From: Halovivax asiaticus JCM 14624
GTDB lineage: Archaea; Halobacteriota; Halobacteria; Halobacteriales; Natrialbaceae
Assembly: GCF_000337515.1 (NCBI RefSeq)
Contig: NZ_AOIQ01000002.1
Location: forward strand, 1-64,000
Direction: 5' to 3'
Length of the DNA stretch: 64,000 bases
Positions 1 through 64,000 of this stretch are shown in pieces. Position numbers and translations under genes: made by a program. Position 1 is the first letter of the stretch. Each line of letters opens with the position of its first letter. The notes under the pieces were generated by a model. That model was not told the DNA's origin, made no database searches, and was given only the letters and a program-made list of their open reading frames with translations.

Positions 1-65
1 CCCACCTGCGTATCGGCAAGTACTGGCGTGGGAGACCCGCTGGGACCCCCGATTCGCCGCCTCCA
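1..65 (+). rRNA. 5S ribosomal RNA, 3' part (5' end outside window)
   Basis: The first ~65 bases match the 3' half of haloarchaeal 5S rRNA as I know it: the AAGTACTGG loop-E/helix-IV region, a CTGGGA arm, and the closing GATTCGCCGCCTCC strand that pairs with the 5' GGCGGC of the molecule. The 5' part lies before position 1. In haloarchaea 5S is the last large RNA of the 16S-tRNAAla-23S-5S operon, so the window starts just downstream of an rRNA operon. I see no tRNA-Cys after it, although some haloarchaeal operons have one. The 3' end is uncertain by a few bases. Confidence 0.85.
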
Positions 66-75
66 CTCATACTTC

Positions 76-111
76 AAGCTTCACACAGCGCGTGCTGTGT
101 GGGGCTTTTTT
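76..111 (+). terminator. hairpin plus T-run terminator after 5S rRNA
   Basis: A perfect 8-bp stem CACACAGC/GCTGTGTG (82-89 with 94-101) has a 4-base loop. It can be extended by AAGC/GCTT (76-79 with 104-107) and runs into TTTTTT at 106-111. This looks like a bacterial-type intrinsic terminator. Archaeal terminators usually need only the T-run, so the strong stem is notable. Its place directly after 5S rRNA fits termination of the rRNA operon. Confidence 0.7.
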
Positions 112-538
112 GCATTTCGGGCTCGCTCCTGGCGGATGGTGTGGTCGCTTTGGGGGGAGTGGCCACGCTGGCGCGTGCTCACTCGCGGAGGTACGCTCCC
201 GATGGCCAACCCGTGGCGTGGGTCTGAGAGCGTTTTTCCGGCAATACATTCAGGAGGCCAAACCGATCGGATTTGATTGGGGAGACGAGCACGCGGACAG
301 CGAGGAGAAGTGGCTGGCAGGGGATCGGCGACGCCTGCGTTCTACAACTGCGGCAGTGGCGACGATGTGAGCGCGGGAGGTGAAAACGTAACTCTCCAGA
401 GATCGGAGACCTACTACCCGGATCTCGTCCTGTCGACGAGCTTCGTCCGGCCTGACGCGAGTGTCGCCCGGGGTTGAGGATTTCCGCTCGATGTGCCTGT
501 CGAACTGTTTATTTGAACTGTGGGACTACCGTACTCGT
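112..538. other. intergenic region, no supported gene
   Basis: About 430 bases lie between the rRNA terminator and the first small protein gene. Short open frames exist on both strands, but they overlap one another, have Arg- and Trp-rich low-quality translations and lack promoters. The only signal I see is an A/T-rich TGTTTATTTGA at about 506-516, which is placed to be the TATA box of the gene starting at 539. Confidence 0.5.
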
Positions 539-706
539 ATGTCTGTAGACGAGTCCGGCACTATCAGGAGGCTTCCGGCACGTGACCGACTGTTCCTCCC
601 AGTGTTCGTCGTGACGTACGTCGCTGGCGGACTTGGCTTCGTTTCGTTTGAAACGGCAGTGTTGACGTTCCTCCTGTTCGTCGGATTGTACCTAGTGTTT
701 TCGTAA
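539..706 (+). CDS. small two-helix membrane protein, unknown function
   Basis: A 55-residue protein with a short charged N-terminus (about residues 1-18, with Arg pairs) and two hydrophobic stretches, about 19-38 and 40-54. It would therefore be a small integral membrane protein with its N-terminus probably inside. I chose ATG 539 over an upstream in-frame ATG at 461 because a TATA-like TTTATTT lies about 27 bases before 539, giving a leaderless transcript, and because the upstream extension has no protein-like character. I recognise no family. It stands alone between the rRNA operon and the ligase gene. Confidence 0.55.
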   Translation: MSVDESGTIRRLPARDRLFLPVFVVTYVAGGLGFVSFETAVLTFLLFVGLYLVFS

Positions 707-775
707 CGTGGTCCGTTCTCCCTTCCAGATCACAGTGAGTGGCGATGCTGTGCGGAGCGATACGGGAGGACCACC

Positions 776-781
776 TTTTTA
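776..781 (+). promoter_or_regulatory. TATA-like box for the GCS2-like gene
   Basis: TTTTTA centred about 28 bases before ATG 807, the usual archaeal spacing for a leaderless mRNA. It supports 807 as the start. Confidence 0.5.
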
Positions 782-806
782 GCCCCTGCCCCGCGCATGG
801 CCGTCC

Positions 807-2351
807 ATGGTCGAGTCGGATCTACTCTCGCGGACGGCGGACGTACTCGCGGTCGATCCGGAGTCGTATCGGGCTGCGGTCGACGACGAAGCCGCGGAAC
901 TGAAGGCGGCACTGGCGGAGGGTGTCTTCGACAACCCCCAGGCCATCGTCGGCCTGGAGTACGAGTTCTACGCCGTCGATGCTGACGGCGCCGCCCTCGT
1001 TCGGGTGCCGCGGCGACTGCTCGACCTCATCGGATTCGAGAAGGAACTCGGGTTGCACAACGCGGAGATGACGACCAGTCCGCAACCGCTGTCGGCTCAC
1101 GGCTTGCAGGCACAGGAGTCTGAGGTCAAGGCCAGACTCGAGACGGCGCTGTCGGTGACGAGTACGGAGGATATGCACCTGGTGAGCGATTCGATGTGGA
1201 CGATCCCGCCGGAAGGTGAGACGGCCAGGGCGTACCTCACCGAGAGTGTCGAGCGGACCGTCGAGGTCGACGGTGCGGAACGGACGCTGCAGATCGCGGC
1301 CAACATGAGCGACTCGGCACGGTATCACGCGATGGCTAATACGGACCGTGCGTCGGCTGCGGGGATGCGGATCGAAGCACCGCACGTCTCGCTCGACGCG
1401 GATACCGTGATGCCGGAGAGTTTGATCACCTCGATCCAGCCCCACTATCAGGTCCCGCACGCACCCGACCTGCCGGCGTACTTCAACTACGCGCTGCGGA
1501 TCGCCGGTCCGCTGGTCGCCCTTGGCGCCAACTCGCCGTTCTTTCCGCCGGATTGCTACGACGACGCCACGACCGTCGAAGACGCCCTCGCGGACGGCTG
1601 GATGGAACATCGGATCAGCGTCTTCGAGACGGTGCTGAACGCGAGTCGAGAGGCCCCGGGAAAGGTTCGATTCCCGGCAGATCTGGTCTCGACTGACGAA
1701 GCCGTCGATCGAATCGCTAACGACGACACCGTCGTCCCGATGCCCGTCGAGAAGCTCGGCCGATACGACGATCGATTTGCCCACCTCCGCCAGACCCACG
1801 GCACGTACTGGCGCTGGGTTCGGCCCGTCTTCGACGGCGCCTCTCGATCGGCAGCCAACGCCCGCATCGAGTTCCGTCCGATCCCGGCCCAGCCGACGGT
1901 CCGCGATTCGATCGCGTTCCAGGCCACGTTCGCCGGATTGATGGAGAGTCTCCCGCGGCTCGAACACCCGGTCGCGGACCTCGAGTGGGAATACGCCCGT
2001 GAGAACTTCTACGACGCGATGCGGGACGGCTTAGACGCTGACCTGTTCTGGATCACCAACGACGGACAGGAGACGACCGACGTCGACCGAATATACGCCG
2101 ATATCCTCGCGTACGCGACCGACGGGCTGACGAGCCGGGGCCTTTCGAGCGCCGAGGCCGCCGCGTACGTCGACCCCCTTCGGAAACGCGTCAAGCAACG
2201 AACGACGCCGGCGGGCTGGAAACGTGACTGCGTTCGCGAGCACGCCGACGTCGGCGCCGATCTCGCCGAGGCGATCACCGAAATGCAGCGAGCGTACGTC
2301 GATGCCCAGCGCGAGACGATTCTCGACGGCTCGTTCGCGGAGTGGTTATAA
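807..2351 (+). CDS. glutamate-cysteine ligase-like (GCS2 family) protein
   Basis: A 514-residue soluble protein. GLEYEFYAVD (about 49-58) resembles the G-x-E-x-E metal/ATP-binding start of the carboxylate-amine ligase fold, and LHNAEMTTSPQPLS (83-96) resembles the following acidic segment. It is longer than the ~360-residue GshA known from haloarchaea, which make gamma-glutamylcysteine as their main thiol. It may therefore be a paralogue that joins glutamate or another carboxylate to a different amine. No signal peptide or membrane segment is seen. It lies upstream of cofD on the same strand with a 72-base gap that contains an apparent separate promoter for cofD. The family call rests on the N-terminal motifs and general layout; the substrate is not known. 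Confidence 0.6.
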   Translation: MVESDLLSRTADVLAVDPESYRAAVDDEAAELKAALAEGVFDNPQAIVGLEYEFYAVDADGAALVRVPRRLLDLIGFEKELGLHNAEMTTSPQPLSAHGLQAQESEVKARLETALSVTSTEDMHLVSDSMWTIPPEGETARAYLTESVERTVEVDGAERTLQIAANMSDSARYHAMANTDRASAAGMRIEAPHVSLDADTVMPESLITSIQPHYQVPHAPDLPAYFNYALRIAGPLVALGANSPFFPPDCYDDATTVEDALADGWMEHRISVFETVLNASREAPGKVRFPADLVSTDEAVDRIANDDTVVPMPVEKLGRYDDRFAHLRQTHGTYWRWVRPVFDGASRSAANARIEFRPIPAQPTVRDSIAFQATFAGLMESLPRLEHPVADLEWEYARENFYDAMRDGLDADLFWITNDGQETTDVDRIYADILAYATDGLTSRGLSSAEAAAYVDPLRKRVKQRTTPAGWKRDCVREHADVGADLAEAITEMQRAYVDAQRETILDGSFAEWL

Positions 2352-2423
2352 CTTTCCGTGAGGACGGCAGGGACCGCTTCGGGGGCCGCAACACCTTAGC
2401 CATCCCTCTCGAAACGTCCGTTC

Positions 2424-3416
2424 ATGGTTACGTTCCTCTCCGGTGGGACCGGGACACCGAAGCTCCTCGACGGGGCGACGGCGGCGTTCACGCCGGCGGA
2501 GACGACGGTCGTCGCCAACACGGGCGACGACGTCGAACTCGGTGGTCTCTTCGTCTCTCCCGACATCGATACCCTTCTCTTTCAGGGTGGCGGCGTGCTG
2601 GATCGCGACACGTGGTGGGGTATCGACGGCGATACGCACCGTACGCACGACGCGCTCACCGATCTCGCCGCGTCGATGGGTCGGTCGTCGACCCCGACGT
2701 ACCTTCCCGACGACGAACAGACGGCCGGTCGCGACCTCGCCAACTGGCGGCGCTTCTCCGGCGTGGGCGAGTTTATGACGATCGGGGACCGCGACAGGGC
2801 GGTCCACATCACGCGAACGAGTTTGCTCGACGAGGGCAAGTCGCTCTCGGGGGCGACCGCCGCGATCGCCGACGCGTTCGGCATCACCATCGACATTTTG
2901 CCGATGAGCGACGACCCGGTTGCGACGCTCGTGCACACCCCGGACGGTCTCATGCACTTCCAGGAGTTCTGGGTGGCAGAGAACGGTGAGCCGACGATCG
3001 AGAACGTCGAGTTCAGAGGATCGGCCAACGCCTCGCCGGCGCCGGGCGTGATCGATGCACTCGACGACGTCGTCGTCGTTGGCCCGTCGAACCCGGTCAC
3101 CAGTATCGGGCCGATGCTCTCGGTTGCCGGGATTGGGGATGCGCTCGCCTCGACGACCGTCGTCGCGGTCTCTCCGTTCCTCGGCGACGACGCCTTCTCC
3201 GGCCCAGCCGCGAAACTGATGGACGCCGTCGGCGCACCACCGGGAACGGCTGGCCTCCCATCGGTCTACCCCTTCGCCGATGCGTTCGTCGTCGACGAAG
3301 CCGAGTCACGCTCGTTCGATCGGCCGACGATCGAGACGGACATTCGGATCGATTCGCCCGCGGACGCCCGTCGCGTCGTCGACGCGGTCTCCCGGGCGAT
3401 CGACCGTGTCGAGTGA
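2424..3416 (+). CDS. cofD: 2-phospho-L-lactate (or phosphoenolpyruvate) transferase CofD, coenzyme F420 biosynthesis
   Basis: 330 residues, the usual length for CofD. It transfers the phospholactyl or phosphoenolpyruvyl group from the guanosine-diphosphate donor to the deazaflavin Fo, making F420-0. The N-terminal [10 protein letters not shown] (6-15) is the family's glycine-rich start, ANTGDD (31-36) follows, and the conserved GPSNP segment lies near residue 215. The start has a TATA-like CCTTAG about 27 bases upstream. It heads a co-directional group with a TIM-barrel protein 13 bases downstream. F420 could serve the LLM-type oxidoreductase encoded near 46.2 kb in this window. Confidence 0.95.
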
Positions 3417-3429
3417 CGATCGACCACTG

Positions 3430-4287
3430 ATGGCACTGAGTTCCGATGCACCCTTCGAGCCACGACTCGCCCTGGCAAGCCTGAGCGGTGAGTCAGATGC
3501 CGCCTGGGCCCGTGAGGGAGCCGAGGAGGCCGGCGTCGCGTTCATGGGCGGGATCGCCCTCGACGAGGCCGCACGAGCGGCCGCTCGCGACCTCGTCGCT
3601 CGTGGCCGATCCGAGTTCCTTCCGCCCGACCCGATCCAGTTCGTCGACGAGCAACTCGGGGCGCTGTCGTCGGTGCCGATTCGACCGGGAATCAACGTCA
3701 GGTCCACCGCTCTCGAACCGATCCGGGCCGTTGCCCACGTGTGCCGACGCCACGATGCTCTGCTCGAACTCAACGCCCACTGCCGTCAGGATGAACTTCG
3801 AACCGTTGGGTGTGGCGAGACGCTCCTCGCGGATTCCGACCGGCTCGGCGAGTACGTCGCGACCGCGGCCGACACTGGTGCGACGGTCGGGGTGAAAGTC
3901 CGGGCCGAGGTACCGGGCGTCGACCTGCCGTCAGTCGCCCGCACCATCGAGGCTGCGGGGGGCTCGTTCGTGCACGTGGATGCGATGGATTCGGAATCGG
4001 TCGTGGCCGACGTCGTCGACGCCACCGAGTTGTTCGTCGTCGCGAACAACGGCGTCCGCGACGAGGCGACCGTTGCGGAATACGCGTCCATGGGGGCCGA
4101 TGCAGTGAGCATCGGTCGACCAAGTACCGACCCACGCGTTCGCGAACGCGTTCGTGATGCCGTCGATCGATTGCTTCCAACCGATGAGAGGACCGAGGGC
4201 GGCGAGGTGGTTCGATTCACCTCGAATCGGCCTGGACCGGACGGCGACGAATCTCCCACCTCGATCGAGTCAGTGGACAAAAGCTAA
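3430..4287 (+). CDS. NifR3-related archaeal TIM-barrel protein (dihydrouridine synthase-like)
   Basis: 285 residues with an (alpha/beta)8 flavoenzyme pattern. LELNAHCRQ (112-120) is the hallmark of a small archaeal family (TIGR00736 in my memory) related to tRNA-dihydrouridine synthases. The DUS active-site N-x-G-C-P is replaced by N-A-H-C-R here, so tRNA modification is not assured. VGVKVRAE and the C-terminal ADAVSIGRPS segment fit FMN phosphate binding. ATG 3430 was chosen because it is the first ATG after the cofD stop at 3416; the open frame runs back into cofD with shadow-type sequence. The C-terminal ~25 residues are polar and may be disordered. The substrate is unknown. Confidence 0.8.
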   Translation: MALSSDAPFEPRLALASLSGESDAAWAREGAEEAGVAFMGGIALDEAARAAARDLVARGRSEFLPPDPIQFVDEQLGALSSVPIRPGINVRSTALEPIRAVAHVCRRHDALLELNAHCRQDELRTVGCGETLLADSDRLGEYVATAADTGATVGVKVRAEVPGVDLPSVARTIEAAGGSFVHVDAMDSESVVADVVDATELFVVANNGVRDEATVAEYASMGADAVSIGRPSTDPRVRERVRDAVDRLLPTDERTEGGEVVRFTSNRPGPDGDESPTSIESVDKS

Positions 4288-4311
4288 GGACGCTCCTCGC
4301 TCACATTTGGT

Positions 4312-5163
4312 ATGAACGGGCCGGCGGATCGCGCCCAGCTCGCGTTGTTGCTCGAGGTTGCCGGGACACCGAAACCCGGGAACGTCGACCGTGACCGTGA
4401 CCTTCCGGACCTCCTGTTCGAGCACTTTCTCGCCGGTGCGATCGGTGCCAGACCGGGCCTCGAACTGGCCGAAGCTGGCGACCCGATCGGGACAGCCTTC
4501 GAACGAGCCGTCGAAGGGATGGCGACCCAGCGGGGCGGAAACACGCAGTTCGGTGCCTTACTCTTGCTCATCCCACTCGTGCGCGCAGCTGCCGAGGGGA
4601 TGACACGACCGCAGTGTGAATCCGTCGTCGACGAGACGTCCGTCTCGGATGCGGCGTCGTTCTACCGTGCGTTCGACCACGTCGACGTCGCGGTCGGCGA
4701 CCCGCCACCTGATGCACCCGCGCTCGACGTGCGCCGCGGTGCGGACGCGATTCCCGCCGTTCGCGAACGCGGGCTCGATCTCCAGTCGGTACTCGAACTC
4801 GGCGTTCCAGGCGACGACGTCGCGCGCGAGTGGGTGACGGGGTTCGAACGGTCGTTCGCGGCGGCCGATCGATTCGCCGATCGGGACGGTCCGATCGCCG
4901 ACCGAGCCGGGGGCGTCTATCTGTCGTTGCTCGCCGAACGACCGGACACGCTAGTCGCGACGCGCCACGGCGAGTCCGTCGCGGCGGATGTCCACGAGCG
5001 AGCGGCGACGCTGGCCGATCGGAACGCGTTCGAACGTGATCGAACCGCGGTCGCCGACTTCGCGGACGACCTCGTCGCGGCTGGGATCAATCCGGGAACG
5101 ACGGCAGATCTCACCGCGGCCGGGCTGTTCATCGCCCTGGAACGAGAATCGATCACTGTATGA
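4312..5163 (+). CDS. CitG-like triphosphoribosyl-dephospho-CoA synthase family protein
   Basis: 283 residues, mostly helical. The N-terminal TPKPGNVDRDRD (about 19-30) and QRGGNTQFGALLLLIPL (about 71-87) match the PF01874/CitG-MdcB family, which makes the triphosphoribosyl-dephospho-CoA precursor of a prosthetic group for citrate or malonate lyase carrier proteins. No such carrier or lyase is visible here, so the archaeal member probably does a related but different reaction. It overlaps the next gene by four bases (ATGA at 5160-5163), so the two are probably translated together. The gap to the gene before it is 24 bases. Confidence 0.8.
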   Translation: MNGPADRAQLALLLEVAGTPKPGNVDRDRDLPDLLFEHFLAGAIGARPGLELAEAGDPIGTAFERAVEGMATQRGGNTQFGALLLLIPLVRAAAEGMTRPQCESVVDETSVSDAASFYRAFDHVDVAVGDPPPDAPALDVRRGADAIPAVRERGLDLQSVLELGVPGDDVAREWVTGFERSFAAADRFADRDGPIADRAGGVYLSLLAERPDTLVATRHGESVAADVHERAATLADRNAFERDRTAVADFADDLVAAGINPGTTADLTAAGLFIALERESITV

Positions 5164-5801
5164 CGGGGACTGACGAGCCGGACGCGCCAGGTTGGTCTGC
5201 TGGGGCGCCCACCGATGACACCCCCGGCGACTGGCCGGTCGAACTCGCCGGCGTCACGGAGTCCCTCGTGACGACGCTGGGGCCGAACGACCGGTGGAAC
5301 GTCGCTCCACTGGGGCTCTTCGCGGACGAGCCGGTGACGGCCACTACGTGGGGTCGGACGCGAACCCGGCGGAACGTCGAGCGGACCGGCGAGGGGTACG
5401 TCCAGTTCGTCACCGACCCGGTCACGTTCGTCGACGCGGCGCTCTCGATCGTCGAGGTGGACGATCCGATCCTGGAGCGGGCACTCGCGTGGGCGCGCGT
5501 TGAATTCGAACGGAGCGCGTCCGGTACCGAGGACGGGACCGAGTGGGTCCGCTGGAAACTCACGCCCGTCGAATCTGTGGTCGTCTCCAGCGGCGTCCCG
5601 ACACTGTCGCGCGGGCTCGGGGCCGTCGTCGAGGCCAGCGTCGCCGCCTCTCGCCTCGATGTCCCGGGATACGACGACGGTGTATGTCGACGGACGATTA
5701 CCCACGCGAAGGAGGTGGTCGAACGAGCGGGCAGTCCCCGCGAACGGGAGGCGTTCGACCGGCTGGTGTCGCACGTCGATGCTGACCTCGAACTCGAGTG
5801 A
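5160..5801 (+). CDS. DUF447 family protein (probable FMN-binding split barrel)
   Basis: 213 residues. After a polar N-terminal tail the family's core starts at about residue 23 (GVTESLVTTLGPNDRWNVAPLG), followed by a beta-rich half and a helical half (ALAWARVEFE). DUF447 proteins are thought to have a flavin-binding split-barrel fold. As I recall, they occur beside CitG-like genes in methanogens and methylotrophs, in a one-carbon cofactor context. Haloarchaea lack methanogenesis, so a role here would be in some shared cofactor step. Translation is probably coupled to the CitG-like gene through the ATGA overlap. Confidence 0.8.
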   Translation: MTGTDEPDAPGWSAGAPTDDTPGDWPVELAGVTESLVTTLGPNDRWNVAPLGLFADEPVTATTWGRTRTRRNVERTGEGYVQFVTDPVTFVDAALSIVEVDDPILERALAWARVEFERSASGTEDGTEWVRWKLTPVESVVVSSGVPTLSRGLGAVVEASVAASRLDVPGYDDGVCRRTITHAKEVVERAGSPREREAFDRLVSHVDADLELE

Positions 5802-5839
5802 GTGAGATCGTCGGCCCCTTCGACGATCGGAAAACGGTG

Positions 5840-5847
5840 TTTATTAA
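5840..5847 (+). promoter_or_regulatory. TATA box of the S17e gene
   Basis: TTTATTAA centred about 28 bases before ATG 5872, a near-consensus archaeal TATA element. It implies an almost leaderless S17e mRNA. Confidence 0.65.
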
Positions 5848-5871
5848 GGGCCGGGGATCGGAGGCATACGC

Positions 5872-6063
5872 ATGGCCATCAAACCCGCCTACGTGAAGAA
5901 GACCGCGACGCTCCTGCTGGAGCGCTACCCGCAGGCCTTCACGGACGATTTCGAGCAGAACAAAGAGAGCGTCGAGAAGCTGACGAACGTCGACTCGAAG
6001 GGCGTCCGGAACCGGATCGCCGGCTACGTCACGCGCAAGCAGAGCGTTCCGGCGTCGGCCTGA
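5872..6063 (+). CDS. rps17e: 30S ribosomal protein S17e
   Basis: 63 residues, the archaeal length of S17e. The start [17 protein letters not shown] and the central [11 protein letters not shown] are typical; the family binds the head/body side of the small subunit and is specific to archaea and eukaryotes. It is a single-gene unit with its own strong TATA box. The upstream DUF447 gene ends 70 bases earlier and the downstream gene is on the other strand. Confidence 0.95.
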
Positions 6064-6251
6064 CGTCGCTTTTTGACGTACGTCTTGTTGAACCTCGACC
6101 AAGTGAGTTGACGCAACGTCCTGGATCGGTCGACCCACGAGCCGTCGTTCGGAAGCAATATGGCTCGCTTTCCGACTCGTGCTATCGCTCTATCAGTTCG
6201 GTCAAAAGCCGCCTGTGAACGCGTTCAAGAACGAGTCCGTCGAGCAGGGCG

Positions 6252-6584
6252 TCAGTGTGAGGGTTCGGGGCTCAGCGAGAAGTCCGCGTATTTGCCGAGA
6301 ATGATGGCGAAGAGGCCACCGATCACGCAGATGAACGCGGTGAGGATCGGTCGAAGCCGGTCGGTTTCACTCGGACCAGGGATGAGTTGATTCCAAATCT
6401 CTGCGTAAACGCCCAGAATCGTATACGCCCCGTAGAGAACGAGGCCAATCCCAACGACTAGGGCGAGATAATTGATGACCTTCCGTTCTACCAGCGTTTC
6501 GTAGATCGCGATGAGTTTGTCGAGCATGGGTGTTCGATTGCTCGCCGATGGCCCGGTCACCGTCCGGTTCGCCACCAGCTGCAT
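6252..6584 (-). CDS. small membrane protein with two helices, unknown function
   Basis: 110 residues if translation starts at 6584. Two hydrophobic segments lie at about residues 40-60 (LALVVGIGLVLYGAYTIL) and 80-100 (ILTAFICVIGGLFAIILG), with an intervening loop that would lie outside. I chose 6584 because an A/T-rich ATATTAAG on the minus strand (about 6612-6620) sits about 28 bases upstream. An internal ATG at 6527 would give a 91-residue protein that still contains both helices. I recognise no family. It is divergent from asd. Confidence 0.65.
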   Translation of the reverse strand: MQLVANRTVTGPSASNRTPMLDKLIAIYETLVERKVINYLALVVGIGLVLYGAYTILGVYAEIWNQLIPGPSETDRLRPILTAFICVIGGLFAIILGKYADFSLSPEPSH

Positions 6585-6767
6585 GGTTGGTCGGACTAAT
6601 TCGCTCCGGTCGCTTAATATCTTCTATCTGTGCGGGCCGCGGCCGGTGTCACCGTCGGTACGAGCCAGGAGTGAGGAGCATCTACGCGGCAACGCGACGG
6701 TTTCGACGCGGCCCAGATTTTGCACACATCCAAACGGCTTTCTTCGCCGGCGGCCGATGAGGACCTA

Positions 6768-7805
6768 ATGAGCGTACGTGTCGGAATTCTCGGGGCAACC
6801 GGGGCGGTCGGCCAACGCCTCGTCGAGTTACTCGCACCGCACCCGCAGTTCGAGGTCGCCGCCCTGACGGCGAGCGAATCGAGCGTTGGACGCCCGTATC
6901 GTGAGGCGGCCACGTGGCGATTGGACGTTCCCATTCCGGATGGGGTCGCTGATCAGACCGTCGTCGAGACGGACCCGTCGGCGCTTCCCGGGGACGTGTC
7001 GTTGCTGTTCTCTGCGCTCCCGTCGGACGTCGGTGCCCAGGTCGAGCCGGCCTTTTGCGAGGCGGGCTACGTCGTCTCGTCGAACGCCTCGAACGAGCGC
7101 ATGGCGACCGACGTCCCGCTCGTTATCCCCGAACTCAACGCCGATCACCTCGAACTACTCGAGGTTCAGCGCGCGGAACGCGGCTGGGACGGCGCGCTCG
7201 TCAAGAACCCCAACTGCTCGACGATCACGTTCGTTCCGACGCTGGCGCCGCTGACCGATTACGGCCTCGAACGCGTCCACGTCGCGACGTTGCAGGCCGT
7301 TTCGGGGGCCGGGTACGGCGGCGTCACGTCGATGGAGATACTCGACAACGCGGTTCCACACATCGGTGGTGAGGCCGAGAAACTCGAGACCGAGTCGCGC
7401 AAGCTGCTGGGATCGATCGACGGCGACCGGGTCAGCCACCACGACGTGACCGTCTCGGCGTCGGTCAATCGAATCCCGACGTTCGACGGCCACTTGGAGA
7501 ACGTCTGGGTCGAGACGACTGACTCCATTTCGCCTGACGTCGCTGCCGACGCGATGGCCACGTATCCTGGGATCGACCTGCCCACCGCGCCCAATCCGTT
7601 CATCGAGGTCCTGGCAGATCCTGATCGACCCCAGCCGCGACTGGACCGTCGTCGCGGTGACGGTATGGCCATCTCCGTCGGCGGACTCGAATCGACGACC
7701 ACCGACGGCATCCAGTACAACTGCCTCGCACACAACACGATTCGCGGTGCTGCCGGGGCGAGCGTTCTCAACGGCGAACTGCTCGTCGAGCGCGGCTACG
7801 TCTGA
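6768..7805 (+). CDS. asd: aspartate-semialdehyde dehydrogenase
   Basis: 345 residues. It reduces beta-aspartyl phosphate to aspartate semialdehyde, the branch point to threonine, methionine and lysine. GATGAVGQ (9-16) is the NADP-binding loop, NPNCST carries the catalytic Cys150, and the HIGGEAEKLETES region carries substrate-binding residues of the archaeal/fungal-type enzyme. ATG 6768 was chosen over the in-frame ATG at 6720 because the family begins with a short MSVRVGILGATG. It is monocistronic, with about 160 bases to the next gene. Confidence 0.95.
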   Translation: MSVRVGILGATGAVGQRLVELLAPHPQFEVAALTASESSVGRPYREAATWRLDVPIPDGVADQTVVETDPSALPGDVSLLFSALPSDVGAQVEPAFCEAGYVVSSNASNERMATDVPLVIPELNADHLELLEVQRAERGWDGALVKNPNCSTITFVPTLAPLTDYGLERVHVATLQAVSGAGYGGVTSMEILDNAVPHIGGEAEKLETESRKLLGSIDGDRVSHHDVTVSASVNRIPTFDGHLENVWVETTDSISPDVAADAMATYPGIDLPTAPNPFIEVLADPDRPQPRLDRRRGDGMAISVGGLESTTTDGIQYNCLAHNTIRGAAGASVLNGELLVERGYV

Positions 7806-7964
7806 CAGCCCGGTACGTCGTTGGTTGCGTCGTCAAGTGCGTCGGGTGGCGTCGTTCGGTAGGTAGTCAGGGGCACCGTGTGGTGAGCGACGTCGGTACC
7901 AGCGTCCTTCCGAGCCTGTCCGCGTTCCGAACGGCTTAATCGCTCCGGCGTGACAGTCACTCGT

Positions 7965-8864
7965 ATGCACGTAGCCGTACTCGGTGCCGGAACGATGGGT
8001 CAGGGGATCGCGCAGGTCGCCGCCCAGGCCGGCCACGACGTCGTCGTCAGAGACATCGAGTCCGAATACGTCGCCGACGGCATCGACGAGATCGAATCGA
8101 CGCTCGCAGCCGGCGTCGAACGCGAGAAGGTGACGCCCGACGCAAAATCGGCGACGCTCGATCGACTGTCCGGAACGACCGACCTCGAAACGGCGGTCGC
8201 GGACGCCAACGTCGTCGTCGAGGCCGTGCCCGAAGACGTCGAGCTCAAACAGGAGACGTTCACGTCCATCGAGGACGTAACGGGTTCGGAGACGCTCATC
8301 GCGTCGAACACGTCGGCCCTGTCGCTGACCGAAATCGCGAGCGTCCTGGAGCGGCCCGAGCGGGCGATCGGCCTCCACTTTTTCAATCCGGTGCATCTCA
8401 TGGCGCTCGTCGAGATCGTCGTCCCCGAACAAGCGACCGACGAGACGGTCGAAGCGGCCCGCGAGTTCGTCGAGGGAATCGAGAAGACACCGATCACGGT
8501 TCGCGATTCACCCGGCTTCGCGTCCTCGCGACTCGGGGTCGCCCTCGGCGTCGAGGCGATCCGCATGCTCGAGACGGGCGTGGCGTCCCCGCGTGACGTC
8601 GACCAGGCGATGACACTCGGATACAACCACCCGATGGGCCCGATCGAACTCACCGACATTGTCGGGCTCGACGTGCGCCTGGACATCCTCGAACACCTCC
8701 GCGAGGAACTCGGAGAGCGCTTCAAGCCGCCGCAATTGCTCAAGCAGAAGGTGCGCGCCGGGAAGCTCGGTCGCAAGACGGGTGAAGGCTTCTACGTCTG
8801 GGAGGATGGCGAGATCGTGGGTGTGAGTGGCGAGACGACGAATTCCGTGGGGGCTGGCCAATGA
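7965..8864 (+). CDS. 3-hydroxyacyl-CoA dehydrogenase
   Basis: 299 residues, the length of the single-domain 3-hydroxybutyryl/hydroxyacyl-CoA dehydrogenases. It oxidises L-3-hydroxyacyl-CoA with NAD. GAGTMGQG (7-14) is the NAD loop; SNTSAL, the catalytic-His region LHFFNPVH and the C-terminal KTGEGFY are all present. A TATA-like GCTTAATC about 27 bases upstream supports ATG 7965 rather than the in-frame GTG at 7950. The stop overlaps the start of the enoyl-CoA hydratase gene by four bases (ATGA), so the two form an operon for beta-oxidation or a related CoA-ester pathway. Confidence 0.93.
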   Translation: MHVAVLGAGTMGQGIAQVAAQAGHDVVVRDIESEYVADGIDEIESTLAAGVEREKVTPDAKSATLDRLSGTTDLETAVADANVVVEAVPEDVELKQETFTSIEDVTGSETLIASNTSALSLTEIASVLERPERAIGLHFFNPVHLMALVEIVVPEQATDETVEAAREFVEGIEKTPITVRDSPGFASSRLGVALGVEAIRMLETGVASPRDVDQAMTLGYNHPMGPIELTDIVGLDVRLDILEHLREELGERFKPPQLLKQKVRAGKLGRKTGEGFYVWEDGEIVGVSGETTNSVGAGQ

Positions 8865-9712
8865 GTGACGACGAAGCGAGAGGCGACGAGCAACCGACTG
8901 CTGAGGCTGATCTTTCGGATCGATCGTTCGAGACGATCGACGTCGAGATCGGCGAACGCACCGACCACGTCGCGACCGTGACGATCGACCGACCCGACGC
9001 CAGAAACGCCCTGAACGGGACCGTTCGAGAGGAACTGAAGACGGCGCTGCCGGCACTCGAATCGGACGAACAGGTCCGTGTCGTCGTGCTCACGGGATCG
9101 GACGAGGCGAAGGCGTTCGTCGCCGGCGCGGACGTCGGCGAGTTGCGCGAGCGCGACCTCGTCGCACAGCGCGAGAAGAGCAAACGCCCGCGGGTGTACG
9201 AGGTCGTCGACGACCTCGAGTTACCGGTGATCGCCCGCGTGAACGGCCACGCGCTGGGTGGCGGGCTCGAACTGGCGACCGCCTGTGACGTTCGAATCGC
9301 CGACGAACGGGCAAAGCTCGGTCAGCCCGAGATTACGCTAGGGTTGATCCCCGGCGGTGGCGGAACCCAGCGGCTCCCCCGACTCGTCGGGCCCGGTCAG
9401 GCGAAGCGGCTGATCCTCTCAGGCGACGTGATCGGCGCCGACGAGGCGCGCGACATCGGTCTCGTCGAAGAGGTGTGTTCACCCGATACGCTCGACGAGA
9501 CCGTCTACGACCTCGCCGAGTCGATGGCCGCGAACAGTCCACTCGCCCTCGAGTACGCCAAATCGGCACTCCAAGCCAGCGCCCGAATGCCGCTCGACCG
9601 GGGCATCGACTACGAGTCGGAACTGTTCGTCCAACTGTTCGCGACGGCCGACAAGAACGAGGGAATCGACGCTTTCTTCGAGGATCGAGAGCCGGAGTGG
9701 GACGGACGCTGA
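8861..9712 (+). CDS. enoyl-CoA hydratase/isomerase family protein
   Basis: 283 residues of the crotonase fold. AGADVGELR forms the CoA oxyanion-hole region, GHALGGGLELATACD is the second oxyanion-hole segment, and the family's acidic catalytic positions fall in GQPEITLGLIPGGGGTQRL. An acidic extension of about 28 residues precedes the core, common in haloarchaeal proteins. It is translationally coupled to the 3-hydroxyacyl-CoA dehydrogenase gene. The pair could act in fatty-acid oxidation or in the lower phenylacetate pathway, whose upper genes lie at 55-58 kb. Confidence 0.92.
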   Translation: MSDDEARGDEQPTAEADLSDRSFETIDVEIGERTDHVATVTIDRPDARNALNGTVREELKTALPALESDEQVRVVVLTGSDEAKAFVAGADVGELRERDLVAQREKSKRPRVYEVVDDLELPVIARVNGHALGGGLELATACDVRIADERAKLGQPEITLGLIPGGGGTQRLPRLVGPGQAKRLILSGDVIGADEARDIGLVEEVCSPDTLDETVYDLAESMAANSPLALEYAKSALQASARMPLDRGIDYESELFVQLFATADKNEGIDAFFEDREPEWDGR

Positions 9713-9788
9713 CGATACCGACACGTGCCGCATCGTCACGGAGGTGACGGGCGAGTTTTCAGCGAAACGGCGTGAGCGCGCCAGTCGA

Positions 9789-10016
9789 TCAGTCGGCGTT
9801 GACGGCAGGGGAGTTACTCGCGGCTTCGACCGCAGTGTACTCGACGTCGTCCTCCGGGCCGTTGACGAACAGTGCGTGACCGATCAGCGCCGTCGCGACG
9901 AGCGCTCCGCCCGGGATCGCCGTGACCGTCGGGAGGCCGGCGACGATCAGGACCGCTGCGATACCCAGCAGCGAGAGGGGGATAAGGGCCAGAATGATGT
10001 CGTAGTACCGGGCCAT
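9789..10016 (-). CDS. small two-helix membrane protein, unknown function
   Basis: 75 residues. Hydrophobic segments lie at about 7-27 (IILALIPLSLLGIAAVLIV) and 33-51 (AIPGGALVATALIGHALFV), with an acidic C-terminal tail. A strong TATA box (TTTATATAG on the minus strand, about 10043-10051) lies about 30 bases before the ATG. It resembles short haloarchaeal hypothetical membrane proteins, but I cannot name a family. It converges with the enoyl-CoA hydratase gene. Confidence 0.75.
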   Translation of the reverse strand: MARYYDIILALIPLSLLGIAAVLIVAGLPTVTAIPGGALVATALIGHALFVNGPEDDVEYTAVEAASNSPAVNAD

Positions 10017-10042
10017 AGCTATTCAGTACTACGTGAAATGGC

Positions 10043-10051
10043 TATATAAAG
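10043..10051 (-). promoter_or_regulatory. TATA box of the 75-residue membrane protein gene
   Basis: On the minus strand the sequence reads TTTATATAG, close to the archaeal consensus and about 30 bases from the ATG at 10016. Confidence 0.6.
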
Positions 10052-10293
10052 ATTCGCCATATTCTAATCGTACTTGACTCGATCATCACAGTCTGGTTTC
10101 GAATGTGTTTTCGATAAGTTATGAATCAGGTGTGGGTAACGTCGACTCGAAGCGGGCATCGCCGACTCGAATGTGGATCGGCTGGGCCGAGTGCGAGTCG
10201 GCCATAGTACGCACCTCCGCGCCCACGTCAGTAACTGTGGTGGGCTGTCCGATGGATGTGTGAATCAGTGGGGCTGGACGAACGCTCGATGGG

Positions 10294-10725
10294 CTAGAGG
10301 CGATTCTCGTTCGTCCGGATGACGTACTCGTAGCCCAGTCGGGTCGTGAGAATAGCGATGGCGCCAAGCCCGACCATGACGACCATGAACGACCACGGCA
10401 CGTTGCCAGGGGTAACGGGCAGGCCGCGGATCAGGAACGCCACGTTCGTGGCGGCCAGCCAGCAGACCAGGACAGCCCGGGCGTGCGTCGGGAGAGTGAG
10501 TCGCCGTCTGTTCCGATACAGGCCGAGCAGGGCCGCACTGACGAGCCAGCCGAGGACGAACGGTGCGATGGTCTCGACGGTGCGGATCGGCCAATCGAAC
10601 GGCGTGTAGCCGTGTCTCAACTGGCCGGCCATCGTGAGGACGACGATGGCGAGACTGTCCAGCGCGAGCGGCCACTGATCGACGCGTCGAACCGGCGGCC
10701 AGCGATTGTCGGTAGCCACGTTCAT
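10294..10725 (-). CDS. DUF3054 family membrane protein
   Basis: 143 residues with four predicted membrane helices: LALDSLAIVVLTMAGQL, TIAPFVLGWLVSAALLGL, VLVCWLAATNVAFLI and SFMVVMVGLGAIAILTTRL. The spacing, the charged GLYRNRRR loop and the RLGYEYVIR end fit the DUF3054 family of actinobacteria and haloarchaea, whose function is unknown. I chose ATG 10725; the open frame extends far upstream to 11148 but that part is shadow sequence of the divergent zinc-ribbon gene. The two genes share a divergent A/T-rich promoter region. Confidence 0.8.
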   Translation of the reverse strand: MNVATDNRWPPVRRVDQWPLALDSLAIVVLTMAGQLRHGYTPFDWPIRTVETIAPFVLGWLVSAALLGLYRNRRRLTLPTHARAVLVCWLAATNVAFLIRGLPVTPGNVPWSFMVVMVGLGAIAILTTRLGYEYVIRTNENRL

Positions 10726-10797
10726 AGCGGAGATGCTCGCTCGAACGGTATCGATGTCTCGATTTCCGTGAACCGGCCGGGTGTGGGAGAGCAGAAC

Positions 10798-10805
10798 TAA
10801 TATAT
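10798..10805 (+). promoter_or_regulatory. TATA box of the zinc-ribbon/J-domain gene
   Basis: TAATATAT centred about 28 bases before ATG 10829; it implies a leaderless mRNA. The same A/T-rich patch may also help drive the divergent DUF3054 gene. Confidence 0.6.
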
Positions 10806-10828
10806 CACGAACACATATTCCCCCGTAG

Positions 10829-11515
10829 ATGGGTGTCGCCGACAACAGACGGAAAGGCTGTGACGGCTGCGACCGGTCCGTCGTGCTCGGACGGCTGACG
10901 ACCGTCTCGATGCCCGATGGCACACAGGTTGCCTGTTGTCCGACCTGTACGCCACACGCCCGCGCAGCCGCAGCACGGGCGGAACTCGATACGGCGAGCG
11001 CGGCCTGCGAAGGCTGTCGGTCGACCGTCGGGACGGCCGACGTCGAGGACGTCGTCCTGACGGACGGCACCGTCATGTCGCTGTGTTCGGCGTGTCGGGC
11101 GCGCCGACCCAACAGGGGAGACGACGGGACCGGTTCGTCAACCACCACTTCCGACGCTCGGTCGGCTCCCGACGCCGATGTGGCCGCCTCGACCGAAATC
11201 GCTCCCAGTAAGCGACTGTGCGGTCACTGTCGTGAGTGGATCCGTGCGGAACCGTACCGCGTCACGCTCGTCGACGATCGGGTCGAATCCCTCTGTCCGA
11301 CCTGCAAAGAGACTGCGGTCGACGAAGGGATCGTCGTCGACGTGGCGATGCGGCGTGTCGATGCTAGGGAGATCTTGGACGTGGACGAAGACGCCTCGGC
11401 CGAGGAGATCCGCGTGGCGTTTCAGGAACAGGTCAAGCACGCACACCCGGATCGACCGACGGGGACCCGCGAGGCGTTCCGGCTCGTCAGGGACGCCTAC
11501 GAACGGCTGAAGTGA
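10829..11515 (+). CDS. three zinc-ribbon units followed by a C-terminal J domain
   Basis: 228 residues with an unusual architecture. Three CxxC...CxxC units can be read: C11/C14 with C37/C40, C60/C63 with C86/C89, and C131/C134 with C156/C159. Each has about 22 residues between its pairs, as in a treble-clef or zinc-ribbon knuckle. A polar linker (about 95-125) separates units two and three. The C-terminus (about 178-228) is a short J domain with the catalytic HPD at 206-208 followed by helix III (FRLVRDAYERLK). J domains stimulate DnaK/Hsp70 ATPase. The zinc units may bind clients or nucleic acid, but that is inference. It converges with the TIR gene. Confidence 0.85.
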   Translation: MGVADNRRKGCDGCDRSVVLGRLTTVSMPDGTQVACCPTCTPHARAAAARAELDTASAACEGCRSTVGTADVEDVVLTDGTVMSLCSACRARRPNRGDDGTGSSTTTSDARSAPDADVAASTEIAPSKRLCGHCREWIRAEPYRVTLVDDRVESLCPTCKETAVDEGIVVDVAMRRVDAREILDVDEDASAEEIRVAFQEQVKHAHPDRPTGTREAFRLVRDAYERLK

Positions 11516-11560
11516 GTTTTGTCGGTTCACGCCCGCGCGTGGTCGGTGTGTTGATCCCCG

Positions 11561-12175
11561 TCACTTGATCGTCGCTTCTTCCCGTCTGACGAAGCCGATG
11601 GTCGCCGGGTCGAAATAATAACTCGTCTTACAGACGTCACAGCTCGTTTCGAGCAACTGGCCATGTTTGTGGAGTTTCCAGAGTTTCGTCTGACCCTCTT
11701 CGAGTTCGAGCGTTACCGGGTGGCCACAGTCGGCGAGCGTGCAGGGAAACCTGATGTACCAGTTCGGGACCGAGAGTGCGCCGAGAGGTGCGAGTTCGGC
11801 CCGGAGTCGGCTGAGAAGATTGAAGACGGTCTCGGTCAAGTTATCCCGATCGAGCGTGACGCCCTCGACGCCGTCGAGGAACCCACCGCCTAGCGACGGG
11901 TCGGTGTACAGCGCCACCACCGGGATCCCTTTCGCGATGGCGTAGCCGACTTCCTGGTTGATCCATTTGCTGTCCGCGGACGATTCCGTCAGGACCGCGA
12001 CGACGACGTCGCTGTTCGCCAGCCGGCCTTCCAGTCGCTCACGGCTCCGGCCGGACTCGACGGCTTCTAGCGCGAGATGCACCCCGAACGGGAAATTCTT
12101 CACCGTCGAGAACAGCTCCTGAACGACAGACAGATCGGCCGGATCGTGCGAGACGAACACCTGTTCTCCGGACAT
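11561..12175 (-). CDS. TIR-domain protein with C-terminal zinc-binding domain
   Basis: 204 residues. Residues about 5-125 form a TIR fold: VFVSHDPADLSVVQEL is strand A/helix A, ESGRSRERL sits in the BB-loop region, LANSDVVVAVLTESSADS is strand C, and W71-I-N-Q-E75 matches the W-x-x-x-E motif whose Glu is catalytic in TIR NADases. The C-terminal ~65 residues carry C145, C150, H152, C179 and C182, a likely zinc site. ATG 12175 was chosen because an ATTAATA on the minus strand (about 12207-12214) lies about 35 bases upstream; a GTG at 12193 would be too close to it. Possible roles are NAD-cleaving defence, signalling or protein scaffold. No partner such as a ThsA-like protein is adjacent. Confidence 0.85.
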   Translation of the reverse strand: MSGEQVFVSHDPADLSVVQELFSTVKNFPFGVHLALEAVESGRSRERLEGRLANSDVVVAVLTESSADSKWINQEVGYAIAKGIPVVALYTDPSLGGGFLDGVEGVTLDRDNLTETVFNLLSRLRAELAPLGALSVPNWYIRFPCTLADCGHPVTLELEEGQTKLWKLHKHGQLLETSCDVCKTSYYFDPATIGFVRREEATIK

Positions 12176-12376
12176 TATCGGTTGGTCTACCACGGCGGTA
12201 CACCGTTATTAATGTATCTACATCCCGCTGCCAGATACGGAAATGTGGCCCGGATCCGCCACAGATTTAGAAATAAAAGATTAGGGCCGGGCGGTCCGTC
12301 GTCTTTTGTTGGTTCTGTCTATCGATACCTGTGCCTCCCCGTCGATCGATCTGTGATTCCGTGGGTTGACGGCGGC

Positions 12377-13021
12377 CTAGAGCGGATCGACGAGCGACTC
12401 GAGTGCGCCGGCAGGATCGTCGGCCTTCGCGACGCCGCTCGCGAGTAAGACGCCGTCGGCGCCCAACTCCCGGGCGGCAAGGACGTCGTCGCCGGTCGAG
12501 ATGCCGGCGCCACAGAGGACCGACACCGCGGAGTCGACCGCGCCGACGGCGTCGACGGCGTCTTCGACGATGTTCGGGTCCGCCTGACTGACCGGCGTGT
12601 CGCCGCCGATCAGTGCCGGGGGTTCGATCGCGACTGCATCGGGGCCGAGCGCGGCTGCGGCCCCGGCCTGGGCGGGCGTGTTCGCACAGACGATCGTTTC
12701 GAGGCCGGCTCGCTCGCTCGCCGCGAGGCTTTCGTCCAGTTGGTCGAGCCGTTGGCGACGCTCCGAGTGGTTGAGCAGCGTTCCTGCGGCTCCGGCGTCG
12801 GCGACCGACTCGGCGAGGATCGAGCCGGTGTTGCTGCCCGGATCGATCGGGTCGACGTGCTGGGCCCAGGTCTCGATGCCCGTCTCGGCGACTGCGGCCA
12901 GTGCGGTCGGCCCCGGTGCGACGGCGAGTCTGGCATCGGTCGACGGTTCGACGGCCGTTGCCGCCTTGGCGACGGCGACGGGGTCACACGGATACGTCTT
13001 GGTGTTGATGAGGACGAACAT
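12377..13021 (-). CDS. tpiA: triosephosphate isomerase, archaeal short form
   Basis: 214 residues, the archaeal length (bacterial enzymes are ~250). It interconverts dihydroxyacetone phosphate and glyceraldehyde 3-phosphate. NTKTY holds the substrate-binding Asn and Lys, LLNHSE the catalytic His, [10 protein letters not shown] the catalytic Glu with loop 6, and [13 protein letters not shown] the phosphate-binding loops. ATG 13021 gives the usual [11 protein letters not shown] start. It is monocistronic, about 80 bases downstream of the MBF1 gene on the same strand. Confidence 0.95.
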
Positions 13022-13099
13022 ACCCGAACGGCTTCCGGGCGGCAGGAAAAACCTTGCGAGTCCGGGGTCAGCATGGCCAGCCGGCGGTGGCTGACGATC

Positions 13100-13642
13100 T
13101 CAGTCCTTTCGTTTCACGACGTCTCCGAGGGTGTAACTTCCCGAGGACGAGCCGCCACTCCACTCGGTATCGTCGCTCCCTCCGGTGCTCGCGGAGAGCG
13201 ACAGGTCGAAGAATCGTTCGAGTTCCGACTGGACCTCGTCACTCGGCAACGTCTCGCCGCGTTCGAGTTTGCGGATGAGGCTCGCCTTCTCGTTGAGTTC
13301 GTTCGCCAGATCAGACTGGCTCAGCCCGGCTTCCTCGCGGGCCTGGCGAATGGTGTCGTCGTAATCCGGCGCGATTTCGTCCATCTCGTCGAACATATCC
13401 GACGATCGGCCGCCACCGCCGCCGCTGCTCCCACCACTGCTCGACCGACTCGTCGACCCACTCCCACTGCTCGACCCCGAACTGTCGGTGGAGTACTTCG
13501 TCGACGTGCTCGAGGTGGAGCCTGGCGTTTTGACCTCCGTCCCGAAGTCGGTACAGTTCGAGCAGACGTCCAGCTTCGCGCCCTCGACTTTGATCGTCTT
13601 CGGGGCCTGCGTCTCGGCGCCACACATCTCACACTGAACCAT
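13100..13642 (-). CDS. multiprotein bridging factor 1 (aMBF1) homologue
   Basis: 180 residues. An N-terminal zinc ribbon (C4, C7, C27, C30), a Ser/Gly-rich low-complexity linker (about 41-82), and a cro/C1-type HTH (about 95-150, with LSQSDLANELNEKASLIRKLERGETLPS) give the archaeal MBF1 architecture. It is a transcription co-factor or ribosome-associated protein in archaea. ATG 13642 directly precedes the VQCEMCG motif; the longer frame adds only nine poor residues. The C-terminal tail is polar. Confidence 0.92.
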   Translation of the reverse strand: MVQCEMCGAETQAPKTIKVEGAKLDVCSNCTDFGTEVKTPGSTSSTSTKYSTDSSGSSSGSGSTSRSSSGGSSGGGGGRSSDMFDEMDEIAPDYDDTIRQAREEAGLSQSDLANELNEKASLIRKLERGETLPSDEVQSELERFFDLSLSASTGGSDDTEWSGGSSSGSYTLGDVVKRKD

Positions 13643-13757
13643 GGCAGTGGGTATGAGACGCCGAGTCATAAAGGATGCGCCCCGGTGGCCGTCTGACGAA
13701 TCGATGCGTCCCCCTGGGTCGATTCAGTGTCTCTCGGGTGAACGACAGTCGCCTGGA

Positions 13758-14369
13758 TTACTTGAGCGCGAGCCAGGCGTAGTAGAACCGCTGGATCGCC
13801 GTCAGGTGACCGACGACGGCGAGGAACGCGAGCAGCCACCAGACCAGTCCGTGGCCGCCGTACGCACCCGACAGGGGCACGACCAGGAAGCCGACCAGTC
13901 CGATCAGTGCGAGCCGATCGGCACGGCCGACGAGGCCCCCGTAGACGCGGTCCAGCCCGACTGCCTGCGCTTGCGTACCGAGATAGGAGGTGAGAAGAAC
14001 GCCGGTGACGGCGGCGATTCCCAGCGGGTAGGCCTCGATCCCGGCGGCGAGTCCGACGATGATGACGACGTCGGCGTAGCGATCGAGCACGTGGTCGAGC
14101 ATGTCGCCCGCGCGCGACGCTACCGATTGTTTTCTGGCGAGTGCGCCGTCGACGACGTCGAGCCAGCCGTTCGCCAGCACGAGCAGCGAGGCGACGGCGT
14201 ACCACCACTGGGCCGATGCCCCGCCGAGGTAGAAGGCACCGGCGGCGCCGAGGGCCGTGACGAAGGCGACCACGCTTACGCCGTTGGGCGTCATTCCGAG
14301 TCGATCGAACCCGTTCACGAACGGTCTGAGGACCCCCGAGATGTAGGGGCGGAATTGATCGAGCGTCAT
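13758..14369 (-). CDS. CDP-alcohol phosphatidyltransferase, probable archaetidylinositol phosphate synthase
   Basis: 203 residues, about six membrane helices. The full motif D71-x2-D74-G-x2-A78-R79-x8-G88-x3-D92-x3-D96 is present, the metal and CDP-binding site of the family. By length and sequence it fits archaetidylinositol phosphate synthases, which join CDP-archaeol to inositol phosphate; other head groups are possible. It is the last gene of a three-gene operon: its ATG overlaps the stop of the AK6 gene by four bases (ATGA). Confidence 0.85.
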   Translation of the reverse strand: MTLDQFRPYISGVLRPFVNGFDRLGMTPNGVSVVAFVTALGAAGAFYLGGASAQWWYAVASLLVLANGWLDVVDGALARKQSVASRAGDMLDHVLDRYADVVIIVGLAAGIEAYPLGIAAVTGVLLTSYLGTQAQAVGLDRVYGGLVGRADRLALIGLVGFLVVPLSGAYGGHGLVWWLLAFLAVVGHLTAIQRFYYAWLALK

Positions 14370-14956
14370 TGCAGATACCCCACGAAGTCGACGGTCCCGG
14401 CACTCGGTTCGCGTTCGCCCGTCAGGACATCGACGATGCGGTCGGCCACGTCGTCGGGAGTGCGTTCCGTCGTGTCGATCTCGTAGACGGATTCCATGCC
14501 GTGGGATTCGACCGCCTCGGCGAGGATCACGTCGAGCGCCTCGCTCTCCGCGTTTTCGTGTGCTTTCTCGGCAACTTCGCCTCTCTCGCGCAGCCGACGG
14601 GCCAACTCGTTCGGTTCACACCGGAGGACGACGACGCGGTCGGCCGGCAGGTGATGTGCGAGGTGGGAGTCGACCACGACCGGCGCGCGGTCGTCGACGA
14701 CCGATTCGAGGGCGTCCATATCGGCGATGACGCTGTCCCGATCCTCGTCGACGTCCGTGTACAGCGACTCGGACTCGATGAGGTCGTTCAGGTGACAGAT
14801 ATCGTCCTCGGTGAGTTCGTCGACCGTTGCCTCCCCATCGACTATCGCTGCGGCTGTCGACGTGCCGGCTTCCACGATGGCGTCGAACCGGTCGGCGAGG
14901 GCGGTCGTCGCCGTCGTCTTGCCCGTCCCCGGCGTGCCGGTCACGGCGACTCTCAC
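14366..14956 (-). CDS. adenylate kinase family protein, AK6/Fap7 type
   Basis: 196 residues. The P-loop GTPGTGKTT lies at 7-15. DSHLAHHLPADRVVVLRC and RLRERGEVAEKAHENAESEALDVILAEA are hallmarks of AK6/Fap7, which in eukaryotes and archaea assists late 18S/16S rRNA maturation and has nucleoside monophosphate kinase activity. The start is GTG 14956, which overlaps the hisC stop by four bases (GTGA), so it is translated by coupling. The longer open frame upstream is the shadow of hisC. Its stop overlaps the lipid-synthase start. Confidence 0.9.
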   Translation of the reverse strand: MRVAVTGTPGTGKTTATTALADRFDAIVEAGTSTAAAIVDGEATVDELTEDDICHLNDLIESESLYTDVDEDRDSVIADMDALESVVDDRAPVVVDSHLAHHLPADRVVVLRCEPNELARRLRERGEVAEKAHENAESEALDVILAEAVESHGMESVYEIDTTERTPDDVADRIVDVLTGEREPSAGTVDFVGYLQ

Positions 14957-16086
14957 GAGTGACTCACCTCCTCGCCAGCCGTGGATCGCCCGTCGCGCGC
15001 CGCGAGGACCTCGTCGATGGCGTCGGCGGCGCGCTTCGTCTCCGACTCCGTGCCACAACTCACCCGGATGCACCCCGGAAGGCCGAAACTCGTACAGTCG
15101 CGGACGATGACGCCGCGGTCCTGAAGCGCCGCCGCGACGGCCGCGCCGTCTCCGACGTCGAAGAGGACGAAGTTCCCCCCGCTCGGCCACGCGGGTGCGT
15201 CGACGGTGGACGCCAGATAATCGCGAGCCCAGCGTGCGGAGTCGACCGTTTGCTCGACGTGGTCGGTATCGTCGACCGCGGCCAGCCCGGCCCGACAAGC
15301 GAGTTCGCTCGCCGCGAACGGCGTGTTCACGCGTGCGTAGGCGTCCGCCCACGCCCCGGGAACGACGGCGTAGCCGAGGCGAACGCCGGCCAGGCCGTAG
15401 GCCTTCGAGAAGGTCCTGATCACGGCGACGTCGTCCCGCGCGTCGAACCCGTCTCGCCCTTCGATCAGGGCGACGCCGCTCTCGGTCTCGGCGAACTCGC
15501 CGTAGGCCTCGTCGACGACGACGAGCGTCTCGTCGGCTGTCTCGCGGGCGATCCGTTCGACGGTCTCGAGCGAGGCCGTCGACCCGGATGGGTTGTGTGG
15601 TGAGGTGAGATAGAGGAGTCGCTCGCATTCGGCGGCCGCCAGGAGCGAATCGGGGTCTTGCTCGAAGTCGTCGTCCTTCGAGAGTTCGTAGGTCCTGACG
15701 CGGCCGTGGTGAAAACGTGCGCTCATTGCGTAGTAGGCAAACCCCGGTTCGGGAACGAGGACGGTGTCGTCCGGTTCGAGCATCGCCCGGGAGAGGTAGT
15801 CGATCGCACCGTCGCCGCCGTTTCCGAGCCAGACCTGGTCGGGTTCGACATCCCACTTCTCGGCCAGCCGATCGGTCAGATCGGCGTGGGAAGCCTTGGG
15901 ATAGGCGTGTGCCGATGACGCGGCCGCCCGTATCGCCTCGACGGCGGCGGGGGCGGGCCCGTGCGGGTTCTCGTTCGAGGAGAGCGTGACGAACTCGTCG
16001 GGGTCGCGCCCCTGTTCGCGGGCGACCTCCTCGACGCCCCGACCCGCCTCGTAGGTCGCGTGGGTCGAGAGATCTCGTGGCTGCAT
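14953..16086 (-). CDS. hisC: histidinol-phosphate aminotransferase
   Basis: 377 residues, class I/II fold-type I aminotransferase. It converts imidazole-acetol phosphate and glutamate to histidinol phosphate. SSNENPHGP near residue 36 is the HisC N-terminal motif, DEAYGEF the PLP-ring Asp/Tyr region, and RTFSKAYGLAGVRLGY carries the PLP lysine. CTSFGLPGCIRVSCGT is the C-terminal Arg region binding the phosphate. It is the first gene of an operon with AK6 and the CDP-alcohol transferase, joined by GTGA and ATGA overlaps. This is an odd mix of amino-acid, ribosome and lipid functions. Confidence 0.95.
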   Translation of the reverse strand: MQPRDLSTHATYEAGRGVEEVAREQGRDPDEFVTLSSNENPHGPAPAAVEAIRAAASSAHAYPKASHADLTDRLAEKWDVEPDQVWLGNGGDGAIDYLSRAMLEPDDTVLVPEPGFAYYAMSARFHHGRVRTYELSKDDDFEQDPDSLLAAAECERLLYLTSPHNPSGSTASLETVERIARETADETLVVVDEAYGEFAETESGVALIEGRDGFDARDDVAVIRTFSKAYGLAGVRLGYAVVPGAWADAYARVNTPFAASELACRAGLAAVDDTDHVEQTVDSARWARDYLASTVDAPAWPSGGNFVLFDVGDGAAVAAALQDRGVIVRDCTSFGLPGCIRVSCGTESETKRAADAIDEVLAARDGRSTAGEEVSHS

Positions 16087-16187
16087 ATGCGCTACTCCTC
16101 ACCGGCGACTCTTAAGAAGTCCGCAACGCCCGGATCGGGCTATCCAGCTCCAGCAGAGGGGGAAGGCCGTGACGACGAATCAGTGCG

Positions 16188-17723
16188 CTACACGAAGTCG
16201 CCGAGGCCGGATTGCCCGTCGCTTCCGTCTCCGCCGTCGCCTGCATCGCTATCAGCTGCGTCGTCACTCGCCTTGCCCGCGGTGTCCGCGTCCGAATTCG
16301 ACCTGTCTTCGTCGTCTCCGGACTGCCCATCGCCAGCGAGCGTCTGCTGGTTCGCCGGTTCGCTGTCGGCCGTCGACTCGTTCGTCTCGTCGTGGTCGCC
16401 GTCCGACCGAACGGCATCGAGGAAGGCATCACCGGAGTGTTCGACCGCTGCTCCCTCGCGGCGTGCTTCGGCGTCTTCGACGATCGATTCGACCTTGTTC
16501 GTGTCCTTGCCGCTGCCGGTGACGAACGAGACCTCACTCTCGTCTAGCTCGTAGGCGGCCGCCATCTCGACGGTGAGGTCTCGATTGTGGCAGTGGTGGG
16601 TCATCGACGCCAGATACGGGAGGATGTCGTTGCGGGCGGTCGCGATGCTCGCTCCCTCGCGGTCGGCGATGCGGCTGGCGATCGCGTCGCGCGTGTTCCG
16701 GCTCCCCCGACTCCGCCCGAGTTTGGACCAGTAACTCGGCGGGCCGTAGCGAGTCCAGCCGCCCTTCGACTCCCGGCGAGAGGCGGCGACGCCGGCGGTC
16801 ATGTTGTCGGTGGCGTAGCGCCAGTAGCTGTACTCCTGGGTCGCGCGAACCCGCCCGAGCCAGCGGTCGGCGTTCGACAGATAGCCGTACGCGTCGGCGA
16901 GTTCGGCGCCGGCGTAGTCCTTCGGCATGTTGTCCTCGATCCAGTTGATCAGATCGTCCGGCGTTTCGTCGACGTCGTAAGAGGCTTTCAGCGCTCCCTC
17001 GGCGTCTTTCTCTTTGATGAGTTCGTCGAGGTAGTCGAAGATGCCTTCCGTGGTGTCTCGCGACCCGGTGACGACGTCGTCCTCGGTGAGCCGTTCTGTC
17101 GATTCGGCGATCGCCTGCAGGTCGTTGACCGCCGATCGCAGATCACCGCTCGTGTTTTCAGCGATCGCGCGCAAGGCGTCCGCCTCGAACTCGATGTCCT
17201 CCTTGCGGCAGATATCTCGGAGGACGGGAACGATCGAGCGCGTGGAGACGTCGCGGAATTCGATTGTCTTGCAAGCGTTGCGCAACGAGTTGCTCATGTC
17301 GTAGAACTCGTTGGCGACGAGGACGATGGGCTGGCTGGCCGACTTGACGACGTCCGTGACCGCCCGCGAGCCGCCGTAGTCGGCGTTGCCGTGGAAGTTG
17401 TCGGCTTCGTCCAGGATGACGAGCCGGCGGCCGCTCGTGCCGCCCGTCAGCGTGCCCGACTTCGAGGCCTCGCCCGCAACGCGGTCGATGATGTCTTTCC
17501 CGCGGTGGTCGCTCGCGTTCAGTTCCATCACGGGCCAGTTCATGTCGGCGGCCAGCGCGTGCGCAGCCGAGGTCTTCCCGACACCGGGGCTCCCGTGGAC
17601 GATCACTGCCTTCCGGTGGTCGTCCCAGCTCTCGGCCCACTCGCGGAGCGCGTCGCGAGCCTTGTCGTTTCCCCGTACCGCCGACAACGTATCCGGGCGG
17701 TACTTCTCGGTCCAGTCGGTCAT
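16188..17723 (-). CDS. rfcL: replication factor C large subunit
   Basis: 511 residues. AAA+ clamp loader that loads PCNA on DNA. Walker A GSPGVGKTS (44-52), Walker B LVILDEADN and sensor-1 region are present, and the N-terminus EKYRPDTLSAVRGN is typical of RFC. After the collar domain comes a long acidic Ser/Asp/Gly-rich tail (about 430-511) ending QSGLGDFV. That tail end fits a PIP box (Q-x-x-L-x-x-F) for PCNA binding. A TATA-like CACTAAAC lies about 25 bases upstream of the ATG. Most of the gene is overlaid by a very long antisense frame, which is an artefact. Confidence 0.95.
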   Translation of the reverse strand: MTDWTEKYRPDTLSAVRGNDKARDALREWAESWDDHRKAVIVHGSPGVGKTSAAHALAADMNWPVMELNASDHRGKDIIDRVAGEASKSGTLTGGTSGRRLVILDEADNFHGNADYGGSRAVTDVVKSASQPIVLVANEFYDMSNSLRNACKTIEFRDVSTRSIVPVLRDICRKEDIEFEADALRAIAENTSGDLRSAVNDLQAIAESTERLTEDDVVTGSRDTTEGIFDYLDELIKEKDAEGALKASYDVDETPDDLINWIEDNMPKDYAGAELADAYGYLSNADRWLGRVRATQEYSYWRYATDNMTAGVAASRRESKGGWTRYGPPSYWSKLGRSRGSRNTRDAIASRIADREGASIATARNDILPYLASMTHHCHNRDLTVEMAAAYELDESEVSFVTGSGKDTNKVESIVEDAEARREGAAVEHSGDAFLDAVRSDGDHDETNESTADSEPANQQTLAGDGQSGDDEDRSNSDADTAGKASDDAADSDAGDGGDGSDGQSGLGDFV

Positions 17724-17783
17724 TGGCGGCGATTAGGCTGCGTCAAGTTTAGTGATTCCGGAGTGGGTCCTCGGCTCGCTTCC

Positions 17784-18392
17784 TCACAGGTTCCGTTCGA
17801 TCGCGGTCGCGATGGCATTGTAGGTCGGCGAATCGACGGCCTCTCCTTCGACGAAAATGGCCGGCGTCCCCCGAATGCCCATGTCCGTTCCCTCTTCCTT
17901 GGCCGCCTCGACCACTGGCTTGTATCGATCGTCGGAGACGTCCGAGAGGAGCGAGTCGCCGTCGACGCCGAGGGCTTCGGCGGCCGACGAGAGCACGTCT
18001 TTGCTGTACGCTCCCTGGTTCTCGAACATGCGATCCTTGAACGTCCAGAAGGCGTCGGAGTCGTCTGCGTCGTCCTGGACGACGCGGGCCGCCTCGGAGA
18101 CATCCCACGACCATCGGGTGAGAGGGATCGGAAAGTCGTAGAAGACGTACTGGATGTCGCCCGGAGTCACGTAGTTCTCGACCAGTTGCGGGTAGACGTT
18201 TTGGTCGAACGTCTTGCAGTGCGGGCAACTGAAGTCTTCCCAGACTTTGACGGTGACCGGTGCGTCGTCCGGGCCCAGCGTGGGGTTGGGGAGGCCATCG
18301 TCGCTATCGCTTCCCAGCAGGTCACCCAGGCAGCCGGAGACGGAGAGGGTCGATGCGCTGGCGATACCGGCGAGGGCGTGACGTCTATTCAT
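17784..18392 (-). CDS. DsbA-like thioredoxin-fold lipoprotein
   Basis: 202 residues. The N-terminus MNRRHALAGIASAS...SGC has twin Arg and a lipobox with Cys21, so it is probably Tat-exported and lipid-anchored. The thioredoxin domain has C56-P-H-C59 and the cis-Pro segment RGTPAIFV near the C-terminus, as in DsbA/thioredoxin_4 proteins. It may oxidise or isomerise disulfides of exported proteins. It is followed by the RFC gene on the same strand, but with a separate promoter there, so no operon is implied. Confidence 0.9.
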   Translation of the reverse strand: MNRRHALAGIASASTLSVSGCLGDLLGSDSDDGLPNPTLGPDDAPVTVKVWEDFSCPHCKTFDQNVYPQLVENYVTPGDIQYVFYDFPIPLTRWSWDVSEAARVVQDDADDSDAFWTFKDRMFENQGAYSKDVLSSAAEALGVDGDSLLSDVSDDRYKPVVEAAKEEGTDMGIRGTPAIFVEGEAVDSPTYNAIATAIERNL

Positions 18393-18452
18393 ACCGACAT
18401 CTATGTGGCTGCCACCAAAAACGTCCCTCTTCTCGATTCCGTCGGTCGCCGT

Positions 18453-18947
18453 TCAGAGCGGCCGAGCGACCATCTCGCCCCAGTGGTCGAAGTCGTGGCG
18501 GTCGTAGAAGCCGGCTGCGCGCTCGTTGTCCCCGTCGACGTCGAGGACGAGTCGGTCGATGGGGAGGTCCTGTTTCCGAGCCACGTCGACGGCGGCGTCC
18601 ATCAGTGCGTCCGAGACGCCTTCGCCGCGGTGGTCGGGAGCGACGTAGATCTCGTTGAGTACCGCGGCATCCCAGATCAACGCGAGCGACTCCGGGAGGA
18701 CGAAGACGTAGCCCGCGGGGTCGCCACCGACGGTCGCTACCGTCACCGCGCGTGGCTCGTCGGCGAGACACCGTTCGACCCACGCCAGATATCGTTCCCG
18801 GTACTCGGTCGTGAGTTTCTCCTCGTAGGCTGTCTGCTTGTCCGAGCCCCCGGTTTCGCTCCCGAGTTCGCGCTCGAACGCTCGTTTGTGTTCCCACAGC
18901 GCCTCTCGGTCGCGTTCCGGGTCGTACGGTCGAACCTCGACTGTCAT
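18453..18947 (-). CDS. GNAT family N-acetyltransferase
   Basis: 164 residues. The acetyl-CoA loop is in APDHRGEGVSDALM (motif A), with VFVLPES and the preceding strand (AVTVATVGGDPAGYVFV), and LVLDVDGDNERAAGFYDRHDF (motif B) at the C-terminus. The substrate cannot be told. The start is uncertain: ATG 18947 gives a typical start just before the first strand (MTVEVRPY); a GTG at 19010 would add 21 polar residues. No clear TATA supports either. Confidence 0.85.
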   Translation of the reverse strand: MTVEVRPYDPERDREALWEHKRAFERELGSETGGSDKQTAYEEKLTTEYRERYLAWVERCLADEPRAVTVATVGGDPAGYVFVLPESLALIWDAAVLNEIYVAPDHRGEGVSDALMDAAVDVARKQDLPIDRLVLDVDGDNERAAGFYDRHDFDHWGEMVARPL

Positions 18948-19073
18948 CGACGGGTGTTGCTCGCCGGGTCCCTTCGTCGTACCGGTGTCGGCGAAGGTGT
19001 CGGTCGACACGGATGCAATCCCGGGAGAGCGGTGAGAAAACGCGAGATCCTCGAATGCCTGTCGCTATCGCCG

Positions 19074-19742
19074 TCAGTGGTCGAGGCGAGTCGATCGACG
19101 TCCCTCCCAGAGACGGACGGAGACCGCGAGGTAACCAGCGAGGGCGACGACGAACCGTTCGCCGTTGTACGCGATCGGGAAGATCCGTTCCGGATCCGGC
19201 TCGGTGTCGGGCCCCGGATCGAAGCCGGTCTCGTAGTGGGTGGTCTCGGTCGTCCCCGCGGTCGTCGACTCCGAGACGGTCCGCGAGCCGTCGTCCGCCG
19301 TGGTGAACTCGACGAACGTCTGGACGAGCCCGTCGTGATTCGAGAGGTAGAGTTTCCCCGAAAGGTCGTAGAACTGGTCGTGAAGCGGCCAGAAGAGGTT
19401 GACTCCGTTGAAGAAGGCGTCGAGCATGATGTGAGCGACGAGCAGACAGGCGAGTGTCACCCAGAGCACCCGCGGTGCGTCCGCTCCAAATCGCGTACGG
19501 ACGATCGACTCCTCGCGTCGTCGGACGTCCCAGTACAGCAGCGCAGCCGGAACGGCGACGACGAAGAGATTGTGCAGTGCCGCCCGGTGTGTCCCCGTCC
19601 AGCCCATGCCGATCACCGTATCCAGGTCGAGCGCCGCAGTTGCGGCGAGCACCACCATAATCGCCTTCGCGTCGAAGCGATCGCCGAGCAGCGCGACGCC
19701 CAGCAGTCCGGCCAGGCCAACGTGGACGACGGTCGAGGGCAT
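19074..19742 (-). CDS. DUF457/YdjM-like membrane-bound metal-dependent hydrolase family protein
   Basis: 222 residues with about five hydrophobic segments. The N-terminal PSTVVHVGLAGLLG and the DLDTVIG and AHIMLDAFFNGVNLFWP segments fit the YdjM/DUF457 family, in which conserved His and Asp residues in the membrane may bind metal. A loop of about 60 residues rich in Thr, Asp and Glu (about 125-185) is probably extracellular. ATG 19742 was chosen because the family starts with M-P-x-T-x-x-H; the frame continues 14 residues upstream to 19784. Confidence 0.8.
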   Translation of the reverse strand: MPSTVVHVGLAGLLGVALLGDRFDAKAIMVVLAATAALDLDTVIGMGWTGTHRAALHNLFVVAVPAALLYWDVRRREESIVRTRFGADAPRVLWVTLACLLVAHIMLDAFFNGVNLFWPLHDQFYDLSGKLYLSNHDGLVQTFVEFTTADDGSRTVSESTTAGTTETTHYETGFDPGPDTEPDPERIFPIAYNGERFVVALAGYLAVSVRLWEGRRSTRLDH

Positions 19743-19914
19743 GTCGACCTCTACGCGTCGGATCGCTTGTACGTTTTCCCCCACGGGAGCCGTGATTGCT
19801 GTTCACCGAGTCGACCCTGATTCGACGGCTCGCCTCCGAAGGCACGGTTCCGACGACTCCGCTCCGGCGACACGGCTCCGATACGTTCTTGCGCGACGGC
19901 CCGAATAGCTGGCT

Positions 19915-20625
19915 ATGGGCGATGACGGGGTCAAGACGGCGCTCGCGGAGAAGATCGCCGGCGAAATTACTCTCTCCAGTGATCCCGGCGCGACGATTCG
20001 CAAGTGGCGAACGGATTTCGGCATCTCTCAGACGGCGCTGGCCGACGAACTCGACGTCTCCGCTTCGGTGGTCTCCGATTACGAGAGCGGTCGGCGGGGG
20101 AACCCCGGTATCGGCGTCGTGAGCCGGCTCGTCGGGGGCTTGCTCGCCATCGACGAGCGGCGTGGCGGCGAGCGGATTAGACAGTACGGTCGCGTCCTCT
20201 CGGCGGGATTCGAGAGCGACGTCGTCTACGATCTCCGCGAGTACGCGACGACACGACCGCTCGGGACGCTGTACGACGCGCTCGACGCGACCGAAGTCGT
20301 CGCGGGCACGTCTGACCGCATCAGCGGTCACACCGTCATCGACAGTATCAGTGCGATCACTCGGCTCTCGAGCGAGGAGTTCATCCGCCTCTATGGCCAG
20401 TCGACGAATCGCGCGCTCGTGTTCACCGGCGTCACCCGCGGCGAATCGCCACTCGTCGCGCTCCGCGTCGTCACCCCGACCCCCAACGCCGTTATCCTCC
20501 ACGGTATCGACGAATCGGCCCTGTGGGACCACGCGGCCGACCTGGCCCGTATCGACGGCTATTCGCTGGCTGTCACGGACGAGCCACTCGAATCGATGCT
20601 CGAGACGCTCGCGACGATCGACTGA
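19915..20625 (+). CDS. archaeal XRE-like HTH transcriptional regulator
   Basis: 236 residues. A cro/C1-type helix-turn-helix lies at about 27-75 (IRKWRTDFGISQTALADELDVSASVVSDYESGRR). The C-terminal ~140 residues form an alpha/beta domain with a repeat-like ALRVVTPTPNAVILHG segment; this is a known archaeal regulator type with a conserved but uncharacterised sensor domain. It is transcribed alone and converges on gcvH. It has no visible metal or redox motif. Its target is unknown. Confidence 0.8.
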   Translation: MGDDGVKTALAEKIAGEITLSSDPGATIRKWRTDFGISQTALADELDVSASVVSDYESGRRGNPGIGVVSRLVGGLLAIDERRGGERIRQYGRVLSAGFESDVVYDLREYATTRPLGTLYDALDATEVVAGTSDRISGHTVIDSISAITRLSSEEFIRLYGQSTNRALVFTGVTRGESPLVALRVVTPTPNAVILHGIDESALWDHAADLARIDGYSLAVTDEPLESMLETLATID

Positions 20626-20727
20626 CGATGGTTCCGTCGGCTGAGACGGACTGCTCGTCTCTGTGAGGAAAGCTGTTCGGCTCTGTGAGAAGAGTTACTC
20701 GGTTCTGTCGGGTCGACGCGCGTCGAC

Positions 20728-21111
20728 TCAGGCGATCTGGTCTTCGTACGCGTCGGCGTCGAGCAACGAATCGAGTTCAGCGTCGGCTTCGAGATCGAGT
20801 TCGAGCATCCAGCCGTCGCCGTAGGGATCGTCGTTGACGAGTTCGGGCGCGTCGAACAGCTCCTCGTTGACGGCCGTGACTTCGCCACCGACCGGGGCGT
20901 AGAGGTCGGAGACGGCCTTGATAGACTCGACGACGCCGAAGTTGTCGTCCTGTTCGATCGTCTCGCCGACGTCTGGCAATTCGACGAAGACGACGTCGCC
21001 GAGTTCGTCCTGTGCGAAATCGGAGATGCCGATCGTGACCACGCCGTCGCTTTCGGCCGCCCACTCGTGCGATTCTCGGTAGCGCCGGTCCGCTGGGATC
21101 TCGAAGCTCAT
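20728..21111 (-). CDS. gcvH: glycine cleavage system H protein
   Basis: 127 residues, lipoyl-carrier. The lipoylation site is Lys65 in [10 protein letters not shown], and the N-terminal ESHEWA is typical. It shuttles the aminomethyl group from P protein to T protein. Its ATG shares one base with the gcvT stop (TAATG at 21109-21113), so it is co-translated with gcvT. The acidic C-terminus follows the haloarchaeal pattern. The P-protein genes lie 11 kb away. Confidence 0.96.
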
Positions 21112-22217
21112 TATTCCGTATCGATGAATGGGATGGGTGCAACCTTTGCCTTTTTCGTTCGGTCACGAACACGAACACCGATCTCGGTCCCCGGCTCGGC
21201 GTACTCGACGGGGACGTACGCGAGGCCGATGGCCTCCGAGAGCGTCGGGCTCATCGTCCCGCTGGTGACCGTGCCGACGACTTCGTCGTCGACGACCACG
21301 TCGTGGCCGTGGCGTGCGATCCCGCGCCCCTCAACGACGAAGCCGACGAGTTCCTCGTCGGCACCCGTCTCGTGCTGTTTGGCGAGGGCGTCACGCCCGA
21401 CGAAGTCGGTGTCGAGCGAGACGGTGAACCCGATCCCGGCCTCGTAGGGCGTCCGGGGGTTCTCGTCCTGGTCGAAATCCTGTCCGGACAGCAGGAGGCC
21501 CGCTTCCAGACGTAGGGTGTCTCTGGACCCCAGGCCGCAGGGTCGGCAGTCGTCCGCGAACGCCGTCCAGATCTCTTCCGAGTCGTCGGCGGGGAACACG
21601 AGTTCGAAGCCGTCTTCCCCGGTGTAGCCGGTCCGGGCGGTCCAGCACTCGACACCGTCGAAGGGGACGTACGTCGCTTCGAACCGACCGATGTCGTCGA
21701 TCGCGTCGGCGTCGTCGGATCGCTCGGCCACGAGCTCGGGTGCACGCGGGCCCTGCACGGCGACCATGCCGTAGGCCGTGGTCTCGTTCGCCACGTCGGC
21801 GTCCAGATCCCACTCGTCCCGGTGGCGCTGGAACCGTTCGGTCATCGCGTCGTCCGTTCCCGCGTTCGGGACGAACAGGTAGGCCGCGTTGCCGTCGCGA
21901 TCGGGGAGCCGATAGATGACCGTGTCGTCGATGATCGAGCCGTCCTCGGCCAGGATCGTGCTGTACTGGGAGTCACCGGGTTTGAGCCGGCTGACGTCGT
22001 TGGACGTCAGTCGATTCAGGAGCGAACGGCCGTCGGGGCCGGTCACTTCGAGCTGGCCCATGTGTGAGACGTCGAAGATGCCGGCGTCCTCGCGGACGGC
22101 TTCGTGTTCCGTGCGGATCGAATCGAACTCGACGGGCATCTCCCAGCCACCGAACTCGGTGAAACTGGCTCCCCGTTCGTCGTGGACGTCCCGCAACGGC
22201 GGCGCGTTGAGCGACAT
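21111..22217 (-). CDS. gcvT: glycine cleavage system T protein (aminomethyltransferase)
   Basis: 368 residues, the usual GcvT length. It releases ammonia and transfers the methylene group to a folate cofactor. [30 protein letters not shown] and the C-terminal IGLAYVP are characteristic. ATG 22217 was chosen because the family starts close to [17 protein letters not shown]; the frame runs on to 22271 without a better start. It forms an operon with gcvH. Confidence 0.96.
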
Positions 22218-22345
22218 ATCCGGACGATTGCGACGTGCGTAGTAATGTCTTTTCGTCGGACGAACGTCCACAGGAATTGCCGGTTCCGGACCGTCAGTCG
22301 GTTCCGTGACGGCACGTTTTTCGTTCGGGAGTCGAAGGGGAGGGC

Positions 22346-22813
22346 ATGTTCGAGTCGTTGCTGGAGCGCGTACGGTCCCCGTCGACCGGTGTGGGCCTCG
22401 TCGTCGACGGACCGAACGTCTTTCGCGAGGAGTTCGATGTCGATCTGGACGAGCTCAGGGATCTCGGCCGTTCGGAGGGTACGCTCGTCGTCTCACGACT
22501 GTACGTGAACGAGCACGCGACGCCGGGGCTCATCCAGGCTGCGGAGGCGCGCGGGTTCGAGGTCGTCGTGACCAGTGGCGACGTCGACGTGAGACTCGCC
22601 GTCGACGCGACAGCACTCGTCACCAGTGAACGGATCGGGACGCTCGTCGTCGTCTCACGAGACACGGATTTCAAACCCGTCCTCGAACGGGCCAGAGTCG
22701 ACGGCATCGAGACCCTCGCGGTCGCCCCTGGGACGTACGGTCGCTCCGACGCGCTTCAAAACGCGGCTGATCGGGCGATTACACTGGACACGTCCGACGA
22801 GACGGACGGGTAG
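22346..22813 (+). CDS. NYN-domain (PIN-like) putative ribonuclease
   Basis: 155 residues. GLVVDGPNVFR (17-27) contains the Asp21 and Asn24 expected at the NYN/PIN acid pocket, GDVDVRLAVDATAL supplies the next acidic residues, and VVVSRDTDFKPVLERAR the last. The archaeal family (TIGR00288 as I recall) is thought to be a metal-dependent RNase. A TATA-like GTTTTTCG lies about 28 bases upstream. It is divergent from gcvT and has no antitoxin-like partner beside it, so a toxin role is not supported. Confidence 0.85.
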   Translation: MFESLLERVRSPSTGVGLVVDGPNVFREEFDVDLDELRDLGRSEGTLVVSRLYVNEHATPGLIQAAEARGFEVVVTSGDVDVRLAVDATALVTSERIGTLVVVSRDTDFKPVLERARVDGIETLAVAPGTYGRSDALQNAADRAITLDTSDETDG

Positions 22814-23005
22814 GAACGAGTCGGAGACAGCGGTCTCGACGGCTGACGGCAGAAGTACTGGGGTATACGCTCAGCGAGCCCCGAGGTCTGTCGGTGCGTT
22901 GCAGTGGCTCTGTTTGGTATTGCGATGAGAGGAGTAAGGGGGTCCGCTATCGGTGCAACGGTTCGCTCGTGGTTCGTCGACGGGAGACCGGATTTCAGAT
23001 CGTGA

Positions 23006-24841
23006 TTACTTGCCAAGTTCGTCGACGGTCATCGTGTAGGACCCACTGCCCGAGTAGGCGTCGACGAGCAGGCCGAGTTCCTCACCGCCGGAGAGATCGA
23101 CGGTGATCTCTTCCTGGCTGTCCGGTGAGGTCGACGCCTCGTCGTAGTCCGAGGTCGTCGGCGTGCGACCGTCGAGCGTGAGGAAGAGGTCGAAGTCGGC
23201 CGACGAGGGGCCGGACAGCGTGACCGTCGCCTGGCACGGGTTCGCCGTGTCGAGCGTGTAGGTGTAGCTGTCACTGCCGTTGCCCCACCAGCCGCCGCTG
23301 AGCGAACCCGAGACCGAATCGGAGCTCGTCTCGGCGCCACACTGGCCGCCACCGCCGTCGCCGCCGACGGCGACCGTCTGCGTGGATGTGTCCGTGTTGC
23401 CGTTACCGGCGGTCACGGTCAGCTCGACTGAGTAGTCGCCCTCGGACGCGAAGCGATGGTCAGCGGTCACACCGGAAGCCGTCGAGCCGTCGCCGAAGTC
23501 CCACTCGTAGCCGCTGATGCTCCCGCCATCGGGTGCCGACGAGCCGCTGGCGTCGAACGTGACGGTCTCGTCGGCCTCGGGGTCGGACGGGCTGAAGCCG
23601 AAGCTCGCGGTCGGGCTGTCTGGTTGGCCGCCGCCTTCGACGATGTTGGCCGCGTCGACGCGACCGTTGCCCTGCTCATCCGAGGAGAGGCCGATGTCGA
23701 CGGCCGTCTCTTCGAGGAGCTGGCGGAGTTCGCTCGGGGAGTGGTCCGGATGAGTCGCTTTCCCCAGTGCGGCGACACCCGCCGCGACGGGCGATGCCAT
23801 CGACGTCCCGTCGAAACTCGCGTAGCCGTCGGTCGGCACGGGCGCGAGCACGCCGACGCCGGGCGAGGCGACGTCGATGTTCGGTCCGACGTTCGAGAAG
23901 CTCGCGATGTTCTCGTTTTCGTCGATCGCGGAGACGGCAACGCAGTTCTCGTAGGCTGCCGGGTACGAGACCGGCGAACCGGAGTCGTTACCGGCCGCCG
24001 CGATCGGGAGCGTGCCGTTTTCGAACGCGTAGTTGATCGCGCTGCGCCCCGTCTCGTTGGCGCCGCCGCCACCGAGCGAGAGGTTGATGATGTCCGCCCC
24101 TTCGTCGGCCGCCCACTGGATCCCGTCGGCGATGTCCGACAGCGATCCGCTTCCGCCGCCGAGGACGCGGGCGTTGATGAGGGTACTGTCGCTGATGCCG
24201 GCCGTTCCGGTGCCGTTGTCGATCGTCGCCGCCGCACACCCGGAGACGTGCGTCCCGTGCTGTTCGCCCGACGGCGGGTACGGGTCACTATCGTCGTCCG
24301 CGAAGTCGTAGCCGGGGTCGTCCCGGTACTGGGCCGCGAGGTCTTCGTGGTCGTACTGGGCGCCCGTGTCGACGACCGCGATGGTGACATCCGACGAACC
24401 CGTCGTCGTGTCCCAGGCCTGCGGGGCGTTGACCAGCTGTGGCGCGTACTGGTCGCCAAACTGCGGGTCGTTTGGCTCGTAGAACGCCTCCAGCGTCACG
24501 TTCCGTTCTGCGTACTCGACACCCGGCTGGCGCTCGAGTCGGTCGATGACCGAGTCCATCGCACTCGGGCCGTCGTCGGCGACTTTTACGGCCATGTAGC
24601 CGAGCGTCTCGTTCTCGTGAACGACCGATGCGTCGCTCGGAATTGCAGATTCGACCGTCGAGCGTGCGCTCGCGAGACCGACGGTATCGGTCTTGCCCAC
24701 CAGGATCTCGTCTTCCTTCGGGCCGGGTTCGCGACCGGGCGTCGCCGAAACGACGCTACCGAGTCCGAGGAACGCGCCGGTTGCCGCAGTCGACTTGAGA
24801 ACTGTACGTCTACTCGTCTGTCCGGAATGCTCGTGTGTCAT
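23006..24841 (-). CDS. secreted subtilisin-like serine protease with PKD and C-terminal PPC-type domain
   Basis: 611 residues, halolysin-like. A Tat signal (S-R-R-T-V-L-K at 10-16 and a hydrophobic run to ~33) ends near ATPG. An I9-type propeptide runs from about 40 to 120. The S8 domain follows with catalytic Asp158 (VVDTG), His195 (HGTHVSG) and Ser347 (GTSMASP), and oxyanion Asn in AAAGNDSG. A PKD domain (about 407-490, with YEWDFGDGS) and a PPC-like C-terminal domain (about 505-611) complete it. It probably matures outside the cell. A minus-strand TTTTATGG (~24863-24870) about 27 bases upstream gives a leaderless mRNA. Confidence 0.95.
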   Translation of the reverse strand: MTHEHSGQTSRRTVLKSTAATGAFLGLGSVVSATPGREPGPKEDEILVGKTDTVGLASARSTVESAIPSDASVVHENETLGYMAVKVADDGPSAMDSVIDRLERQPGVEYAERNVTLEAFYEPNDPQFGDQYAPQLVNAPQAWDTTTGSSDVTIAVVDTGAQYDHEDLAAQYRDDPGYDFADDDSDPYPPSGEQHGTHVSGCAAATIDNGTGTAGISDSTLINARVLGGGSGSLSDIADGIQWAADEGADIINLSLGGGGANETGRSAINYAFENGTLPIAAAGNDSGSPVSYPAAYENCVAVSAIDENENIASFSNVGPNIDVASPGVGVLAPVPTDGYASFDGTSMASPVAAGVAALGKATHPDHSPSELRQLLEETAVDIGLSSDEQGNGRVDAANIVEGGGQPDSPTASFGFSPSDPEADETVTFDASGSSAPDGGSISGYEWDFGDGSTASGVTADHRFASEGDYSVELTVTAGNGNTDTSTQTVAVGGDGGGGQCGAETSSDSVSGSLSGGWWGNGSDSYTYTLDTANPCQATVTLSGPSSADFDLFLTLDGRTPTTSDYDEASTSPDSQEEITVDLSGGEELGLLVDAYSGSGSYTMTVDELGK

Positions 24842-25234
24842 TCCAACCCACCCTTTCGTAGCTCACCATAAAACCGTTCGTAAACTATGTGTATTTTATT
24901 GAGAAATAAATAATAGTAACGTGACGTACAACACACTGAACCATTTCGGCGGAAAATACGGCGTATTTGCACTGCCTGGCGGGAGCTATTGTCCAGACCG
25001 AAAGCGAAGTTCATGTATCGGAGATAACCAACGGAACTCGAGTTTACTATCGGTGGATGATATAGTGAACAGAACACTATCTCGAGTCAGCGTCCGACTC
25101 CGGCTGGTTGTCGGCTTTCTCGCGCGCTGAACGCCTGCGGCCGACGGACCGCGGCTGACTGACCGCAACCGTTCGTTCGTGTGGTGGCCGACGCGGACCC
25201 GACCGTTTTTGCAGGCGGCGCCGAACGTCCCGAT
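24842..25234. other. A/T-rich intergenic region
   Basis: About 390 bases between the divergent protease and TatD-like genes. 24890-25080 is clearly richer in A/T than its surroundings (for example AATAAATAATAG near 24904). Open frames here (e.g. 24838-25077 minus) are short, overlap the protease start and have no promoter, so I do not call them. TATA-like elements for the protease (minus, ~24866) and the TatD-like gene (plus, ~25205) are at its edges. Confidence 0.5.
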
Positions 25235-26077
25235 ATGACCAGCATCGACGCTCCGGTTCTCGACAACCACCTGCATCTGGATCCGGCAGCTGGAGCCGGG
25301 ATGGACGCCGTTCGCGACTTCGAGCGGGTTGGCGGAACACACCTGTTGATCGTCAACAAACCGTCGTGGCATCTCGGCCCCCTTCCCGAGGATCCGGCCG
25401 ATTTCGACGCCGTCTTCGAGACGACGGTCGAGATCGCCGACCGCGCCTCGGAAATCCTTCCCGGCCGCGCGTGGCCCGTGCTGGGTGTCCACCCGACGCT
25501 CATTTCACGACTCGTCGACGACGGCTGCTCCCCCGCGGGGGCCGGCGAGCGGATCAGGATGGGGCTCGATCGAGCCAGCGTGTTCGTCGATGACGGGCGA
25601 GCGCTTGCGCTGAAGTCCGGCCGACCACACTACGACGTCTCGGACGATGTCTGGGCCGAATCCAACGCCTGTCTCCGACACGCGCTCGAACGTGCGAGCG
25701 ACGCAGACTGCGCACTCCAGTTGCACACTGAAGCCACGGATGAGTTGACCGACGTGGCCGGGTGGGCGCGTGACGTCGGTCATGATCCGACTCGCGTCGT
25801 GAAACACTACGCGGCCGGTCGCCTCGAGGGCGTCACGCCGAGCGTGATGAGCGAGAAAGATCGCCTCGAACGAGCGGCCGAGCGGGGCGACCCGTTTCTC
25901 ATGGAGACCGATTTCGTCGACGACCCGGAGCGTCCGGGCGCTGTCCTGGGGCCAAAGACGGTCCCGCGTCGCGTTCGCTGGCTCGCGGAAAATGGATTCG
26001 ACGATGCGATACACACTGCACACGTCGAAACGCCCCGTCAGGTGTACGGAATCGACACGGAAGCGACGCTCTCGTGA
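25235..26077 (+). CDS. TatD-related metal-dependent hydrolase (archaeal subfamily)
   Basis: 280 residues, TIM-barrel amidohydrolase. LDNHLHLD (9-16) has the H-x-H metal motif; LQLHTEA, VVKHYAA and LMETDFVDD provide the later His and Asp ligands, and TVPRRVRWLAENG matches the C-terminal helix of TatD proteins. TatD proteins are DNases or other phospho/amidohydrolases; the archaeal branch is uncharacterised to my knowledge. ATG 25235 has a TATA-like GTTTTTGC about 28 bases upstream; the in-frame 25181 start lies ahead of that box. Confidence 0.88.
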   Translation: MTSIDAPVLDNHLHLDPAAGAGMDAVRDFERVGGTHLLIVNKPSWHLGPLPEDPADFDAVFETTVEIADRASEILPGRAWPVLGVHPTLISRLVDDGCSPAGAGERIRMGLDRASVFVDDGRALALKSGRPHYDVSDDVWAESNACLRHALERASDADCALQLHTEATDELTDVAGWARDVGHDPTRVVKHYAAGRLEGVTPSVMSEKDRLERAAERGDPFLMETDFVDDPERPGAVLGPKTVPRRVRWLAENGFDDAIHTAHVETPRQVYGIDTEATLS

Positions 26078-26262
26078 GGGGTCAGACACGAGGCCACATC
26101 GCCGAACCCGGTGGACTGAAGTCGGGCGGACAGCGCAGCCGTGGACCGAGTCGGGCTGGGTACCAGCGTCGTAACTGACCTGCACGTGTTCCTACGGGAA
26201 ACACTCACGCGGGCTGATGCCCGTAGAGAAAGGCATTTTACGCGGCCGGTGTAGGTTCGGGT

Positions 26263-26841
26263 ATGAGCAATCCCCCGACCGAGTTCTACTCGGCGGAACG
26301 CTGGCAGAACTGGATCGACCGACTCGACGACGAAGAGATCGACCCCGAGGACGAGTCCTCGGCCAGATTGCTGCTCAACCTGCAGGACGATACGGCCATC
26401 GCCGTCGCCAAGATCGTCGCCGCCTACGACGATGGCGAGCTCGACGAGGAGACGACGCTCGAAAAACTCGGCGAAGTCAGAGAGATCGTCCTCTCCGAGG
26501 TCGACATCGACGACGAGGAGACGCTCATGCTGGTCGACGGCGTCCAGACGAGTCTGGTCTGTGTCTTCTACGCCGCCGAGGAGTACGTCGCCGGCGGACC
26601 CGCCGACGACGCGAGCGTCGACGAGTACGTCCGGGCCGCCGCGGACGCCGAAGCCGAGGAAGAACTCGACGCGGCACTCGGTTACGCCGCACAGGCGGGA
26701 ACGCTCGTTTTCGACGACGAAGACGTCGATATCTCCGTCGCCGAGGACATCGAGTACGGCCTCGTCACCGAGTGGGTCAATGGGCTAGACAGCCTCCAGA
26801 GTGCCATGAGCGATCCGGAGGTCGTCGAGGAGGACGAGTAG
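26263..26841 (+). CDS. DUF2150 family haloarchaeal protein
   Basis: 192 residues, very acidic and mostly helical, no signal peptide. FYSAERWQNWIDRL near the N-terminus and ARLLLNLQDDTAIAVAKIV match the DUF2150 family as I know it, restricted to haloarchaea and of unknown function. A TATA-like CATTTTAC is about 28 bases upstream, giving a leaderless mRNA. The next gene starts about 50 bases downstream with its own promoter. Confidence 0.85.
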   Translation: MSNPPTEFYSAERWQNWIDRLDDEEIDPEDESSARLLLNLQDDTAIAVAKIVAAYDDGELDEETTLEKLGEVREIVLSEVDIDDEETLMLVDGVQTSLVCVFYAAEEYVAGGPADDASVDEYVRAAADAEAEEELDAALGYAAQAGTLVFDDEDVDISVAEDIEYGLVTEWVNGLDSLQSAMSDPEVVEEDE

Positions 26842-26889
26842 GGGGAGCCGGCCGCCACACGTTTAACTGATCGGGACTTTCTTCCGTGC

Positions 26890-29097
26890 ATGCCCGCCGA
26901 GGGTCGGGAGCGCGCCGTCACCGTCGTTATCGGAGCGGTGCTCATGTTCGGCCTGCTCGTGTCGGCCCTCGCCCTCTACCAGGCCAACGTCGTTCCGACA
27001 GAGAACGAACAGACCGAGTGGGACCACCAGAACGACGTCGAGGCCGAGCTCGTTGACGTGCGGAACGCGATACAGAACACGAACGGCGGCTCCGACGCGC
27101 GGACGCTTTCGGTCACCCTCGGTACGTCCTACGAACCTCGGACGTTCGCCATCAACCCGCCACCTGCCGCCGGACGGCTATCGGCGGTCGAAGCCGACTC
27201 GCCGATCACGATCGACGGCGCTGGGGCGTTAGACGAGATTGACGGAGCGAATCCGACCTCGCTCCAGACGAGTTTCCTCAGGTACGAACCGGGGTACTAC
27301 GAGTACGAGTCCGCCCCTGTCACGACGATCGAACACTCCCTCGTCTACAACGAGTTCGACGATGGAAACGTGACGATCGCCGACCAGCGGCTGTTTTCCA
27401 GAAATGCCGTCTCGCTCACCGCCCTCGACGGTGAGTGGAGCAAACATGGTCGCGCTGCCGAGTCGATCGACGTGACACAGTTGGATGGCCGGGTTCAGCG
27501 CACCATTCGGGACCGCAGTGACCTGAACGTGACTATTCCGACACAAAACCCAACTCACTGGGCGAAGACGTTGCGCGATAACGGCGTCGACGACTATGCC
27601 GATCTTACGGTCGGTTCGTCGACGGTCTCCGTCGATTATAACGACAACGAAACCGACCCGATTACCCTCTCGATCTCTCGTGTCGGTGTCGGATCGAACG
27701 GTGAATCGACGGGCCAACTAGATGGCATTAGCGACGGATCCGGCCAGTACGACCTCGTCTGGAACAAGACGGACGTACAGATGGACACGTCGGGCGATAC
27801 TGAACACTTCGAAGTGACGGTTACCGACGGACGAACCGGCGGGCCGGCCCAGAACACGCCGATAGATATCTACGCCTCACACACCGGAGACCTCTCTGTC
27901 TCCGCGGACAACCGCACCGATGGATCCGGCGTTGCTACCGTAACGGTAGAAACAGACGATACGGAGAGCGGCCAGGCAAGCCTCCACGCAGCCGTCGGCA
28001 TCTCATCCGCCCGGAGTAGTATTACGGTCGGTGATGGCGGCGGGGCACCCCCGTCCGAGCCAACTCTCGAGGTTCACCCGGTCACGATCTCGGATACTGA
28101 CAGCGAGACGCAGTTCCCCGTCGACGTGACCGTAGAGGAGACGAACGGGGTCGCAACCGAGGGACTATCGGTCGGGGTGACTGTCGAGGCACCGAACGGA
28201 ACGGTCGTCTACGACGAATCGATGTCGGTCGCCGAGATTACGGGTGAGACGACGACCGTCACGTTCGGCGAAGACGGCGGGACGTCGCAGCTTGGTCCAT
28301 TCGAGGCTGGCAGTCCGTACACGGCGACGGTTACGACGGACGCAGACAACGCAAATCCGGCAACGGTGACTGACACGTTCGCCGTTCAGGCGGCCAGCTC
28401 ACCGGCCGAATTCGACGTGAGTGACGTTTCTACCGACAGTACCACGCAGACGATTACGTTCAATTCGGACGCGGTCGGCAACAAGGACGAGGTGACGATC
28501 GATCTCTCAGCTGCTCAGGGTGGGGTAATCGATTACACCGGTGCGACGGTATCCGTGACGAGCGGTCAGAACGTGGAATACGTGACGTACGATCCGTCGA
28601 CCGACGAGATTCGGCTGTCACCACAGGGCAACAGTGGTGGACCGTTGACGATCGAAGTGACTGGCATCGACGTGGTGGGTGATGCCGGCCAATCGGCCTC
28701 GATCGGTTACAGTGACACCCTCGGCACCAGTGATACGGACACTGTTACGATTGAACAGGGCGTTCCATCGTTCGAGTCGCTCGAAGCGACGGCGAACGTC
28801 GACGGGCAACTGTGGATCTGGCCATACACTAACTCGGTCACGGTCGACTACACTATCGACGCCCCCGATTCAGTCTCTCGAGTCACGACGACTATCTACG
28901 ACAGTTCCGGTTCACCGATCGGTTCGCGTCGACAGACCTCCCCGGCGAGCCCCTTTACGGTCTCACTCGACTCGTCACAGTTAGAGTCGGTCGATGTCGA
29001 GATCGCCCTCGAATCGTCTGCCGGAAGTCGGTGTTTGCAGGGAACTGTCGACGTTGGGGGGACGATCACGCGCTCGGACTTCAGTGAGTGCTCCTGA
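26890..29097 (+). CDS. large exported protein with pilin-like N-terminus and Ig-like repeats
   Basis: 735 residues. The N-terminus GRERAVTVVIGAVLMFGLLVSALALYQ (about 5-31) is a short basic region followed by one long helix, as in haloarchaeal pilin-like/DUF7289-type proteins. The rest is outside the cell: Ser/Thr/Asp-rich, beta-sandwich. It has Big-1-type features (about 300-370: TDGRTGGPAQNTPIDIY and DGSGVATVTVETD) and further CARDB-like units. Many N-x-S/T sites could be glycosylated. There is no C-terminal anchor; the only two Cys residues are near the C-terminus. It is monocistronic. It could be a surface or pilus-associated protein. Confidence 0.75.
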   Translation: MPAEGRERAVTVVIGAVLMFGLLVSALALYQANVVPTENEQTEWDHQNDVEAELVDVRNAIQNTNGGSDARTLSVTLGTSYEPRTFAINPPPAAGRLSAVEADSPITIDGAGALDEIDGANPTSLQTSFLRYEPGYYEYESAPVTTIEHSLVYNEFDDGNVTIADQRLFSRNAVSLTALDGEWSKHGRAAESIDVTQLDGRVQRTIRDRSDLNVTIPTQNPTHWAKTLRDNGVDDYADLTVGSSTVSVDYNDNETDPITLSISRVGVGSNGESTGQLDGISDGSGQYDLVWNKTDVQMDTSGDTEHFEVTVTDGRTGGPAQNTPIDIYASHTGDLSVSADNRTDGSGVATVTVETDDTESGQASLHAAVGISSARSSITVGDGGGAPPSEPTLEVHPVTISDTDSETQFPVDVTVEETNGVATEGLSVGVTVEAPNGTVVYDESMSVAEITGETTTVTFGEDGGTSQLGPFEAGSPYTATVTTDADNANPATVTDTFAVQAASSPAEFDVSDVSTDSTTQTITFNSDAVGNKDEVTIDLSAAQGGVIDYTGATVSVTSGQNVEYVTYDPSTDEIRLSPQGNSGGPLTIEVTGIDVVGDAGQSASIGYSDTLGTSDTDTVTIEQGVPSFESLEATANVDGQLWIWPYTNSVTVDYTIDAPDSVSRVTTTIYDSSGSPIGSRRQTSPASPFTVSLDSSQLESVDVEIALESSAGSRCLQGTVDVGGTITRSDFSECS

Positions 29098-29170
29098 CCG
29101 GTCCCGGGGATCGACGATTGTCGAAATCACGAACGACAATATGATATAGCTCCTCGGATACACTCTCACT

Positions 29171-30508
29171 ATGACCAGTGTCGGTATCGACGCGATCGAG
29201 ATCTGGACGGGGAACCTCGAACTGGACCTCCCCAACACGTTCGCCCCGGCGCAGGGGAAAGATCCGGAGTACTATACGAAGGGCATCGGGCTCAACGCGA
29301 GTTCGTTCCCGGACAGCTACGAGGACATCGTCACGATGGGGGCCAACGCAGCTTACCGGCTGATGGAACGCAAGGGCCTCGAACCGGCCGATATCGGCCG
29401 TATCGACGTCGCGACCGAGAGCTCGTTCGACAAGTCCAAGCCGATCTCGACGTACGTCGCGGGCTGTCTGGAACAGGTCTACGACGGGGACTTCCATCAC
29501 GCGAACAAGGGCGAGCGCAAGTTCGCCTGTATCGCCGGGACCCAGTGCCTCGACGACGCCTACAACTGGATCCGCGCGGGGCGCAATCGCGGACGCGCGG
29601 CGCTCGTCATCGCGACGGACACGGCGCTGTACGAACGCGACGACCCCGGTGAGGCGACTCAGGGTGCCGGCGCCGTGGCGATGTTGATCGACGAGGATCC
29701 GGCAATCGTCGAGTTGACGACCGACCAGGGCTACGGCAGCGCCGACGAGACGGACTTCCTCAAACCCCAGCAGCAGTTCCCGAGCGTCGACGGCAAGCGC
29801 TCGATGCAGGTCTACCTCGCCCGCATGCGCGAAGCACTGGAGGACTACGAACGCGTCGCGGGCGACAGTCACCCGGACGACTTCGCGTACGTCCCGTTCC
29901 ACACCCCGTTCCCCGGCATGGTGCGCAAGGCCGCCGTCCTCGCGTATCGCCACTCCATCCGAAACACGCCGATCGAGGACGAACTCGCCGAGGAGATCGG
30001 CCGCCAGCCCCGCCGCGAGGCGTTCGACGACGAAGAGGCCTACGAGGAAGCAGTCCGCGAGTACATGGACGCGTTGAAAGAGACCGATCTCTATCAGGAG
30101 TGGTACGCCACCACGATCGAACCGACTCTCTCGATCTCCCGCGAGGTCGGAAACTGGTACACCGGCTCGGTCCACGTCGCTCGGACGTCCGCGCTCAAGC
30201 ACGCGCTGGAGAACGATATCGACCTCGTCGGCGAGACACTCGGTGTCGGTTCCTACGGCAGCGGTGCGCAGGCGGAAGTCCACGGCGAGGTCGTCGTCGA
30301 GGGCTGGCGCGACGAGGTGGCGGCGATCGACATCGACGACCAGCTCGACGCGCGTCGGTCGATCACCTTCGAGGAGTACGAATCGATCCACGACGCCCAC
30401 AACCACGACAAAGACGTCGAACCGGCCGAAATCACCACGCCCGAGAACGAGTTCGTCTTCGATGGCTGGGGCCGGATGGGCGAGCGGACCTACCGGTTCG
30501 TCGAGTAA
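29171..30508 (+). CDS. hmgB: hydroxymethylglutaryl-CoA synthase
   Basis: 445 residues. It condenses acetoacetyl-CoA and acetyl-CoA to HMG-CoA in the mevalonate route to archaeal isoprenoid lipids. The catalytic triad can be placed at Glu83 (ATESS), Cys120 (FACIAGT) and His244 (PFHTPFP). The halophilic form is longer than methanogen enzymes (~350), with an acidic helical insert (about 270-310). A GATATAG box about 27 bases upstream gives a leaderless start at 29171. Confidence 0.95.
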   Translation: MTSVGIDAIEIWTGNLELDLPNTFAPAQGKDPEYYTKGIGLNASSFPDSYEDIVTMGANAAYRLMERKGLEPADIGRIDVATESSFDKSKPISTYVAGCLEQVYDGDFHHANKGERKFACIAGTQCLDDAYNWIRAGRNRGRAALVIATDTALYERDDPGEATQGAGAVAMLIDEDPAIVELTTDQGYGSADETDFLKPQQQFPSVDGKRSMQVYLARMREALEDYERVAGDSHPDDFAYVPFHTPFPGMVRKAAVLAYRHSIRNTPIEDELAEEIGRQPRREAFDDEEAYEEAVREYMDALKETDLYQEWYATTIEPTLSISREVGNWYTGSVHVARTSALKHALENDIDLVGETLGVGSYGSGAQAEVHGEVVVEGWRDEVAAIDIDDQLDARRSITFEEYESIHDAHNHDKDVEPAEITTPENEFVFDGWGRMGERTYRFVE

Positions 30509-30595
30509 CTCGCGACGGTTTCTCCGGGCTGACGTGTTAGCGATCGGCCACAATCTATCAGAGGACTAATGTGAGGGGCGCCAACACGTAGTGGC

Positions 30596-31762
30596 ATGGC
30601 TGCGACCCGTGACTCGCCCGACTGGTTCACCGAACAACCCGGGCTGACTGCGCTCGCGCTGGTCAGCGTCTTTCTCGCGTTCCTGGTGATCGTCCCGTAT
30701 CTCCAGTACGTTCTCTTCGGCGTCGTCCTCGCGTATATCGCCTACCCGGCTCAACGACGACTGGAGCGGTACATCCGCCCGACGTTCGCGGCACTGGTGG
30801 TCGTCGTCGCCACGGTCGTCGCCCTGTTACTCCCGCTCGTGTACCTGTTGACCGTCGCGTTTAGACAGGGTGTCCTCGTCGTCGAGTGGATTCGAGAAGA
30901 ACAGATCAACGTCGAGACGATCGAACAACTGTTGGAGAGCAATGGCTACGCCGTCGACCTCGTGGAACTGTACGAGGCCAATCAGGACCGGATCGCCTCG
31001 GCGATTCAGCAACTGACCGACGGGGCGATCGACCTCGTCGGCGGCCTCCCAAACATGTTCATCGGGCTGACGATAACGACGTTCGTCCTGTTCGGTTTGC
31101 TTCGTGACGGGGCTCGTCTCGTCGCGTGGATCCAGTGGGTCATCCCCGTCGACGACGAGGTCCTGGCCGACCTGCAGGAGGGGATCGACGAACTCATGTG
31201 GGCCTCGGTAATCGGCAACGTGGCAGTCGCGGTGATCCAGGCCGTCATGCTCGGTGTCGGCCTCTGGGTCGCGGGCGTTCCCGCCGTGATCTTCCTCACC
31301 GTCGCGACGTTCGTTCTGACGCTCTTGCCGCTCATCGGCGCCTTCGGGGTCTGGATCCCAGCAGCGCTCTATCTCCTCGCGACCGGTAGTACGACGGCTG
31401 GGGCGGCGATGGTGGGCTACGGCTTGTTCGTCACCCTCTCGGACTCGTACTACCGCCCGGCCATCATCGGCCAGACCGGCGGCTACAACGCCCTCATCGT
31501 CATCGTCGGCATCTTCGGTGGACTCGTCGCCTTCGGTGCTGTCGGCTTATTCCTCGGCCCCGTCGTTCTCGGTGCGACGAAGCTCGTCCTCGACAGCTTC
31601 GCCCGGGCCCGGACGGGGACGGAGCCGCCAGGTGCGGTTGCCGACGATGCTGGGGGTCCGAAGTCGGGCTCGAGTGCGACTCCACTTGATAACCCGTCGG
31701 GCGACGAACCGGTGGACGGTACCGACTCTGACTCCCAGGAATCGACGGATCGAACCGGCTGA
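30596..31762 (+). CDS. AI-2E family transporter (PF01594-type membrane protein)
   Basis: 388 residues, with about eight membrane helices arranged as in the AI-2E/YdgG family: a pair of N-terminal helices (LALVSVFLAFLVIV...LFGVVLAYIAYPAQRR), a long amphipathic middle, and the ALIVIVGIFGGLVAFGAVGLFLGPVVL end. Bacterial members export autoinducer-2 or act as Na+/H+ antiporters; the haloarchaeal substrate is unknown. The C-terminal ~60 residues are polar and acidic. It is a single-gene unit. Confidence 0.9.
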   Translation: MAATRDSPDWFTEQPGLTALALVSVFLAFLVIVPYLQYVLFGVVLAYIAYPAQRRLERYIRPTFAALVVVVATVVALLLPLVYLLTVAFRQGVLVVEWIREEQINVETIEQLLESNGYAVDLVELYEANQDRIASAIQQLTDGAIDLVGGLPNMFIGLTITTFVLFGLLRDGARLVAWIQWVIPVDDEVLADLQEGIDELMWASVIGNVAVAVIQAVMLGVGLWVAGVPAVIFLTVATFVLTLLPLIGAFGVWIPAALYLLATGSTTAGAAMVGYGLFVTLSDSYYRPAIIGQTGGYNALIVIVGIFGGLVAFGAVGLFLGPVVLGATKLVLDSFARARTGTEPPGAVADDAGGPKSGSSATPLDNPSGDEPVDGTDSDSQESTDRTG

Positions 31763-31914
31763 GTACCCGGACGAGCGACCGAGACGGATCTCGAAAGAGG
31801 TGCGTTCATTATCCCCCCGTGGCTAGCCTCTAGTACTGTGTACCGTCACGTCGCCGACGCAGTGTCTGGCGGAGGGTTCGAACCGACGGCGAACTGGCGG
31901 CACCGAACGTAACA

Positions 31915-33252
31915 ATGTACGGATCACGCACGACGGGGAGTCCGTACGCTCCTCACACGGACACGGAGACGGTGGCCATGCTCGATGCGGTCGGGGTCGA
32001 CTCGGAGGAAGCGCTCTTCGACATTCCGGAGCCGGTGCAGTTCGACGGTGACTTCGGAATCGACGCCCGATCGGAACGAGCAACGCGCCAGCTGGTCGAA
32101 TCGATTCTCGAACGAAACGACGACCTGGTCGAACTGCTCGGTCGCGGCCACTACGGCTACTACATTCCCTCGCTGGTCGACCACCTCTCGGACCGCTCCG
32201 AGTTTCTCACCTCGTACACGCAGTACCAGCCGGAGGTCTCGCAGGGCTTCCTGCAGGCGCTCTTCGAGTACCAGTCGATGCTCGTGGAGTTGACGGGCCT
32301 CGAGGTCGCTAACTGCTCGATGTACGACGCCGCGACGGCGCTCGGCGAAGCGGCGACGCTCGCCGACCGACTTCGCTCGGTCTCGGGCTCGGTCGTCCTC
32401 GTTCCGGAACTGCTCGCGGCAAACAAGCGTTCGACGCTCGGCAACTACGTGGCGGGGACGGATCTCACCGTCGAGACGTACCCGATGGTCGACGGCGCGG
32501 CCGACCTCGACGCGATCGCCGATCGGCTGGACGGGGACGTCGTCATGCTGTACGCCGAGAACCCGACCGTTCGCGGGACGATCGAACCGGGACTCTCGAC
32601 ACTCGGCGATCTCGCGACCGAGTCGGATTCGCTGTTCGTCCTCGGTTCCGACCCCGTTGCCCTCTCGCTGCTCGAACGGCCGGCCGACGTCGGCGCCGAC
32701 GTCGTGATCGGTGACGCGAGCGTCCTCGGGCTGCCGACCGCCTACGGCATGGGCCTCGGCCTCTTCGCGACGCGTGAGGACTACCTGCGTCAGGTTCCCG
32801 GCAGACTGGTGGGTGCGAGCGAAGACGGCGACGACCGTCGCGCCTACACGCTCACCCTCCAGACGCGCGAACAACACATCCGTCGAGAACGGGCGACGAG
32901 CAACATCTGCACGAACCAGGCCTGGGTGGCGCTGCGGACGGCGATCCACGCCGCCGCGCTCGGTCCGGACGGCCTGGTCGATCTGGCGACGCGCGACGTC
33001 ACCCGAGCGCGCGAACTTGCCGAGCGCGTCGACGACCTCCCCGGCGTTACGGCGCCGGTTCACGACCGACACCACGTGCGTGAGTTCGTGGCTCGTGTCG
33101 ACGGAGCCGCATCGACGATCGCCGCCGATCTCGAGGACCACGGGTACGCGGTGCACACCCTCGGCGAAGACGAACTCCAACTCTGCGTCGCTGGCGCGAC
33201 GGACGACGAACTCGACGGGTTCGTCGACGCCCTCTCGGAGGTGGTTCGATGA
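31915..33252 (+). CDS. gcvPA: glycine dehydrogenase (decarboxylating) subunit 1
   Basis: 445 residues; the N-terminal half of the split P protein. GSPYAPHT near the N-terminus, [28 protein letters not shown] and [10 protein letters not shown] are typical. It lacks the PLP lysine, which is in subunit 2. Together the subunits decarboxylate glycine and load the aminomethyl group on GcvH. Its stop overlaps the gcvPB start by four bases (ATGA), so the two subunits are translated in step. Confidence 0.96.
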
Positions 33253-34769
33253 GTGACGATAGCGGGTCAGCCGAGATTCGCCACGACCAGGCTCGCTGGT
33301 CGACGAACGGAACGTACGAACCCCTGCTCTCGGAGAAGGACTCGACGGAGATCGCGGTGGACGCCGACGCGGCTGGCCTCCCCGACGAACTGACTCGTGA
33401 CTCGGTCGAGCTGCCGAACCTGTCCGAATCGGAACTGGCGCGTCACTATACGAGACTCTCCCAGCAGACCTACGGCATCACCAGCGGGCCGTACCCGCTC
33501 GGGTCCTGTACCATGAAGTACAACCCGACGTTCACCGAGGACGTCGCAGCGCTGCCGGGCGCGGCGGTTCACCCCGACCGGTCGGAGGGGTCCACCCAGG
33601 GGACGCTAGAACTCCTGTACCGGCTGCAGGGCTACCTCGCTCGCATCGGCGGGATGGACGCCGTGACCCTCCAGCCACCCGCGGGGGCGGCCGGCGAGTT
33701 CGTCGGCATTCGGGTGGCTGCGGCCTACCACGAACACAACGGCGAGAGCCACCGTGACGAGGTCATCGTCCCCGAGAGCGCCCACGGGACGAACTTCGCA
33801 ACGGCGGCGCTGGGCGGATACGACGTCGTCTCGCTACCGAGTGACGAGAGCGGCCGCGTGGATCTCGAGGCGCTGGAGGCAGCCCTCTCTGAGAACACCG
33901 CCGCGCTCATGCTCACGAATCCGAACACCCTCGGGCTCTTCGAGCGCGACATCCAGACGATCGCCGAGATGGTCCACGACGTCGGCGGACTACTCTACTA
34001 CGACGGGGCGAACTTAAACGCCCTCCTCGGGCGAGCCCGCCCCGGCGACATGGGCTTCGACGTGATGCACTACAACGTCCACAAGACGTTCGCGACGCCC
34101 CACGGCGGCGGCGGTCCCGGTGCCGGCCCTGTCGGCGTCGTTTCCGAACTGGCGCCGTTCTTGCCCGCACCGCGAGTGCGCGAGGCCGACGCGGAGTCGG
34201 CGGACGGTCCGCGGGAAGCCGACGGCCCCGATCCGACGACCGACAGCACCGACGCGATCTACGAATTGTTCGACCCCGAGCACACGATCGGCACGGTCCA
34301 CGGTTTCCAGGGCAACTGGCTCGTCCTGGTGAAAGCCTTCGCCTACATCGCCCGGCTGGGCGACGAGGGACTCGCGGACGCGAGTGCGAAGGCGGTGCTC
34401 AACGCGAACTATCTGGGGAGCCAGATCGACTACGAGATCCCCTACGGACCGTTCCACCACGAGTTCGTCGCGAGCGCGGGCGAGCAGGACGCCGCCGACG
34501 TTGCCAAACGGATGCTGGACTACGGCGTCCACCCGCCGACGACGAAGTGGCCCGAGATCGTCTCGCAGGCGCTCATGACCGAGCCCACGGAGGTCGAGAC
34601 CAAGTCCACGCTCGACCAGCTCGCTGCCGCGTTCAACGCGGTGGCCGAGGAGGACGACGCGACGATCGAGGCCGCGCCGAACCGAACGACGGCCAAGCGC
34701 ATCGACCAGACGAGCGCCGCGCGGAACCCGCGACTGTCCTGGCAGGCGCTCGACGCGGACGACGAGTAG
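33249..34769 (+). CDS. gcvPB: glycine dehydrogenase (decarboxylating) subunit 2
   Basis: 506 residues. PLP-binding lysine in [18 protein letters not shown], plus [10 protein letters not shown] and [14 protein letters not shown]. It has an acidic haloarchaeal insert (about 310-335, with [14 protein letters not shown]) that lengthens it relative to bacterial subunit 2 (~480). It is coupled to gcvPA through ATGA. With gcvT and gcvH at 20.7-22.2 kb the P1, P2, T and H components are all encoded in this window; lipoamide dehydrogenase is not. Confidence 0.96.
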
Positions 34770-34876
34770 GAGGCCGGGACGCGATTCGTGCGACCGTAGC
34801 CGTATTGAACGAGCTGAGCTCAGTCGTTGGCATATTCTCTCAGCGAACGGGGAGCGAAGTCGAACGTCTCGACAGT

Positions 34877-35230
34877 TCAATCGGCGATTCCGGTTGGTGA
34901 GTCACCAGCAAGGAACGTAGACAGGGTCGAGTGCGCTTGAATTACTTGCTCGGTTGGTTCCACGAGTTGGCGCTCGGCGTCGTAGGTTACGTGCCCCTTC
35001 GCGGCCAACTTCGGGAGGTGGATGTGATACAACGCGGTACGGATCTCCGTGAGCACGGCCTCGGATGCCTCCGTGATGGGGGTCTGATGAATGTCCGTGA
35101 AGATGGCATTCGAAAGCTCGTCGATCGTCATCGACCGCTGTTCTTCCGCGAGCGTCCGGATGGCGATTCGGCAGTACTGATTACGACACAGGTCGAGTAT
35201 CGAATCGATGGCGACCGGAGTCTCGCTCAT
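34877..35230 (-). CDS. small winged-helix protein (DUF7344-like)
   Basis: 117 residues. Helical N-terminus with CRNQYCRIAIRTLAE, then MTIDELSNAIF and a wing-like YHIHLPKLAAKGHVTYDAERQLV: the R-x-x-x-L / DELA / LHH-x-LP-x-L / G-x-x-x-YD pattern of haloarchaeal DUF7344-type winged helices. ATG 35230 was chosen as the start of the conserved part; the frame extends to 35257. It lies 58 bases downstream of an HTH-10 regulator on the same strand. A related protein (50964-51278) also lies next to an HTH-10 regulator. DNA binding is likely; targets unknown. Confidence 0.75.
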   Translation of the reverse strand: MSETPVAIDSILDLCRNQYCRIAIRTLAEEQRSMTIDELSNAIFTDIHQTPITEASEAVLTEIRTALYHIHLPKLAAKGHVTYDAERQLVEPTEQVIQAHSTLSTFLAGDSPTGIAD

Positions 35231-35288
35231 GACACGAATGCAGCCGACCCACGGCAATCACGGTGACTTTTTCGTGTACAAATCCCTT

Positions 35289-35957
35289 TTATGTATCCGA
35301 CTGGGGGCGAACTGTAAGGGCCGAGAGCGTGCTCCCCAGGATGTGTTTGATCCCTCCTCGGAGGCGAGAGCCGACGGCCTGTTGTGAGATGCCGAGTTCC
35401 TCGCCGAGGGCTTCGAGCGTGACTTCGCGAGGAGACTCGAAGTACCCGCGTTCGTGGGCGAGCACCAGTGCCTCTTGCTGGGTGTCGGTGAGGGAGGCTT
35501 CGGTCGCCGTTTCGACCGGCGTGAGCGCGTGCAACTCCGTCAACGTGATCGGGATGTCCAACTCTCGACATCGTCGTTGAAAGGCAGCGAGATCGTCCCG
35601 ATCGTCACCGCGTATCTCGAACGTCCACTGCTGGTCCGTCCCGGTGACCTCGATCAGTGGCACCTCCGTCTCTGCCAGTACCGTTAGTACGTCGTCGTAG
35701 TTCAGCGCCCACTCGACACGTAACAGGTACTCGTCCTCGACGGAGTCGACGAACTGAATCTCCGTTACCCCCGGATGCTCGGTGAACGCGCCCTCGATGT
35801 CGTCGACTTCGGTTCCCCGCACCCAGAAGTAAGGGATAACCACGTCCTGTGCAGGAATGAGTCGCTCGAGCGTTATCTGTACGTTCGGCAACTGATCGAA
35901 CACCGTTCCCAGGGGAAACTGGTCCGACGGAACCGTGAACGTCGCCTCGGTAGCCAT
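35289..35957 (-). CDS. HTH-10 (bacterio-opsin activator type) transcriptional regulator
   Basis: 222 residues. A beta-rich N-terminal sensor part (about 1-150) precedes the C-terminal HTH-10 domain, starting LTDTQQEALVLAHERGYFESPREVTLEALGEELGISQQAVGSRLRGG. The family includes Bat, which controls bacterio-opsin. ATG 35957 was chosen because MATEATFTVPSDQFPLG fits the conserved start of this family and the frame upstream is poor. It is followed by a DUF7344-like gene. Confidence 0.88.
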   Translation of the reverse strand: MATEATFTVPSDQFPLGTVFDQLPNVQITLERLIPAQDVVIPYFWVRGTEVDDIEGAFTEHPGVTEIQFVDSVEDEYLLRVEWALNYDDVLTVLAETEVPLIEVTGTDQQWTFEIRGDDRDDLAAFQRRCRELDIPITLTELHALTPVETATEASLTDTQQEALVLAHERGYFESPREVTLEALGEELGISQQAVGSRLRGGIKHILGSTLSALTVRPQSDT

Positions 35958-36312
35958 CGTTCGTCCTATCGGCTTCCAACTGTTTAGGCCTGGTACTGAT
36001 TGTCTTGCGTTCATGCCGTCACCGTTCCCGCATGCCCGATCATTCGACCGATGACGGACCCTTCGGGCCATCCACGACAGGCCCTGTTCCGGCCAGTATC
36101 GAGATTCGGAGAAACGGGTGTGCGTGGACTGCTGGCCGCCCTTGGAATGGTGGAATTCGAGATGGAACACCCACCTCGAAGTGACCCTGCGTAGGAAAGC
36201 CGGGCTCTCCGGCTCGCCACTCGGTTTTAAACCGTTGGCTGTGACCACGGCGGATTGCGTTTTCGCGATTCCGGCTGTACGTAGTGAACTAATTTCCATA
36301 ATTGCACAGCCG

Positions 36313-36333
36313 AGTACGCTCCCAGTGGGAGTA
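36313..36333. repeat. weak inverted repeat
   Basis: GTACGCTCCC-AGT-GGGAGTAC folds with CTCCC/GGGAG and GTAC/GTAC paired around one bulged G. It lies just upstream of the stronger inverted repeat. Confidence 0.35.
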
Positions 36334-36345
36334 CGAGAGCCGTAT

Positions 36346-36372
36346 CGTGTTCCGGCGTGTCGCCGGAACACG
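36346..36372. repeat. perfect 11-bp inverted repeat, 5-base loop
   Basis: CGTGTTCCGGC and its exact complement flank GTGTC. No T-run follows, so it is not a plain terminator; it could be a protein-binding palindrome, a structured RNA or the trace of a small element. Confidence 0.5.
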
Positions 36373-36447
36373 CGACATTGCCTCGTGTTCGAATCCGTGA
36401 TCTAGCCCGCTACTGACGAAACTATAGAGGGCCGCGGTAGCGGGTGG

Positions 36448-37188
36448 TTAGTCGACGATGAACCCACTCGCCAGTTCCAGGACCTCAGCGCGGGACCGCG
36501 GCTGATCGAACGGCGTCGGGAATCCAAGTTCGTCGTTGAGTTCCCGGAGGAACGAGGCGTGTCGCGCCTCGACACTGTGAATGCTCAGCGCCGGCGGGAC
36601 GAGTGCTGCGTTCTGGATATACGGTGCGGCCCCGGCGTACGCGGAGACGCCAACGTCTTCGAGCAGGGCGGCCGTGGCGATGAACTCGCCGGGGTCCTGG
36701 ACGGCCGATCCGAAATCGAACTCGGGACTCGAGACCGGATCACCGCCGAGCTGCGTTATCGTCTGCCCGAGAACTTCCGCGTGAGTGACTTCGTGATTGC
36801 GCACCACGCGGATCCGGTCGGCGACGCGATCTTGAATCGGCCCCCATCCGTCGAAGTGTTGTCTGAACCCCTCGTCGCCGATGTTCTCGATTCCACGCTG
36901 GTAGAACACCGCCTCGAGGAGTTCGAGCGTTCGGGCGTAATTGAGTAGGTCGATATCGTCCTCGAAATCGTTCTCGACAGCTTCCGGCGGCTGCGCATCC
37001 ATCCCGTGGTCCGCTTCGTCGTCCCCGTGGTCTTCGCCGGTAGCCGAGGTCATCGGCACGATTCCTGCCGTCGCGGTACCGAGAATCGCCGACGCAGCGA
37101 GGACGCGACGCCGCGACGTAGACGGGTTCGGTCGTGTGTTGTCGCTTGGTTCCGTGGCCGTCTCGATGTCGTACTTCTCGTTTGACAT
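36448..37188 (-). CDS. Tat-exported ferritin-like domain protein
   Basis: 246 residues. TSRRRVLAASAILGTATAGIV (about 24-44) is a Tat signal; a His/Asp/Glu-rich stretch (DHGDDEADHGMD) follows. The core is a four-helix ferritin-like (PF13668-type) domain: NYARTLELLEAVFYQ, IRVVRNHEVTHAEVLGQ, FIATAALLEDVGVSAYAG and LSIHSVEARHASFLREL supply the Glu and Glu-x-x-His ligand positions for a di-metal site. Homologues include stress-related secreted proteins. Function unproven; oxidative or desiccation stress is a guess. Confidence 0.88.
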   Translation of the reverse strand: MSNEKYDIETATEPSDNTRPNPSTSRRRVLAASAILGTATAGIVPMTSATGEDHGDDEADHGMDAQPPEAVENDFEDDIDLLNYARTLELLEAVFYQRGIENIGDEGFRQHFDGWGPIQDRVADRIRVVRNHEVTHAEVLGQTITQLGGDPVSSPEFDFGSAVQDPGEFIATAALLEDVGVSAYAGAAPYIQNAALVPPALSIHSVEARHASFLRELNDELGFPTPFDQPRSRAEVLELASGFIVD

Positions 37189-37658
37189 GGATTGAACTGA
37201 TGGTTGAGTCCGACGATGACCGTTTCCCCGGACTCGGATACGCAGGTACCAGTATCAGGCACTTATAGCCCATTTCAGAGACGTCGGGAAGTTCACACAA
37301 GAGTTGGTGTGATCGCAGGTACCGTGTGACGATTTGTGGTCGTGAAGACAGGTTGCTAGTTCTTGATCGTTGGTGGGTGGGCGCGGCCGGACGATCCATC
37401 ATAGGCGGCGACAGAATTTCCGCACTCCTGTGGTGCTGAGCGGAGGCGAGGCAGATGAATTGGAACCGTGGCCGTACCCACTACAGCGACTCGGCAACTG
37501 ACCCAACCTGTGAACCGTGCGAACTAATCACACATTCACGCCCCTGGCAACCGAGATGCTCAACAGAGATTCCCTCACTTCAGGCGAACTGGGTACTGCG
37601 GCCGGCGGACCAGTATCGCATTCAACTGGTATCGTTCGTGACAATGTGTCGGGACGCG
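37189..37658. other. intergenic region, no supported gene
   Basis: About 470 bases. Frames on the plus strand (37455 on, 37517-37750) have low-complexity translations, and the long one is only the extension of the HD gene far downstream. The GC level is slightly lower and I see no tRNA or IS signature. Confidence 0.45.
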
Positions 37659-37769
37659 TCAACCGATCAAGTTGGGCATTTCGTCGCCCAGCAGGACCCG
37701 AATCAGCGAGTACACCACCCCGACGACGAATGCGACGGCGACGACAGTGAGTACCGGTTCCACAGTCAC
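37659..37769 (-). CDS. possible 36-residue single-helix membrane microprotein
   Basis: A short frame starting GTG 37769 (or GTG 37763) encodes a nearly ideal single membrane helix (VLTVVAVAFVVGVVYSLIRVLL) with a short LGDEMPNLIG tail. An A/T-rich TTACTTTT on the minus strand (about 37784-37791) lies close upstream, though slightly nearer than usual. It stands between two larger genes on neither operon. It is too short to assign; the clean helix and strict GC-rich third positions make it more likely than chance. Confidence 0.4.
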   Translation of the reverse strand: MTVEPVLTVVAVAFVVGVVYSLIRVLLGDEMPNLIG

Positions 37770-37953
37770 GGATTCACACCACGACGAAAAGTAAGTGGTG
37801 GTCGGTTCGTCACGGGGATGGCGAGGGGGTGCATACGTTGCCGGTACGGGCTAACTCAGCGACAGTATCCACCTCACTCCATGCCGAAGCACTCCGCCCA
37901 CAACACCGTCCGCGACCGGTACGATTTATTGGCCCCGTTGCGAACCCCTGTCT

Positions 37954-38631
37954 ATGCACAAGCACGTTGCACTGCTGACGCGCGCAGACGGTGTCTCGCA
38001 CGACGAGTTCGTCGACCTGTGGGAGGCGACGGATCTCGACGACGAGATCGACGGTGTCACCCGGTATCACGAGGTGCTCCCGACGATGCCCGAACACGCA
38101 GAGTTCGACGGCCTCGCGGAGTTCTTCTTCGCGGACGAAGCGGCTTACGAGGACGCAGTCGACGACGCCGACTCGGTCGTCTCGGACACCGGCGGCGAGT
38201 TCGCCGAGGCCGTCGCGGCCGAGCGCGGGATGGCCGGCGACCCGATCGTCCAGCGCGACGAGGTCGACGGCGACTCCGACGAGTTGTACAAACACTCGGC
38301 GTTCCTCGTCCGCCAGGAAGACATGACTCACGACGAGTTCATCGACCACTGGCAGAACAACCACACGCCGATCGCCCGCGAGATCACTGGCGTCGTCAAG
38401 TACGACACCGTCGTCCCCACGGATCCCGATGCCCAGCCGTTCGACGGCATTGCGGAACTGTACTTCGAGGACATCGACGCGCTCTACGACGCCCTCGGCA
38501 GCGAGGGGTCACGCGACTACGAGGCGGTCGGCGAGATGGCCGAGAAGGCCCGCGAGGACGTGAACAACTTCCTCGCGATCGACGAGCGCCCGCGCTTCAT
38601 CGGCCAGGAACACCTCGTCAGCGGGCGGTGA
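37954..38631 (+). CDS. tandem EthD-domain (dimeric alpha-beta barrel) protein
   Basis: 225 residues containing two copies of a ~105-residue ferredoxin-like fold. Copy 1 begins MHKHVALLTRADGVSHDEFVDLW, copy 2 (about residue 112) YKHSAFLVRQEDMTHDEFIDHWQNNHTPIA. Copy 2 keeps the H-W-x-x-x-H-x-P motif of EthD proteins while copy 1 has lost the His-Thr-Pro part. Such proteins are often partners of oxidative or heme-related enzymes. It is followed after five bases by an HD-domain gene, so the two are probably an operon. Confidence 0.85.
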   Translation: MHKHVALLTRADGVSHDEFVDLWEATDLDDEIDGVTRYHEVLPTMPEHAEFDGLAEFFFADEAAYEDAVDDADSVVSDTGGEFAEAVAAERGMAGDPIVQRDEVDGDSDELYKHSAFLVRQEDMTHDEFIDHWQNNHTPIAREITGVVKYDTVVPTDPDAQPFDGIAELYFEDIDALYDALGSEGSRDYEAVGEMAEKAREDVNNFLAIDERPRFIGQEHLVSGR

Positions 38632-38636
38632 TCCCC

Positions 38637-39224
38637 ATGTCCGACTTCGACGCGCAGGTTCGCGAGGCGTTCCCGGAACTCGAGCAGATCGCAGACGACG
38701 ACCTCCGCGAGCAGGTCGTCGAGGCCTGGGCCCTCGGCCTCGAACGCGGCGGCTGGCAGGAAATCGAGGACATTCCCTACGCCTGGAACATCCACGAGGT
38801 GACTAACGTCGAGCACGTCCGCGGCGTGACGAGGATCGCGGTCGAATCCGCCCGCGAGCAGCGCGAGTTCCACGGCGCCGACCCCGACCTGGACGTCATC
38901 GTCGCCGCCTGCCTGCTGCACGACGTCGGCAAGTGCTACGAGTACCCGGACTTCGTCGACGACGATCTGCTCGACGAACCGAACCCGACCTACGTCAGCG
39001 AGGAGGTGCCCCACTCGATCTCGGGATACGCGCTCGCCCACGAAGTCGGCTGTCCGCTCGCCGTGCAGCGGGCGATCCCGCACTTCCTCGGCGAGGTCCC
39101 GACGCGCACGCTCGAAGCCGAACTCGTCAAGAGTGCGAACTCCGCGTCGTCGAACGCGATCACGCAGGCGGCGATGGGCATCACGTTACAGGAGTGGGTC
39201 GAAGAGTATTCACAGACGTCCTGA
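38637..39224 (+). CDS. HD-domain protein (putative phosphohydrolase)
   Basis: 195 residues. The HD motif is in VAACLLHDVGKCYEY; an upstream His lies in NVEHVRGVTRIAV and the last Asp/His positions in the helical C-terminal half, the usual H...HD...D order. HD proteins cleave phosphomono- or diesters of nucleotides. ATG 38637 follows the EthD stop by five bases; the open frame extends back to 37455 but that is the shadow of other sequence. The substrate is unknown. Confidence 0.85.
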   Translation: MSDFDAQVREAFPELEQIADDDLREQVVEAWALGLERGGWQEIEDIPYAWNIHEVTNVEHVRGVTRIAVESAREQREFHGADPDLDVIVAACLLHDVGKCYEYPDFVDDDLLDEPNPTYVSEEVPHSISGYALAHEVGCPLAVQRAIPHFLGEVPTRTLEAELVKSANSASSNAITQAAMGITLQEWVEEYSQTS

Positions 39225-39278
39225 CGTGAGTGCATCGCCACTGACGGCCGGAATTACCACTGTCTGACGCGAACGCCA

Positions 39279-39752
39279 TCAGTCGTCGAACGACTCGTCG
39301 AGGATGCGTTCTTCCGGCGTCGGCGCGTCGGGGTGGAGGCCGTACTGGGCGAGCGCGGCCATCACCGTCGTCGTGACTGCCGTGAGAAAGAGCGCGCCGG
39401 CGATGGCTTCGAGTGCGACCCCGCCGATCGTGGCACCGAACTGACTTCCGAGCGCCGCGGCGGCATCCGTCTGCGGGGCGGTGGCGAGTCCGTACGGGAC
39501 GAACCCGACGACTGCGAGCAGCCAGCGACGCCACGCGGCCCGGTGCAGTTCGCGGACCGAGGCATCGGCGGCCAGGCGCGAAATCCCGACGGCACCGACG
39601 GCGAGCAAGCCCAGCGCGAGGAAGGTTCGCGGCGACGGGGCGAGTCCGTCCGCGATCGCGACCCCGGCGGCCGTAAGCGAAATCGAGCCGACGAACTGCA
39701 CCCGTGACAACAGAGCTGAGGACACGGCTGGCGAGCCAGCGCTGGAAGGCAT
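39279..39752 (-). CDS. haloarchaeal membrane protein, unknown function
   Basis: 157 residues with four hydrophobic segments (SRVQFVGSISLTAAGVAIA, FLALGLLAVGAVGI, WLLAVVGFVPYGLA and LEAIAGALFLTAVTTTVMA). Three in-frame ATGs exist (39842, 39779, 39752). A TATA-like GTTATGTG (minus, about 39776-39783) lies about 27 bases before 39752, which favours the short form. No family is recognised. It converges with the HD gene. Confidence 0.7.
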   Translation of the reverse strand: MPSSAGSPAVSSALLSRVQFVGSISLTAAGVAIADGLAPSPRTFLALGLLAVGAVGISRLAADASVRELHRAAWRRWLLAVVGFVPYGLATAPQTDAAAALGSQFGATIGGVALEAIAGALFLTAVTTTVMAALAQYGLHPDAPTPEERILDESFDD

Positions 39753-40032
39753 AGACGCTGGTAGTGAACGATTACACATAACTCCCGCGAACCGAAGATA
39801 CAGGCCGTTTCGTGACTGTTCAGTGTTCCTGAGGATGGGCAAACAAAGGACGTATTACCGGTCCGTTCCGAACCCCATCCGTGCCTCGCCGAATCGATTT
39901 CGACCGGCCGTCGGCTGCCCTTTCGTTCGACGGCGATTCACGACGGGAACCGACGTACCTGACCCGTGATTCCTGCTCACACTCCGTTGTTGCGGCGCCG
40001 ATGCTCCTCGAAACCGAGTCCGGGGGTTTCAG

Positions 40033-40473
40033 ATGAGTTTGCGCGCTCGCCTCTGGCGCCTCCTGCGAACGCGCTGGAAACGTGACGTCCGCGCCCAACC
40101 GGATCGATATCAGGTGTACGTCTCCTTTCCCACTGACGAACGCCACTCCCGAACGGGGCCGGTTGCCGAGCACGTCACCGAACTGGAACACCTCTTCGAG
40201 GGATGGATCGACGTCTACGCAAGATCGTCCGGGCTGGCCGTCGTCTCCGATCCCGTCTCCGCGGACCGGTTCGCTCTGCCCCGATTCCGGGATCTTCTCG
40301 ATCGGATCGAAGCGACCTACGATCCCACCCACTCGCTTACGTCGCTCGAGAAGTGGCGGACCATCGACGGTGCGCTCGTGAAATCGTTCGTTGTCGTCCC
40401 GGTCAAACCGCTCTTCCCAGCGGCCGAGACGGAATCTGAGCCACGACGGCCAGCCCCGGCGCCCGCCGAGTGA
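40033..40473 (+). CDS. conserved-looking hypothetical protein
   Basis: 146 residues. Basic N-terminus (SLRARLWRLLRTRWKRD), then an alpha/beta pattern (YQVYVSFP, LEHLFEGWIDVYARSSGLAVVSD, FRDLLDRIEATYD, KSFVVVPVKPL) and a Pro/Glu-rich tail. The plus-strand frame has the better protein character than the antisense frame at 39820-40506. No motif or family recognised; no membrane segment. Confidence 0.55.
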   Translation: MSLRARLWRLLRTRWKRDVRAQPDRYQVYVSFPTDERHSRTGPVAEHVTELEHLFEGWIDVYARSSGLAVVSDPVSADRFALPRFRDLLDRIEATYDPTHSLTSLEKWRTIDGALVKSFVVVPVKPLFPAAETESEPRRPAPAPAE

Positions 40474-40617
40474 GTCGGGGCCGACGTGCGTCCGGGTTCG
40501 ACACATCGACTGTTCGGGTGCCGGGCACCACGAATCAATCCGCGATGCGTGCTCGGACTATGTTTCCGATCCGTGGTCCGCCTGGGCTGTGTCGCGGGGG
40601 GTCTGCGACAATCTCCG

Positions 40618-41400
40618 TCAGTCGTCTTCGGCCCCGGGTCCGGTTTCGCGGTCGGGTCCGCGTCGGTCGCTCGATCGGGGTCCACCAGCCGACTCTTCTG
40701 GCGTAATCGCGTCGGTTCGCCCCATCCAGCTGTCGATGTTTTCGGCGACGTAATCCTTTCCGCCCCAGCCGAAGGCGACGCCGGCACCGATGGCGACGGC
40801 GGCGGCGAGTCCCCACGCGAGCGCGCGAGCGAACACGTAGAGGATACCGACGTCGATCCCCATCGTCTCCAGGCCGATGACCAGCGCCGTGGCGTAGAGG
40901 AAGATCCGCGCGCCGTTGGCGAACCAGCTCGTGTAGGCCGTCTCCGTGGCCGCTCGCGTGCGCTCGATCACGTCGCCGATGAAGTCCGCCACGACGAACC
41001 CGATCGTGATGACGAGCAAGCCGGCGATAAAGGCCGGCAGGTACGAGACGGCCGTCGAGATCCACTCGGACAGCATCGGGATCGCCAGCACGTTGGCCGC
41101 TGCGAGGATGGCCAGTGCGTAGACGAACCACTTGCCGAGCTTGCCGAACGCGCCCGAGACCGCCCGCTCGGTGCCGCCGAGGACCCGCCCGAGCGGCGTT
41201 TCGAGGACCATCCGGTCGAGTTCGATCCCGTCGGCGAGGCGGCGAACGGCACCGGCCACGACGCGGCCCACTACCCAGCCGATGAGCAGGATGACGACGG
41301 CGCCGAGTAATCGAGGAACGAAGACCGCGATGTCCGCGATCGGGTCTTGCAGGTAATCAGGGACCTGTACTTGCTGGACGACCAGTTGCATGTCTCCCAT
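40618..41400 (-). CDS. TM-helix repeat membrane protein (MscS-related, small-conductance channel-like)
   Basis: 260 residues with about five helices. FVPRLLGAVVILLIGWVVGRVVAGAVRRLADGIELDRMV and LPAFIAGLLVITIGFVVADFIGDVIERTRA are two copies of the conserved TM-helix repeat (PF05552) found alone or with MscS domains. It lacks the MscS beta domain, so it is probably a stand-alone member whose channel role is unproven. Start ATG 41400 gives MGDMQLVVQQVQVPDYL; the upstream frame is poor. The C-terminus is polar. Confidence 0.85.
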   Translation of the reverse strand: MGDMQLVVQQVQVPDYLQDPIADIAVFVPRLLGAVVILLIGWVVGRVVAGAVRRLADGIELDRMVLETPLGRVLGGTERAVSGAFGKLGKWFVYALAILAAANVLAIPMLSEWISTAVSYLPAFIAGLLVITIGFVVADFIGDVIERTRAATETAYTSWFANGARIFLYATALVIGLETMGIDVGILYVFARALAWGLAAAVAIGAGVAFGWGGKDYVAENIDSWMGRTDAITPEESAGGPRSSDRRGPDRETGPGAEDD

Positions 41401-41703
41401 AGCAATGGGGAGGGCGGAGACAGCTTTCGTAATTGTGGGGCTACAAAAAAGTCGTCTGTGAAACAGTCTCGCCGCGACGAGTGCGAAATCGTTGAATGAT
41501 AGATTACGACCACGCGCGCCACAGCATCCACATCCGTGTGTACGGGCCATCAGCGACCGATTCCCCGCCGATCGGCACCTGGACGGAGCGTCGCCACGGA
41601 GGGAGCCGATGACAATGCCGTTTTACTTTTGTCCGAACGCTGTCTGCGAGAAATGGCCGCATCGTGCGAGCGCTCCGCATCGACAGGCGACGCTGGCTTG
41701 CGA
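41401..41703. other. intergenic region, no supported gene
   Basis: About 300 bases between two minus-strand genes. Includes a run CTACAAAAAAGTC near 41441 and a CGTTTTACTTTTG near 41621. Plus-strand frames (41492-41707, 41536-41838) are short or antisense to the epimerase gene. I see no convincing gene. Confidence 0.45.
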
Positions 41704-42666
41704 TTAGACTTCGTCGAGCCCGGCGTCGCGGCGGAGCGTGTTGATGTACTTCCGGAAGCCCGTTTCGAGATCGTACTCGGGATCGTACCCGAGATCGTCC
41801 TGGATCGCACTCATCTCGAGTTGCTGCGTCCAGGGTAGTTCGCCCTCGTCGCTGACGGTGATGTCGGCGTCAGGCATGATCTTCTCGACGGTCTCTGCGG
41901 CCTCGCGGATGGTCGCGACCTCGCCGCGGACGTTGTACACCCGCTGGGAGAGGTCGGACTCGTCGGCGAAGGCGGCCAGGCGGAACGACTGGGCGATGTC
42001 CTCGACGTACTGCCAGTCGATGACCTGATCGCCGTACTCGACGCTGAAGGATTCCCCCAGTGCTGGCTTCTCGATGATGTTCGCGAGGAAAGCCGAACCA
42101 CCCGTCTCGCGGTAGGGGCCGTACGCGACCGTCGGTCGCAGGGCGACGTGGTCGAGCCCGAAGTCTTCGTGATAGATGCGGGCCTGGTGCTCGTTGTACT
42201 CCTTGGTCGCGCCGTAGAGCGTGTCGGGGTAGACGAGGTCGTCTTCCGTGACCCAGTCGTCTTCGTAGTTCGTCGGCGGCGCGAAGACGGCCGCGGAGGA
42301 GGCCCACGCGACGCGCTCGACCTGGTCGTCCAGCGTGCGTGCAGCCTCGAAGATGTTGTTCGTCCCCATGACGTTGACGTCGATCGCCGCCCGCGGATTC
42401 TCGCGGGCCGTCGTCGTCAGGAGTGCGGCCAGGTGGACGATTCGTGTCGTCCCCGTCTGGCGAACGGTTCGGATCACGTCGGTCGGATCGGTGACGTCAC
42501 CGCGAACGACCTCGACGTCGTCGGCGACGTCGAGCGCTGCAAGGATGCTGGTGTCCGTCGAGAGGTCGTACGCGACCACGTCGTGGCCGTGCTCGATCAG
42601 GTCGGCGCAGATGAACGAGCCGATGAAGCCGGTGCCGCCGGTTACGAGTACGGTTTCGTCAGACAT
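41704..42666 (-). CDS. NAD-dependent epimerase/dehydratase (extended SDR)
   Basis: 320 residues. GGTGFIGS (about 10-17) is the NAD-binding loop, LAALLTTTARENP and ASSAAVFAP are typical core segments, and the catalytic Y-x-x-x-K is in YGATKEYNE. It acts on a nucleotide sugar or a similar hydroxy/keto substrate; the C-terminal half suits sugar epimerases but does not fix the substrate. It lies 182 bases downstream of the ThDP enzyme gene on the same strand and might be cotranscribed. Confidence 0.9.
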   Translation of the reverse strand: MSDETVLVTGGTGFIGSFICADLIEHGHDVVAYDLSTDTSILAALDVADDVEVVRGDVTDPTDVIRTVRQTGTTRIVHLAALLTTTARENPRAAIDVNVMGTNNIFEAARTLDDQVERVAWASSAAVFAPPTNYEDDWVTEDDLVYPDTLYGATKEYNEHQARIYHEDFGLDHVALRPTVAYGPYRETGGSAFLANIIEKPALGESFSVEYGDQVIDWQYVEDIAQSFRLAAFADESDLSQRVYNVRGEVATIREAAETVEKIMPDADITVSDEGELPWTQQLEMSAIQDDLGYDPEYDLETGFRKYINTLRRDAGLDEV

Positions 42667-42848
42667 TCGTTCGACTCGATCCGTTCCACCGTAAAAAGTG
42701 TATTCAGATCGGTTCGATTTGCCTACAGTTCGCCACCGTGCGGGTCGCCGCGGTGCTGGGCGGCCAGGTAGCCTCCATTGACCGTCTCCGTGTGTCGAGC
42801 ACTGTTGTGTTTCGGCGGCGTCGGGTGACGGCGGGATCGAATCGCGGA

Positions 42849-44561
42849 TTACTCGTGCAGGCCGCCGACGGCGTCGTAGAACGACGAGGTGAGTTCTTCC
42901 TCCATCTCCTCGTCGCGGTCGATACGAACGTCGATGACGGTGGGAGCGTCGTTTCGTTCCTTCCCCGCGACGAGTGCCGAGGCGAGTTCGTCGGGTGCGG
43001 TCACTCGTTCACCGACCGCGCCGAAGGCTTCGGCCACGGCCACGAAGTCGGTGTCGTGGAACTCGACGCCGGCGATGTCACCGTCGGCTTCCTGCATCTG
43101 GCGGACCATGCCCAGGCTCGTGTCGTTCAGGACGACGAACGTGGGAGCCACGCCGTACTCGACGGCGGTCTCGACGGAGTTCATCGTCATGGCGAAGCCG
43201 CCGTCGCCGGCCACGGAGATGACGTCCCGATCGGTGGTCAGCGCGGCGCTGACGCCGGCGGGGACGGACCAGCCCATCCCACCGACGCCGCCGCTGCCGA
43301 AGTAGGTGCGCACGCCGGGCGTCTGCAGGTAGTTGAGTAGCCAGAACCGGTTGTTCCCCGAATCGGCGGTGACGATCGTGCCGGCGTCGACGACGGCCTC
43401 GATCTCCTTGATCGCTCGCTGGGGTTTGATCGGTGAGGCGTCGGACTCGCAGGCCGGTGCGTGGAAGTCCGCACGGGCGTCGGCGGCTCGGTCGCGCGCC
43501 GCATCGGGGTCCGCTCCGGCGTCGTCGCCCGCCCGCTCCGTGAGTCCGGTGAGCGCGTGGGTCGCGTCACCGATCAGGCCGACGTCCGCGGGGTAGACCC
43601 AGCCGGCGTTGCGTGCGTCGATGTCGGCGTGGATGATCGTCTGCTCGTCCGGACGGATGAAGCCGGGCGCCTGCCAGTTGGTGTCCATCGGGTTGAGCCG
43701 ACAGCCGACGACGCAGAGGACGTCGGCGTCGCTGACGAGCTGGTTTGCCCCTTCGTGGCTGAACGAGCCGATGACGCCGCCCGCGAGTTCGTGCGTCTCG
43801 GGAATCGTCGACTTGCCGAGGTAGGAGGTGACCACGACGGCGTCGTAGGCCTCGGCAGCCGCCTCTAGTTCGTCGTAGGCCTGGGCCGCGTGGACGCCGT
43901 TGCCGGCGATGATGACCGGTCGGTCGGCGTCGGCGAGCGCGTCAGCCGCGTCGTCGAGATCGTCCGCTGCGGGGGCCGCTTTCCATGTCTGCACCTGCTC
44001 GTCGGCGTCCCAGACGGGCGGCGTGGGGTCTTCGGGAACCTCCTCGTGGACGGCGTCGCCGTCCAGGATGACGGCGGTCGGGCCCGGACGGCCGGCCACC
44101 GCGTGCTTGAACGCGAGCTGGAGGCTGCGGATCGTCTCCGTCGGCGTCCGGGGGAACCAGTGTTCCTTGGTGATCGAGTCGAGAATGTTCGGCAGGTCGA
44201 GCCCCCCGTAGTCGCCGCGCGATTGCTGGTAGGGCGCGAGCGTCGAGTATTCACCACGCTCGGAGGCTTCCGTGATGGCCACCATCGGCGACGAAGAGAG
44301 TCGCCCTTCCATCTGGCCGATCGCCCCGAGACTGCCGATCCACGGCCCCTGTCCGGCCAACACGCCCGGCGTCTGGGTGAGCCGTCCGTGTACTTCGGCC
44401 ATGACACTGGCCTCGCGCTCGTCACGCGGCCGGACGAGCGTGATCGGGGAATCCGGCACCTCGTCTAACACTTCGATGACCCGGCCGCCCGGATAGCCGA
44501 AGATGTATTCGACACCGAGATCGTCCAGGGTTTCGACGAGCGCCGCGGTGGTGTTGGTCAT
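42849..44561 (-). CDS. thiamine-diphosphate-dependent enzyme, acetolactate synthase-like
   Basis: 570 residues with the three domains of ThDP decarboxylases: PYR (about 1-165), central FAD/nucleotide-like (about 190-330) and PP (about 370-550). GDGGFAMTMNSVETAVEYGV holds the ThDP-Mg G-D-G...N motif, and RDEREASVMAEVHGR carries the conserved activating Glu. It lies away from ilv genes and with no small subunit, so biosynthetic acetolactate synthase is less likely than a catabolic ThDP enzyme. ATG 44561 gives a proper MTNTTAALVETL start; the longer frame runs into the divergent promoter region. It is divergent from the M24 gene. Confidence 0.85.
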   Translation of the reverse strand: MTNTTAALVETLDDLGVEYIFGYPGGRVIEVLDEVPDSPITLVRPRDEREASVMAEVHGRLTQTPGVLAGQGPWIGSLGAIGQMEGRLSSSPMVAITEASERGEYSTLAPYQQSRGDYGGLDLPNILDSITKEHWFPRTPTETIRSLQLAFKHAVAGRPGPTAVILDGDAVHEEVPEDPTPPVWDADEQVQTWKAAPAADDLDDAADALADADRPVIIAGNGVHAAQAYDELEAAAEAYDAVVVTSYLGKSTIPETHELAGGVIGSFSHEGANQLVSDADVLCVVGCRLNPMDTNWQAPGFIRPDEQTIIHADIDARNAGWVYPADVGLIGDATHALTGLTERAGDDAGADPDAARDRAADARADFHAPACESDASPIKPQRAIKEIEAVVDAGTIVTADSGNNRFWLLNYLQTPGVRTYFGSGGVGGMGWSVPAGVSAALTTDRDVISVAGDGGFAMTMNSVETAVEYGVAPTFVVLNDTSLGMVRQMQEADGDIAGVEFHDTDFVAVAEAFGAVGERVTAPDELASALVAGKERNDAPTVIDVRIDRDEEMEEELTSSFYDAVGGLHE

Positions 44562-44804
44562 CGGCCGATCACCCCAGTCTGGCTGGTGCACTTCGATAGC
44601 GATAGCTGGCTGGTGGCGGTCGATCGGTGTCCCCCAGCGAGTGGGTTCGACGACGCGCACTGGTCTCGGGATCGGTCCCCAGTGTCGTGCATGCCGTAGC
44701 GTGCACAGCCCTGTCCCTTTGCTTTATTGATGCCGGAGGCACACGTCGCCGGTGGTCGGCACCCGTCGCCGACCGCGTCAGGGCTGGGTTCGTGAACGGT
44801 AGCC

Positions 44805-44809
44805 TTTTT
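44805..44809 (+). promoter_or_regulatory. TATA-like box of the M24 gene
   Basis: CCTTTTTG centred about 26 bases before ATG 44833. It supports 44833 rather than the ATG two codons later. Confidence 0.45.
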
Positions 44810-44832
44810 GTCCGGTCCCGCGAGGGGTTCGA

Positions 44833-46113
44833 ATGGCAATGACGTTCCACGAACGTGACTTCATGGAGGGGACCCTGGGAACCCAGGCGGTCGACTGGGA
44901 GGGCCGCATCGACACCCAGCGGCTGCGCGAGGAGCGCAAACAGCGCGCGCTGGAGCGACTGCAGGAGACCGACCTCGGCGCATTGCTCCTGCTCTCGGAT
45001 CCGAACATCCGCTACGTCACCGGCCTCGCGATGACCGGCGGCAGCGGTGCCGACCACTACACCCTGCTGACCGAGGAGGGTGACGTGGTCCACTGGGACA
45101 CGGCCGATCACGCGAGCAACCAGCGCGCGAACTGTCCGTGGCTGCAGGACATCCGCTACGCCTGTCCCGGCTTGGGGAACGTTCCGCGCGCGTCGGGCAG
45201 CGACTCCGCGCGTCGCTTCCTGATCTCGACGATGGTCGAGACGGTGACGACGGCCATGGACGAGTACGGCGTCGCGGACGAGACACTCGGTCTCGACGTG
45301 GGGAACTCGGGCCTTGTCTCCGGATTCGAAGACGCCGGCGTCGAGGTCGACGTCTCGACCTGCAACGCCGTGATGGAGGACGCTCGCAAGATCAAGACCG
45401 AAGAGGAGATCGAGGCGTTGCGGATGGTCGCCGCGATCTGTGAGGCCGGCTTCCAGAAGATCACGGAGACAGCCAAACCCGGCATGCGCGAGAACGAGGT
45501 GTGGGGCGAGGCCGTGGGCGAACTTTGGCGCCACGGCGCGTTCGTCGGCGGCGGCTACCTCACATCGGGTCCCAACACCTGGCCGAAACACCAGGCCAAC
45601 ACCACTGACCGGATGATCCGGCCTGGCGACCTGGTCTACGCCGACATGTACAACATCGGCTATCTCGGCTACCGCTCGTGTTACTACCGCACGTTTGCCA
45701 TGGGCGAGCCGACCCAGGCCCAGCAGGACGCCTACGAGACCGCGCGCGACAACCTCTACGACGTGCTCGAACGGATCGAACCCGGCGTGACGACGGACGA
45801 GATCGCCCAGGGCTTTCCCGATATGGAGGGCGAGCACGCCGACTTCTACGACGCCGACGAGCACTGGCAGATGACCACCAACCACTGGGCTCACGGGCTC
45901 GGCCTCCAGCTCTACGAGGTGCCGCTCATCTGGCGCGGCCTCTCGCCCGACCACCCGATCGAAATCGAGGAGGGCATGACGATGGCCGTCGAGACGCAGG
46001 AACCCGCCGACCGGCAGGGCGTCCGCGTCGAGGAGATGGTCGTCGTCCGCGAGAACGGCGTCGAGATCCTGAGCCAGTGGCCCGTCGAGGAGATCACGAC
46101 GATCGACTACTGA
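44833..46113 (+). CDS. M24 (creatinase/Xaa-Pro peptidase/DddP-like) family protein with degenerate metal site
   Basis: 426 residues: N-terminal creatinase-N-like domain (about 25-180) and C-terminal pita-bread domain (about 195-420). The M24 ligands appear as D271 (YADMYN), H354 (HWAHGLGL), E387 (VETQE) and E400 (VRVEEMVV), but the second Asp, expected in G-Y-x-S-D-x-x-R-T, is Cys283 in GYRSCYYRTF, and a DddP-type Asp at position 273 is Tyr. It is therefore not a normal two-metal aminopeptidase. Creatinase-like or lyase-like chemistry is possible. It is divergent from the ThDP gene and followed by an LLM oxidoreductase. Confidence 0.88.
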   Translation: MAMTFHERDFMEGTLGTQAVDWEGRIDTQRLREERKQRALERLQETDLGALLLLSDPNIRYVTGLAMTGGSGADHYTLLTEEGDVVHWDTADHASNQRANCPWLQDIRYACPGLGNVPRASGSDSARRFLISTMVETVTTAMDEYGVADETLGLDVGNSGLVSGFEDAGVEVDVSTCNAVMEDARKIKTEEEIEALRMVAAICEAGFQKITETAKPGMRENEVWGEAVGELWRHGAFVGGGYLTSGPNTWPKHQANTTDRMIRPGDLVYADMYNIGYLGYRSCYYRTFAMGEPTQAQQDAYETARDNLYDVLERIEPGVTTDEIAQGFPDMEGEHADFYDADEHWQMTTNHWAHGLGLQLYEVPLIWRGLSPDHPIEIEEGMTMAVETQEPADRQGVRVEEMVVVRENGVEILSQWPVEEITTIDY

Positions 46114-46230
46114 GCCCGCTCCGCCCACAGACGCAACTGCGAGCCGGATTCGTGCTCCCGCCGCCGAGGGGTCCCGTCGGGGCTAACCGGAGTCGGGAGA
46201 TGTATAGTGGTCTCCGAGAAACCCTCCCGT

Positions 46231-47238
46231 ATGCAACTCGGGACCGGCCTCTTCACCGGCCAGCGCCGACCGGACGATGACCGACCGACGAGCGAGCTGT
46301 ACGACGAGATCCTGGATCTCACGCGGACGATCGAGGACGTCGGGCTCGACAGCGCCTGGGTCTCCGAACACCACTTCCTCGAAGACGAGTACCTCTCCGG
46401 CACGTTGCCGACGCTGGGGGCGATGGCGGCGGTGACCGACGAGATCGAGATCGGCTCCTGCGTGGCGCTCGGGCCGCTGTACGATCCGATCCACCTCGCC
46501 GAAGACGCCGCGACGGTCGATCTTCTCTCGGGTGGCCGGAGTACGCTCGGGCTCGCGATCGGGTCGAACCCCACGGAGTTCGACGTCTTCGGCGTTCCCC
46601 TGGAGGAACGCGCCGAACGGCTGGCCGACCTCGGCTCCTTCCTCGATGGCGCCTGGAGCGAGGGTGACCTCGGCTACGACTCCGAGTTCCACGACGTACC
46701 GACAGACGTCTCGATCACACCCAAACCCGACGACGGGCACGTCCCCACGATGCTCGGCGGGGCGGCAAAACCCGCCGTTCGCCGGGCGGCACGAACCGCT
46801 GACGGCTGGTGCGCCCCATCCTCGCTGTCGATCGAGGGCGTTCGCAAGCGCGTCGAGGACATCCGGAACGTCCGCGAGGCGGAGGATATCGACGGCGAGT
46901 TCACGATCTACGTGCTCCAGCACGGGTGGGTCGGCGACTCCCGCGAGGACGCGTGGGAGACGATGCGCGACGGCTACCTCTTCATCCAGCGTCGCTACGC
47001 CGAGATCTTCTCCGGCGACCCCGTCGATTCGCTCGACGAGGAGCGAATTCAGGAACTCAAGGAACAGGCTATCTTCGGGACGCCCGAGCAGGTGACCGAG
47101 GAACTGGAGGACTACCGGGAGGCCCTCGGCGACGACATCCACTTCATCTTCCGCACCTACCACCCCGGAACCGATACCGAAGCGATGACGGAGTGTGTGA
47201 CCCGTCTTGGTGAGGAGGTCGCGCCGAATCTGCGATAG
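46231..47238 (+). CDS. LLM-class (luciferase-like, F420- or FMN-dependent) oxidoreductase
   Basis: 335 residues, TIM-barrel. WVSEHHFLEDEYLSG near residue 45, the SGGRSTLGLAIGS flavin phosphate loop (residues about 105-118) and RTADGWCAP are LLM motifs. In haloarchaea these enzymes use F420 or FMN; cofD in this window shows F420 synthesis. The start ATG 46231 has a TATA-like TGTATAG about 27 bases before it; the earlier in-frame GTG at 46207 lies inside the promoter. It is co-oriented with the M24 gene (117-base gap) but has its own promoter. Confidence 0.92.
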   Translation: MQLGTGLFTGQRRPDDDRPTSELYDEILDLTRTIEDVGLDSAWVSEHHFLEDEYLSGTLPTLGAMAAVTDEIEIGSCVALGPLYDPIHLAEDAATVDLLSGGRSTLGLAIGSNPTEFDVFGVPLEERAERLADLGSFLDGAWSEGDLGYDSEFHDVPTDVSITPKPDDGHVPTMLGGAAKPAVRRAARTADGWCAPSSLSIEGVRKRVEDIRNVREAEDIDGEFTIYVLQHGWVGDSREDAWETMRDGYLFIQRRYAEIFSGDPVDSLDEERIQELKEQAIFGTPEQVTEELEDYREALGDDIHFIFRTYHPGTDTEAMTECVTRLGEEVAPNLR

Positions 47239-47273
47239 GACAGTTTTTGCCTCGGTCGCAGGTATCGTGGTCC

Positions 47274-47756
47274 ATGAACGTTCGCCCGCTCCGTGCTGAC
47301 GAGATCGACCGACTGATCGACGATCTCTGGCTGCCGTTCGCCCGCGAGATGGCCGATCTCGACGCGTACAACGAACTCGCCGCGGACGTCAGGGCGGACG
47401 CGTACTCGTACCGGCAGGCGAAACTGTCGGACGAGTCGACCGCCATCTTCGTCGCGACGGTCGACGACGAGCTGGCCGGGTACGTGCGGGTGACGGCCGA
47501 CCAGACTCCACCCGTGTTCGCCCGCGGGCCCGAAGCGACTATCGGGGAAGTCTACGTCGCACCGTCTCACCGTGGCGACAGTCTCGCGACGGCGCTCCTC
47601 GATCGAGCCGAGTCGTGGGCCGAGGACCGCGGCTGTGAGTACGCCACACTGTCGGTCAACGAACGGAACGAGACCGCACAGGCGGTGTACGACGCGCGCG
47701 AGTACAGCCTGCGTCGGTACAAGATGGACAAACGCCTCGGCTCCCGTGTCGACTGA
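47274..47756 (+). CDS. GNAT family N-acetyltransferase
   Basis: 160 residues. APSHRGDSLATALLDRA is the acetyl-CoA motif A and LSVNERNETAQAVYDAREYSLRRYKM motif B. N-terminal MNVRPLRADEIDRL is the typical GNAT start, which supports ATG 47274 over the in-frame 47247. It follows the LLM gene by 35 bases and could belong to the same transcript. Substrate unknown. Confidence 0.9.
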   Translation: MNVRPLRADEIDRLIDDLWLPFAREMADLDAYNELAADVRADAYSYRQAKLSDESTAIFVATVDDELAGYVRVTADQTPPVFARGPEATIGEVYVAPSHRGDSLATALLDRAESWAEDRGCEYATLSVNERNETAQAVYDAREYSLRRYKMDKRLGSRVD

Positions 47757-47902
47757 TGGTCGCGGGACGCTGGTATCGACCATACCTAGTCGCGCATGGG
47801 GCCCGATTGTGTGAGCCGTCGGATCCGATTTCGGTCGGTCCCACTTCTGGAAGCAAAAATGGGGGCACGAGGAACGGGTTCGTTCCTCGACGGTACCGCC
47901 TC

Positions 47903-50629
47903 TCACCGTGGCCCGGTGAGTGCCGCTTCGATGAGTTTCGACTCGGCCTTCCGCAGGTGCTGGTGGAACGTCGACGGGGCGATATCGAGCGAGTCGGCGA
48001 CGTCCTCGCCGGAGGCCAGCCGTGGCCACTCGAAGAACCCGCGGAAGTAGGCGGCCTCGACGCTCGAGCGCTGCTGGTCGGTGAGGCTATCGAGCGGCTG
48101 TTCACCGTCACCGGCGAACGGCGTTTCCCGGGTGACCTGCGTTCGCGAGAGCAAGTCGATCTGTGGATAGCCGTCCGTCATCGCGTCGACGAACGCTCTG
48201 ATATCGGTGTGCGGTGAGAGCTGCACCGTCAGTCCGACGTCTCCATCTTCGACGACCGCTTCGTCGACGTACCCGCCCCGGGAGGCGATCAGCGAGAGAA
48301 TCGTCGGTTCCGTGAGCCGTACGGAAAACCGGATCGAGTCGCCGGCCTCTCGAATCGTCAGGTCCGTCCAGGCCGAGGTGGTCTCGATGAGCCGTTCGAG
48401 GCCGTCGACGGCGCACGGGGTCGCCGATCCGTAGAGCTGGAAAGTCTCTTCGGACACCTGTGTGACGTGGTCGATCCGGGCGCTGCCATTCATCTCGACG
48501 TCGGTATCCTCCTTGGCGAACGCGTCCGGCAGGTGGAATTCGATCTCGACGACTTCGTCGCTCACGAGTGCCTGTTTACGCTCCGTGGCGGCGATCGAGT
48601 GGCCGATCACCTCGCCGAGTTGGGCGACGACGGCGCGCTCCTCGGCGGTGAAGGCGTTCTGGCGATCCGTGTAGACGTTGAGCACTCCGTAGACGGTATC
48701 TTCGTGGGCGATCGGGATGGCCGCAGAGGCCCGAAAGTCGTAGGCCTCGGCGGTGCCTCGCCAGGGATCGTAGCGCTCGTCGTCCCGCGCATTCCGCGTT
48801 ACCTGGATCTCGCCAGTTCTGAACGCGCGCCCGGTCGGCCCTCGACTCCGTTCGTCGGCCGGGTCGATCGAGATGGTATTGTCGTCCAGGTAGCCCTCGA
48901 CGCCGGCCTCAGCACGCATCGAGACGGTCTTCGAGTCGAAGTCGGCCGTCCCTACCCAGGCGAACTCGTAGCTCTCGGCGGCCGCCAGGCGTTCGACGAC
49001 GGTCCGCTCGATCTCCTGACGTGTCGACTGGTCGATTACCGCGTCGGTGAGTTCCCGGACGACTTCGTTCAGCCCGTTGAGCGCCTCGAGCCGTTCGCGC
49101 TGATCGACGAGTTGGCGTTCGCGTTGGTCCCGGTCGATCGCCGACGCGAGGATGGTCGCCACGGTCCGGACGAAGTTCGTGTCGGTCTCGTCGACCGAGC
49201 GCCGCTCGGTGTCGTGGACGCCGAACACGCCCCACGGGTCGTTCGCCGGCCCGATGACGACGCTGATCCCGCCAGCGACGTCGTGATCGGTGAGGAGCGC
49301 CGGCCCGCTGAATCGGGTCTCCTCGCACAGGTCCTCGACGACGACCGGCTGGTCGGTCCGGAGCGTGTAGGCCGCCTGTGAGTCGTCCTCGGTCGCCGAG
49401 ACCGTCGCTTCGCCCACGAGCCCGTCGTCCCACCCGACGCCCTGGCGCAACCGGAGCGCCTCGCCATCGTCGTCCAGATCGAGCACCTTGCAGTACTCGG
49501 TGTCGAGTGTCTCGGCGACGAGCGTCGTCACGCCGTCGAGTAGGTCGTCCACGTCGTGCATCTCGAGTGCTCGACGAGCGATCGTCGCCACAACGTTTTG
49601 TTGCTCGACGCGTTTTCTGAGCCGCCGTTCTTTCCGCTTGCGAGCCGTGACGTCGCGCGTGTAGACGGAGAGGCCCGACTCGGATGGGTAGATCGTGTAC
49701 TCGTACCAGACTTCGGTCGTGCTATGTCTCTCCTCGTCGACGACGGGTTCTTGTGTGGCTCTGGCCGTCTCGAGTGCCGATTCGAACTGCTGAGACGTCT
49801 CGGTGACCACGACGAGTGGTTCGCCGATGTCTTCCTCGTCGACGTCGAGTATCGCCTTCGCGCGATCGTTCACGTACGTGAGTCTGTCTTCGTCGTCGAG
49901 CCCGTAGACCCCGTCCGAGACCCGATCGAAGACGGCGTCGAGCTCTCGCTCCAGTTCGTCGCGCTGTCGTTCGACGAGCTCGGCGTGATCTTCGAGGCGA
50001 CGTTCGTAGGCGCGTCGCTCGGTCATGTCGCGCGTCACTTTCGTGAATCCCGTGAGGGTCCCGTCGTCGTCCCGGATCGCCGTGATCGTGACGTTCGCCC
50101 AGAATCGCGTGCCGTCGGCGCGCACGCGCCACCCCTCGTCTTCGATCGAGCCCAGCCGCGTGGCCGCTCGCAGATTCCGTTCGGGGACGCCTTCCGCGAC
50201 GTCTTCGTCAGTGTAGAAGGTCTCGAAGTGTCGGCCGACGATGTCACCGGCCTCGTAGCCCTTGATCCGCTCGGCACCTTCGTTCCAGCTCTGGACGCGC
50301 CCGTCGGGGGCGAGGGCGAAGATCGCGTACTCGGAGACCGCCTCGACGAACTTCTCGAACTGCACCGACCTGCCGGGGTCGTCCCGAGCGGATTCGGCCG
50401 TCGACACCCCGGAGACGTCCTCCGGGTCGCGCCACCAGACCCGGGCACTCGCACCTACTTTCTTGGTCCGAACGACGCCTCGATCGGCGAGTCGCTCGAG
50501 CCGCTCGTACGTCGACCGTCGGCCGAGATCGAGTCGGGACGCGACCTCCGATGTCGACAGCGGTTCGACGCGATCGTCGAACGCCCCGACGGTCTCGCGA
50601 AGTGTGTCCGTCAGTTCCGGTGGCACCAT
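47903..50629 (-). CDS. multi-domain sensor-regulator: HTH, two PAS, two GAF, HTH-10
   Basis: 908 residues with no membrane segment. Rough order: N-terminal winged helix (20-75, SEVASRLDLGRRSTYERL); PAS 1 (90-205, SWNEGAERIKGYEAGDIVG); PAS 2 (225-335); GAF 1 (365-505); GAF 2 (540-680); bacterio-opsin-activator domain (690-850); HTH-10 (850-905, LTDQQRSSVEAAYFRGFFEWPR). It is a cytoplasmic one-component regulator that could sense redox, light or small ligands. ATG 50629 was chosen over 50659 because it begins just before the winged helix. Two DNA-binding ends in one protein are unusual. Confidence 0.9.
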   Translation of the reverse strand: MVPPELTDTLRETVGAFDDRVEPLSTSEVASRLDLGRRSTYERLERLADRGVVRTKKVGASARVWWRDPEDVSGVSTAESARDDPGRSVQFEKFVEAVSEYAIFALAPDGRVQSWNEGAERIKGYEAGDIVGRHFETFYTDEDVAEGVPERNLRAATRLGSIEDEGWRVRADGTRFWANVTITAIRDDDGTLTGFTKVTRDMTERRAYERRLEDHAELVERQRDELERELDAVFDRVSDGVYGLDDEDRLTYVNDRAKAILDVDEEDIGEPLVVVTETSQQFESALETARATQEPVVDEERHSTTEVWYEYTIYPSESGLSVYTRDVTARKRKERRLRKRVEQQNVVATIARRALEMHDVDDLLDGVTTLVAETLDTEYCKVLDLDDDGEALRLRQGVGWDDGLVGEATVSATEDDSQAAYTLRTDQPVVVEDLCEETRFSGPALLTDHDVAGGISVVIGPANDPWGVFGVHDTERRSVDETDTNFVRTVATILASAIDRDQRERQLVDQRERLEALNGLNEVVRELTDAVIDQSTRQEIERTVVERLAAAESYEFAWVGTADFDSKTVSMRAEAGVEGYLDDNTISIDPADERSRGPTGRAFRTGEIQVTRNARDDERYDPWRGTAEAYDFRASAAIPIAHEDTVYGVLNVYTDRQNAFTAEERAVVAQLGEVIGHSIAATERKQALVSDEVVEIEFHLPDAFAKEDTDVEMNGSARIDHVTQVSEETFQLYGSATPCAVDGLERLIETTSAWTDLTIREAGDSIRFSVRLTEPTILSLIASRGGYVDEAVVEDGDVGLTVQLSPHTDIRAFVDAMTDGYPQIDLLSRTQVTRETPFAGDGEQPLDSLTDQQRSSVEAAYFRGFFEWPRLASGEDVADSLDIAPSTFHQHLRKAESKLIEAALTGPR

Positions 50630-50963
50630 TACGTGCGGGAAGCGCGGAACCGCCGTCAACCCTCCGCCGGCGGATGCCGGGACGCTTGACGAAACAGACT
50701 GTCATTACCGTTTGAATCGATCGTCCGAATCGAACGCTTCTAACGGATCGTTACATCGTTACAGGCCTAATTGTTGGCGCTCGCCACTTAGGGTCGTCCG
50801 GTTCTTCGTACCAGGTACGTCGGTGGTTGTCCGGGTGACGACGGATGGCGTTCACACGCTCGCCCTCGTCCCCCGCATCGCCGACGCGGTGGCTCGGCCG
50901 TCGGCGCTCTCCCGTTCGCGGTGGGACGCCTCGATGGCCGACGCCGAACGACGCGCGATATCC
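50630..50963. other. divergent intergenic region, no further gene
   Basis: About 330 bases between the sensor-regulator and the DUF7344-like gene. Reads as non-coding with a few A/T patches (e.g. CTAACGGATCGTTACATCG near 50741). The open frame 50262-51278 runs through it but only its end is coding. Confidence 0.45.
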
Positions 50964-51278
50964 ATGACACAGGCATACCCGCACCCCACGATCGAACTGA
51001 CCGAACAGAACGACCTGACCGACAGCGAACGGTACCGTCTGCTCTCGTCGGAGCGTCGGCGCCGCGTGCTGGCGATTCTCGCGAACCGGAACGGTCCGAT
51101 CTCGTGTGACGAACTCGCCGGGATGCTCGTCGCCGAACAGGGCGGGAGCGACGCGAGCGAGGACGGCCGCCGTGACGTGGCCATCTCGCTCCATCACTCG
51201 GACCTGCCGATGCTCGACGATCTTGGAATCGCCACGTACGATCCCACGGCGAACGTCGTCGTCGGCCATGGGCGCTGA
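50964..51278 (+). CDS. small winged-helix protein (DUF7344-like)
   Basis: 104 residues. SSERRRRVLAILANRNGPISCDELAGMLV and ISLHHSDLPMLDDLGIATYDPTANVVV match the R-x-x-x-L / DELA / LHH-x-DLP-x-L / G-x-x-x-YD pattern also seen in the protein at 34877-35230. ATG 50964 was chosen because the domain starts soon after; an ATG at 50934 would add ten residues. It lies divergently beside the PAS/GAF/HTH-10 regulator. Role unknown, probably DNA binding. Confidence 0.75.
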   Translation: MTQAYPHPTIELTEQNDLTDSERYRLLSSERRRRVLAILANRNGPISCDELAGMLVAEQGGSDASEDGRRDVAISLHHSDLPMLDDLGIATYDPTANVVVGHGR

Positions 51279-51545
51279 CCGTCCATCGACGGGTCGAACT
51301 GCACCAGTGAGCACCGCTCGGCGGTAGCCGGCACCATCGCGCGTTTTGCCGGCGGTGAGTACTTTACACATCCAACGCCGTAGCCAGTACATCGTCGCCA
51401 GTCGGCCGAATCGAGTTCTCGCGCCTCCTTCGATCCGAACAACCGGTAGTCACCCGAAGCGATCGCTCTCGGATCGGTCGAACAGCGGAGTCGACAATCG
51501 ACCGAATCGATTACTCGCAATGCATCTGAACGGCGGAAAAGGCCG

Positions 51546-51932
51546 TCACCCGGTCTTGTAGACGCCACGAGCGTCGGCGACGTGCGTGTCGTCGTCCGCT
51601 GCGTAGACGTCGACGTCCACGACACCGACGTCGCCGCCTTGCCTGACGACGTCCGCTTCGGCGTAGAGGTCGCCCGTGCCAGCGCTCAGGTAGTCGATAC
51701 GCATGTCGATCGTCGGCACCGGCTGGTCGACCAGCGAGACGAGCGCCGCGCCACCGACCGTGTCGGCGAGCGTGAACGTGACGCCGCCGTGAGCCATCAA
51801 CCGGTCTTCGTTCCAGGAGAGGTCCTCGGTCATCTCGAGTTCGCCCTCGGCGTGTCCGTCGGCACACGCCGTGACGTCGATCCCGAGCATCGATGCGAAC
51901 GGCATGCCCTCGAAGAATGCTTGCGGATCCAT
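51546..51932 (-). CDS. PaaI-type hotdog thioesterase family protein
   Basis: 128 residues, single hotdog domain. AHGGVTFTLADTVGGAALVSL is the PaaI/4HBT motif, with His-Gly-Gly at the oxyanion helix; IDMRIDYLSAGTGDLYAEADVV is the second half. Probably hydrolyses acyl- or aryl-CoA esters. It is not in the paa operon (55-58 kb) but could serve it. A minus-strand TTTATACG near 51955-51962 lies about 27 bases upstream of the ATG. Confidence 0.88.
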   Translation of the reverse strand: MDPQAFFEGMPFASMLGIDVTACADGHAEGELEMTEDLSWNEDRLMAHGGVTFTLADTVGGAALVSLVDQPVPTIDMRIDYLSAGTGDLYAEADVVRQGGDVGVVDVDVYAADDDTHVADARGVYKTG

Positions 51933-52026
51933 ACGGAAGCATGCGCGTTCCTATCGTATAAACGAGTTGGACTATCGATATCCGATGTGGTGTACGATCG
52001 AGTGAGCCCACTCCTGAACGGCGGAT

Positions 52027-52401
52027 TCAATCACCGTCGTCGATAGTGATCTCGACCCAGACGCGGGCGCGGCCCTGGTTGCGTTCTGGTCGCACGAAAA
52101 TGCGGTGGGTCCCGGTATTTTCGATCGAAAACGTCGCCCTGGGCTCGTTGTCCCGAAGCCTCGCTTTCCCGATTCCAGTACCGTCGGGACCGGCAACCTG
52201 AACGAGGGTGGAATCGGGTGTCACTCTGCGCGTATCGATCCGAACGACGAGCGTCTCGTCGCTCGCGACGTGCATATCGAACGTCGGATCCGCTTCCCAC
52301 TCGCGGACCGGTCGATGAATCCGTCGTTCCTTCTGGCCCCGAGCGAGGCACCCGGCCGTCGAGAGCCCGAGAACGGTGACGACGAACGATCGACGATCCA
52401 T
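52027..52401 (-). CDS. Tat lipoprotein, small, unknown function
   Basis: 124 residues. MDRRSFVVTVLGLSTAGC has the twin Arg, a hydrophobic run and a lipobox Cys18. The mature part is beta-rich (FDMHVASDETLVVRIDTRR, ATFSIENTGTHRIFV, ARVWVEITI), like a small Ig-like or galactose-binding sandwich. No catalytic motif is visible. It is oriented with the permease gene that ends upstream of it, but 93 bases separate them. Confidence 0.75.
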   Translation of the reverse strand: MDRRSFVVTVLGLSTAGCLARGQKERRIHRPVREWEADPTFDMHVASDETLVVRIDTRRVTPDSTLVQVAGPDGTGIGKARLRDNEPRATFSIENTGTHRIFVRPERNQGRARVWVEITIDDGD

Positions 52402-52493
52402 GCAGATTCATCTCCTTAGTCCACGAACATTATTCTACCGCTCCGGAGCATCATCCAAGTCGGGAGCTAACCGAGTTCCGGGACTCGAGGCGG

Positions 52494-53417
52494 TCACCGA
52501 CGACCGGTATCGACTCGCGGATCGAGCGCTCGGTACGCGAAATCTTGGAGCGCGTTCGCGCACACGCCCAGAAAGACGATCACGATCACGCAGCCTAACA
52601 ACACGGGTACGTCCTTCGAGTTCGCCGCTCCGAACACCAGAAGGCCGAGCCCCTCGATTCCGAACAGCACCTCGACGACGAAGACGGAGAGGACGAGCAA
52701 TCCAAGCGCTTCGGTAAATAGCATCGATAGCAGTGGTATCGCCGCGTTCGCGAGCACGTGTCTCGCGACGCGTACCCGTGTCGCTCCCTTGGCACGGACT
52801 AGCTTGACAAAGTCGCTCGTAACGTACTCGAGCGACTGGGCGCGTGCGTAACTCACGTAACTCCCCGTGAGCGTTACAGCGATGAGTGCCACGGGAATCA
52901 CGTGCTTGAACAGGAACGAGGAGTAGGGGATTCGTCCCGAGATGGAATACGAAAGGAGCATGCCGCCGATCCAGAAATTCGGGATGGCGAACAACACGTA
53001 CGTCGCTACGACGCCACCATTTGCCACGCGGCTTCGGGGCCGGATGGCCGCGAAGAGTCCAATGGCGATGCCCAAGAGGATGGCCAGGAGGATTGCTGGA
53101 CCGACGTACTGCATCGTTCGCCAGAGTGCGTTCAGTACCAGTGGAAGAACAGGCTCGCCAGGGGTGTAGACGTATTCGTTGACGGCCGGTCCGCCGCCCT
53201 GTGCACCTCCCCAGTCGAGCGTGAACATCCGGATGAGCCAGTCGACGTACTGTTGCCAGAACGAGCCCTCGCCAGTGAGGCCGGGCGGTCGCGCTCCCGC
53301 TCGTGGCATCATGAAATCGCTCGTAACCGTAAACAACACGAAGACGGCCGTTACTACGGCCCAGACGGCGGTTACTGCGAGACCGAGTTGTTTCAGAACG
53401 AGGGTCGTTTGTCTCAT
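52494..53417 (-). CDS. ABC transporter permease, DppB/OppB type
   Basis: 307 residues with about six helices. Binding-protein-dependent transport inner-membrane domain: SYVSYARAQSLEYVTSDFVKLVRAKGATRVRVARHVLANAAIPLL is the EAA-loop region. PGLTGEGSFWQQYVDWLIRMF is the periplasmic-side loop typical of DppB. Its start overlaps a 66-residue upstream frame by four bases (ATGA). No ATPase or binding protein is adjacent; the only likely partner is the divergent DppC-type permease. Confidence 0.9.
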   Translation of the reverse strand: MRQTTLVLKQLGLAVTAVWAVVTAVFVLFTVTSDFMMPRAGARPPGLTGEGSFWQQYVDWLIRMFTLDWGGAQGGGPAVNEYVYTPGEPVLPLVLNALWRTMQYVGPAILLAILLGIAIGLFAAIRPRSRVANGGVVATYVLFAIPNFWIGGMLLSYSISGRIPYSSFLFKHVIPVALIAVTLTGSYVSYARAQSLEYVTSDFVKLVRAKGATRVRVARHVLANAAIPLLSMLFTEALGLLVLSVFVVEVLFGIEGLGLLVFGAANSKDVPVLLGCVIVIVFLGVCANALQDFAYRALDPRVDTGRR

Positions 53418-53614
53418 ACTTCCGCCTCCATCCGCTGCGTCTGCGGTACGGGTCGTCGGCCCGCGGACGCTACCTGTGTGAACACCCCAGACACGTCGAC
53501 GGGCGTCGACTCGAAACTGAGTCGACCCAATGGTCTATGCGGTACGAATGTACCAGTCGGCATTCCAGACCGGCCGATCGGCCGCACGGATCTGTCTGTC
53601 ACCGGCCCGTCCAT
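53414..53614 (-). CDS. possible 66-residue leader protein upstream of the permease
   Basis: The frame starts ATG 53614 and ends in the ATGA that also starts the permease. A TTTTTATC box (minus strand, 53638-53645) sits about 28 bases before this ATG, so the mRNA would be leaderless and would begin with this frame; the permease ATG, about 200 bases downstream, would be reached by coupling. The protein is Pro/Val/Arg/Thr-rich with no recognised fold or membrane helix. It may be a real leader protein, a remnant, or an untranslated leader with a chance frame. Confidence 0.4.
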   Translation of the reverse strand: MDGPVTDRSVRPIGRSGMPTGTFVPHRPLGRLSFESTPVDVSGVFTQVASAGRRPVPQTQRMEAEV

Positions 53615-53637
53615 GTCAACTAATCTACGCGCATGGT

Positions 53638-53645
53638 GATAAAAA
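53638..53645 (-). promoter_or_regulatory. TATA box for the leader frame and DppB-type permease
   Basis: TTTTTATC on the minus strand, about 28 bases before ATG 53614. It is the only A/T-rich box upstream of the permease. Confidence 0.5.
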
Positions 53646-53736
53646 TCTACCGTCGTCGACCCATTACCGGGGAGCTCCGGGTCCGTTAGTATAGATAGAT
53701 TTATGATATTCTATTTTATGTTTGCGACTAGCGTCC

Positions 53737-54936
53737 ATGCAAGACGTCGGCACTACCGAATCCTTCGAGGATGTCGACTGGTCCTCGATCTCCCGGTCTC
53801 GACGGCTGATTTCGTGGGAGCTGGGAACGCTGATAATCGGTTACGTTACGCTCTCGTGCCTTTATGCAACTGACCAGTTGTCCGTCGCCCCATCCCTGCT
53901 TAGCACTTGGAGACCGGAATTCGTCGAGTGGGTGCTTCTGTACGGCGTCGTTTTCCTCGTGGCATATGGTGTCGTCCCGGTTGCCCGCAATCGTCACGCT
54001 GTCTGGCGTCTCCTCACTCGACTTCAGAACAGGCCCATCACTATCTTTGCCGGTCTCTACCTGCTCGTATTCTTCGTAGTCGGACTCTTCGGCCCCATCG
54101 TCTACGAGGATCCCGGCCTCAACTTCGGATACGCGTTTCAACCTCCGATCGGGTTCAGCGGCGAGTTAACGGCCCCACAGTGTGCGGGGGACGTAACCGG
54201 CGGCGCGTTCGACCGTCGCTGCCACGGCTCGTGGAGCTATCCCCTCGGGACGAACCATCGCGGCTATCCCCTCGGCTATCTGTTGATCGAGGGTGCTCGA
54301 ATCGCTGTCTACGTTACCGTGTTCACGGCGGCGTTCGTCGTCCCGATCGCCACCGGTCTTGGGATCGTCACCGGTCTCCACGGGGGCATTGTTGACGACA
54401 TCCTGATGTCGATTATCGACGTTCAGATGTCGATTCCAGCCATCCTTCTCTACTTCGTTGGATACGCAATATTCAACCCGTCCCTCCTATTATTGCTGGT
54501 CTCCTTCGGACTTCTGAGCTGGGGCGGTATTACTCGTCTCGTCCGAAGCGAGACGTTGCGACGGCGGGAGCGCGGCCACGTGCTCGTCGCGAGGAGCCTG
54601 GGGGCGCCGAATTCCTATCTCGCTCGGCGGCACATCCTTCCGAACGTGACAAACACCGTCGTTCCTGCGATGTTTCAGTTGCTGGCCCTGTTGGTGCTGA
54701 TCGAGGCGGGAATCGCCTTCCTCGGTTTTCACGAACTCGAACTGTACTCCTGGGGATCGACGATCAGTGAGTCTATCAACGCTCAGATCGCCGGACAACA
54801 TCAGATTCGTGCCGATCGACCGGCGTCCGATATCTGGTGGGTGTCGGCATTTCCCGCGCTCATCTTGACCGTCACGATCTCCGCTCTCAAGGTCGTCGGC
54901 GACGGGCTACGAGACGCGCTTGATCCACGGCTGTAA
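53737..54936 (+). CDS. ABC transporter permease, DppC/OppC type
   Basis: 399 residues, with an N-terminal extension holding two extra helices (about 30-95) before the usual domain. GGITRLVRSETLRRRERGHVLVARSLGAPNSYLARRHILPN is the EAA loop; PLGTNHRGYPLGYLL resembles the PLGTDxxGRDxx motif of DppC. ATG 53737 has a TTCTATTTTAT box about 25 bases upstream; the listed TTG at 53722 is not needed. It is divergent from the DppB-type gene. Confidence 0.9.
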   Translation: MQDVGTTESFEDVDWSSISRSRRLISWELGTLIIGYVTLSCLYATDQLSVAPSLLSTWRPEFVEWVLLYGVVFLVAYGVVPVARNRHAVWRLLTRLQNRPITIFAGLYLLVFFVVGLFGPIVYEDPGLNFGYAFQPPIGFSGELTAPQCAGDVTGGAFDRRCHGSWSYPLGTNHRGYPLGYLLIEGARIAVYVTVFTAAFVVPIATGLGIVTGLHGGIVDDILMSIIDVQMSIPAILLYFVGYAIFNPSLLLLLVSFGLLSWGGITRLVRSETLRRRERGHVLVARSLGAPNSYLARRHILPNVTNTVVPAMFQLLALLVLIEAGIAFLGFHELELYSWGSTISESINAQIAGQHQIRADRPASDIWWVSAFPALILTVTISALKVVGDGLRDALDPRL

Positions 54937-55071
54937 GTCGGTTCGTGGTCGGTAACGTGATTCGTACTAGCTGAGCCTACGCCACCGCCGATCGAGTGAT
55001 TACCACGGGCGGACTGTTTTCGTGTGTTCGCTAGGCACCCAACCAGCCCTGCCGTTCGTATCGCGGGCCGT

Positions 55072-55239
55072 TCACTCGAACTTCTCGAACGGCTGTTCGC
55101 AGGCGGTACAGAAGTGCATGGACCGACAGAGCGACGGGCCCTTCGGGTGTTCGCGTTCGGTCTCCGTCGAGCCGCAGTAGGGACACTCGGCGCCCGATTC
55201 CTCCCCGCTCGTGGACACGCTGGGATCGAATCCTCTCAT
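55072..55239 (-). CDS. 55-residue zinc-ribbon microprotein, PaaD C-terminal-like
   Basis: Not reached by long-ORF searches. ATG 55239 to TGA 55072 encodes MRGFDPSVSTSG... with a four-Cys site: C19-P-Y-C22 and C38...C44-T-A-C47. This matches the zinc-ribbon end of bacterial PaaD (TIGR02159-type), including P-S-L-C near the second pair. The ATG lies four bases after the paaD stop, on the same strand. In bacteria the two parts are one protein; here they are split. It probably helps mature or assemble the phenylacetyl-CoA epoxidase. Confidence 0.85.
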   Translation of the reverse strand: MRGFDPSVSTSGEESGAECPYCGSTETEREHPKGPSLCRSMHFCTACEQPFEKFE

Positions 55240-55243
55240 GCTC

Positions 55244-55660
55244 TTAGACGCTCAGTCCGAAGTCTCGCAGGTCCTCCTTGCCCGCCTCGGTAACCAGTTC
55301 GACGGACCATTCCGGGCTCCAGACGAGGTTGATGTCGACGTCGTCGACGCCGTCGACGGCTTCGATGGCCTCGTGCACATCGCTCTGGAGCATGTCTCGG
55401 GCGGGACAGCCGCTGTAGGTCAGCGTCATGTCGACGCGTGCGCGGCCGTCGTCGACACCGACGTCGTAGATGAGGCCCAGATCGACGATGCTGACCGGCA
55501 TCTCCGGGTCCTCGACCGCGTAGAGGGCGTCCCAGACCGCGGCGTCGACCCCCGTGGCGCCCACACCGGTTGCTGGCAGGTCGTCGATGGCGGGACCCTC
55601 GCGGTACTCGGTGTATCCGCAGGGCGTGGCGTCGGTCTCGGGCTGTGTTTCGGATGTCAT
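55244..55660 (-). CDS. paaD: PaaD, phenylacetyl-CoA epoxidase maturation protein (DUF59/MIP18 domain)
   Basis: 138 residues. The DUF59 core has VEDPEMPVSIVDLGLIYDV and the conserved Cys in TYSGCPARDML. It is thought to help insert iron into the epoxidase. It lacks the C-terminal zinc ribbon of the bacterial protein, which is a separate gene just downstream. An N-terminal 40-residue polar extension precedes the core. It is 88 bases downstream of paaC on the same strand. Confidence 0.92.
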   Translation of the reverse strand: MTSETQPETDATPCGYTEYREGPAIDDLPATGVGATGVDAAVWDALYAVEDPEMPVSIVDLGLIYDVGVDDGRARVDMTLTYSGCPARDMLQSDVHEAIEAVDGVDDVDINLVWSPEWSVELVTEAGKEDLRDFGLSV

Positions 55661-55748
55661 CTATTGTGGTGTGTGGCTCGTGTCCGGTGATGTGGATCGT
55701 GTCCGGTGGTATGTTGGTTGTGTCGGGTGGTCGCTGCGGGTCGGTCAC

Positions 55749-56666
55749 TCACTCGGGGCGGTCCATGATCATCGTCGCATCCTCACGGCCGAGCTCGCGG
55801 TAGGTGTGCGTGAAGTCCGCGTAGAGGGTGTCCCAGTCGTCGGTGTGGCGCCCGTTGCGACCGCACGCGTCGGGGACGAGTTCGTCCGTAATTTCGCCGT
55901 CTGCGGGTACGGGCGTGCGGAGGCCGTGGGATTCGAGCGTCGGCACGACGCGGTCGAGCCAGCGTTCGCCGAGCGTCGCGAGGGAGTCGGTCCGATACCC
56001 TTCGGCGACGATGGTCTCCTCGACGGTCGCGGCGTCGGGGAGGGCGTCGGTGTCGGTGTACTGGGACCCCGCTCCGTCCCCACTGACCGTCTCAGCACCG
56101 AACGGGACGGGCTCGGTCGGGACGAACAGGGCCAGTGCGTGTGGGAAGAGCCGGTCGACGGCGGCCTGGAGGTGGTCGCCTCCCTCGTCATCGGTGGCCA
56201 GCCGTTCGAGCCAGTTTTCGGCGTGTTCTGTGTGGTAGCCTTCCTCGCGCTGGATCTTGCCCACGCGGTCCGCGATGGCCGGGTAGGCCGATTCCTCGAG
56301 GGACTCGAGGCGGAGCCCCTCGGCCACGTCGAACAGATACGAGCGAACGATCGCGTCGGCCCACTCGCCCTCGGGGAACGGCAGTTCCGAAAGCGTCGCG
56401 TGGCGGAACGTGTCGGGGTCGCGCTCCCAGAGCAGGTCGGTCTCGTCGTAGCCCAGTTCCTCGAGCAGGTCGTACCAGAGGCGAGCGTGACCGAGTTCGT
56501 CCTGGGCGATGTTCGCGAGCGCGAGGTCGGATTCGAGCGTCGGCGCGTGGACCTGCCACTCGGTGTAGCGTTCGGCGAGGACGAACTCGTCGTCGGCGAG
56601 CGTGCGCAGTTCGGTTTCGAGCGCGAGGCGCTGGTCGGGTGTGAGTTCGATCTCGGTGGCTGCCAT
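55749..56666 (-). CDS. paaC: phenylacetyl-CoA epoxidase subunit PaaC
   Basis: 305 residues, ferritin-like helical protein. LALANIAQDELGHARLWYDLLEELG and LEESAYPAIADRVGKIQREEGYHTEHAENWLERL are the structural non-catalytic di-iron-like helices. PaaC pairs with PaaA as a scaffold. A long loop (about 200-240) is Thr/Asp-rich. The start shares one base with the paaB stop (TGATG), so it is translated in step. Confidence 0.93.
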   Translation of the reverse strand: MAATEIELTPDQRLALETELRTLADDEFVLAERYTEWQVHAPTLESDLALANIAQDELGHARLWYDLLEELGYDETDLLWERDPDTFRHATLSELPFPEGEWADAIVRSYLFDVAEGLRLESLEESAYPAIADRVGKIQREEGYHTEHAENWLERLATDDEGGDHLQAAVDRLFPHALALFVPTEPVPFGAETVSGDGAGSQYTDTDALPDAATVEETIVAEGYRTDSLATLGERWLDRVVPTLESHGLRTPVPADGEITDELVPDACGRNGRHTDDWDTLYADFTHTYRELGREDATMIMDRPE

Positions 56667-56989
56667 CAGTCATCACCTCGCTGGCGGTCGGCTTCTGCCT
56701 GTTCCTGTTCCTGCTGGGAGGCGATGACCTCCTTCGCGTGTTCCGTGCTGGAGGTGTACGCCATCGCCCAGCGGTAGGACTTGTCGGTGGTGCCGCCGAA
56801 AGCGACCTCGTCGGCGTCGACCTCGCCGACCTCCTCCTGTGGGACGACCCAGAGGCTTTCCGTCGGCTTGCGTCGACCGTGTTGGATTACCGCAAACTGT
56901 TTCGCCATCTCGCGGTCGGGCGCGTGGACGTTCCCGCAGTGGGTGTGATAGTCGCCGGGTTTCTCCTGGCGGAAGACTTCCCAGATCAT
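56666..56989 (-). CDS. paaB: phenylacetyl-CoA epoxidase subunit PaaB
   Basis: 107 residues, the size of PaaB. MIWEVFRQEKPGDYHTHCGNVHAPDREMAKQFA and ESLWVVPQEEVGEVD are characteristic; PaaB links PaaA-PaaC dimers into the active complex. A Gln/Glu-rich C-terminal helix follows. It starts two bases after the paaA stop and its stop overlaps paaC by one base. Confidence 0.94.
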   Translation of the reverse strand: MIWEVFRQEKPGDYHTHCGNVHAPDREMAKQFAVIQHGRRKPTESLWVVPQEEVGEVDADEVAFGGTTDKSYRWAMAYTSSTEHAKEVIASQQEQEQAEADRQRGDD

Positions 56990-56991
56990 GG

Positions 56992-57933
56992 TCAGTCGGC
57001 CGCCGGGGCGGCCTGGCTCCCGGGTAGGTTGGCGTCGCCTTCGATCGTGTCACGAACCCAGTCGACGGCCTCCTGGGCGGCCTTGCGCGAGTCGATCTGG
57101 CCCTTGCCGGGCTCGTACTCGTTCTTCGAGACGGTGAAGAACTCGTCCCAGTCGAGGTCGTCCTCTTCGACGTGGTACTCGCCGTCGCCGACCTCCTCGA
57201 TGCGCGGGTACTCCGGAATCTCGAGGCCGTAGGACTTCGCCTTCGGGACGTAGGCGTCTAAGAAGGCGTTGCGGAGTTCGTCGTTGGTCTTCTGTTTGAG
57301 GCCGACTTCCGCGGAGAAGTCGTGGTGGGTGGACTTGTCGTCGGTCGGGCCGAAGAACTGGATGATGCGCGGCCACCACTCGTCGAAGGCGTCTTGGAGC
57401 ATCTGTTGTTCCTTGCGCGAGCCGGTCGCCATCCGGGCCATGATGTCCTCGCCGTGTTTGACGTGGAAGCCCTCCTCGAAGCACACCTTGTCCATCGCGT
57501 GGGCGTACGGTTCCCAGCTCGAGGACTTGAGCGTCGCCTGCCGGCGCATCGCGGCGCCGTCGACGAAGAAGGCGATCATCGGCACCTCGGCCCACGACTC
57601 CATCGGGTAGTGGAAGCAGTTCAAGAACTTCCCTTCCCCGTTCGCGAGTTCGTCTAACATCTCCTCGCGGGTCTTGATGCCCAGTGACTCTGCGGCGCGG
57701 TATAGCAACTGGCCGTGGCCGATCTCGTCCTGAACCTTCGCGGAAAACGCCAGCTTACGGTCGATCGACGGCGCCTGGCGGATGAACGGCTTTTCGAGGT
57801 ACGCCCCCATGATCTCGCTGTTGGCGTGGAACTGGATCATCCGTGTCGCCGCCTTTCGGTACTTCTCGGGCATGTCGTCGGCGGGCGAGAACTCCCGCGG
57901 TCCTGCCCGCTCTTTGACGGTTTCGACGTCCAT
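56992..57933 (-). CDS. paaA: phenylacetyl-CoA epoxidase catalytic subunit PaaA
   Basis: 313 residues, di-iron oxygenase. FSAKVQDEIGHGQLLYRAAESLG and FEEGFHVKHGEDIMARM carry the E-x-x-H ligand pairs, and HANSEIMGAYLEKPFIRQAPS is a PaaA signature. It epoxidises phenylacetyl-CoA using electrons from a reductase (PaaE in bacteria), which is not visible in this window. It heads the paaABCD-zinc-ribbon operon, with a TTTATAAA box about 60 bases before the start. Confidence 0.94.
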   Translation of the reverse strand: MDVETVKERAGPREFSPADDMPEKYRKAATRMIQFHANSEIMGAYLEKPFIRQAPSIDRKLAFSAKVQDEIGHGQLLYRAAESLGIKTREEMLDELANGEGKFLNCFHYPMESWAEVPMIAFFVDGAAMRRQATLKSSSWEPYAHAMDKVCFEEGFHVKHGEDIMARMATGSRKEQQMLQDAFDEWWPRIIQFFGPTDDKSTHHDFSAEVGLKQKTNDELRNAFLDAYVPKAKSYGLEIPEYPRIEEVGDGEYHVEEDDLDWDEFFTVSKNEYEPGKGQIDSRKAAQEAVDWVRDTIEGDANLPGSQAAPAAD

Positions 57934-57989
57934 TGCTATCTCTGACTACTTGTCCCACCCCGTAAGTGATTCTCCCGTATGTATGGGGG

Positions 57990-57998
57990 TTTTATAAA
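57990..57998 (-). promoter_or_regulatory. TATA box of the paa operon with adjacent imperfect palindrome
   Basis: TTTATAAAA on the minus strand. Directly next to it (57974-57989, plus strand CCCGTATGTATGGGGG) is an imperfect palindrome in which CCC and GGG flank TATGTAT; this might be an operator for a phenylacetate regulator, but no such regulator is seen nearby. The box is about 60 bases from the paaA ATG, so the mRNA has a short leader. Confidence 0.45.
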
Positions 57999-58189
57999 GG
58001 AATGTGAAACAGCGTGCGAATCGGCTGTAATGTCAGACGAACTGGCATTTTCGACGCGATCGTCACATTGGTGGTCAGGTGGATACGAACCGGTGCTCTC
58101 GTCGAGCGATCGAAGCTGGCACTGGTGACTGGCGCTTGCCTGGGAGGTTCGTCGACAGGAGAGGCACTGCTGATAGCAGTGGGTGGCCG

Positions 58190-59989
58190 TTAGTCGTCCA
58201 CGGCGGTTGTCTCCCCGAGGTGATCCAGCAGTCGCTCGTGGAGCGGACCGTTCGAGCCGAGAAGCGGGGTTCGACCGTTCCGCTCGAGTTCGAAGGGGTA
58301 CGGATCGCCAGCGTCGTCGGTGATCGTCGCGCCCGCCTCGCGCGCGATGACGATCCCGGCGGCGACGTCCCACGGGTAGGTATCGTACTCCCAGATTGCG
58401 TCGGTGCTGCCACTCGCGAGGTAGCAGAGGTGGAGTGCGGCACAGCCCAGTCGGCGCACGCCCCGGGCCTGCTGGTAGAACTGGGTGAGAAACGAGCCGT
58501 CTGGATCGTAGCCCGATAAGAGCATGCTCTCGTCGAGTCGGGTCCGATCAGTCGTTCCGAGCGGGGTGCCGTCGACGTAGGCGCCCTCTCCGGCGACCGC
58601 GCTGAACGTCTCGTCGGTCTCGGGGACGTGGACCACGCCGAGGATCGGCTCGGCGTCGGCGACGAGCGCGATCGAGACGGCGTAGTTCGGATTGCCGTGG
58701 GCGAAGTTGCCCGTCCCGTCGAGTGGATCGACGACCCAGGTGTAGGTGGTGGCGTCGTCGCCAGTCTCCGCGTCGTTATCGTAGGGAAGCTCGTCCGTCG
58801 TAACCGCTTCGTCGGGAACCGCTGGGCCGCCGGCTGTCCGCGTCGACGCCCGTTCCCCGCCGGCGATCCGGCCTTCACTCTCCTCGGAGACGATGGCGTG
58901 ACTGGGGAACTCGTTCGCGATCACGGTCGTAATGATCCGATCAGCCTGATGATCGGCCTCGGTGACGAGGTCCGATTTGTCGGATTTGTAGGTGACGTCC
59001 TCGACGCGACCGTGGAGTTCGCGGAGGGGCTCTGCGGCGCTGTGGGCCGCTTCGACGGCGATGCGTCGGGCACGTTCGATCATGGACTCGGGTCGGGCTT
59101 CGGTGAGCGCCTCGAAGCCGGTCGGCGGCTCGGCGTCGTCCTCGCGGATGGACCAGCCGAGTTTCTTCGTGATCGCGGTGAAAAAGCCGTAGCCGTAGGA
59201 GGTACGGACGATGTGGGCGCGAGTGTCGGCACCGGTGATCAGGACGTCGTCGGTCGGGTCGAGGACCGTGTGAACGCGACCGCCGTCGACGGTGAGGCTG
59301 GTCTCGCCGTCGGGTCTGACATGGATCTCGCTGGTCGGCGAGCAGACGATCGGCCGGACGCCGAGGGCGTGGGTCTGGAGCGGGATGAGCTGCAGCGCGT
59401 AGTTGTTCGCCGGGTAGTGAAGCGGTCCGTTCGCGGAGAGGGAGACGCCGGTCGATCCGGTCGGCGTCGACACCGCGAGGCCGGTCCCCTCGAACTCCCC
59501 GACGTACTCGTCGTCGATGGTGACGTCGAGCGTCGTCACCTTTCGGCCGATCGGGCTCTCCGGCGGGACGTGCTCGACCATGACGTCGTTGATCCCCGTA
59601 GTGTCGATACCCGGCGCATCGATCGCGAGTTGCTGTCGGCTGTCGACCCGGGCACGCCCGCGGATCGCCTCGTCCAGCGCGGCTTCCATATCGGACGGAT
59701 CCACTCGGGCCAGGAAGGAGAGCGTCCCTAGGTCGATGCCGAGCATCGGCACGTTCCGCGGAGCGAACGTCTTGATCCCCTCGAGGAAGGTGCCGTCGCC
59801 GCCGAGCGTGACCCCCAGCGTGGCCCGGTTCTCGTCGTAAACGGTCCCGATGTCGTCGCCCACGTCGACGGTCGAGAGGCCCAGCCCGCGGTCGGTACAC
59901 CACGCCTCCAGACGCGCGAGCGCGTCGCCGGCGTCCGGACTGACGATCGCGACTACCTCGTCCGTCGTCGCCAGCCTGCGTCCCTGCAT
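58190..59989 (-). CDS. fusion of NAD kinase (N-terminal) and inositol-monophosphatase-family phosphatase (C-terminal)
   Basis: 599 residues. Residues 1-~270 are NAD kinase: GGDG at 63-66, NDVMVEH at 134-140, PTGSTGVSLS at 176-185, and TVDGG near 234. A linker (about 275-300) leads to an IMPase-fold phosphatase (~300-599): SDLVTEAD near 339, EES at 369-371, DPLDGTGNF at 421-429 and WDVAAG near 540. The phosphatase may act on NADP, inositol phosphate or fructose bisphosphate. ATG 59989 has a TATA-like ATTTACCC about 25 bases upstream; earlier in-frame starts lack one. Bifunctional NAD kinase/NADP phosphatase is known in methanogens. Confidence 0.9.
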   Translation of the reverse strand: MQGRRLATTDEVVAIVSPDAGDALARLEAWCTDRGLGLSTVDVGDDIGTVYDENRATLGVTLGGDGTFLEGIKTFAPRNVPMLGIDLGTLSFLARVDPSDMEAALDEAIRGRARVDSRQQLAIDAPGIDTTGINDVMVEHVPPESPIGRKVTTLDVTIDDEYVGEFEGTGLAVSTPTGSTGVSLSANGPLHYPANNYALQLIPLQTHALGVRPIVCSPTSEIHVRPDGETSLTVDGGRVHTVLDPTDDVLITGADTRAHIVRTSYGYGFFTAITKKLGWSIREDDAEPPTGFEALTEARPESMIERARRIAVEAAHSAAEPLRELHGRVEDVTYKSDKSDLVTEADHQADRIITTVIANEFPSHAIVSEESEGRIAGGERASTRTAGGPAVPDEAVTTDELPYDNDAETGDDATTYTWVVDPLDGTGNFAHGNPNYAVSIALVADAEPILGVVHVPETDETFSAVAGEGAYVDGTPLGTTDRTRLDESMLLSGYDPDGSFLTQFYQQARGVRRLGCAALHLCYLASGSTDAIWEYDTYPWDVAAGIVIAREAGATITDDAGDPYPFELERNGRTPLLGSNGPLHERLLDHLGETTAVDD

Positions 59990-60219
59990 CGTGCGACGGA
60001 TGGGTCGTGATGGGTAAATTCCTGTCGCACGGTGGCGACCGACCTGGGGTTCACTATAGGCGGCCCCCTCCTTCGTCTCGATGTGATGGGGATCTCTGTC
60101 ACCATTCGTCTGGGAACCGGACAGCGGTGTTCGTCTGGTCGGGCCACTGTCGGTGGCGATAGAATTCATATTTCAGACAGATCCAATAGGCAAAAGACTC
60201 GTCAACTCGACACACTCGT

Positions 60220-60533
60220 ATGAGCGATTCGCTACTCTTCGTCTACGAACGAACGGGGAAATTAGACTTCGACCAACTCAAGGCAGCGGAGATCCCGATC
60301 GCGTAGTTGATGGGGTTCTTCTTCGTGTTCGCGCTCTCTGGGTGCTGTTCATGAGTCGGTCGGTGGGTGCGCTCGGATTTTTGTTCCTCGTCGCCGGGCA
60401 GTTTTGGCTCGTTCTCGGCGGGGCTATCGTCCTCATGTACACGGCTTTGCGGGCGATCACTCTCGCACGCGTCGACATACCTGCGACCGGCGCCGACTCG
60501 GCGGGGCGCTCAGACCTCTCGGACCGACCGTGA
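60220..60533 (+). pseudogene. frameshifted small membrane-protein gene
   Basis: From ATG 60220 the frame reads MSDSLLFVYERTGKLDFDQL and ends at TAG 60304. The next frame (+1) carries on the protein: DRVVDGVLLRVRALWVLF then a long hydrophobic GALGFLFLVAGQFWLVLGGAIVLM to 60533. Joining the frames at GAG-ATC-CC(C)-GAT around 60292-60297, where one C is missing from a CCCC run, gives one continuous ~105-residue protein with one to two membrane helices. A homopolymer indel could be a sequencing error or a real mutation. No family recognised. Confidence 0.55.
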
Positions 60534-60646
60534 ACAGGCATCCCTCCAGCGAACGTGGCCGGTTCGTTCTTTCGAGCGTGGGCGGGGTGGCGCCGGAGCG
60601 CAGATCAGGGGCAAGAACGGAGCCGATCGAGCCCATCCATGTTCGT

Positions 60647-60820
60647 ATGGGAATGGTCTGTGCGTACTGCGCCAGTGACGTCGACCGCCACGAGCCCGTC
60701 TACGTCACCGAGAACCCGACAGACACCGAGCACGAAGCGTTCTGCAACTACGCGTGTCTCTCGGCGTATATCGAGGCCAATCAGCTCACGTTCGGTGCGG
60801 CCTGTGAGTGGGAGTCATAA
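60647..60820 (+). CDS. small zinc-finger-like protein (DUF7576-like)
   Basis: 57 residues: MGMVCAYCASDV with C5-A-Y-C8, and CNYACLSAYIE with a second Cys pair near residue 34-38, a compact treble-clef-like zinc site. Short single-zinc proteins of this kind are common in haloarchaea; function unknown. ATG 60647 or 60653 (two codons later) may start it. It was taken out of a longer poor frame that begins at 60404. Confidence 0.7.
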   Translation: MGMVCAYCASDVDRHEPVYVTENPTDTEHEAFCNYACLSAYIEANQLTFGAACEWES

Positions 60821-61010
60821 GTACACTGGGACGTTCACTTCGACCCGTACCCCTTCTGGGGCCTCGTTCCGGGCAAGGCGATTCCGTTACGTGGTCACGA
60901 TGGGTGGCCCCACGTTGTACTCGCGACTCGAGCGTCGCGTGCCGAAAATAGGACGGTAGTGGAGTACGAACTGGCGGTCACCGACACTCAGAGCGGAGGA
61001 GCAGGCCGAT

Positions 61011-61175
61011 CTAGGCCGCGCTGGAGTCGATTCCGTCGATCTGGACGAAGCCGTAGTCGCAGTCGGGACAGTGCCACTTGACCTTCTCGCCTAAGTGCAC
61101 CATCGTGCTCGCGGCGCGGTAGAAGACCTTCTCCTCGCCGCAGTCGGGACACTCGTGCTCAAGTTCGAGGCTCAT
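61011..61175 (-). CDS. small zinc beta-ribbon protein (DUF7838-like)
   Basis: 54 residues: MSLELEHECPDCGEEKVFYRAAST...KWHCPDCDYGF. Two CPDC knuckles (C9/C12 and C36/C39) give a complete zinc ribbon. It is a short haloarchaeal ORF too small for long-ORF searches. It may act in transcription, translation or RNA binding. The ATG at 61175 is in a GC-rich context with no clear TATA, and it is divergent from the 90-residue protein gene at 61265. Confidence 0.75.
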   Translation of the reverse strand: MSLELEHECPDCGEEKVFYRAASTMVHLGEKVKWHCPDCDYGFVQIDGIDSSAA

Positions 61176-61264
61176 GTGTGGGTTTCCTTCGTGGACAGAA
61201 TTGAGTGTGTTGGTTTCTCCGGCAGGTCGGAACCTAGACGACCCGGCGGAACGTTCGGACGGAT

Positions 61265-61537
61265 ATGAGTACGACCGTCCACGAACTGCGAAACGAGATC
61301 CGTCTGGCCGTCGGGAGACACGGGCGAATCGAATCGACGGCCTTCACCAAGGAGGCCCTCGCTGCGATCTGTGAAGCTGTCGACTACCGACCAGAGAGCG
61401 ACGGCCGCCCGTCCAAGTCGGAGATGCGCGCCGGAATCTTGTGGACGCTCGACGAATTGGATACCGACGATCCTGCCGAGGCCGACCGTCCGTTCCGCAA
61501 GACCGAACTCGAATCCATCCTCGCGGCGCTTTCCTGA
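61265..61537 (+). CDS. small helical haloarchaeal protein, unknown function
   Basis: 90 residues, acidic, all-helical pattern: VHELRNEIRLAVGRHG, FTKEALAAICEAVDY, SKSEMRAGILWTLDELD and FRKTELESILAALS. The R-x-x-I-R-x-x-V/T-K-E-x-L-x-x-I rhythm resembles DNA-binding or adaptor helices, but I cannot name a family. Good protein character and no competing frame make it a likely gene. Confidence 0.7.
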   Translation: MSTTVHELRNEIRLAVGRHGRIESTAFTKEALAAICEAVDYRPESDGRPSKSEMRAGILWTLDELDTDDPAEADRPFRKTELESILAALS

Positions 61538-61721
61538 GGTGGGCGTCTCGCCGCCCGCCATTCGGGACGACGATCCGACTGGGCCTGCGGCGGGCTGGTC
61601 GTCGGTGAGTCGGTGACGACGAATTCGGGTCCGTCATACCCACCGGTGTCTGTTTTTGCGGGGTCGACCCCACTTCAAATCTTCACAGGATAAAGTTTGA
61701 GCCTATGATTGTTCGGCGCTC

Positions 61722-62135
61722 ATGTCCGAACGTATGCCGCAACCGTATCGAGGTGGGCCCGACGGCACGTCTAGATTTGTGTTTGCCGATGGGCGAGAGG
61801 CGATACACGTTCCACGGGACAAAACGGACTATTCGGCTCTACAAGAAGGGTATCCGCTGGCGGAGGAGTTTCTGGACTATCTCTCCGAGGAGGATGTCGT
61901 CCTCCTCGCGATCGACGACGGCGAGCAGGTCTACGTGTTCGAACGGTCGCAGTATCAGCGGGGGAGCCGCGTCGGACACGCTCCGTACCCGATGAAGCGG
62001 GTCGCTCCGTTGGACGACGCGACTGTCGGACTGCAAACGAGCGGCGACGGTGGGACGGAGTCGTTCGAGGGGCTCGTCGACGGCGAACGTGAATCTAGAT
62101 CGGACCGGGACGTATCTAGAGGACCTGATCACTGA
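61722..62135 (+). CDS. hypothetical protein, soluble
   Basis: 137 residues. YRGGPDGTSRFVFADGREAIHVPRD and YPLAEEFLDYLSEEDVVLLAIDDGEQVYVFERSQY form a compact alpha/beta core (about 8-80), then a polar disordered tail. No motif recognised. A TATA-like GGATAAAG lies about 30 bases upstream. It stands alone before the adenosyltransferase gene. Confidence 0.65.
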   Translation: MSERMPQPYRGGPDGTSRFVFADGREAIHVPRDKTDYSALQEGYPLAEEFLDYLSEEDVVLLAIDDGEQVYVFERSQYQRGSRVGHAPYPMKRVAPLDDATVGLQTSGDGGTESFEGLVDGERESRSDRDVSRGPDH

Positions 62136-62202
62136 CGGGTACCGACGTGACGCACCCTGAGGGTTTCGTTCGGTCCCAGCCAGCTGGGTGCGGTGGCCCG
62201 GA

Positions 62203-62208
62203 CTTATA
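62203..62208 (+). promoter_or_regulatory. TATA box of the cobalamin adenosyltransferase gene
   Basis: CTTATA centred about 28 bases before ATG 62233, supporting that start and a leaderless mRNA. Confidence 0.5.
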
Positions 62209-62232
62209 GTGTGCCGTCGCAATGGCTCGCGT

Positions 62233-62769
62233 ATGCCCATCTACACCGGTCGCGGCGACGAGGGGAAGACGGATCTGCGGGATATGTCCCGCGTCTCCAA
62301 GGCGAGCGAGCGGATTGAGGCCTACGGCACCGTCGACGAACTGAACGCGTTGCTGGGGACGATCCGCCCGACCGGTCACGAGGACGTCGACGACAAACTC
62401 GCGACCGTGCAGAATCACTTGCACGTCGTCCAGGCGGACCTCGCGAATCCGGACCCCGACGAGGGGGATCCACAGGTCGGCCCCGAGCACGCGGAACTGA
62501 TCGAGACGTGGATCGACGAGTACGACGAGGAACTCGAACCGCTGACGTCGTTCATTCTCCCGACCGGCAGCGACAGCGGCGCTGCGTTACACCACGCCCG
62601 AGCCGTCAGCCGCCGCGCGGAACGGCGCGCCGTCGCGCTCTGGAACGAAGACGAGTCGATCAACGCCGACGCCGTCCAGTACCTGAATCGGCTCTCGGAC
62701 GGCCTGTTCACCCTCGCGCGCGTCGTGAATCAGCGTGACGGGGAGGTCGAGGAAGCACCCGAGTACTGA
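62233..62769 (+). CDS. cob(I)alamin adenosyltransferase, PduO type
   Basis: 178 residues. It transfers the adenosyl group of ATP to cob(I)alamin. TGRGDEGKTDLRDMSRVSK (5-23) is the ATP-binding N-terminus of PduO-type enzymes, with YGTVDELNALLG and FILPTGSDSGAALHHARAVSRRAER as the family core. ATG 62233 was chosen over an upstream frame start at 62188 because of the TATA position. It supplies adenosylcobalamin to B12 enzymes not present in this window. Confidence 0.94.
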   Translation: MPIYTGRGDEGKTDLRDMSRVSKASERIEAYGTVDELNALLGTIRPTGHEDVDDKLATVQNHLHVVQADLANPDPDEGDPQVGPEHAELIETWIDEYDEELEPLTSFILPTGSDSGAALHHARAVSRRAERRAVALWNEDESINADAVQYLNRLSDGLFTLARVVNQRDGEVEEAPEY

Positions 62770-62792
62770 GTCCGCGCTGGAATCTAACGGAA

Positions 62793-62800
62793 CGTATAAG
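62793..62800 (+). promoter_or_regulatory. TATA box of tRNA-Val
   Basis: CGTATAAG, about 30 bases before the tRNA 5' end at 62828. It fits a normal archaeal tRNA promoter. Confidence 0.5.
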
Positions 62801-62827
62801 GGCAGCCGTTCGGTACAATCGGGTACC

Positions 62828-62902
62828 GGGTTGGTGATCTAGTCCGGTTATGATACCTCCTTCACACGGAGGAAGTCGGCAGTTCGAATCTGCCCCAACC
62901 CA
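62828..62902 (+). tRNA. tRNA-Val(CAC)
   Basis: 75 bases folding as a cloverleaf: acceptor GGGTTGG (62828-62834) with CCAACCC, anticodon arm CCTCC-TTCACAC-GGAGG with anticodon CAC, variable loop AAGTC, T arm GGCAG-TTCGAAT-CTGCC, and a discriminator A. CCA is not encoded. It reads the GTG codon. It is the reference for the 3'-end copies that follow. Confidence 0.95.
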
Positions 62903-62945
62903 TCTCTCCGACGCACCAACGAGGAACGGAGTGACGAGTCTGCGT
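62879..62945 (+). repeat. direct repeat unit 1: tRNA-Val 3' end plus downstream block
   Basis: The last 24 bases of the tRNA (62879-62902), two further bases and a 41-base block (62905-62945) recur at 63139-63205, differing only at the two bases between the parts. The block here sits in a hairpin with 12-bp arms CTCTCCGACGCA/TGCGTCGGAGAG (62904-62915 with 62941-62952). Confidence 0.85.
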
Positions 62946-63020
62946 CGGAGAGGTGGTTGACAACGATTCGGACCCTGGAAGTCGCAGCGCCGAACGAAGT
63001 GAGGCGACCGTCTTCCTCCG

Positions 63021-63041
63021 GTTCGAATCTGCCCCAACCCA
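63021..63041 (+). repeat. partial copy of tRNA-Val 3' end (21 bases)
   Basis: GTTCGAATCTGCCCCAACCC followed by A, identical to 62882-62902, the T-loop to discriminator part of tRNA-Val. It is preceded by CTTCCTCCG (63012-63020), the reverse complement of part of the tRNA anticodon arm (62867-62875). Not a complete tRNA. Confidence 0.85.
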
Positions 63042-63138
63042 CTGATTTTGCTGCGAGCAAATTCGCGAGCTGCAAATCCGTTCCGTTGGACAGTTCGAAC
63101 TACGCAAGTCGCGCGCAGCGATGCGAGCACGTCTTGCA

Positions 63139-63205
63139 GCAGTTCGAATCTGCCCCAACCCACTTCTCCGACGCACCAACGAGGAACGGAGTGACGAGTC
63201 TGCGT
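63139..63205 (+). repeat. direct repeat unit 2: tRNA-Val 3' end plus downstream block
   Basis: The last 24 bases of the tRNA, two different bases (CT in place of TC), then a 41-base block identical to 62905-62945. With unit 1 and the 21-base middle copy this makes three tRNA-Val 3' ends in 284 bases. Confidence 0.85.
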
Positions 63206-63284
63206 TGGTAGCGTGATTATCGGGTAGCACAGGACGTCTTCCCGCTTGCTGACTGGGACGGTCGGGCAAATAAAGAACGTGCGG

Positions 63285-64000
63285 CTACGGGAGCGCCGTC
63301 TGGAGGTCCTCACAGAGGTCATCGGCGTCTTCGAGGCCAACGGATACTCGGACGAGGGTCTCGGAAATCTCCGCTGACTCCGCACTCCGACTGAATTCGT
63401 CGGGAAGCATCAGTGACGGCACCTCGATAAGGCTCTCGACCCCGCCGAGACTGGCTCCCGGCGTGAATATCACAAGTCCCTCGACGAACGCTTCGAGTTC
63501 GATGAGTGTCCCATCAAACTCGAAGGAGAGCATCCCGCTGTATCCCGACATCTGCTCGCTCGCAAGATCGTGTTGTGGGTGGCTCTCGAGGCCTGGATAG
63601 TGCACACGAGCGACGTGATCGTGGTTTTCGAGGAATCTGGCGACTGTTAGCGCGTTCCTCTCGTGGTGTTCCATCCGGGCAGGTAGTGTCTTGATGCCTC
63701 GCGCGACGAGATAGCAGTCGAACGGCGAGAGCATATTCCCGAACCCGACCCGCTGTGCGGATGACAATTGCTCGAAAACCCCACCGTCGTCGGTGATGAC
63801 GGCGCCACCGATCGAGTCGGAGTGCCCGTTGAGATACTTGGTGGTGCTGTGTACGACGATGTCGGCTCCCAGTTCGAGCGGGGCTTGGTAGTACGGACTC
63901 GCGAAGGTGCTGTCCACCCCGAAGGGGGTATCGTAGTCATCGGCGATGGTGGCTATCGTTTGGATGTCGCATACCCTGATCAAGGGGTTCGACGGGGTTT
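63285..64000 (-). CDS. cystathionine gamma-synthase/lyase family PLP enzyme, partial (N-terminus outside window)
   Basis: The frame stays open to the window edge; 238 residues of the C-terminal part are visible. TPSNPL at the edge, DSTFASPYYQAPLELGADIVVHSTTKYLNGHSD with the PLP-binding Lys, and SLGGVESLIEVPSLM near the C-terminus are family marks. It does transsulfuration or O-acyl-homoserine sulfhydrylation. The TTG at 63983 is not the real start. Its base composition is less GC-rich than most neighbours (many A/T third positions), and it sits next to the tRNA-Val array, so it may be recently acquired. Confidence 0.9.
   Translation of the reverse strand, partial: TPSNPLIRVCDIQTIATIADDYDTPFGVDSTFASPYYQAPLELGADIVVHSTTKYLNGHSDSIGGAVITDDGGVFEQLSSAQRVGFGNMLSPFDCYLVARGIKTLPARMEHHERNALTVARFLENHDHVARVHYPGLESHPQHDLASEQMSGYSGMLSFEFDGTLIELEAFVEGLVIFTPGASLGGVESLIEVPSLMLPDEFSRSAESAEISETLVRVSVGLEDADDLCEDLQTALP

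What the first reader, a model, noticed from the sequence alone, without database searches (positions are those of the whole stretch)
11561..12175. Stand-alone TIR protein with a Cys/His C-terminal domain
TIR fold with the W-x-x-x-E motif (W71, E75) that carries the catalytic Glu of NAD-cleaving TIR enzymes, fused to a domain with C145, C150, H152, C179 and C182. Known TIR defence proteins such as ThsB need partners; none is adjacent here. The zinc domain could be a sensor or target-binding module, making this a candidate single-protein defence or signalling factor.
Basis: partly seen in the sequence, partly recalled or inferred. Interest (0 to 1): 0.55.

Follow-up and report, generated by a model that had tools for sequence, protein, structure and literature searches.

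The report
Core-genome TIR enzyme with zinc tail
A salt-loving archaeon carries a probable NAD-cleaving immune-type (TIR) enzyme with an unusual four-cysteine tail, and it behaves not as a mobile defence gene but as a fixed, inherited gene of nearly its whole family, which makes it a good test of whether TIR enzymes can have permanent cellular jobs.

Summary
The ORF is real: window 11561-12175 (-), 204 aa, a TIR domain (Pfam TIR_2 39.9 bits, cut-off 28) plus a ~70-aa C-terminal region with four cysteines. In 89 relatives (79 distinct) W71 and E75 of the WxxxE motif are invariant; C145, C150, C179 and C182 are kept in all but one frameshifted copy; H152 is not conserved. The gene is not a patchy defence gene. 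It is present once in 87 of 101 sampled genomes of its family (Natrialbaceae) and 7 of 290 other sampled haloarchaea, usually in one slot between tpiA and a convergent zinc-finger J-domain gene, with a gene tree about as congruent with neighbouring housekeeping genes as those are with each other and its own TATA-like box. No defence gene is nearby; no Thoeris ThsA domain was found in the genome. The tail occurs only fused to this TIR and has no recognised relative. Best reading: an inherited, self-contained TIR NAD+ glycohydrolase/cyclase gated by a four-Cys, probably zinc-binding, tail. Catalysis, zinc binding and trigger are inferred. New variant of a known kind; moderate interest.

The parts
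11561..12175 (-). TIR-zinc protein gene, 204 aa
   Evidence: orthologues in 94 of 391 haloarchaeal genomes
11792..12175 (-). TIR domain, residues 1-128
   Evidence: Pfam TIR_2; TIR chains lead Foldseek and VIA-align, though the whole-protein model is low confidence (pLDDT 60, pTM 0.42)
11963..11965 (-). W71 of the WxxxE motif
   Evidence: 79 of 79 distinct relatives; aligns to the Trp of BtTir and TcpB in the printed alignments
11951..11953 (-). E75, predicted catalytic glutamate
   Evidence: 79 of 79 distinct relatives; aligns to the Glu of the BtTir and TcpB WxxxE
11564..11791 (-). C-terminal four-Cys domain, residues 129-204; predicted beta-beta-alpha-beta-beta-beta with the two Cys pairs in hairpin loops
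   Evidence: pLDDT 78, pTM 0.65; no Pfam match
11726..11743 (-). first Cys pair, C145-x4-C150
   Evidence: 78 of 79 distinct relatives
11630..11641 (-). second Cys pair, C179-x2-C182
   Evidence: 78 of 79 distinct relatives
12207..12213 (-). TATA-like box ATTAATA, 32-38 bases upstream of the ATG
   Evidence: TTWWWW pattern in the upstream band in 40 of 89 relatives versus 0 of 445 control windows
10829..11515 (+). convergent neighbour: CxxC-rich protein with a C-terminal J domain (HPD present); possible accessory of the TIR protein
   Evidence: Pfam DnaJ 1.1e-8; next gene in 43 of 59 loci; in family f1 present in 72 of 87 TIR+ and 2 of 14 TIR- genomes

Best explanation
This is a self-contained TIR enzyme that cleaves NAD+ (products likely nicotinamide plus ADP-ribose and/or a cyclic ADP-ribose isomer), made by a permanent chromosomal gene of Natrialbaceae and transcribed from its own promoter. 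The C-terminal four-Cys domain probably binds one zinc ion and works as the built-in sensor or clustering module: at rest the TIR domains are apart or paired unproductively; a trigger (viral component, damaged protein or stress signal) bound by the tail brings TIRs together, the shared active site containing E75 forms, and NAD+ is cut, either to stop growth of an infected or damaged cell or to make a signal. Shown: domain make-up, invariant W71/E75 and four Cys, core inheritance, a conserved TATA-like box, no Thoeris partner found. Inferred: NADase activity, zinc, clustering, trigger and physiological role.
For: TIR_2 and ThsB_TIR above cut-off. W71/E75 invariant and aligned to the WxxxE of BtTir and TcpB; this Glu is required in most bacterial TIR NADases, and the Trp is reported as strongly conserved in cADPR makers (PMC11374754, passages). 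Fold search gives TIR domains of SPARTA, SARM1 and plant TIRs (Foldseek 4c6t E 1.3e-5; VIA-align 8ifl_A Z 13.6, rmsd 3.1, 123 aligned). Core inheritance. Tail found only fused to this TIR. STALD and SIR2_2 searches empty in the own genome. SpbK as precedent for sensor domain plus TIR in one protein (PMC12847820).
Against: No activity data. The whole-protein model is poor (pLDDT 60.1), and nucleoside deoxyribosyltransferase and DNPH1 chains tie with TIRs in the fold comparison (Z 12-13); the best single PDB sequence hit is a nucleoside 2-deoxyribosyltransferase (7m5h). Core inheritance is unusual for abortive-infection TIRs. dN/dS is about twice that of tpiA (0.30 against 0.12), so constraint is real but weaker than on the housekeeping neighbours. 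Fourteen of 101 family genomes lack the gene, so it is dispensable.
Confidence: 0.55

Rival explanations
1. It is an N-glycosidase of the wider nucleoside deoxyribosyltransferase/DNPH1/TIR superfamily that acts on nucleotides other than NAD+ (nucleotide salvage or sanitation), which would explain its housekeeping-like inheritance.
For: Nuc_deoxyrib_tr is the third Pfam match (26.8 bits); best PDB sequence hit is 7m5h, a nucleoside 2-deoxyribosyltransferase; DNPH1 and deoxyribosyltransferase chains tie with TIRs at Z 12-13; core gene next to tpiA.
Against: TIR_2 scores higher and passes its cut-off while Nuc_deoxyrib_tr (28.8) is missed; the invariant Trp four residues before the Glu is the TIR WxxxE signature and has no Trp counterpart in the 7m5h alignment.
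Confidence: 0.15
2. It is an intact antiviral (abortive infection) TIR that happens to have been fixed in the family, with the tail recognising a conserved haloviral protein, as SpbK recognises a portal. This is the defence version of the best explanation, listed apart because it makes its own prediction.
For: Closest curated profiles are defence TIRs (ThcB4 37.3 bits, retron-TIR 25.6 bits, far under cut-off; ThsB models in PADLOC); TIR NADases in prokaryotes are often immune (PMC7282519 passages).
Against: No defence neighbour among 13 neighbouring window proteins tested (10 with none; two with none, and aMBF1 with helix-turn-helix-level hits only); single copy, mostly fixed slot, housekeeping-like tree; no hit in 50,697 phage records and none confirmed in viral contigs.
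Confidence: 0.3
3. The TIR protein and the convergent zinc-finger J-domain protein form one functional module, in which the co-chaperone recruits DnaK to fold, disassemble or switch off the TIR assembly.
For: The same families carry both; in f1, 72 of 87 TIR+ genomes but 2 of 14 TIR- genomes have the J protein; both are kept when 145-160 kb apart (G180, G191, G196, G295) or on different contigs (G356), and in f10 at about 193 kb and 1.4 Mb (G135, G260); six of eight TIR- slots read lack both genes.
Against: 15 of 87 TIR+ genomes in f1 lack the J protein at E 1e-10, so it is not required; convergent, not co-transcribed; co-loss can be one deletion; genomes are related, so the Fisher p of 9e-7 overstates the evidence; the f10 J hits cover only about residues 89-228.
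Confidence: 0.2
4. A non-enzymatic TIR scaffold, with E75 kept for structure.
For: Some TIRs are scaffolds (established knowledge); no activity data here.
Against: W71 and E75 are both invariant in 79 distinct sequences while nearby positions 65, 68 and 70 vary freely.
Confidence: 0.1

Closest known systems
Bacterial TIR NADases AbTir, BtTir and TcpB/BtpA
   Same: TIR domain with aligned SH..D start and WxxxE motif
   Different: This one has a C-terminal four-Cys domain, is archaeal and is a core gene of its family
SpbK (Bacillus subtilis single-protein TIR defence)
   Same: One protein carrying TIR plus a second domain; no adjacent effector known
   Different: SpbK's sensor is N-terminal and recognises a phage portal (PMC12847820); here the extra domain is C-terminal and its target is unknown; inheritance is core
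Thoeris ThsB / ThcB4
   Same: Best curated TIR profiles are of this kind
   Different: Scores far below the ThcB4 cut-off (37.3 of 220 bits); no STALD or SIR2_2 match in the genome
Nucleoside 2-deoxyribosyltransferase / DNPH1
   Same: Similar fold and aligned Glu
   Different: Profile cut-off not reached; the Trp of WxxxE is TIR-like

Membership tests
TIR domain (Pfam TIR_2) | Score above the curated cut-off | tested here: met
   39.9 bits against 28; over cut-off again in the genome search
TIR domain (Pfam TIR_2) | TIR fold | tested here: met
   TIR chains lead Foldseek (E 1.3e-5) and VIA-align (Z 13.6), with the caveat of a low-confidence model and ties with DNPH1/deoxyribosyltransferase
[quoted passage not shown]
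   W71 and E75 in 89 of 89 relatives; aligned to BtTir and TcpB
TIR NADase | NAD+ cleavage dependent on that Glu | not testable with these tools
   needs protein
Thoeris | ThsA-type NAD effector encoded with the TIR gene | tested here: not met
   no such neighbour; PF18185 and PF13289 each 0 matches in the own genome at E 0.1. Macro-domain (type II) effectors were not searched
Thoeris type III ThcB4 (NF058526) | Score above the curated cut-off | tested here: not met
   37.3 bits against 220; match lies within the TIR part; 37 of 37 members match weakly
Nucleoside 2-deoxyribosyltransferase (PF05014) | Score above the curated cut-off | tested here: not met
   26.8 bits against 28.8
Nucleoside 2-deoxyribosyltransferase / DNPH1 fold | Fold match distinct from TIR | tested here: inconclusive
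   chains tie with TIRs at Z 12-13
Zinc-ribbon domain | Four conserved Cys in two knuckles at hairpin loops | tested here: met
   C145, C150, C179, C182 in 78 of 79 distinct sequences; pairs fall between strands in the model
Zinc-ribbon domain | Match to a known zinc-ribbon family or structure | tested here: inconclusive
   no Pfam match; Foldseek best E 0.47, VIA-align best Z 3.3; weak NCBIfam MJ0042 12 bits, below the 20.9 cut-off
Zinc-ribbon domain | Metal bound | not testable with these tools
   needs protein
SpbK-like single-protein defence | TIR plus own second (sensor) domain in one protein | tested here: inconclusive
   two-domain architecture is met, with the extra domain at the C-terminus; that it senses anything is inferred
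SpbK-like single-protein defence | Protection against phage through NAD+ loss | not testable with these tools
   needs infection assay
Defence-island gene | Patchy distribution and defence neighbours | tested here: not met
   87 of 101 family genomes, one copy each; conserved slot; 10 of 10 further neighbours with no PADLOC match at 1e-5

The most novel reading that the evidence does not exclude
A TIR NADase has been permanently domesticated as a core gene of an archaeal family, gated by a lineage-specific zinc tail and loosely coupled to a zinc-finger J-domain co-chaperone, forming an ancient two-gene module that links protein-quality or infection sensing to NAD+ signalling; the same TIR fold used in mobile immunity serves here as resident cell physiology.
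Probability: 0.22. Interest if true: 0.75.

Novelty: new variant of a known kind. Interest (0 to 1): 0.47.

Why it matters
Prokaryotic TIR enzymes are studied mainly as mobile, often partner-dependent defence genes. A single-copy TIR with an invariant catalytic motif, inherited like a housekeeping gene across an archaeal family and with its own TATA-like box, makes it testable whether TIR NADases have permanent roles outside or before defence, and what an archaeal TIR senses. No paper describing this protein was seen in the searches made here, which cover only an open-licence library.

Tried and rejected
H152 as a metal ligand: rejected, 46 of 79 distinct sequences.

The small gene just upstream of the TIR in most species (C6) as the missing partner: rejected. 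It is immediately upstream in 41 of 59 loci, but relatives occur in 273 of 391 haloarchaeal genomes, far beyond the TIR, it stays beside tpiA in all 8 TIR-negative slots read, and it is not found in the window's genome at E 1e-5.

Thoeris: STALD and SIR2_2 searches of the genome empty. The STALD control search reached the cut-off in 0 of 14 control genomes, so that null is weaker than the SIR2_2 one (2 of 14 over cut-off).

Mobile or viral origin: no phage record, no confirmed viral contig; in plasmids one orthologue on a 987-kb Natrinema replicon and one distant TIR-only match.

Relation of the tail to the zinc fingers of the neighbouring J protein: no significant similarity (hhalign probability 1%). 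Fold search with the tail alone gave nothing usable; an unlisted family is not excluded by that. Rfam: nothing at gathering thresholds in 9700-14500.

Full report
What is there. The minus-strand ORF 11561-12175 encodes 204 aa. Residues 6-92 match Pfam TIR_2 (6.9e-10, 39.9 bits, cut-off 28) and residues 7-92 ThsB_TIR (2.5e-7). It is the only TIR_2 match in the 3.24-Mb genome at E 0.01. The last ~72 residues match no Pfam family.

Relatives. A translated search of 391 haloarchaeal genomes finds one orthologue in each of 94 (47-100% identity): 87 of 101 genomes of the window's own family f1, 5 genomes of one genus in f7 and 2 of one genus in f10 (the 14 f1 genomes without a match are all listed there). 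f1 is Natrialbaceae: the named loci are of that family by their titles or by my recollection of their genera, and nine of them are identical (195 aa) to loci of f1 genomes. A profile of the tail alone finds the same 94 genomes plus one marginal hit (G300, E 0.0074, part of a 740-aa frame), so in this sample of the class the tail exists only as part of this protein.

Conservation. Of 89 relatives aligned (79 distinct after removing identical ones), W71 and E75 are present in all; C145, C150, C179 and C182 in all but L040, which is frameshifted; H152 in 52 of 89. Also invariant or nearly so: H10, G77, W139, F143, Q162, L165, Y186, F188. In the PDB comparison W71 and E75 fall on the Trp and Glu of the printed BtTir and TcpB matches; AbTir is listed as a match over the same range. 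In the literature that Glu is needed for most bacterial TIR NADases, and the Trp is strongly conserved in those that make cADPR isomers, although TcpC keeps the Trp and makes linear ADPR (PMC11374754, passages).

Structure. The full-length model is weak (pLDDT 60.1, pTM 0.42, 37 sequences). Even so its first ~135 residues match TIR domains best: Foldseek 4c6t E 1.3e-5; VIA-align SPARTA TIR-APAZ 8ifl_A Z 13.6, rmsd 3.1, 123 aligned. Deoxyribosyltransferase 7o62_B (Z 12.9, rmsd 2.6, 118 aligned) and DNPH1 8rps_B (Z 12.6, rmsd 2.8, 116 aligned) are tied with TIRs, so the fold alone does not settle the substrate. The tail alone models better (pLDDT 77.7, pTM 0.65): strands 12-17 and 26-31, a short helix, strands 48-51, 58-62 and 67-72 of the fragment, with the two Cys pairs in the loops of the first and second hairpins, as in zinc ribbons. 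No solved structure matches usefully (Foldseek best E 0.47, VIA-align best Z 3.3).

Neighbourhood. Of 59 loci with at least 8 kb held (50 distinct), the TIR lies within three genes downstream of tpiA in 53, and the convergent zinc-finger J-domain gene follows in 43; the usual wider order is hisC, adenylate kinase, CDP-alcohol transferase, aMBF1, tpiA, small gene C6, TIR, J protein, DUF3054. Of the six others, two have tpiA one gene further off, two are rearranged or lack it in the stretch held, and two are f10, where the TIR sits elsewhere, upstream of genes I read as succinyl-CoA synthetase. None of 10 window neighbours has a PADLOC match at 1e-5; of three more, two have none and aMBF1 has helix-turn-helix-level matches only. 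In eight slots read from TIR-negative genomes (8 of the 14), tpiA and C6 stay in place; six lack both TIR and J protein, two keep the J protein.

Inheritance and selection. Across 47 loci the TIR tree shares 22 of 44 splits with the tree of five housekeeping neighbours (RF 0.50); hisC, tpiA, aMBF1 and adenylate kinase against the rest give 0.50-0.57. Against a fully clock-like housekeeping pattern: the patristic correlation is lower (0.71 against 0.82-0.87), and 1 of 15 strongly supported splits conflicts. Mean pairwise identity is below that of the housekeeping genes (0.64 against 0.83 for tpiA) and above C6, DUF3054 and the J protein. Median dN/dS is 0.30 for the TIR against 0.12 for tpiA, 0.36 for the J protein and 0.45 for DUF3054 (pairs with TIR dS under 1, simple counting method; each gene on its own set of pairs). 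So it is inherited vertically under clear but not extreme purifying selection.

Expression. A TATA-like box (ATTAATA at 12207-12213 in the window) lies 32-38 bases before the ATG. A TTWWWW pattern occurs in that band in 40 of 89 relatives against 0 of 445 control windows taken further upstream, largely in coding sequence, so the gene probably has its own promoter.

Partner question. In f1 the J protein is present in 72 of 87 TIR+ and 2 of 14 TIR- genomes (Fisher p 9e-7, not corrected for relatedness). Five g18 genomes keep both though the genes are not adjacent (about 145-160 kb apart in four, different contigs in the fifth), as do both f10 genomes. Against need: 15 TIR+ genomes lack it. C6 is a general haloarchaeal gene (273 of 391 genomes) and not a specific partner. 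Thoeris effectors were not found; macro-domain effectors were not searched.

Mechanism. By analogy with SpbK, where a sensor domain docks on a phage portal and clusters TIR domains into active NADase (PMC12847820, abstract and passages), I propose that the tail senses or docks and the TIR cuts NAD+ when clustered. Archaeal TIR NADase activity has a precedent in TcpO (PMC7282519 passages). Which trigger, and whether the purpose is defence or resident stress signalling, is open; the inheritance pattern argues for a permanent cellular role at least as much as for antiviral defence.

Novelty. The TIR is annotated as such in public records (one search names one 'TIR domain-containing protein'), so the domain is not new. 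What is new to me is the core status in a family together with the lineage-specific four-Cys tail. The paper searches (listings only except where passages are cited) showed no description of it.

Noticed in passing
window 10829-11515 (+): Unusual J-domain protein: CxxC-rich N-terminal region and a J domain at the C-terminus (HPD present), limited among 391 sampled haloarchaea to the families that carry the TIR gene, apart from seven weaker hits that are mostly J-domain only.
   Followed up: partly
L008:7490-7927: C6, a 105-145 aa protein family with no Pfam match, usually beside tpiA in the loci read, found in 273 of 391 haloarchaeal genomes; function unknown.
   Followed up: partly
L079 (reading, 8027-8482), also L081, L083, L084: An HNH-endonuclease-like gene (PF01844 2e-6 for the L079 copy) with zinc-finger-like Cys pairs sits between tpiA and the TIR gene in genera g19 and g22.
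   Followed up: partly
G127 contig C9:46918-47205 and G029 contig C1:230626-230976: Two other, stronger TIR_2 proteins in 22 genomes searched, patchy as expected of accessory TIRs and unlike the core TIR.
   Followed up: no
L040:8001-8599: The only broken orthologue seen among 89: a frameshift near residue 115 in Haloterrigena sp. H1; sequencing error not excluded.
   Followed up: no
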